From contig JAOPGA020001225.1 in the NCBI GenBank assembly GCA_026419775.2, forward strand, positions 1-36,065: a stretch of DNA of 36,065 nt, read 5' to 3'. The notes under the pieces were generated by a model. It ran no database searches. It saw only the letters and a list, made by a program, of their open reading frames with translations, and was not told where the DNA came from. Each line of letters opens with the position of its first letter. The stretch's first letter is position 1. Positions 1 through 36,065 of this stretch are shown here, in pieces. The DNA comes from Acrasis kona (taxonomy: Eukaryota; Heterolobosea; Eutetramitea; Acrasida; Acrasidae). A program made the position numbers and the translations under genes.

Positions 1-2637
1 CCCAGGTCACTCTCGCACACGCCCAAACCACCGAAATTTAATCCAAAAGAAATCATCAGCAACTTTTCAGCTTCTGAAGACGCGCTAGAGATTACAGCAT
101 ACATTCAAAACCTTAGATCAGTACGTTCCATTCGTTTTCAAACATCTCACTCTTTTAAAGGATTGTTTTGACAAGTGTTTAGAGGAGCTCAACTCGATGA
201 GAGAGAGAATAGACACTAGATTACAAGTACAAATGCCCCTCAGCAAGGAGTGTCAAACCTCTTTCAACTGGCAGGACCTGCTTGACAACGACACACAAGA
301 GCTAATCAATGGCTTGGAGCAAGAAATAGAACAGGGCAAAATCAACTCTCGCTTAAGCATTCTCAAAATAGAGGAAGATTGTCATCATGAAAAAATCAAA
401 ACTAAAAACGAAGCTCACGAGCAAATCCAATTCGTTAGAAGCGAATATCAAAGGAAGATTGATGAGTTAATCTTGACGCAGAATAATCGCTTAAAAACAA
501 GGTTGAGAGAGCAGGAGTACATTATGGTGGATGTGCTGAGGCAATATCAGTTTGAGTTTCACAAAGAGCTGAAGAAGAGGTTGTTAGATCAAGGAGCTGT
601 TTATCAAAATGCTATGCAAGTGTTGAATGAAAGTCTCGAAAAGACTAGCTCGTCTATTCATAATAAAACAAAAGTGATGCAGCAGGAGATGAGTAGCGAC
701 TTGTTGGTGAACGATATTGATGATTGTTTTAAAAAGTGTGTTCAAGCTAATCAAGTTGTAGAAGTAAAGAGGAGAGAGCTGATTGAGCTAATTAGTAAAA
801 CATTTGTAGATTATAAGAGCGGTTATAGACCTGTTCATTACAAGGACGATTGTTCCCAAATGACTGGCGAAGATGTTGATAGAATGTTGAAAATGGTTAA
901 TAAAGAATTGGTGTCCACTGAAGTACAAGCTACGACAGAAATGAAGGATTTTACCCAGCAAACAAGAATGAGTAACATTCCTTTGCACTTGATCAGAAGT
1001 CCAAAATCTAGCAGCAGAAACTTGTTGAGCTCTTCTATTAAATCTTCTAGTTCTTCGACTGTTGATAGTGTCCATGTAGGCAATTCTAAAAATAACCAAT
1101 CTACCTCCGTTAATAATACAAATTCACTGATCTATACGCCCGTCAAAAGCGATCCAATTGATGCTGTCGTGTCTGTTAAGAATGAAACAGCTCAAACAAA
1201 GCCAGCTGTCGTCAAAGAGGACGAGATCAAGACGAAAGATAGTGATGATGAAAGGTACAAGAAAGTAGAGTCAGAGGAGGATGGAGATATGGGTGACGAT
1301 GAGAAAGAGAAACCAATAACCAGAATCTTCTCTAAGCATTTGAATCAAGACCTGACAAAGTATTGGGACGATCCGAACTATCCTTCAATGAAACAAAAAA
1401 TGCTATCAAAAGATGACAAGGAAGAGCGTGACACAATGTCTGTTCGTATCTTGTTTGACCCTAATAAAAAGATGAGGAAGAGGAGGTTAAAGAGTCGTCC
1501 TCAAACTGATATATCTCATAAATCCTCACAGTCTGGCAGTAGTAGAAATACGACTGCCAACAGACCATTTTCTTGTAAAGGCAACTTACAATCAGAAAGC
1601 ATCAAAAACAAGTACGAGAGGAATGAATACAGAAAATCATTCACCAAGCTAAGGGTTAAAAAATCAGATGAAAAGGATATACCAGACGAATTCAAACCAC
1701 CTATAGAAAGCGACCATAGCTCAGAGTCTGCAGTTCAGAGTCTGATAAAGCATGGAGAAGATACAGTCAGCGAAACTAGCAGTACCAGCGATAGTGTTGC
1801 AGCAACATCTAATATAATTGCTCCAATCGACGCGGTGCCAGCTGCCCAACCGCCACCAACAAACGCAAGAATTAATTGGAGGATAGCTGCGAATAGATTA
1901 AAGGCGCAGGAGAGCGCAAGAATAAAAGATGAAGTATTCTCCTCATTAAATAAGACGGAGAGGCCTCTTACGCAGCCCAGCAAGGCTTCATCTGACGGAA
2001 AATCAATTGCTTTCGAAATTGAGTACACTGACGTCGCCGACTACATGACCAAAGTGAAAGAGCTATATTCACGCAAAGTAAAAAATACATGATCAGCGCC
2101 ATTGACAATATGAAGATGTGCGTGGAAGACATGCAAAAGTACTATTCTGAATTTGATAAGCAGAACATTATTGTACGCACAAAACAAACACAAGCTATTT
2201 TAAAACTTAGTGCCGATAATTTGGAATTGACCAAGAAGCTACAAAAGCTGACGGTGCACCAGAGAGATCTTGTGAAGGGAAGATGGAAGGTGGGACTTGA
2301 TGGAGTCATGAAATTTGTCAAAGCAGAAGAAGAGGAGGACAGATTACTACAAAAACACATTGAACAGGAAAAGATTGGAATGAAGGACACCACCATCACT
2401 CAACGCATGGCCAACAACATTTTAAAAGATGACTTCAAAACAACAAATGCATTAAAGCAGTCGCTGTCAGGAAAGATCATGGACACCAGTTGGAAAAAGT
2501 ACAACACCCATCCAGAAGCGTCCGTAGTGGTCAAGAAACCATACGAACATCACAACCAGTCACTGAACGGATCTCTATCTGCAAGAAGACCGGACGAAAA
2601 ACTAAGACTGCCAATGATTGGTAACACAAACACTTGA
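1..2637 (+). CDS. Coiled-coil protein of unknown function, 5' end outside the window
   Basis: I do not recognise this protein. The reading frame is already open at base 1, so the gene starts upstream. Proposed exons are 1-120, 161-2077 and 2116-2637, with introns of 40 nt (121-160, GTACGT...AAAG) and 38 nt (2078-2115, GTAAAA...GAAG). Both junctions are phase 0 and together give at least 852 residues. The N-terminal third is rich in Glu, Lys, Gln and Leu and looks like a long coiled coil. It is followed by a Ser-rich stretch, an acidic stretch and basic patches, so much of the middle is probably disordered. The last 174 codons are again helical and charged. The second intron is the weak point: without it the frame stops at 2092 and a second ORF starts at 2089, overlapping by 4 nt. 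A structural, cytoskeletal or ciliary role is possible but not shown. Confidence 0.7.
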
Positions 2638-2643
2638 TTTATT
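2638..2643 (-). promoter_or_regulatory. AATAAA poly(A) signal of the kelch-RhoGAP gene
   Basis: On the minus strand AATAAA starts 3 nt after the TGA stop ending at 2644. These 6 bp are the whole gap between this stop and the stop of the convergent plus-strand gene (2635-2637). The two transcripts must therefore run into each other's coding sequence or use extremely short 3' ends. Confidence 0.5.
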
Positions 2644-4742
2644 TCAAAAAAATAATTCATAATGAGTAATCATGTAGGAGACCACATAGTCGATGGGACT
2701 CATGCCTTTGCCATCAGAAGAATCGTCCTTGACAGAGTATTTGCTCATCACATTTGTTTTCAACAATGTGTGGGACCAAAGTCTTGCTAGTTGATCTGCG
2801 GTCGTGTTGTTTTTGGTGTCGTTGACTAATTGATTCAACAAATAAAGTATCATCTTGAGTGTATCCAAATGTTCTTTCGGCATCATTTCCAATAAATCTT
2901 TGTAAATGTCCTTCAAAACAATCTTGTCTTCGTTGTGTGTGTAGGCATCAATCCAGTCGCGATATAGTTTGGTTGTCATCAAGCTGTCGGGGATTCGGTC
3001 CATATATTCTAATAATAGTTGCGACACCGAGTGAGGGGTGCAGTCAATGTCATTCTGTAGAAAGTTTCGGTTGATGACGCTGCCATGTTCAAAGTGGAGA
3101 CGAAGACGTACGATTTGCTCTCTGGTGGCTATCGCTTCGAATAGTTGATTAATGTATGTTGCGTTGTGTAATAGGTAGTCACAACAGACTGACACTATAT
3201 GAGGAACTGTTGGTGTTGTGACTTCTTTGGGTGATGTGGGTGTGGTGGAGCCGATTCTCTAAACTTGTCAATAAAATCACCAAACAAACTTACTTGTTTT
3301 TGTTGTATGTATTCTATTTTGCTTGCTTCTTTTAGTGGCAGGTTGAACACAGGATATTGTACAAGGGAGGTGATTGGTGCCATGTGTGCGGAATTATCTC
3401 TGTTCCATCCAAGCACACCTCCAAAAAGTATGATCTTTCCATTTCTAATGATGCTGCTATGATGTGATATGTACGTCTCTGGACATGGAATGTTGCATTT
3501 CTATCATTAGAAGGTGAATAATGTTTTGTCAACTTACGAGTAGTTTGCTGGTAACAACATTATATACCAAGACATCGTTGAGGACAGGAGATGCATCATT
3601 ATCCAACGTCTCTCCTCCAGTGATGAATATAAAATCGTCAAACATGCTGGCGCTTCCGTACCTAGCAGGAATGCTAGATATGACAATCTTATTTTGTTGA
3701 GAAATGTAAACGTCAGCATCCTCTGGTTTAACGTTCTTCAGTTGAGCAGTCACGATAATGCTGGAAGGTAAAACCCCACAAGTTGTCCTTCTATCATTAG
3801 TAAAAGATAAAACAAATCTAACAAACCATTGACCTGTCCTAACGTCGAAGGAGGATATTTCTTTGATGGGTTCTCCTGAGTTATTGCAGCCGCCTATTAA
3901 ATAAAGTTTTCCATGCTTCTTAGATCCAACCATGATGTGTCCGTATCTGGGCGCTGGTTGATGAATTTGTTCGTTTTCCTGAACCTTGACATACTCAGAT
4001 GATACCAACATCCAAGTCCTACTTTTACAGTCAAACTTCCACAAGTCTCCCAGTGCTATGGACCTCCAACCTGAGCTTGCAAGTCCACCAAAAATGTAAA
4101 GTTCGTCATCTCTAATTGAGCAGGCCGCGTGATGACTTCTTGGATTAGGATCGATGAATTGATTAGTGTTAACGTCCAGAGCCATTGACCTAACTTCAGT
4201 AAGCTTTCGACAAGTGAATACACCCTGTTCATGATTAGCTCAAACACATCTTGAAGCAGAAATCAACATACGTGTTTGGAGGATAAATGAGCAAATTCAT
4301 ATAAATCAGGATCATAATGGGTTCTTATTCTGGATTCCATTTGACCTCCATATAATATTGCTCTACTATCAGAAACCATAGTCAATGTATGATATGCCCT
4401 GGGCGTTGGAGCGGTGTCTATCGTCGGAGAACTACCACCAGACCCACTCATCAACGACATTTCGCTCCAATCAATGTTTTTGACGCAGTACATTTTGTCC
4501 CCTTGTGCGTATTTCCCGAACCTTATGACACCTCCATATATAAAAAATCCATCCTTTGTCTCGACAACACTTGTGCCACTCAATGGAAAGGGAGAGAATT
4601 CATCTCTAATAATGTATTGGTTGTTGTGCAGTGGATACCACTTTTGGTCCGCAACTTGTTGGTGTACTTCCTTGTTGTCTTCATCTACATCGTCATTCCT
4701 CAATATTGACAAGGTTTCTGATATCTGCTGAAATACGAACAT
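2644..4742 (-). CDS. Kelch-repeat protein with a C-terminal RhoGAP-fold (probably pseudo-GAP) domain
   Basis: Exons 4742-4272, 4224-3538, 3500-3294 and 3258-2644 are joined by introns of 47, 37 and 35 nt, all phase 0, giving 659 residues. Six kelch blades can be read by their glycine pairs (IYGG, LYGG, IFGG, LIGG, ITGG, LFGG) with Arg/His-Tyr/His starts, which is enough for one six-bladed propeller over about residues 45-430. The last 200 residues follow the RhoGAP pattern: VPHIVSVCCDYL at the start, then helix motif QIVRLRLHFEHG, then the IPDSL equivalent of LPEPL, then ADQLARLW. The residue aligned with the arginine finger is Glu (QLFEAI where GIFRVSG is usual). The helix-F Lys aligns with Leu and the late Asn with Thr. 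A scaffold that binds Rho-family GTPases without stimulating hydrolysis is an inference. The start ATG lies only 54 bp past the stop of the upstream Abp1-like gene. Confidence 0.85.
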
Positions 4743-4796
4743 ATTATTTTAATACTGTTTTTACAAAAAACCAAACAAGGAGTCAAAAACATTAAT

Positions 4797-6287
4797 TTAT
4801 AGGTCATACGGTTCACCGCAGTAATTGCATGGAATAAAACCTTGTCTCCCACTAGCGTTCTCAGCAACCCACCATTCTCCTTCGTTTTTCAGAACTTTCA
4901 ATTCCTCATCTACATCAAAGCTCAACTCCTCGGAGTCTGCACTTTCGAATGCATACACTGCCGTTACCTTGAACAAGTAACCCTTGTCAACCTTCTTTGG
5001 TGGTGGAGGTGGTAGTTTGACTGGCTTCTTAATTTCTGGTTCTGGTTCTTGGTACACTGGTTCTGGCTCCTGATAACTTTGTTCGTATACAGGTTCAGGT
5101 TCGGGCTCTGGTTGTTGATAATGTTGAACGGGCTCTGGCTCAGGTTCGTTATCCCAATCGTCTTCTTGTTGTTGCTTAGGAGGCGGAGGTAGCTTAAATG
5201 TACTTTTTACTGGCTCAGGTTGTGGCTCTGGTTCTGGTTCATTATAAACAGGTTCAGGTTGTTGATAGCGAACAGGTTCTGGTTGGTGAACTGGCTCTGG
5301 TTCTTGTGTAGGGGCGGGTCTCTGCCATTTTGTTGTGGTGGCCTTGACAACTGGAGTGGCATGAACAAAGTCGGATGCGGGCGCTGGTCTCTTCCATACG
5401 GTTCCTTTGGGAGCTGGTTTTACTGGTTCAGGCTCACTAACTCTCATGTTCTCAAACTTGTTTTTCAGTGATGATGCTGTTGTTAGGCTATCTAGGGTTG
5501 GGCTACTAATCTTGTTGTTCTTCTCCTCTTCTGCGGCAATCTGTTCTTTGGACCAAAACTCTTTGCTAACAGTTGTCGCCTTTTTCAACTCCTCATCGCG
5601 GGACATTTTTTGTTGTGTGTAGGCGTCGGGTGTTGCTGGACTCTTTGATGCACTGTTCCAAAACTTTTCTCTTTGATTCTTGTCGATGATTGGTACTGTT
5701 GGTTTGTACTCTTGACTCTTCTTGAGTTCCTCTAACCTTCTGTTCTCCTCCTCCCAGAATTGAGAAGATGCGTCCTTGTTGATGGAAGCAGTATCTTGTT
5801 TAGTTACAACCTTACTGGTAACAGATGTGTCGATGTTTTGTTTGGCTTGATCGATCGTGAGGTCTTTGCGATTTGATTGTTGAGTATAAAAAGCACCTGT
5901 GGCAACTTTTAGTTTCTTGATTATATCGTCCTCCTCAAGATCATCCTCGCTTCTAGCGGAGATGTGGATGTGATATTGACCTTTCATGAATCTCTCCATA
6001 TCCTTGCTGTAGGAGGCGAAACGTGCTTTCACTGTTCCCGGAACACCCTCTGGACACCAAGAAGCGAACAAGTACTTTTTAACACCATTGATATCGAACT
6101 GTGAATATGCATATTGGATTTTGCCTCCACTAAGTTCGCTCACCAAATCAGAAAATCCATCACCAGTTTCTTCCACCTTGATGGTAGCTGTAGCACCAAC
6201 GTGCCCAAGCAAAACCCATTGGTATTTTCCTGCTCTTACGTTCTCTAGTGATTGGGGGATGGCTTTATCAAATAGATCTAATGACAT
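4797..6287 (-). CDS. ABP1: Abp1/drebrin-like actin-binding protein (ADF-H + SH3)
   Basis: Single exon, 496 residues. Residues 1 to about 135 form an ADF-homology domain of the Abp1/coactosin/drebrin type ([10 protein letters not shown], the [20 protein letters not shown] stretch, then [11 protein letters not shown]). This domain binds the side of actin filaments. Residues about 437-496 are an SH3 domain with the expected AVYAFES start, the EWW tryptophan pair and GFIPCNY, which binds proline-rich partners in endocytosis. Between them lie three F-W motifs in charged context (QFWEEE, KFWNSA, EFWSKE) and a long run of Pro-Glu-Pro repeats with proline clusters, probably disordered. The order matches yeast Abp1 and animal drebrin-like proteins. 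The kelch-RhoGAP gene follows in the same direction, so two actin-related genes sit in tandem. Confidence 0.95.
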
Positions 6288-6984
6288 GGTTTTATTTTTT
6301 GAAAAAGAGACTTGGACAAGTGACGTGTCTCAAAAATAACCAAAATTACAAAATATTTTTCATCTTCTTTAGACAATCAAATTTGAAGAGTAGAACTCAA
6401 ACAGATTCTATCTGACTGCACCTTCCAGTGGAAACGTTCCTTAAGGTTAATGAAGGACAATTCAAAAACGCGGCCGCGGTCAATACAGAGTCGATGTTTA
6501 TTGTTCATACGATAATTAATCAAAAATCACGTTCGTGATTAAAGAGCCCAGCAATATTATTTACTGCCCATGCCTCAATCCGATCTCCTTCGAATCTGCT
6601 TTGGTGGTTTTGATAAATCCTATTCCTTGTATTCTTAATGTTAAGGGCAGTGGAATACAGTGTAGGTTGGGTTTGTCATTAAAAATTAAAAATGTTGTAA
6701 GGCTCATCACCCGGTAAACACGAAATTACTGGCGAGAGGAAAAAGATTACGTATTCGAGCACGCCTCAAATCTATCTAGATCTCCGCTCTCTCAATTTGA
6801 CCAAAACCCGTGGTGAGACTGTCGGCCATCACCTTCGGCAAGACATCGAAAAGAATAATTTGAATGCACAGGAATCGCGGCTCATACCATGGCACGCAAT
6901 GGATAGTGCACTGTTAAAAAAGATTGTTCTTCCTGGACAAAAGGATAAATAATGAGCGATCCTGGTAGTATGCTGCTATTGGAC

Positions 6985-7415
6985 AATTAAGAGATCGCAA
7001 GTCTGCCATGATATTCGAAAAAATGTACAATTTCGGCTTCGACAGAAACCACCACTGGGAGACATTGAGCCGGTGATATTCTTCAGTGACATTTGAGCCG
7101 GTGATATTCTTCAGTGACATTTGAGAGACGGGTGTTGAGTATTTTGGAGAAGAGTTGTAGATGGTGTTCAGTAAGGTGTTTTGGCGGAAGTTATCAATCC
7201 TATACTCTGATCGCTTTTTGTGTATGAGCAAGACGTGACCATCCTTCCATGATGTGTTCGGAAGCCATACAACCGTTGAAGATAGTAGTGAGAACTTCTA
7301 CAATGAGCGGCGGGGCGTGTTTTCACAACTCATAGACAATATCAGTTCCTGGATCATTGATGTTTGGGAGTGATGCAAGCACTTTTTTAGTGTCTTGACG
7401 AACTTTTTTCAACAT
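6985..7415 (-). mobile_element. Decayed LINE (non-LTR) reverse transcriptase fragment
   Basis: Reading the minus strand across frame changes recovers consecutive blocks of a LINE reverse transcriptase. First comes NDPGTDIVYEL, equivalent to the PGPDGIPYEF block. It is followed, after a TGA, by KHAPPLIVEVLTTIFNG. Then, in another frame, WKDGHVLLIHKK and IDNFRQNTLLNTIY match the 'W..g.v.li.KKg...NyRPItLLn..YK' block. After another shift come LFSKILNTRLSNV and finally GGFCRSRN, the equivalent of QGGFR..RS. At least one stop and two or three frameshifts make it dead. The catalytic YxDD block is not found. Only the N-terminal half of the RT domain remains; I see no endonuclease or poly(A) tail. 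Confidence 0.75.
7067..7122. repeat. 28-bp tandem duplication (2 copies)
   Basis: Two exact head-to-tail copies of a 28-bp unit beginning GAGCCGGTGATATTC. It lies inside the RT fossil and duplicates the codons reading NVTEEYHRL on the minus strand. Because 28 is not a multiple of 3, the duplication shifts the frame, so it arose after, or contributed to, loss of function. Confidence 0.9.
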
Positions 7416-7443
7416 TATCTAATTTGGAAGTTCGCAAGTATTT

Positions 7444-7448
7444 AAAAA
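7444..7448 (-). terminator. Pol III terminator of tRNA-Gln
   Basis: A run of five T on the minus strand, 4 nt beyond the tRNA discriminator base, as expected for RNA polymerase III termination. Confidence 0.75.
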
Positions 7449-7452
7449 GGAG

Positions 7453-7538
7453 TTCTCGAACCAGGAATCGAACCTGGAGCAACGGATGACTTCCTTTTAT
7501 ATCAAAGTCCGCTATGTTACCAACTACACCATTCGAGA
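7453..7538 (-). tRNA. tRNA-Gln(UUG): tRNA-Gln (anticodon UUG) with a 14-nt intron
   Basis: A full cloverleaf folds on the minus strand. The 7-bp acceptor stem is TCTCGAA paired with TTCGAGA, with discriminator A. The D stem is GTGT/ACAT around the loop AGTTGGTA. The anticodon stem is GCGGA/TCCGT, and the T arm is CCAGG-TTCGATT-CCTGG with a 4-nt variable loop. The anticodon loop reads C-T-TTG-A and is interrupted after the base next to the anticodon by a 14-nt intron (TATAAAAGGAAGTC), the canonical place for nuclear tRNA introns. Mature length is 72 nt before CCA addition. The internal A box (TGGTGTAGTTGG) and B box (GGTTCGATTCC) are intact, so it is probably transcribed. Confidence 0.95.
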
Positions 7539-7803
7539 TCTGTGATATAATTGAAGTGTGAGGGCGTGTATCCTACTATAATAACATACTGCAAGATACT
7601 GAAAACCATAAGTAATAATGTCTAAAATCAAATTGAGTAGGGCTAAAACAATGAAATTAATAAATTTCGAACACCATAAAGCATGCCACTTGCTCAACAA
7701 AATGATGAGTGCACCTTTATGTACGACCACTGGATTTACAAATACCAACAAATGTAGCGACCTTCGAAATTACATCTGGACACTTTAGCGTTAACAACAT
7801 AGC

Positions 7804-7944
7804 ATGTATGCACGGAAAATAACATCAAAGCCTCGCCTTATCAAAACATTAACAGATCGACTAAGAATCCGCAAGAAGAAGGAGTTGGGATTAGGCCAAT
7901 TGTCAACGGAAATCAATCATAGGTTGAGGAGTAACAACGAGTAA
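7804..7944 (+). CDS. Possible small basic ORF, 46 codons
   Basis: An ATG-to-TAA frame encoding a very basic peptide (starts MYARKITSKPRLIK, has RLRIRKKK in the middle). Its composition looks protein-like, and it resembles the Arg/Lys-rich linkers found between endonuclease and RT in LINEs, but no family can be named. It could be a second mobile-element fragment on the opposite strand, a small real gene, or chance. Confidence 0.2.
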   Translation: MYARKITSKPRLIKTLTDRLRIRKKKELGLGQLSTEINHRLRSNNE

Positions 7945-8672
7945 ACAATCATAGTAACAATATCGTTGATGAGCTAATCAATTCGCGTATTGATCATTAA
8001 AAATTGCCCAGATCCAGAAGAAAACAGTATAAGAGGTTAGTAGCTGGGTGCAACAATTTCTGTTCTTTATTGACTTCAATATGCAATGCCCTCAGTGTGC
8101 CGATGTTAGCTACAATCTCATTTCAACTTGTCCCTATAACAAAAGTTCCCTTCCTGTATCAATGAACTTTATGTAACTATCTTCCTTTTGTTTATAACTG
8201 TAGTTTGATCCATACTTGGACTATTAAATACCATTGATCTACTAATTAGGTACTTTACACAAACTTATTCAAATATTCCTGAACACAAATTGTTTCTTTT
8301 GCAAGGGTGTTGTCAGCATAGACTAGATTAAAAGCTTCTGTGTAGCTGACAGTAAACACAGGCTGATAGTTTTTATTGTTGAAGTTACTATTATCCCTTC
8401 GTGTTAATATTATAATAAAAACTATTACACCTGTTCCCAACCAATATCTTATTTATCATTTAACTCAATCAACTGACAGTTTAGTTGTTAATGTAAACTA
8501 CAAGACTAAATCGCAGACTGTAGGCTCCACCACTGTACACTAGGATAAATATTAAAATTGACTCAGACGACTCACTACTAGAACGCTTTAATTGATTACG
8601 TTTTATGTGACGTCACTCTTTAATTTGAAACTAATTGATTCTATAATACCTTCCATTACAAAAAGAATCGTA

Positions 8673-10995
8673 ATGCCAGTCCTGTCCCGAAGTGATTTGA
8701 TTGTTGGGAATACACCTGCCAATAACTTGGTACCTTCAAACTACGTTTATTGTAGCGAGGATCAATATTCATCCTATCCTGTTTTCCTAAAGCTCTTAAA
8801 TGACAAGGGCAAAAGTTGCGTTTTCGTTGCCCAACCACATCCAAAGATTCCCAAGGGAACTATTGGGTTGAACAGAATTCAAAGAACTGCGGCACATGCA
8901 TCACAAGGCAAACCCATTACGTGCGAAGTATACGAACCCAACCCGGAGCATGTATTGACATCCCTTTCATTTGGTATGTGGTAATTATACTCATCATTAA
9001 CCATCAATAGAAATTGACTTTATCAACCCAAACAATGTTGTCAACAGCGAGGTGGACTGCGCAGAGCTCATTGAGCACATGAAGTCAACGTATGACACAC
9101 AAGTGTTTATAGATGGTCAAAAGTGGGTAACAGACTTTGAGGGAAACATGCTCATCCTCACCGTCACTGGCATGTATGTTGTAGACCAAAAAGCCATCGA
9201 ATCTGGTGACGTTGATGCTGTCGAGAGCGGAACGCTTTCCCCCGATCATGGACAAATTGGAGAAAAGACTCAACTAGTGGCCATCAAGACAAAGGCAAGC
9301 TCCGTCAAGCTAGTAAACGTACCTGCACAAACTAGCTCACGTGGGCAAGTGTTTACTCAAAAGTTCACCTTTGAACAGTTGGGCATTGGTGGAATGGACG
9401 CGCAGTTGAACGTTGTCTTCAGAAGAGCTTTTGCTTCTCGTATCTTCCCACCGGACATTATCAAAAAGATGGGCACCAAGCACGTCAAGGGTATCATTCT
9501 GTACGGACCACCCGGCACAGGAAAGACGCTCATTGCAAGACAAATTGGAAAAGTACTAAACACAAAGGAGCCAAAGGTAGTGAATGGACCCGAAGTGTTG
9601 AACAAATTTGTTGGTGCTAGCGAGGAGAACATTAGAAAGTTGTTCCAAGAAGCAGAAGAAGAATACGAAGAGAAGGGAGACGACAGCGAGTTGCACTTGA
9701 TCATCTTTGATGAGTTGGATGCCATCTGCAAACAGAGAGGATCTACCAGAGATGGAACCGGCGTCCACGACTCCATCGTGAATCAATTGTTGAGTAAGAT
9801 TGATGGTGTCAAGGCTCTCAACAATGTGCTCATTATCGGTATGACCAATCGTTTGGACATGTTGGACGAAGCACTCGTCAGACCCGGTCGCTTCGAGGTC
9901 AAGATGGAGATTGGTCTTCCGGACGAAAAGGGTCGCGCACAGATCCTTCGCATTCACACTCGCAACATGGTGGAGAACAACTACTTGGGACAGGATGTGG
10001 ACATTGAACACTTGGCCGCAAACACGAAGAACTTTTCTGGTGCAGAACTCGAAGGTCTAGTGAGGGAGGCGCAATCATTTGCATTCAACAGGTTGATTAA
10101 GGACCTCTCAGATCACAGTCAATTGGACCCCACCAAATTAAAGATCACACCCGTCGACTTTGAGACCGCACTAGCCAGCACCAAGCCAGCGTTCGGCGTC
10201 AGCACTGATGAATTCGAAGCGTACATGCATCAAGGCATCATCACTTATGGAAAGAAATTCGAACAATTGTACAGCACATGTAGATCGTTCGTCAAGGAGG
10301 TGGAGACGAGCAAGAGGAGCGATCTTTTGAGCGTTCTATTGGAGGGAGAAGTAGGAAGCGGAAAGACCACATTGGCAAGTCACTTGGTGGTCGGAAGCGG
10401 ATTCCCGTACGTCAAGATTATTAGCAGCGAACAATTGGTTGGATACAGCGAACAAGGCATTTGCAACCACATGACAAAGATTTTCAACGATGCCTACAAA
10501 TCACCCATGAGCATCATCATTCTCGACAGCATCGAGAGATTGATTCAATACGTTCACATTGGCTATCGCTTCAGCAACATTATTCTACAAGCCATATTGG
10601 TGCTCACCAAGAGAATGCCACCACCCGGTAGAAAAGTGTTGGTGATCGGAACCACCAGCATGAAGGAGAGAATGAGAGAGTTGGAGTTGGTGAGTGCGTT
10701 CAACGTGACCCTTCACGTTCCACTGTTGAGCGATCGCAACGACATCAAGAAGGTATTCGTGGAGAGCGGCTGCTTCGACCTCAAGAGAGATGCCAACGTG
10801 ATCGAACAATGTGCCAAGGCGGTGCCCAGTCAAATTCCAATCAAAAAGTTGTTGCTGGTGACCGAGATGGCAGCGAGCAGAACTGATTTGGACGACGACG
10901 AAACGGCAGCCAATGGAGACGACGTGACTAGAATCGTGACCCTCGAAAAATTCAACCAATCGCTATTAGACTGTGGTGTAGAAGAGGATTATTAA
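8673..10995 (+). CDS. NSF: Vesicle-fusing ATPase NSF (Sec18)
   Basis: Exons 8673-8973 and 9011-10995 with a 37-nt phase-1 intron give 761 residues, close to the 740-760 usual for NSF. The protein disassembles SNARE complexes after membrane fusion, working as a hexamer with alpha-SNAP. It has an N domain (to about residue 210) and two AAA+ modules. D1 has Walker A GPPGTGKT at about 266, Walker B IIFDELDAI, and the second region of homology TNRLDMLDEALVRPGRFE with its arginines. D2 has a P-loop GEVGSGKT at about 548 and the typical RFSNIILQAILVL and VIGTTSMKERM stretches. The D2 P-loop differs from the common GPPHSGKT but keeps GxxxxGKT. D2 mainly holds the hexamer together, so this is compatible with function. 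I chose ATG 8673 because an in-frame extension to 8592 has no NSF-like residues. Confidence 0.97.
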
Positions 10996-11015
10996 AATGT
11001 TTTTATTATCAATTG

Positions 11016-13672
11016 TTATAAACTGTCCTCATCAACAAGAGCGTCCCGTACTTGTCGCCGTAACGACTTGATGAAGGATGATTCGTGCAACGAGATGGCA
11101 GATGGCGTCACGAACAAGAGCTTTTGCTCCTTGCTATTCTTGCTGCTGCTGCTGTCCATCATCTTTTGATACCGCTCCTGTAAAACATTCGGACCAGGCA
11201 CCTTGACGCTAGGCTTAAACTTTCCAGCAAATGGACAATAATCGCTGATCAAATCTTGATATTGAGTCGATTTGAGCGATTTGCGCAGCGCTGCAGCTTG
11301 CTGTGTTTTTTTATTCTTTGGACCAGCACAAGTGTCCACGATGCTCTTGGACAATTCTCTAACCCTCGCGTGATAATGATCGAACAGCGCATAAATCTCC
11401 CACAGGCTGGTGGCGAATGGGTTCACCTGATCAGGATTGTTGCCGAATGGCTCGTAACTACCCATGCCGCTCTCCTCTCCTCCCAACAATTGTCTAGCGT
11501 TGGGATACTTGATCAACAGCTCCAGCGCAATCTCCAACAGCGCAATGGCCACGTGCACCGGGCAATGACCGCACGCCCAAGTGATCATTCTCTTGACGAA
11601 GCTGGCCACTCTGACCAACGACAGCTTGCTGTGCTTGATCAAGAACAAGTACAGCGCGTCGATCAACAACCTGCTCTGCTTCTCGTTCGGATCGTTCAAG
11701 TCGCTCATCAACGATCGAGGAATGACCCGATACAATTGATTATAAAACTCTGCCATGTCGATATCGATGGCAGCACCAATGCCGCCCATCAATCGAGCAG
11801 TGGTCACCAGCGACTGCAATATGGTGACGGTGGGCAATTCTTGGTCCTGTGCTTGTTCCTTGAGCACGTCTCTCATGTAATCCAACAAATCGTACAGCAA
11901 ATCAACATTCATGAGATGAGCGAATTTGGCGAGACCAGCCATGGCACAAAACAATAGGGGCGACTTGTGATCCATCTTCAATAATCTAACGTAGCAAACG
12001 ATCACGTTGCGTAGAATATTGGTCTGTACCTTCTTTTGATGAGCCTGGCTGATGGTCGCCTCCGCTTCCTTCAAGCTCTTGGTCACGTCGTCGTCCTTTC
12101 CTTCCAATTTGTTCTTTGCCACCAACTGACGCGTCCTCTTCTTGCCCATGCGATGTTGTTTTTTCGTAAATTGGACGGGAAGCACCTTGTCCTGCAGCAC
12201 GGTGCGTAGCGGCAGCGATAGGAACGTATCGATCACTCGCGGCTGGACGGCGTAGTGCTTCTTGTGGATCATGTCTCCCACCGCATCGACGATCATGGAC
12301 GACGTGTCGCCGTGCGTGGAATCGTTGGCGAATAGATTGACGATGGAATCGTATGCACATTGCGATGCCGATTCGCATCCCTTCATGTCCAACATTGGAA
12401 TCAAAGTGTTGATGATTTCGTTGGCGAGATTAAAGTGTGGCGCTTTGACCAGCAGGTTGCCCAGCGAAGTGGCGCATACTAATTGTAGTGGCGATTTCAA
12501 TCTCTTTGCATTTCGCGAGGCGAACGTGATGAATTTTTGGTAGGACGTCAACAGGTTGAGTTCGAAGAATCTTAGCTCCTTCACTTCCTTGCTGAGCGTT
12601 ACCGTGGTGTCTTGTAGTACGTCCATGTTGATTCGATAGTCGGGAATGAGATCGGTGAATACTGCTGACAGGGATAGCACCGCTAATTTCTTGATCATGA
12701 CGTCGCCGTCCATGCATAATTCGTACAGTTCGTTTAATTTGGCAATCTTTGCTACTGGTTGGGTCAATAGTTCTGTACACATGTTTGCAATGTTTGATTT
12801 GATTATTTCCGTCCTGCGCGCTCTTAATATTGGGTCCTCTAGTAATTGTTTGAGCGATTGTTTGGGTGGTTGTTTGGATGGTTCATTTTCTTCTTCTTCT
12901 TCTTCATCGCTTACGTCATCTTGTTCTTCTTCTTCTTCTTGTCCATCATCGTCGCTTACGTAGACGTCATCTTGATCCTCTTGCTCTTCATCCTCATCCT
13001 CCTCAACTCTCCTTCTCTTTTTTGAATCCTTCATCTTTTTCTTGTCCTCTTCTGACATTTTTGGTACTTTGGCTTCGTTCTGATCAATGTGTTGCACTTG
13101 TTGAACTAGCACGCCATGTTTGTTTTTGATTGGTAGTGCCATTTTGACTTTACGAACGTCAGCCTCGGGGTTCTTCTTCAATATTGTCTTTACATTCTTC
13201 TTTTGTTGTTCCTCCTTGATCTTTTCCTGCTCTTCGACAATGTCACTCAAGCGTGTATTCTCAAAATCTTGCTCGATGCGGTCGCTTTCCTCGTTATCCT
13301 TCTTCTTTTTCTTTTTTGGTTTCATGTTTGATTTGTGGTCTAATTTTGCACTACTATTGTTAATGAAACTTGATTCAAAATTAGAATTTACGAAGGGAGA
13401 GTTGCCAAGAAGTTCAAATTCTGTGCGTTTCCTTTGACAAAGTCAACATCCTCGCCAGATACTTCTTCTGGTTCATAATCGCTTTCTTTGACCGAATCTA
13501 GGGATCGTGCTTTTTTCTCGTTTGGTTGTGTGGAGCTGTTTTGTTTTCCTTTCTGTGCTCCTTTCTTCTGTATTCCGGCTCCTTTAGAAGACTTCTTTTG
13601 AACCTTGTTGTCTGATTTGCCCTTGTTGGAAGTTTTTGAAGGCTTTGTGGACCTCTTTGTGGCTGAGGTCAT
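11016..13672 (-). CDS. NOC3: Nucleolar complex protein 3 homologue (NOC3), 60S ribosome biogenesis
   Basis: Exons 13672-13392 and 13353-11016 with a 38-nt phase-2 intron give 872 residues. The splice brings the ORF at 13672, which ends in the NOC3-like EEVSGEDVDFVKGNAQ segment, into frame with the main ORF. NOC3 works with NOC2 on nuclear pre-60S particles and has also been linked to replication licensing in yeast. The N-terminal third is very basic (runs of Lys) with acidic blocks of Glu/Asp, typical of nucleolar proteins. The NOC3 core starts near KQLLEDPILRARRTEIIKSN, and the CBF/Mak21-type helical repeats follow (NILRNVIVCYVRLLKM, LLFCAMAGLAKFAHLMNVD). The stop lies 20 bp from the NSF stop, facing it. 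Confidence 0.93.
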
Positions 13673-14138
13673 ATTAGATGTTCAATTTTATTGTTGAATT
13701 GTTAACACAGTTGTAATGGACAATTGACATTCAAACAACAATTTGGGTTAGAAAGCATCNTTGGTCGTCCAAGCACACCGAAAACAACAAACCGGTGTTA
13801 TTATGGATGTATATTTAGGGTATTTTTTCGCAGGCCTGTTATATAACTATTTTGGCCAACACCATCACCGTTTAAATTAAATCATGGAAGGATCGTCCAT
13901 TTATTCACCGAACTACGTTGGGGTACAAGTTTTGGTTGTTATCGTTATTAGATTGATTATATGATGTTTATAAGTAGGACGCGGAATTAGACTTCCTCTT
14001 CGCGACGGCAAAGAGTGTTGAGAATAAGATATAACGTAATGTATTGTGCTATGTGTTAAAGTTTATACAATAGCACACTTTCTCATGATATCCTTCTATC
14101 TGGCGCGTAACCTAGTCAACTTGTCTTTTTTACAACAG
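13673..14138. promoter_or_regulatory. Divergent promoter region between NOC3 and AHI1, with one N
   Basis: 466 bp between two divergent start codons. It contains the only ambiguous base (13760). ATG 13884 opens a 26-codon frame (MEGSSIYSPNYVG...), and further on a short stretch reads DAELDFLFATAKSVENK before a stop. These could be an undetected small spliced gene or 5' UTR exons of AHI1. A good acceptor (pyrimidine run then ACAG) lies right before the AHI1 ATG at 14139. I cannot resolve which is true. Confidence 0.4.
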
Positions 14139-17100
14139 ATGAGGCGAACACTATCGCCCATCGATACTTTAACAGAGGAAGCTCCCAAAGAGAGGAGACG
14201 TAAGAAGAAAAAACCAAGAGATAGCATTGAAGATGTCTCTGTTGAACATTCTAACCGAAAATCAAGGAGACCTAAGGAATCTAGTCCAGATGAACCTGAA
14301 CGCACCAAAAAAAAGAAATCACCAGATGACACACAAAGAACAGATGAACCTGAGCGCATAAGAAAAAATAAATCACCTGAAGATGTACAAAAAATAGACG
14401 AAACTGAGCCCATTCCTGAGCGCATCAGAAAAAAGAAATCACCAAAAGACGTTCAAAGAACTAAAAAACAAACATCACAAGATGCGTTCTCTTCTGATCA
14501 ACCCACCACTGAAACACAGATTGAAGATGTTGAAAAGATCACGACTCAAAAGCCCTCCAGAACCAAACACCTCGAAAACTCTGATAAAAACAAAGAAGAG
14601 AGAAGGAGAAGGAAAAAGAACATTGAGGAACCAATAGTTCAAGATCAAGTTGATGTAGATCAATCACAACCATTGCCACCAACACCATCACCATCACCAG
14701 CAACAACAACGACAACACAAACAACAACAAGAGCACCACATACAAGGCCCATCTACTCTGCAAGAAAAGAAGAAATGGCGGATCATTACCAAACCGTTGT
14801 TCATGAACTCAAATCCACATCCTCCCCAACAAGTCAAGATTCCATCTTTAACTCTCCCATCATTGAGGACACGCCATTCATTCAAGAAGACACACAACCC
14901 ACACAAAGAGTCAAAACGCCAATTCTATCAAAGAATTCATTTCGAAGTAACCAAACACAACCCACTCCGATTCAACAACAACTAGATGAGATTGTACAGG
15001 ATGAACCAGAACACACATCAAAGCAGGTCACAACTAAAGACAACGACACACACGATGCTAAACATAAAAAAACACAACAGGACGACATTGAAGTACAAGA
15101 TGATGACAATCATGATCAAGATGATGAAGAGCAACCAACACCAATGAAGAATACATTTTTAACAAGCGATCAATCAGAATCACAACCTGTCGCAAACTCA
15201 TCATCACCGTCAATCACATTACAGAACCAACCATCATCATCGATCAATCTTACAAAGTTTGTCAAAAGCTTTTTTAGCAAGAGTATGAACCTTTTATCGA
15301 CAGGTAGATTCGTCGACTATTACACCAAACCAAAAGTACAATCAGAAAAGCACAATCCATTTCAAAACTTTAATCACAAATCAATCATGAGCGTCAGAAT
15401 TGATCGATGCGATCCGTTCCCCATTCAATTATCCATTCAACGTGCAATTGTCAAAGTGAGCGTCATTGATACCTCTACAGGAATGTTATTATCCACAAGT
15501 GATCACTCATCAAAACCTAATTACATGTTGCCCATCATGTCCAAGGTAAGTCACAGCCATCACTACCTGTCAACTAACATTATATAGATTTGCGACATGA
15601 GGAAAAACAAATCAAACGCAGCAACGTGGAACGAAGAAATACTTTTAAATCATCAACTCCATCACTTTATCAAGGACAAGGTCGTCTTCATGTTTGAATT
15701 GTTAAATTTAACTGCAAATCATTCCATGAACAGAGTAGGATGGGCCTTTCTAAAATGCATTTCTGCATCAGGATCCAGTCACATCCAGTCAACGTCCAGA
15801 TTACAACTCTATCAATACCCAAATACATTACTCAAAGTACTAACCAACAAACAACAACAGCAACCCACTCACAATAATGATCTTGCTCAAGTTGGATCCG
15901 AACTGAATCATGTGTATCAGCGACGATTGGGAACGAAACCATTACCATGTACCATACACATTTCCATCAAGCCACATGAACCTCCGCCCATCAGGAACAT
16001 TACATTTCCGGATCGTCCCACGCAGTTTAATCAGAACGAAGTGGGAAGGCACACCCTTCAACAAATGTTGGATTCTGCATTGGTGCCGATGACTGCTCAA
16101 GATAGCCAACAAGACTTGGAATTGAAGAAACAAGAAATGAATAAAATTAAACAATTAGAGAAGAGGAGAAGAAGAGTGAGTAGGGTGAATCATGAAAAAT
16201 GTTTAATTCCTAATAAATTATTGTGTCGTCTGGACCTTGCTCGTGGTTGTTTGTGTGTAAAGTTTAGTCACTGTGGGAGGTTCTTGGCCTGTGCTTGTAA
16301 AAATGTTATTAAAGTATTTGATGTATGGAGTCAACAAGATGATGCCATTCATGTGTTTGAAGGTCATATTGATTTGATTTATGATTTGTGTTGGGGTGCT
16401 GATGATCAGTTCATTGCGAGTGCTTCAAGCGATGGTACTGCCAGAATAAATTATACGAAGAATAATGTAAAGATTTGTATTACGCATCCGTGTTTTGTGT
16501 ATTGTGTGGCCATCCATCCTCTTCATCCTGATGTTGTGTTGACGGGCGGTTATGATGGAAAGATCAGACTGTGGGTGGTTGATTCACAAAATCATTCTGT
16601 CAACCAAGTCAGAGAATTGACAGGTCATGTGGACAGAGTGAATAGCATTTGTTTTGATGGTGACAGAATGATTACTGCCGATGGTTCCGGTTTGATTTTA
16701 ATCTGGTCCATCAAGTCTATCGGCAACTATGAATATATTCAAGAGACTATTGATTCTATTAATTTAATAAAAACCATACAAGATTTGACACAATCCAATT
16801 TAACCTGTATCAGGATTGATCCCAAAAATAAAGATCAAATTCTGGTCCACTCGCAAGACAACATTATAAGAAGATATGACACATTTGGTTCACTTGTCAG
16901 ATGTAAATACACTGGTGTGCAATGTTTTAAGAATTCACAAAAAAGCAATTATAGTCCTGATGGTAGATATGTTGTGAGTGGATCTGAGACCGGTACTGTT
17001 TATTTCTGGAGTGCAGAGTCAGGAGAGTTACAACAAAAGAATGGTAAGGATTACGGGTTTGATAACCACTCGGTATATGATATTGCATGGAGTGTTAAGG

Positions 17101-17378
17101 AGCATGTTATCGCTCTCTGTTCTTTCGATGATCAACCTGTACGTGTATATTGTTTTGAAAAAAAGATTGAAGTTGATCCGGAAGAGATGGCACCTGCCAC
17201 GTTTGATCATGGCTATCCGGCCAGACCACCTTCAACAGCAAGTAACGCTGGTAGTGTTTACTGGCCTACATTAAGAGTCGCTACTCAGTTATCAAGACCG
17301 AAAACACCTCCTCCAAGTACGTTTATGAGGCCAAGAACACCACCTCCCCCTTCATTGATTGCTGGTGACAGTGCATGA
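14139..17378 (+). CDS. AHI1: Jouberin-like WD40 ciliary protein (AHI1)
   Basis: Exons 14139-15545 and 15588-17378 with a 42-nt phase-0 intron give 1065 residues. AHI1 acts at the ciliary transition zone and basal body in animals; mutations cause Joubert syndrome. The first 300 residues are charged and disordered, with repeated Lys-Ser-Pro motifs. About residues 415-605 form the C2-like region that precedes the propeller in AHI1, including NAATWNEEILL and WAFLKCISASG. About residues 684-995 are WD40 repeats with the family's own wording: GCLCVKFSHCGRFLACA, GHIDLIYDLCWGADDQFIAS, ASSDGTAR, HPCFVYCVAIHP, TGGYDGKIRLW. The tail is rich in Pro and Thr (RPKTPPP, RPRTPPPP) and could bind SH3 domains. 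The C-terminal SH3 of vertebrate AHI1 is absent. An alternative in-frame start is ATG 14085, 18 codons upstream. Confidence 0.92.
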
Positions 17379-17443
17379 TTGTAAAATAAATAGACCGCTT
17401 ATAATATAATTAGCTAATTGTAGTTGACCTTTACTGAGACAAA

Positions 17444-18304
17444 ATGTTGAGTTTTATACGTAATCTGTTCTCCAGCAAGAATGAAAAGAAGGAAACTCCT
17501 GTGACAGTAATGTTTATTGGATTGGATAATGCTGGTAAAACAACAATGTTGTCGACTATACAAGGGGGTAATCAAACTCTCTTCTGGAATTTAATTTATT
17601 TTAGAAACCGACACAAATACCACTCCAACTATTGGATTTGATAAAAAAAGAGTTGTGCATGGAAAATACAACATTACATACTTTGATTTGGGTGGCTCCA
17701 AGGGATTTAGAGGAATATGGGACAGATACTATGGCTCAGTAAACATTTCTTACTTTTGACTAAAATTTGTAGATACACGGTGCAATTTTTGTTGTTGATT
17801 CTGCAGATGAGAATAGGCTTGAAGAAGCAAAACAAGCTTTGTTTGAAAGTGTGAGGCACCCAAAGTTTACTGGAAAATCACTGCTAATGTTTGTTCTGCA
17901 CTTGATGAATTAATAACTTACAAAATAGACTTGCTAATAAACAAGATAAAAAAGAATCTATACCAGCTCATGAAATTGCTCAAAAATTAGAACTTGACAA
18001 GTTGAAGAGTTTGGTCCACAGATACAATATTCTACCATGCTCTGCTATTCAAGCACAAAATAAACCACAAGACCCACAAATAAAGAAGGGTGTAACTTGG
18101 CTAAGTGAATCCATAGACGAGCAGTTCGAATCTCTGAACAAACGTATAGAGAAAGATATGCGTGATGAGGCAGAACAAGCGAAGTTGGAGAGAGAAGAAA
18201 AGAGAAGAATTGTCGCTGAAAGGAAAGCGAAAGAGGAAGAACTTGCTAAAGCCGAAGAAGAAAAGAAGCTAAAAGAACAAAGTGCAGCACAATCACCAGA
18301 ATAA
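17444..18304 (+). CDS. ARL13B: ARL13B-type ciliary small GTPase
   Basis: Exons 17444-17567, 17605-17738, 17773-17888 and 17929-18304 are joined by introns of 37, 34 and 40 nt (phases 1, 0, 2), giving 249 residues. The last intron uses a GTTTGT donor, which is needed to restore LLILANKQD. The G domain has P-loop GLDNAGKT (26-33), TPTIGF switch [13 protein letters not shown] switch II and NKQD. The G domain and the following helix ([20 protein letters not shown], then a coiled coil rich in Glu, Lys and Arg) match ARL13B rather than other ARLs. ARL13B is a membrane-bound GTPase of the ciliary shaft and a GEF for ARL3. The long proline-rich tail of the animal protein is missing. The N-terminus ([12 protein letters not shown]) has no cysteine for the palmitoylation used by the animal protein. 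Confidence 0.93.
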
Positions 18305-18339
18305 TTGTAAAAAAAATAATAACAATAACTATTTTTAAA

Positions 18340-19047
18340 ATGAAAGCGATCATTGCCCCATCATTGCTGTCTGGAGACTTTGCGATTCTTGCTGAGGAAT
18401 GTAACAGAATGCTAGATCTCGGTGCCGATTACCTACATATGGATGTGATGGACGGCCACTTTGTAGATAATTTAACACTTGGAGCACCAATTATCAAGAG
18501 TCTTAGAAAACATACGAAAGGCTTTTTAGATTGCCATTTGATGGTTTCCGAACCAGAGAAATGGGTTGACGATTTTGTTGAAGTTTGTCAATAATTAACC
18601 TTTATAAATGTAACAACCATTTAGGCTGGTGCAGACAGTTACTGCTTCCACTTTGAGGCCACAAAAGATCCAGAATCAATCATTCGTAAACTCAATAAAA
18701 CAAAAACTGGAGCGGCTATATCAATCAAACCAAAGACAAACGTCGAAGTACTAAAACCCATCCTAGACAACAAGGAACTAAAGTTAAATCACATACTTAT
18801 CATGACAGTAGAGCCCGGATTTGGAGGACAAAAGTTCATGCAAGACATGATGCCAAAGGTCAAGTACTTGCGCGAAAATTACCCAGAGCTCAACATTCAG
18901 GTTGACGGTGGTTTGGACGAAGGTAACGTAAAGGTAGCAGCAGAATCTGGTGCCAACATTATTGTCGCAGGATCAAGTATATTCAAATCGGACGACCCAA
19001 AAAGAACAATATCATTAATGAGACAGGCAGTTAACAATTCACAATAA
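18340..19047 (+). CDS. RPE: Ribulose-phosphate 3-epimerase
   Basis: Exons 18340-18582 and 18625-19047 with a 42-nt phase-0 intron (GTTTGT donor) give 221 residues, the normal length. The enzyme interconverts ribulose 5-phosphate and xylulose 5-phosphate in the pentose phosphate pathway. TIM-barrel landmarks are all present: APSLLSGDF at the start, the metal ligands in [23 protein letters not shown], the phosphate loop [12 protein letters not shown], the catalytic Asp in QVDGGL, and [12 protein letters not shown]. The gene lies 35 bp after the ARL13B stop. Its TAA stop is embedded in an AATAAA that may act as poly(A) signal. Confidence 0.97.
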
Positions 19048-19057
19048 AAAAATTCAT

Positions 19058-19968
19058 TTATAAAATGTATGGGATCAGAACTCTTCTTCTCTTTGGGTAG
19101 TCTGGGAACTCCTTCTTGTATCTTCTGTGCTTGCCTTGTGCCCACACAAGCATCTGTCCAGCACCTGCTAGAGCAAAGAACAAAGCTGGAAGTGACTGCG
19201 TCATGATGGAGAATCCGACCCATTGAGTAATTTCAAAGAAGTAGTTGGGGCAGGACACAAGTTCGAACAAGAAACCACGAGGAATCTTTCTTTCTCTTGA
19301 TCCTGGTGCTCTCAAGTTGCTCAAGATGATGTGGCAGTAAAAGTTGCAAACCAAGCAAACTAAAAAGATGGCGGCTCCTACGATGACCTGTACTTTGTTT
19401 GGTGGTGTGTACAATGGATGAAGGATGTAATAAGCAATGTAGAAGGCAAAACCATGGTAGTAGCTGGAGTTTTTGAAAATGTTGAAGATGGGCATGGTGT
19501 CTGTTCCGAATTTGTGAACAAACAATGTCTCAAGTTCGCGCTTCAAGAAATGCAAGGTGAATAGAGCAGCTGCCAACCTATTATGTGATGAGTAAAAGGA
19601 AAGTCGAATACTCACAATTGGACATCTCCTAAGGGGCTACCTTTAGAGTAAATGTAATCGCGTAGAAGGTATACGACAGGGAATGCAATTAACGAACCAA
19701 AATATTCAACAAGGAAAACGGTGGTCCAGCTGATTTGTGGTCCCAAATCCTTAAATACAAGAGTTTGTCCTTCGCCTAAGGTTAGAGCGCCGTGTTTGAG
19801 GGGCTCTCCACGTGATTTGTCCTCATTTCTCAAATAAAATTGTTGGCGGTGTACGTCCAAGCCCTTCTTTTGTTTGTATGCTTCTTTGAGTTCAGTGTAT
19901 GTCGCCTTTTCGGGGATATCAAGGTCTGTGATGGCACGACCAGATTGTGACACAACCGATACCTTCAT
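19058..19968 (-). CDS. TECR: Very-long-chain trans-2-enoyl-CoA reductase (TECR/Tsc13)
   Basis: Exons 19968-19616 and 19577-19058 with a 38-nt phase-2 intron (GTGAGT donor) give 290 residues. This ER membrane enzyme performs the last, NADPH-dependent step of very-long-chain fatty acid elongation. Residues 1 to about 75 form the ubiquitin-like N-terminal domain of the family. The rest is the steroid 5-alpha-reductase type membrane domain, with FLKRELETLFVHKF, TMPIFNIFKNSSYYHGFA, HPLYTPP, LVSCPNYFFEITQWVGF and a Lys/Arg-rich end (KRRRVLIPYIL). Its stop is 10 bp from the convergent RPE stop; its start is 51 bp from the divergent UNC50 start. Confidence 0.96.
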
Positions 19969-20019
19969 TTCTTCACACTTGTTGTAATGTGAGTTTGGAT
20001 TTGCTCAACCAACAACAAG
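19969..20019. promoter_or_regulatory. 51-bp bidirectional promoter between TECR and UNC50
   Basis: Only 51 bp separate the two divergent start codons, and this must hold both 5' UTRs and any core promoter unless transcription starts inside the opposite coding region. I see no TATA box in it; it has GTTGTAATG and CAACAACAAG stretches. TECR makes very-long-chain acyl chains in the ER and UNC-50 is a Golgi/ER membrane protein, so co-expression would make sense. Confidence 0.6.
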
Positions 20020-20871
20020 ATGAAGCGCTCTTTGTTGCCCACCACCATAAGCTCATTTACGTCGGAGAGAAATGTTTTATCGCAATATATCAAACGCATC
20101 CTTAGACCTCGACTTTTAGACTGGGAAATTGCATTGAACTCAATGATCGATCTCTGTTGGAATCCAACCAATGTTTTCAAGGCGGCAAGAAACAGAAAAT
20201 GTAATTCGAAACAATTTGATTTTATTAACTTTCCAGTCATCAAAAACCAATGGGCAAGGGATGATCCTGCTTTTGTCTTCATGTTGGGCTTATTTATGTT
20301 AGTGGTAGCTCTTTCATATGCTTTTTGCTTTGAGAATATATCATTTTGGTCCTACATTTATTTAATGCTGTGGTTTTTCTTCGTTGATTTTCTGCTCACA
20401 GGTGTAATAATATCAACCATTACTTGGTAAGCATAAACTGTGGATAACAGACAATAACAAATCTAGGTTCGTTAGCAACAAATACCTCAGGAACAATACA
20501 AGTTCTGAACAAGTGGAGTGGTTATATGCATTCGATATTCATTGCAACGCCTTCTTTATATTATTCATCACATTATATCTTGGCCAATACATATTGATGC
20601 CTATATTGATATCGTACAACACATTCTCTCTTATTCTGAGCAACTTGTTGTACAGTGGTGCATTTTCGTATTACTTTTATATTACATTTCGTGGCTTTGT
20701 TGGTATGTGATACTTTCAATTAACAATGGTCTAACTCTAATAGAACTTCAAAATATAAATAATCCAGAATGCTTCCTGTATCCAATAGGTGCAATAATCT
20801 TTGGGTTGATGTTGAGTGGATTATTTGGTTTCCATTGTACTAGATTCGTGATTGCTTTGTACTTTGGGTGA
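20020..20871 (+). CDS. UNC50: UNC-50 family inner membrane/Golgi protein
   Basis: Exons 20020-20426, 20467-20702 and 20744-20871 with introns of 40 and 41 nt (phases 2 and 1) give 256 residues, the usual UNC-50 length. Family members are multi-pass proteins of the Golgi/ER that help assemble or traffic certain receptors (nicotinic receptors in C. elegans) and yeast Gmh1 binds an Arf GEF. Diagnostic stretches are YIKRILRPRLLDWEIAL, KNQWARDDPAFVFMLGL, TWFVSNKYL across the first splice, VEWLYAFDIHCNAFFI and YITFRGF. About five to six hydrophobic helices follow each other from residue 85 onward. Confidence 0.95.
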
Positions 20872-20994
20872 CAAGCTTGTAAAATATTTTTTGAAACCTG
20901 GTGATGTGATTGTTTTTGAATGTTCGTCAAAATAAAACGTCCGTTATGAATGTCATTGTAATCCTTCCTTTGATTTTCTTGTAACCTTTCTGAA

Positions 20995-22035
20995 ATGAAT
21001 ACACCAAGCGACGAAGAGTCCCATGTAAAGGACATCAAGATGAAGATGACTTTAAGTGTACTGAAGAGACAGGATGACACGGTATTATCCATCATACAGA
21101 CTTTTGAGCATGCTGTAATGTACAAATATACAAACGACGAATGGGTAATTTAAATAGAATTATCTAAGAATGCAATATGACAAACGCAGCATAAAATGAA
21201 TGTAGAGGGACCCATGTTTGTGGTCGAGAGAGTGCCGTATGCAAGGAGCAGGTATCGGTTTGTAGTTCTCAACCGAAAGTCAACAGAGAAATACCATGAA
21301 GACATAACCCCAGACCTGGAAATACAGTTACAACTACCATATGTCATGTACCTTCATAAAGCAGACCCCGAGGATCATAACGACCAAGACCAAATCTACG
21401 GTGTTTGGTTCTACAATAACGTACAGTCTTTCGACTTTGCAGGGCTTATAGGTAGGTTGTCAGGGAGCGGCGCAGCCAACATTCCTCCAACATTCCCCCA
21501 ACAACATCTTACTGAAAGTCAACCAGTTCCTGCACCTTCGGTCGCTGCGGACGAAGCGTCCCTTCATCTCAAAGCGGCCCTTGGCATCCATCCACCTACT
21601 TCTCCGCAACCAACAAACCCATTAGAGCTTATCGTGAAACAAAATGGAATCAGCTTCAACAATAACTTTGACGTAAGAAACCAACCACAGCCGCGAGAGC
21701 AACAGCAACAACCCACCCAAGTTAACCACGCAGCCAGTACTACATTATTACAACTAATAAATCCACAGCCAACCAACAACCACCACACAAATCAACATCA
21801 ACACCACCAACAACATCCAGTCCAACAAGAACATTTATCTGGTGCCATCAAAGAACTTCTACCACCTTCAAAGTTATTAGAAGGAGACGCGCTCCAATCA
21901 CTGTTAAAACAAGATCAAGAACCAACTAGAGAAGAGTTTACCGAGTCCTTGATTAGATTGATTAAGTATGATGAAGAGTACTCAGAGTCAGTATACAAGA
22001 TGTTTTTACTGATGCGTAAATTTGGTTCTTTATAA
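20995..22035 (+). CDS. DCP1: mRNA-decapping protein 1 (DCP1)
   Basis: Exons 20995-21144 and 21190-22035 with a 45-nt phase-0 intron give 331 residues. DCP1 activates the DCP2 decapping enzyme in cytoplasmic P-bodies. Residues 1 to about 145 are the EVH1-like domain: MTLSVLKRQDDTVLSII, then HAVMYKYTNDEW, then NVEGPMFVVERVPY, YRFVVLNRKS and IYGVWFYNN. A long Gln/His/Pro-rich disordered segment follows (about 155-275), as is common in P-body proteins. The last 36 residues (PTREEFTESLIRLIKYDEEY...) match the C-terminal helical trimerisation domain of metazoan and plant DCP1. The first 15 residues are not conserved, so the start could lie at the next Met codons. Confidence 0.94.
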
Positions 22036-22178
22036 TAATACATTGTTCTGTCTTGTACTTTGAATTACGACTTTTTATTTTCTTGACCGATTCAATTCTC
22101 CTTCGAAATGTTGTTTAGTTTGGCAAACATTTCATGATGTTTTCTTAGTCAACCAATTCAAAATTTGTAAAATATTAT

Positions 22179-23447
22179 ATGCCCGCTGGACATCGTCTAT
22201 CTCCTTTTGAGACAAGCATAATAGTGAAGGATGAGAGTGGAGTACAAGCAGAAGTGAAGTCATGGTATAATCATTCATCATCAACGCTAGTGCGAAAGCC
22301 TAAAAAAATACACACGTCGACTAGTTATCACAACACAGACCAAGCACACAAAAAAGATCCGTTAAAGATAAAACATACAATGGGAGGCACGAAATGGAGC
22401 TTTCTGACCCCAGAGGAGGAGGGTAGTATAATTTGTCCTTCCAAAACATTCAAATCTAGGAACCAAAGTGATAAAGATTCCAAACAAACTCATAAACTTT
22501 ACAGTCTATGTCAATTACAAAGTAGGAATTTGGAATACAACATAAAGCAAGCGAAAGAAATCGAGAATAGAGTCTTTCTAGAAACAGTAGGTGCCAAGCA
22601 TTTTCCGTTTTATTAATTATCATAGCAAGTTAATGACGATGAGGCAGTTCTAGCCGAAGTTGACAAACTACTGTTAAATGCTACATCTAAAGAAGAACAG
22701 GAGGAAATATCTTCTACTCCAGACAATATTTCAGAAAAAAAGCTCGGAAATAAAAGAAAAGAAGAATATGATTCAGATACTGAAGATGACGAACCAACAT
22801 CTAATAGCGAATCAAAAGCTGAAGTAAGAGAGAGCCGTCGTGGAGGATTTTCAAATGATGCAATAGATACACTCTTGACTAGTCACAACGATGAGCAGCA
22901 AGTCACCATCCCATCCTATAGAACATTACATCCTTTATCTAGTATACGAGAGTCATCTGACTTTCCAGCTGAACTTCGTGAGCCTAGATATAGCGAAGAT
23001 GAGCAGTACAGTAACTACAGAAGAAGAATTACTGATATTGTGAATAAAAGAAATCCTGATGCTGAGAAGGCAGAATATGGCTCGTGGTATATTCCCTTAA
23101 AAGACTGGGGGAAGAAAATCACAAAGCACGGCGCGGATATTACAAGCGAGGATGTTATCATAAGTGACGACGACGAGCACATAAGTGCAATTAACTTGAA
23201 CAATGCCAAAAAACAAAAAATTCTGCAAAAGCTTCAAAGTGCCAAGATGTTCAAAACTTATTTGTTGACAAAAGAGCAACAAGTTCCAGAGTGGCTGAGT
23301 AAAGTGAAGCCCGCACCGATTACCAATTATGAAAAGGGGAATATTAATATTGAGATTCCACCGATTGGATCGAATCAAAAGATATACGGTGCAAAGACGC
23401 CAATGAGTAATAGATCTATGCCATCAACGTACAGATCATTTAAATAA
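22179..23447 (+). CDS. Uncharacterised charged protein, weakly FAM47-like
   Basis: Exons 22179-22586 and 22626-23447 with a 39-nt phase-0 intron (GTAGGT donor) give 409 residues. I do not recognise the family with confidence. There are no membrane segments. The protein is rich in Ser, Lys and Glu with an acidic patch (DSDTEDDEPTSNSES) in the middle. Near residue 290 the phrase AEYGSWYIPLKDWGKKI resembles the 'YG.WYL.PK.WKK' motif of animal FAM47 proteins, whose function is also poorly known. The N-terminus (GTKWSFLTPEEEG near residue 70) has a conserved look but matches nothing I can name. The exon-2 frame is open for 822 nt and its codon use resembles its neighbours, so it is a real gene. 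Confidence 0.75.
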
Positions 23448-23530
23448 GCAATTTAATGAGGCGTGCTGAAGTGTACATCTCACAATAAAATGAAATGTTG
23501 ATATAGTGATGTTTGGCCTTTTAATTTACA

Positions 23531-24492
23531 ATGAAATATTTGAGTGGGTTTACCAAGCATTTCATCAATGCATGGAGAGAAATAGGAGGGAGTCTTGTCT
23601 TTAAAAACACTAGAAAATATAAACATGCTTTGTGGTGGTCACAAATGTATGTAACAGACTGGGTGATGATTATAATAATGTCAGTGATAAATCAAGTAAG
23701 TAACATTAGTCATTTCCTCTAAAACCAATTGTAGGTTGTGTTCGGGCAATCACCTGGGTTAATAAAACCATATATTCGACATAATGTATATAGATTTATA
23801 GACGATGCATCTGTGTCATACCCGAGCTTACCTTCAATAGTACCAACGTAGGTATCATTAGAATATGCAAACTAAAAACATTTAGATGGGTTGTTGGGTT
23901 ATTGATAACTATCCTACCAACTTTAATTTTTATAATCGTATTCTACTATCAGCGTTCAACTCACGATCTGCATCACGCACTGTTAGGACTTGGAGAATCT
24001 ATCGTGATCACAATGACAGTAACAGACATTTTCAAAATACTTGCAGGTAGGCTTCGGCCCAACTTTTTGGCTAGATGTCTACCGGATGCAGCAGGAGACT
24101 GCTCACAAGTTGGGAGCACTGTTCGGGATGCTAGATTAAGCTTCCCCAGCGGACATTCATCAATGTCGTTTGCAGGCATGATATTTTTGAGTTTATATTT
24201 AACAGGAAAGTTGCGTACATTCAGCAGAGAAGGAGGTTCGCTTTGGAAAGCTCTTGTGTGTTTGTTCCCAATGTTTATTGCAGGAATGGTGGCTGTATCA
24301 AGGACTTTAGATTACCATCATAATTATGATGACATTATTGCTGGTACTTTGATTGGATGCTTCATTGGTCTTGTGTGTTACCATCTTCAGTATCCCTCAT
24401 TGTTTGACGAGAAGTGTCACAAACCTAAAAATAGGTATCACAGCATTAGTGCATCCAGTAACAAGCATGAAGGCCGATTACCTCCCTTGTAA
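23531..24492 (+). CDS. PAP2-type lipid phosphate phosphatase
   Basis: Exons 23531-23695, 23735-23847 and 23886-24492 with introns of 39 and 38 nt (phases 0 and 2) give 294 residues. All three catalytic motifs of the PAP2/lipid phosphate phosphatase family are intact. C1 is KILAGRLRP (about 143-151). C2 is FPSGH (about 179-183, with the acid-base His). C3 is SRTLDYHHNYDD with the nucleophilic His. About six membrane helices are arranged as in Dpp1/LPP enzymes, which remove phosphate from phosphatidic acid, lysophosphatidic acid or diacylglycerol pyrophosphate. The DHHA..G motif region before C1 (THDLHHALLGL) also matches the eukaryotic LPP group. Substrate cannot be told from sequence. Confidence 0.95.
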
Positions 24493-25175
24493 GATTTGTT
24501 ATTAAAAAAATAAAATTGAACTTGTGAACAAATCGTTAGTTGATCGCTATTATGTTGTGATCCGTCAATGTAGTGCTTTCCCTTGATGTTCGGTAAGTAA
24601 GACAACCACTTGGTGTACATTCTTGTAAAAAGTTGGAAAACGATTGCATGACAAAGCAGCACTTGGGACTAAACAATTTGTTGCGGAAACAAAGAATGTT
24701 TTACCATAACATCAACTCTACCAGCAGAGGAAGGTTCACAAGATCGAAGCTACACACATACAACATACATTTATGACTACTCATACTTTCAACAAAATCA
24801 TATCTTCACGTTATAAAAATAACCGCTTCCGAAAGACATATTGTTCAGAGCCGTTTTAAAATTCATACTTGATTATTCATTCCATCATAACAGAATTGAA
24901 AGAACAAAATAGTATTATCATGCTCTCTTCCAAAAGATTATAGAATCCAACCACCGCACTATAAGGATATCTCTGACTTATCAGTTGTATGCGCAATCAG
25001 AAGTTTAAACTAAAAGCCACGCAATTAGCTATCCAATAAATTTTTTTATGGTTGTACCCAAGCGCTCTCAAAATAACGAATGCCATGGTCGCCAAATTGC
25101 TCATATTTGTATATTATGCATCTTGTGTTGTAACTAATTTTGTCCGCAATTCCACCGCAGGACAATAACACAAAA
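24493..25175. other. Intergenic stretch, 683 bp, promoter of the giant RCC1 gene
   Basis: AT-rich. Splice-like signals occur on both strands near 24.55-24.75 kb: a GTAAGT donor on plus at about 24593 with a 40-nt partner acceptor, and a minus ORF reading FTRMYTKWLSYLPNIKGKHY. Neither gives a convincing gene. AATAAA follows the PAP2 stop within 20 bp. The region next to 25176 should hold the promoter of the RCC1-polycystin gene; no clear motif seen. Confidence 0.5.
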
Positions 25176-28100
25176 ATGCACGCGCATTTCAGTAGCTCGG
25201 CATTCATGTGTATATTTCTGTTATTCACATGTATTAGTTATACATCATGCCAAACCCTGTATGCATATGGCACGAATAACCAAGGAGAGCTATGCAACGG
25301 ACTAAGATCACCGAGCGCTTCTCCTTATAGTAGTTATTTTGATGGCAGTAATATAAAGGCAGTAGCTGCTGCCAACTCCTTCGTAGTAGTGCTTACCAGC
25401 CAGAATACACTCTATACATGGTAACTATATCGAGTTTTATTCGCTAAAACAGAAATAGTGGGGATAATAGTTTGGGACAAGCAGGGAACAGTGGAACTGC
25501 TCCATATTATACCTCACCAACAAGAGTATATCAGAGCGGTGCCCTATTAGGGTCAACAATCACACAGATTTTTGCAAAAGACAGTCACGTACTGGCGCTC
25601 ACAAAGACAGGAGCAGTGATATCATGGTACGTACATACAAGTTACACTACGTTATAATCTTTCACAGGGGTAGTAACGTATATGGTCAATTAGGAATCGC
25701 ATCATCGTCAATTTCCTACTCCAACACACCACAAGCCGTCAATTTGTCACAACCACTTACCAACTCTCGCGTGGTTTACATTGGTGGTGGATATTCACAT
25801 TCAATAGCAGTGCTAAACGACGGAACATTAGCATCGTGGGGGTACAACAATAACTATCAACTTGGTTTGTCCGACACAACAAATCGTTACCAACCATTTC
25901 GAATTACCACCCCATCTAATGTCATTTTCAAAAAAGCAATGGGTGGTCAATACGTGTCATTCGCAATCACATCGAATGGTAATTTGTACGCATGGGGTCA
26001 GATTTCAGATTGGAAATTAGGACTTAACAGCACCATCGTTACGAACAGAACGACACCAGTGCTAATAACATCTACTAATTCCAATTTTAATTTGAAGTTT
26101 TTTGTGGATGTGGATGTCGGACTCAATCATGCAATTGCTTTAGCATCGGATGGATCCGTAATTACTTGGGGCGTTGGAAGTCAAGGACAAACAGGTAATC
26201 CTTCATTACCGAGTTCACATATGATGAGAGTGGTCGACACTAGTAACATAACCGATCCCATTGTTAAGGTATCAGCGGGTCATAATTATTCGATCATCTC
26301 TACAACCAATAATGTTCATGTATTTGGAGTGAACTCTGCTGGACTCGATGGTTAGTTTATATTTGTGTTTTATTCACCCATAACTATTGTATTCATATAG
26401 GAAGCACAGTTACCAACAATGCACTTGTCGTTCCTACTGCAATCAAGAGCGGAGTGATGGTGAATAGCACCGTGATTGATGTATGGGCAGGTCCAATGTC
26501 AATCTATATGCACATTGACAAAAACAATCCATCATCATCTCCTAATTTTTATCTATTTGGTTTGAATGGGTAAGCGAGCGTGTTTGTTTTTTAAAAATGT
26601 AACGATATATAGAAATCAACAGTTAGGGCTTAACACAACCGGTGTGTTTTTCCAAAAGATTCCTTTTTTATCTCAACTCACTAATGTATCGAGTGTTGCA
26701 GGTGGGTACGCTCATACTCTTGTATTAACTACGAATGGAATCTACGTAACGGGAGATAACACGTATGTAGTGTTTATAATTTATATATGAATAACCAATT
26801 AAAAAGTTTCGGTCAGTATGCAACAGGGAATGGTTACAGTTATTCGTATTTTGTTTCAATTAGCACTGCGCTACAAATAAAGGCTGTAGCTGCTGGTGAG
26901 TACCATAGCGTAGTCCTCACAAATGATTTCACAGTGTATTCAGCTGGAAATAACGCGTAACTTGTCAATTATTCCATTAATATTTAACTCTTTAAAGCAA
27001 TGGACAATTAGGGTTATTTGATACTACCAATAGGTATTTTTTCACAAGAACAAACATGACTAGCGCTGTGTCAATATACGCTGCTATTAGTAACACGATT
27101 GTAGTCAACTCTGATGGATCCATTTTTTGTATGGGTAGTGTTAGGTGAGTTTTATTTATTTTGATGTATTCATCATTTATATAGTTATGGTCAATGTGGT
27201 ATTGGAACAAGTCCATCCACTCTGAGCACACCTGCCAGAATCACTATTTCTGGTAAAAAGATTACATCAGCTTCCACTGGTGGCAATCATGTAATATTAG
27301 TATCATCAGATGGATGTGCGTATAGCGCAGGTAATAATGCGACTGCTCAACTCGGACGCTCATCAACCATCACGTCACCCACTTTATTTGGAATAATACC
27401 CATTAATGCATTCATAGTAAGCAGTGCTGCTGGTAAAGGCCACACCTTGTTGTTGACAAGTGATGGATCTGTTTATGGCATTGGATCCAATTCCAATCCA
27501 TATTATTCATTAGGAGTTGAAAATGTCAATCAGACCTTAACACCTATACAAATCACTTTTCCAATTTTGAATCAAAAATTTGTACAGATTCAATCAGGAT
27601 ATTACCATAGCTTTGCGGTGACTGGTGATGGAAGTGTTTATGCATTTGGTTATAATGGATTCTTCCAATTGGGTGATACTAGCAATAACGATTGGAGGAC
27701 ACCTATATTGATTGGATTAAAATTCAATCAAGCATCGGTTGCATGTGGGCCTTATCATTCTCTATTGGCTGGTGGTGCTAATTCTATCGTTTATCCCACT
27801 TTGGCACAATTCACTAACCAGAGTACGTCTGCAACACCTATCTATACTTTTCCAGTCACTCCCACACCTACGCCAACTCCAACGCTTACACCCACACCAA
27901 CCTCTACTCCCACAACAACGCTCACACCAACACCCACTCCTACACTCGCTTCCACACCGACTCCAACATCCATTCCAACTCCTACGCCTACTCCCACACC
28001 CACCCCTACTTTTACTCCAACACCTACTCCAACCTCTACTCCTATACCATTTAAAAAACTAATTTCATGGAGAATATTTGCTTTTGGATTGAATGACCAA

Positions 28101-31100
28101 GGTCAAACACAATTTAACAATGCAAACACTCCAATGCTGATCAACTCTGCCTGTCAAAATTTCTCATCCATTACTGCAGGTTACAAGCACAATTTATTAT
28201 TGACCACAAGTGGTAGTGTTTTATTTTTCGGATGGTACGTAATTTCATTTCAATTCGTAATAATCTTGATAGGAACAACAATGGGCAATCTGGTCATTTG
28301 ACGACTGGTAATCAATATAGAGATGGTCTTGTGGATTTTAAATTAAATTCTGCAATAGCAGTACAAGCGAGTGGTGGCGATCAACACTCATTAGTGTTAT
28401 TGAGCAATGGATCAGTTTTAGCATCAGGATCCAATAGTTATTATGAATTAGGGAATGGGTTCGATAACTACAATTCTGCAGCACCTCGATTAGTTTGTTT
28501 CAGTGGAGTTGTGAAATACATTAGCGCAGGAAGTGCCATGTCGTTTATTATTGATGCGAATGGAACTGCTTATGGATTTGGATCCAATGCTCAACGAGCT
28601 CTTGGTATAGGTACCTCCAGCGTGTATACAATTCCTACAGCTGTTGTTTCTACTGCATGGACCGGTAAGTATGTTACCAAAGTAAGTGCTGGTTACTCCC
28701 ATTCATTGTTCTTGATATCCGATGGAACGGTGTATGGATCTGGTATGAATCAGTAAGTTTATACTGTAAAAGTTTGATGTGACTTGGATAGATTTGGAGA
28801 ATTAGGAACAGGTGATAATATCACATACTCTACGCCCACTTTGATGACTGGATTGAGTTCTAAAATCGTTACGCAGATAAGTGCATCGTTTTATTACTCT
28901 AGTATGATTCTAACGAGTGATGGAATTGTTTATACTGTTGGTTATAACAAGTAAGTGATGGTGTGATGAACTATTTGAATAATGATTTAGTTTGGGTCAA
29001 TTAGGATTAAATGATACAATTAATCGAAGCGTTCCAACTCCTATTGTGACAATTGGAACTGGGTTGTATGGAAAGACGATTGTTAATATAGCAGGAAGTG
29101 GAAGTGGACATGCATTGGTGTTAACATCAGATGGATTGCTATTTGGATTTGGAAGTAATTTGTGAGTGGATGTTGAATATTTTTTATTGACTTTGATAGA
29201 TATGGTCAGTTGGGAACAGGTACAGGTACTGGGCCTTTTACGACTGCTACACCGGTTGATACCTCTGGTCAATTGAATGGTTATCGAGTGGTAGATGTGG
29301 GTATAGGTGGCGCTCATTCGATTGTAGCGGCTGTTAATGATAGTGAAGCCTATACGTGCTTTGTTACGCCGACACCTACTCCGACTGATACGCCAAACCC
29401 TACATCCACTCCAACATGTACACCTACTGCTACTGCAACTGTAACACAAACACAAACTAACACTCAAGCTCCTACAGAAACGCCAACATCAATTCCAACA
29501 CAAACCAACACTCCAAATCCAGCTATTACTCCCACTCCTACTGTAATAGTAACGCCATCATCAACACCTACTTCCCCCATTGTTACATTGATTCCATCGC
29601 CTACTCTTACAATAACGGACTCACCAACAATAATTCCTACGGCAACACAGACTGATCCGCCTACTTTACCATCAATTGAGATTTCAACTCCAACACTCAC
29701 ACATACCTGTACTACCACTGATACGCCCACTACAACCCCTACACCTACTCCAACATGTACACCTACTACTACTGCAACAGTAACACCAACACAAACCAGC
29801 GTTCAATCTGTGACAATTCCCATACAAACTTCTACACATACAACTACCCTTATTTCTACTCCTACCCAAATAGGTACTCCAACACAATCACCAACAGCTA
29901 CTGAAACGACAATAACATCAACATCGACTCCAACACATATACCTACTTTGACGCCGATGGCAACATCTACGTCCAGTCCAACTACACTTACTGTAACTCC
30001 AACGCACATACCTATTGCAACAGATACATCATCATCTGTGCCTACTGTATTCCCAACGCCAACATTCTATACTACCACAACTACTGGCACTCCTACTCCA
30101 ACGCCAACAGAAATACTAACAACTCCTGTCACACCTACACTAACGTCAGTGTTGATTGTTTCTTCCACGCCCACCGCAACACCCACTCCAATGTGCACAT
30201 CTACTTCAACTTCAATGCCAACGCTGACACCTACACAAACTGGTGCATCAACAAGTACGATTATACTTGCTCCAACACATACTTCAACGCAATTTGAAAC
30301 CAACACACTCGCTTCTACTCTGGTACTATCTCCTACAGTAACGCAGGTGTCAACAACTACTGTAATTCCTACTCTAACTTCTACAATAACATACACGCCA
30401 TCAGATACGCAGACCCAAACAATGGCACAAACCCTAACTCCTGCTGTTACTCCAACGCGAACACCAATACCATCTACCTTCATTCCCACTACAAACATAC
30501 CAACATCAACCATTACACCAGCTACTCAACACGCTTCTCCTATCTACTCATATACAATTCAACCACCAATAGGTACCGCATTGGTCACCAACTTTACTTT
30601 CTCCACCCAATCTTCATGCTCTACTATATGTTGTTATGGATACTATCTACTCGACAACTCGCCCTTTATACTCTCATGTACCAATAACAGCTCGTCCTTT
30701 ACAACATCAAGCTTACCATTTGGGTCCCACCAATCATTTAATTCATCTCCATACCAACTCACCACGTTCTTTAAGGTTGGCCAGATAATTGTTCAAACAA
30801 TCAACGTTACAGTACATCCATCATTTCAACAGCCCATCACTTATCAATCTTCATCTATGCTTTATTCTAATCTACTGCCATTGTGGAATGTTCATGATGA
30901 GCTTAGAACGAGTGCATTGATCCAAATGATGAATACTCCATCTGCAACAGTTGCTCCTTGCAACGAACATTGTAATTGTGATCCATTGATTCATCAATGT
31001 ATTTGTGATGGAGGTATTGATTGCAGCATGGAAGCATCAACTATGAGCGAACTACAATCCATTCGTCATTCTATTTTATTGGATTTGTACAACTCCATGA

Positions 31101-33586
31101 ATAAAACCAACGTTGATGTTGTCATGGGGCATATGGTACAATTGACTAAAGTACCTTCAGAGATCTCCTCTAATAGCATTGATTTAATATTATCCATGAC
31201 TGACGAGAGATTGGGTCAAAATGATGATGAAGGGCACTCGTTGATGAATGAAATGAACAATATAGTTAACATGCTATCAAATGTAGCTACTAGTTGTATT
31301 ATTAATTCTAACAAGACGTGTACGAACGAAATTACTCAAAAGTTGATCAATATTACTCATGTGATACATAATGAAGATGATGATGATGTAATGAGAATAT
31401 CTTCACCACTTTATAATGTAGTATTTGTGAGTAGTAATGGTTTGGATTTGAAACAATCCAACATAACATCATCTACAGGTGATAGGTATCAATGGCAAAT
31501 ATTTATGCCCATTGATTTTATGGACAATCATGGAGTATCATTAATATCCAATGATGTAGACTATCATGTCATTGTTGTATCTAGTCCAATGATTGATGGT
31601 CACAATCGTGTAGTTAGTTACAACAATAATGAAACCACAGCAACACCAGGTTTGCAACAATCCTCCATTGTAGTATCTATACAAGTCATGGATCATTCCT
31701 CATCTTCCATTATTCACTTTGAAAATCTAATCCATCCCATTCGATTTCATCTACCAATAACTAATTATTCACTTCCACAGAACTACACTCATGTGTGCCA
31801 TTATTATGATGATTACTATGATAGATGGGACACACGTGGTGTAAAAACCATGAATCACTCCATTGATAATCACACCATCACGTGTACGTCCAATCACACC
31901 ACTTCATTCACTGCATTTATGCAGTCACTGACACCACACATCAACACCCTCGCTTTGAGTGATTTGACTAACATCAAAAACCTCAACCAAGATAATAACA
32001 CAGTAGTCATCGTGTTAGGAATTTTGTCTGTTATTTACTTTCTCACAATCATTGGTATATCTATAGCTAATTGTATTGGCATAAGAATGTTCGGAAGAAC
32101 AAAAAATAAAATTGTTCAATCTGTACGTCCCATTAGTAACACAAGAAAATTCCTATTCAGATATGTCGATTATTGTAGTTACTTGGCATATCTACGAAAA
32201 AAGAGAACAGGTGCATTGGGTAGAATAGAAAAAATTACTTTATTGTACATGTGTTTCATTGGTATGATGTTGAGCAATGCTGTTTCTTATTCTCAACAAA
32301 ATAACGAAAATATCTATCAGTTCCTCATTAGTGGTGTCATTGGTAGTTTAGTCATAGTGCCGTTCGTTGCACTGGGTAGTTTCTTGTTTACAAAAGTTAG
32401 ATGGAATCAAAAGAAGGTGACGAACAATAGAAGACAGAGTATTACTCCCATGATTGAAGCACATAATTCATTAGAAGTGTCATTTGAAAGAGATGCGTCA
32501 TCAGTTGTTAATGTAGATATTTATGAATCGAGTAAACCGAATTGGTATGATAAATTGATTAATAAATTGGAGAGATTGGGCGACAGTGCAATGGATACTA
32601 CTGTACTTTTGATTAAGAAGTTAACGTGGCATAGTTATTTGATATTTGCTCTTTGTACACTGATTTACTTCTTGTTAGCTAGCGCCATCATTATATTGGC
32701 CATGTTTTGCTTTCCTAAACTAAATGACATTTCAATATTCTCGTTGGGTGGAATTTTGGTTGATGCTTACTTTTTATTCTTGTACATTAGTTTTATTTAT
32801 ATACGCTACAAGAAGTTCATGAATAAAGAATTATTGTCGTGGAGAGCATCCTATCTCACTCTTGGTGTTGGTTTTGTGTTGATTGTGTTGAGCATCGCCA
32901 CCATAATCTTGTTATCTCTTGCTGTTAGTTTTTGGATTAGTGATGATACGATATGGCACGATAGAGTAGCTGTTATTGATGTTTATTTTTGTGTATTGAC
33001 ATTAACGCAGATTGTATGGTTAGTTATCATGAGTATCAATAGGAGAAACGATCCACCACCTCAAAGCATCTCTGAGCTGACAATAAATACTAGCGCTAAT
33101 GATGAGGGACAATCCAAATTCATCAGATTAATCAAGAAGCTTATTAATCACGTAAGCAGCCCAACTTGGTTTCCGTGGTGGTGCATTGTGTTTGTTTATC
33201 TTTATTGTTATACCTATCTTGCTATCTGCATGTATTTTTTGATAGTGTACGGGATAAAATTTGGTAGTCAAGATAAAGAGTGGTTGAAGGCTTGTGTGAT
33301 CTCTGTAACACAAGATGCATTCTTTAACAACCCTGTTGGGTTTGTAGTTAAAACTATCGTTATTGGTGTAATATTGCTCTTTATAGAGTCGCTCTTTTTT
33401 GCAAGTGATATTGGGGATTTGTTTAGCAAGAATAACGTAGTAGCAGGACAAGAATCCACACGTGTTGATCTTGAAGTACCATACAACGTGGATCCAGTCG
33501 AAGATGCCCAAAATGTTGATCTCGCATATGAAGAAAACGAGGTATATTATTCTGATCAAATCCAAAATTCTGAACAAGACGACTAA
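25176..33586 (+). CDS. Giant receptor: 21 RCC1 blades, Pro/Thr stalk, REJ-like, GAIN/GPS and polycystin-1-like membrane region
   Basis: Twelve exons: 25176-25420, 25459-25626, 25668-26350, 26401-26569, 26613-26762, 26807-26956, 26998-27144, 27185-28234, 28273-28752, 28792-28950, 28991-29161, 29200-33586. Introns are 38-50 nt and every junction keeps the frame (2652 residues). Residues 1-25 are a signal peptide (cleavage near TSC-Q). Fourteen RCC1 repeats of about 50 residues follow (G.N..GQLG and AGG.H...L..DG motifs), then a Thr-Pro linker (about 795-858), seven more RCC1 repeats (to about 1240) and a Thr/Pro stalk (about 1246-1634). Next come a REJ-like module ([14 protein letters not shown], about 1638-1735), a small Cys-rich segment (about 1777-1800), a GAIN-like region and a GPS motif (about 2056-2096: CHYY...W.T.G...C...NHTTSF). 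Some nine hydrophobic helices end the protein, with polycystin-1 marks [20 protein letters not shown] and FPWWC...YGIKFG...EWL. There is no PLAT domain and no TRP-like channel part. It is likely a surface receptor; ligand unknown. Confidence 0.9.
27855..28046 (+). repeat. Pro/Thr-coding simple repeat, linker 1
   Basis: Degenerate (ACNCCN) hexamers encoding Thr-Pro dipeptides for about 64 residues, with Ser, Leu, Ile and Phe now and then. It separates blades 14 and 15 of the RCC1 protein and is likely an O-glycosylated spacer between propellers. The low-complexity codons (synonymous positions vary) suggest the repeat is old or kept by selection on protein sequence. Confidence 0.9.
29365..30530 (+). 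repeat. Pro/Thr-coding simple repeat, stalk 2
   Basis: About 390 residues dominated by Thr, Pro, Ser and Ile, with no Lys-rich or aromatic stretch. It is less regular than linker 1 (TPTPT mixed with TSTPT, TQT, TITP). As an extracellular segment it should form an extended mucin-like stalk that lifts the propellers from the membrane-proximal REJ/GAIN region. The opposite strand shows spurious long frames of Val and Gly that are not genes. Confidence 0.9.
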
Positions 33587-33751
33587 CTGTATTAACCTGC
33601 TCTATTTGTGGGCATAAATAAATTGGTATTTATTTTAAGCAATTCCAAACATAAACATTCTAATACGATCGTACGGCGGATCAACTATCAATACTATTTA
33701 TAACAAGCACAACAGACAAAATCAAAAACAAATAAATCAATAACAAACGAA

Positions 33752-34034
33752 ATGTATTCAAGAAACAGTGACCACAACAAATACTACTCCAGCGTACACA
33801 ACCCAAACTACACCAATTATCGGAACTGTTCAACCAGTTCACACACACAGTCATGAAACTGCCAAAGGCATTGTTGGAGGTGCAGTGGCTTCAACTGCAG
33901 TGGTAAGTTCTTTTGTTTATTTGTCTCCTCAATTATTATAGGGTGCAGGTCCAATTGTTGGAGGTGTACTTGGAGGTATAGTTGGACACCATAAGAAAAA
34001 TAAGCACGAGGTACAGGGAACCCATCGTTACTAA
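33752..34034 (+). pseudogene. Small glycine-zipper protein with a 1-nt frame problem after the ATG
   Basis: From 33756 a frame runs QETVTTTNTTPAYTTQ, then a Thr/Gln/His-rich part, then AKGIVGGAVASTAV. After a 39-nt phase-0 intron (33903-33941) it continues GAGPIVGGVLGGIVGHHKKNKH to a TAA at 34034. The GxxxG spacing marks a glycine-zipper hydrophobic segment with a His/Lys tail, similar in style to small membrane or stress proteins. The only upstream ATG (33752) is one base out of frame: an extra T at 33755 separates ATG from this frame. The clean intron and frame argue that the gene was functional recently. An assembly error, a non-AUG start or a true frameshift are all possible; I label it pseudogene only because the frame as given is broken. 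Confidence 0.55.
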
Positions 34035-34984
34035 AACAAATAAAGATGTACGAATTTAAAAACGCATTGTTCGATTGATTTCGATTGATTAAATAATTAT
34101 CGAATTATTTATCGCTGATGACTCTAAAAAAATGTGAAGTCACTCATGAGCAATTGTTACATCAAGACCAATACTGTCTTTGTGCATTTAATGTCATAAT
34201 CTCAAGCACGCAAGCTCAATTTATTTTCAAAATTGTGTAAATTCCTGTATTGTAAACCATGAACAATATTCTCCCACTTACTAATTCATTGTCGTGATAG
34301 AAGTTGGATTTGTCATTCCATTTGTAACCTTCAATCTAGTGCCTTTCATTGTTACCACAAGAGAATTGGCGATTTTGATCTTCATGATGTATGTATGATA
34401 ACAAGTGTATTCTTTGTTAATAAATTAAGAACTCGAACACAAAAATTGATTAACATTTAGTTTTAAAATGTTATCTAGTAAATTTATTATGCAATACGCC
34501 ATGCCTCAATATTTATTCTGTGACTTACATATACTAGACCTTTAATGCCATAGAAGAAATTGCTCAAATTAAAGGTTGATTGGTTGATTCTTGGAATTGA
34601 TTTTTGAGGTAAAGGTCAAGTTCTGATATTGTAGTATTAAAATTTAACGCATATTCTTCTCCTTGTACATCTCAAAACAAGTTTCTCAAAAAACCGTTCA
34701 ATGTCAGTGTTTGGATTTATTAGGTTGATCGTTGTGTGCTGCGTCAAATAGACTTGGTTCCTTGAATCATTTAACTCAGATCAACTGTGTCAACAAGGTT
34801 CAACAAGTTCAACCTGCTCAACTGCTTGTGCTTAAATGCTTAATTGCTTAATTGCTTAACTTTACTTGCTAACAAAGCTTTTTATAAAGAGATTTGATAA
34901 ACAATTTTATTTATACATTTTGTGGCCTCAAATACTCGTTGATCGTTCTGGAAAGTGGGTGGCCTAACATTATTCCAAGATTGG
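34035..34984. other. Intergenic stretch, 950 bp, AT-rich
   Basis: No gene seen. It holds a perfect inverted repeat at 34090-34111 (TAAATAATT-ATCG-AATTATTTA), a patch of GTTCAAC/TCAACAAG direct repeats near 34785-34830, TGCTTAATTGCTTAATTGC repeats near 34835-34860, and the first copy of the 50-bp tandem repeat at its end. Part of it probably belongs to the transposon at 34985-35932, but I could not identify terminal inverted repeats. Confidence 0.5.
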
Positions 34985-35050
34985 CTATGATGGCGGATGT
35001 GAAAGTGGGTGGCCTAACATTATTCCGAGATTGGCTATGATAGCGGATGT
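34951..35050. repeat. 50-bp tandem duplication across the transposase 3' end
   Basis: Two adjacent 50-bp copies (34951-35000 and 35001-35050) that differ at two positions (34977 A versus 35027 G; 34992 G versus 35042 A). The duplication shifts the reading frame of the transposase at its C-terminus and creates an early TAG. Confidence 0.95.
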
Positions 35051-35932
35051 AAAAAAAGCCAGATGGTGCTTGTCTCTACCGTGTCTCCATACTCCACTTA
35101 AAGCTCTAAATACTTTAATCCTCCCAATTGCATTCTCGACAAGTATTCTGACTGATCCAATTACTCTATTAGCTGCAGCTTGAGCTTCTCCGATATTGGC
35201 TCCCTTGTATGGTACAATACAATTATCCAAGCCAATGTACCCATTATCAGCAAGGATGACCTCACCTCTTCGTAGTTTGATGTCTGGTCTTCGAAGCCAC
35301 GATCGTGCCATCGAAATGTCGTGTACAGTCCCTCGAAAGGGTCCATGAATGTCAAGTATACGTCCATCTATCAACGATACCACAACATGGTACTTCACCA
35401 TATGGTTCTTGTGCTTTCCTGAATAATAGATGCGCTGGATGTCCCAACCTCCAGGAGGACACTCCGTCCCATCTATAATGATTTTACAGTGACGGAGTAT
35501 CCCAGTATCAATGTTATCATCAAAACGTCCATCAAAATCAAACTTTTTGTAGGTTAGCAGGATTTAAAATTTATGTTGTCTTACCACAGGCATGCAATGC
35601 TGGACTACTTTGGCCATTGTCTTCCATATTATCTCTGAATATGTTTCATAATTCAACCTAACTTGCAGAAGTACTGTTCTTGATGTAGGGTAGACCTTTA
35701 AAAAATGTGATGTTAAAATGAGATCACGAGCTGTAACATCATGTGTGTGCAATACTTCTAATAAAAATCCTAACAACTCTGGCCAAGTCCCTATAGATTC
35801 ACTAAATTGTCTTTTACCCCTTGACTTGAATATTCTTGTGAAAGATTCTAAAATCTTGTATAGAAGTTTTTATGATATGGAGGCATTTGTTAATTCACAA
35901 ACCACTTCTCGCAACTGACACCCATCCATCAT
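34985..35932 (-). CDS. Harbinger-type DDE transposase (DDE_Tnp_4 superfamily), C-terminus altered
   Basis: Proposed exons 35932-35903, 35854-35585 and 35542-34985, with introns of 48 nt (GTTTGT donor) and 42 nt (GTAAGA donor), both phase 0, give 285 residues. The nuclease core is well preserved. The first Asp is in KIIIDGTE, followed by QRIYYSGKHKNHMVKY. The second Asp is in ILADNGYIG. The Glu is in VENAIGRIK. So the DDE triad is intact. Harbinger elements usually also encode a Myb-like DNA-binding protein; none is seen here, but the window ends 133 bp upstream. The last residues (HPPS) are an effect of a 50-bp tandem duplication. The first exon is short and less certain than the others. The spliced frame suggests an element that was active recently or is domesticated. 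Confidence 0.82.
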
Positions 35933-36065
35933 TTTATTGTCGGTAAACCGAAACAATTTTTGGTATTATAATAGTAACGAACAACATTTTGGAGATGGTA
36001 TGACAGCAGAGTGATGGAGTGACAAGTTGTGGCCACTAAACAGAATTCTCCTCAACTCAACACAC

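Follow-up and report, generated by a model that had tools for sequence, protein, structure and literature searches.

A gene of Acrasis kona joining RCC1 repeats to a GPS-bearing core with nine hydrophobic segments, a probable cell-surface receptor

Comparison with described systems

The RCC1-repeat proteins RCC1, HERC, UVR8 and Nek8 are nuclear or cytosolic. We know of no adhesion GPCR with an RCC1 head. The gene described here lies in a 36,065-nucleotide stretch of Acrasis kona DNA, hereafter the window (GC content 39.7%), and all coordinates below are given on its forward (+) strand. Its product shares with RCC1, HERC, UVR8 and Nek8 the RCC1 repeats, with blades about 50-60 aa apart; unlike them, it has a receptor core and, as marks of secretion, a probable signal peptide and glycosylation sequons. 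With adhesion GPCRs such as ADGRF1 and latrophilin it shares a GAIN/GPS with H-x-T, a stem start that can be aligned with ADGRF1 and a long modular ectodomain, but it has nine helices and gives no 7tm_2 match. In adhesion GPCRs, cleavage at the GPS occurs at HL|T/S and the freed stalk is thought to be the agonist (PMC9672506), as it is in polycystin-1 too (PMC11458180). The polycystin-1/REJ family (PKD1, PKDREJ and the sea-urchin REJ proteins) likewise has a GAIN/GPS before the first helix, and its helices 2-3 show a weak similarity; REJ is found in sister paralogues of the window protein, which itself has one REJ-type module. The window protein differs from that family in its RCC1 head, in having no PLAT match and no channel module, and in its nine helices as against eleven in polycystin-1 (PMC9672506).

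Two protist systems come close to this arrangement. Ectocarpus Esi0130_0068 (1427 aa) combines REJ, GPS and a multi-helix region (PMC4700764); it has 6 or 7 predicted helices, a channel match is reported within its REJ, and the passages describing it in that paper make no mention of RCC1. The CRMPs of ciliates and apicomplexans have an EGF-receptor-type domain, HHpred identifies GAIN in two Tetrahymena members (CRMP1 and CRMP2), and the Toxoplasma and Plasmodium members are predicted to have nine helices (PMC9670195). Compared by description, their heads differ from that of the window protein in carrying Kringle and MAR domains (PMC9670195). Our literature search found no RCC1-GPS/GAIN protein described, in agreement with the initial annotation, which knew of none with this domain order.

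Gene model and ectodomain

The gene model covers 25176..33586 in 12 exons (25176-25420, 25459-25626, 25668-26350, 26401-26569, 26613-26762, 26807-26956, 26998-27144, 27185-28234, 28273-28752, 28792-28950, 28991-29161 and 29200-33586). Translation of this predicted gene gives 2652 aa with the sole stop at the end, exactly the coordinates, frame and length of the single spliced frame first proposed for it. All 11 introns are GT-AG and 38-50 nt long; retention of any of 10 of them brings a stop at once or inside the intron, and intron 8, which is 38 nt long, would throw the sequence out of frame if retained. A homology-blind splice script recovered 8 of the 11 introns exactly and differed at introns 1, 2 and 5, the borders of which depend on preserving the RCC1 motif. 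Since these three introns all lie inside RCC1 blades, the joint between head and receptor is unaffected. Downstream, the last RCC1 half-blade, the long stalk, the GAIN domain and all helices are held in a single open frame of 1469 aa.

The hydrophobic N-terminus (residues 1-25, 25176..25250), as read from the translation, is a probable signal peptide. It is followed by 14 RCC1 blades (residues 28 to ~770, 25257..27782, exons 1-8 with the introns within), located by Pfam RCC1 and WD40_RLD together with motif positions and enough, judging by their number, for two seven-bladed propellers. Residues 1-768 score 429 bits with WD40_RLD (PF25390) and 276 bits with RCC1 (PF00415). A first Pro/Thr stalk, recognized by composition (residues 786-860, 27828..28052; 32 Thr and 25 Pro of 75), separates these from 7 more blades (residues ~865-1240, 28065..29347, again with introns within), which would be enough for one further propeller. 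The Pfam scan covered residues 1-768 and the last exon; blades 15-21 are placed by motif and because positions 28427-28951 match RCC1 sequence in the paralogue C463 (E 2.3e-8). The motif count is 21 blades, so that the head shows what defines the RCC1 repeat family, namely tandem repeats that pass the Pfam cut-off and come in sets of about seven. A second Pro/Thr stalk follows (residues 1247-1635, 29366..30532), residues 1247-1640 containing 149 Thr and 66 Pro in 394 positions. The N-glycosylation sequons lie almost entirely upstream of residue 2121 (33 of 35). From these marks we infer that the protein is probably on the cell surface with its RCC1 head outside, as the initial annotation had it.

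Between the second stalk and the GAIN domain, the REJ region expected from the first reading of the sequence could not be recovered as such. Pfam REJ (PF02010) gave no match at E <= 1 in the last exon, and a complete REJ domain was rejected in favour of a single beta module resembling the last REJ module (residues 1636-1732, 30533..30823). This module is found by hhalign with a four-member profile (E 4.1e-10; score 56.2, where 60 column shuffles reach at most 15.6), the window sequence alone giving only E 0.039. Next comes an EGF-like loop of six cysteines (residues 1778-1799, 30959..31024), assigned from its cysteines and from a Pfam EGF match at the equivalent place of C463; in the window protein itself, Pfam EGF had no match over residues 1-768 and the last exon.

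Cleavage site, membrane core and paralogues

A GAIN-like domain extends to the cleavage site (residues ~1800-2091, 31025..31900), as identified by comparing a 20-member family profile with adhesion-GPCR GAIN structures (best E 4e-12 for GAIN/GPS domains). The GPS motif (31796..31921) scores 25.5 bits with Pfam GPS (PF01825) against a cut-off of 22.5, and its conserved residues place the predicted cut at H2090-T2091|T2092, the first base after the cut being 31901. The H-x-T of the site is kept in all 20 aligned members, as are the first Cys, the Trp and the third Cys. A GPS over its cut-off, a catalytic H-x-[ST] and a preceding GAIN region, the marks of a GAIN/GPS unit, are all present. However, the window GPS does not have the Cys pair that 16 of the 20 members keep, which could weaken the fold, although the number of GPS cysteines is given as 2-4 (PMC9672506). 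Beyond the cut, residues 2092-2120 (31901..31987) form a conserved stem, a candidate tethered agonist; its mean column agreement of 0.62 is joint highest among ten segments, and the same profile aligns its start with ADGRF1.

Nine hydrophobic segments lie downstream of the GPS, bearing out the earlier estimate of about nine helices: TM1 (residues 2126-2144, 32003..32059), TM2-TM3 (2203-2250, 32234..32377), TM4-TM7 (2338-2470, 32639..33037) and TM8-TM9 (2520-2590, 33185..33397). The predicted short cytosolic tail (2591-2652, 33398..33583) is the least conserved of the ten segments (0.19). A structure predicted from the single sequence was of too low confidence to give the fold of the core (pLDDT 43.8, pTM 0.32). 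The absence of PLAT and of the channel module was upheld, neither Pfam PLAT nor PKD channel matching at E <= 1 in residues 1-768 and the last exon; 7tm_2 had no Pfam match in the last exon. Genome-wide, PLAT and 7tm_2 searches found nothing but gave no match for the controls either, and so do not show that these domains are absent from the genome.

In the membrane core, a weak resemblance to polycystin-1 is seen at TM2-TM3. In a PDB-wide search helices 2-3 matched human polycystin-1 (6a70_B 241-329) at E 0.046, behind an aminopeptidase at E 0.024; with a shorter profile polycystin-1 ranks first (E 0.27), and with the whole-core profile it is colinear but weak (E 2.2, behind ND3 at 1.9). The helices 2-3 piece scores 22.6 bits, and the best of 9000 shuffles 13.6. 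On the other hand, helices 8-9 had no PDB match at E <= 10, and a profile of helices 2-3 from the REJ clade did not find polycystin-1. The initial annotation's placing of the C-terminal part near polycystin-1 is partly supported: the weak match at helices 2-3 and the REJ domains of five paralogues with the same core speak for it, and the unmatched helices 8-9 and REJ-clade profile against it. We rejected classing the protein either as polycystin-1, since a REJ domain, PLAT after helix 1 and eleven helices ending in a channel module were all missing, or as an adhesion GPCR (class B2), where seven helices matching 7tm_2 are expected and nine segments were found.

The fusion is not a one-off, because at least eight RCC1-GPS genes are present in the genome (37.35 Mb in 1021 contigs searched). 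At least 21 loci make up the family to which the C-terminal part belongs; their heads vary on a common core (RCC1, NHL, laminin-G, EGF or REJ), and the RCC1 head needs 4 changes on the family tree. Counting hydrophobic segments after the GPS, and leaving out those upstream of it in three rows, we found nine in 18 of the 21 members, 8 in two and 10 in one. A homology-blind splice model of C529 ran into adjacent sequence and was set aside. In C463 an uninterrupted frame of 1876 aa holds RCC1 (RCC1-like domain, 219 bits), EGF, GPS (24.2 bits) and nine helices, and therefore the fusion is independent of splicing. By matching frame lengths and coordinates, a single frame of C746 likewise covers both RCC1 and GPS without interruption. 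Against a large protein database, the C-terminal part had 7691 candidates with none at E <= 0.001, and the core alone had 8000 scored with none at E <= 10; the 20-member profile found a single weak match, to P0001 (1278 aa, E 1.8e-5, 6% query coverage). No relative was seen in 75 stretches of viral contigs or 14 of prokaryote contigs.

Possible mode of action and alternative readings

Given the domain order, the intact cleavage residues, the conserved stem, the nine hydrophobic segments and a family with differing heads, we favour, with moderate confidence, a contact receptor at the cell surface that cleaves itself, bears an exchangeable head and works through a tethered agonist. The 21 blades, probably three seven-bladed propellers kept off the membrane by the Pro/Thr stalks, would bind a ligand on prey, mate, neighbour or substrate. 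The GAIN/GPS would cut itself at HT|T with the two halves remaining associated, and a pull or binding at the head may then free or reorient the stem. Acting as tethered agonist on the nine-helix core, the stem would relay a signal into the cell, with G proteins as plausible recipients. The genome contains 74 G-alpha matches (best E 3.3e-124), of which the weaker may be other GTPases. The RCC1 part could also be a rigid spacer with no binding role.

To weigh other readings, we considered whether the core is a genuine membrane domain of polycystin-1, stripped of PLAT and of the channel module, that works by partnering a polycystin-2-like channel. The match at helices 2-3, the REJ-bearing paralogues and PKD_channel matches at five other places in the genome are in its favour, yet we hold it unlikely: the aminopeptidase scores better, the whole-core profile is weak, and the window protein has neither PLAT nor channel. 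With helices 8-9 unmatched, the REJ-clade profile missing polycystin-1 and helix 3 separated from the last two helices by four others, the core is not simply a cut-down polycystin-1. Rather less probable is a contact-triggered secretion sensor, in which head contact would lead to exocytosis without a classical G-protein pathway. The window protein parallels the CRMPs (PMC9670195) in its EGF-like loop, in its GAIN domain and in its nine hydrophobic segments, but this likeness comes from comparing descriptions, the Tetrahymena CRMPs have five predicted helices (PMC9670195), and the window gene is without any tie to secretion. A gene-model artefact merging a secreted RCC1 gene with a separate receptor gene is largely refuted and very improbable. 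The model was read from genomic DNA alone and three introns rest on the RCC1 motif; nevertheless any break at about 29.3 or 30.5 kb would interrupt an open exon, since the 1469-aa frame spans both, and C463 and C746 repeat the arrangement in one frame. On the open last exon and the uninterrupted C463 frame, a split into two genes was rejected.

More tentatively, and with chances we put slightly below even, the contact receptor may belong to a large repertoire in which heads that are glycosylated and can be swapped (RCC1 and NHL propellers, laminin-G, EGF, REJ) sit on one nine-helix chassis, self-cleaving and with a tethered agonist, that is kin to the polycystin-1 ancestor, the RCC1 propellers being outward-facing recognition heads. 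If this is true, RCC1 propellers, which in other settings are known as scaffolds inside the cell, would serve as extracellular receptor heads, and the ligand of these heads would become a direct biochemical question. A core without PLAT and channel would allow the stalk-responsive part of polycystin-1 to be studied in isolation, and self-cleaving receptors of the GAIN type would have diversified in a protist by exchange of heads, as adhesion GPCRs did in animals.

Gene model and domain order of the window protein

Joining the 12 exons of the receptor gene (window 25176-33586, forward strand) gave on translation a product of 2652 aa, exactly the length counted in the initial annotation. All 11 introns are GT-AG and 38-50 nt long. 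A homology-blind splice script recovers 8 of them; it disagrees with the model at introns 1, 2 and 5, where the borders were set so that the RCC1 motifs stay intact. The joint between head and receptor is untouched by these three introns, since a single open frame of 1469 aa runs from the final half blade of RCC1 through the long stalk and the entire C-terminal part. It may be noted that 10 of the 11 introns (window 25421-29199) are in phase 2, and that seven split the RCC1 motif at the identical spot (between GxN and xxGQLG, or equivalent), so that five exons each make up exactly one blade; intron 5 is among those missed by the script. The RCC1 part of the sister gene on contig C463 is intronless.

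The motif places 14 RCC1 blades in residues 28-770 and 7 in residues 865-1240, and the first 768 residues score 429 bits with Pfam WD40_RLD and 276 bits with RCC1. Pro/Thr stalks occupy residues 786-860 and 1247-1640. Further on come a REJ-type module, an EGF-like loop, the GAIN region, a GPS (Pfam 25.5 bits against a cut-off of 22.5) and nine hydrophobic segments. No Pfam match to REJ, PLAT or the channel was found at E <= 1 in the scanned stretches. The RCC1 array, the GPS and the nine helices of the initial reading are supported, with no PLAT or channel match. The REJ region also claimed in that reading is missing as a Pfam domain but holds for one module: when residues 1636-1732 are combined with three sister proteins, the resulting profile matches the final REJ-region module of five further paralogues (score 56.2 and E 4.1e-10 by hhalign; maximum of 15.6 across 60 column shuffles, the segments having been chosen by eye prior to the test). 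The window sequence alone gives E 0.039.

The neighbours at window 2647-24489 are ordinary (RhoGAP, Kelch, cofilin-SH3, AAA ATPase, NOC3, WD40, steroid dehydrogenase and PAP2 proteins). Immediately past the receptor gene, at about 33753-34034, inspection by eye showed a small frame that seems to be spliced and includes a hydrophobic, glycine-rich stretch; further downstream a DDE transposase (DDE_Tnp_4, 78.9 bits) lies at 34988-35563 on the reverse strand.

Recurrence of the fusion and possible exchange of heads

The RCC1-receptor fusion is real and recurrent. In the 37.35-Mb assembly, which includes the window contig C618, the window C-terminal part has 47 matches, and a search for the GPS family at E <= 1 gives 42 places, with 41 exceeding the cut-off. 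On C463, RCC1, two EGF domains, GPS and nine helices lie within an uninterrupted 1876-aa frame that runs from first blade to end; a start codon is absent from its first residues, so that a small upstream first exon is probable. Matching frame lengths and coordinates indicate RCC1 and GPS in one uninterrupted frame each on C746, C403, C306 and C209. The C529 array lies partly inside the receptor frame, with further RCC1 outside, and C585 has partial RCC1 within its own receptor frame. Counting the window gene, the genome holds at least 8 RCC1-GPS genes, a lower bound as 150 of the 774 RCC1 candidates were scored and the reading of sequence covered, besides flanks, five further stretches; the scored candidates give at least 150 RCC1 repeat places at E <= 0.001, a large expansion. 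By eye, the proteins on C306 (one frame, 2639 aa) and C403 have a single membrane helix instead of nine, and the latter additionally bears part of a REJ domain. The C403 GPS scores 29.9 bits in the genome search, yet the Pfam scan of its frame gave no GPS at E <= 0.01. Among the papers listed, no description of RCC1 joined to GPS or GAIN was found, most subscription journals lying outside the search, and it is quite possible that the architecture was annotated earlier in protein databases.

By simple hydropathy, omitting one pre-GPS segment in each of three rows, 18 of 21 members have nine segments after the GPS, two have 8 and one has 10. The heads identified differ: RCC1 (C618, C463, C529, C746, C585), NHL propeller (C901, C885, C625), laminin-G (C506), EGF (C862, C569) or REJ (C583, C72, C775, C767 and a second gene on C569). 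A tree was built from the C-terminal part of 21 loci, using 823 columns. The RCC1 head requires 4 changes on it, of which starred branches force at least 3, with C625 and five others treated as of unknown head. NHL-headed C885 is sister to RCC1-headed C529 (97/95) within the window's four-member clade (100/99), and a branch (100/100) sets the REJ-headed loci apart from the rest. The placement of C585, which sits on a long branch, is uncertain, and the window sequence has an odd letter composition. Clustering of the RCC1 label is no stronger than that of shuffled labels, 151 of 500 shuffles being as low; this fits head exchange. As C901 is a close copy of C990, the true genes are perhaps fewer than the 21 loci; the pairs C862/C277, C979/C462 and C569/C221, on different contigs with near-equal scores, are perhaps alleles or recent duplicates.

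Predicted cleavage site, probable partial kinship to polycystin-1 and possible partners

A profile of 20 members, excluding C814 for its fragmented match, finds the GAIN/GPS structures of the adhesion GPCRs ADGRF1 (E 4e-12), latrophilin-3 (2.4e-10) and BAI3 (4.8e-4). At the predicted cleavage site the His and the last Thr are present in all 20, the middle residue being T in 17, L in 2 and C in 1. GPS cysteines 2 and 4 are both present in 16 of the 20 and jointly missing in the window clade (C618, C529, C463, C885; window GPS at 31796-31921), which retains H-x-T; as they are absent together, this clade would appear to have lost one entire GPS disulphide. Mean column agreement is 0.62 in the stem after the predicted cut, 0.62 in helices 2-3 and 0.60 in helices 8-9, and lower in the GAIN part upstream of the GPS (0.35) and the tail (0.19).

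The likeness to polycystin-1 proposed initially was seen, weakly, in helices 2-3; a profile of helices 8-9 (18 of the 20 members) gave no match, and one of helices 2-3 of the REJ clade (five members) did not match polycystin-1. With the 20-member helices 2-3 profile, human polycystin-1 has E 0.046 and ranks after an aminopeptidase from a malaria parasite (0.024), taken as a chance match; with a shorter profile of 19 members polycystin-1 ranks first (E 0.27), and the whole-core profile finds the same stretch at E 2.2 behind ND3 at 1.9. The rank is more telling than the E-value, because polycystin-1 was named before any search. The helices 2-3 piece, itself picked through the whole-core result, reaches 22.6 bits, the highest value among 9000 shuffles (three kinds) being 13.6; hhalign gives it E 2.4e-7 and a score of 40.5, with a maximum of 21.7 over 100 shuffles. 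On these alignments helices 2-3 are probably homologous to part of polycystin-1.

The polycystin channel family occurs at five places in the genome (C360, C604, C453, C11, C740), whose proteins are possible partners of the receptor. G-alpha is matched 74 times, with a best E of 3.3e-124, though the weaker hits may be other GTPases; with these present the receptor may couple to G proteins.
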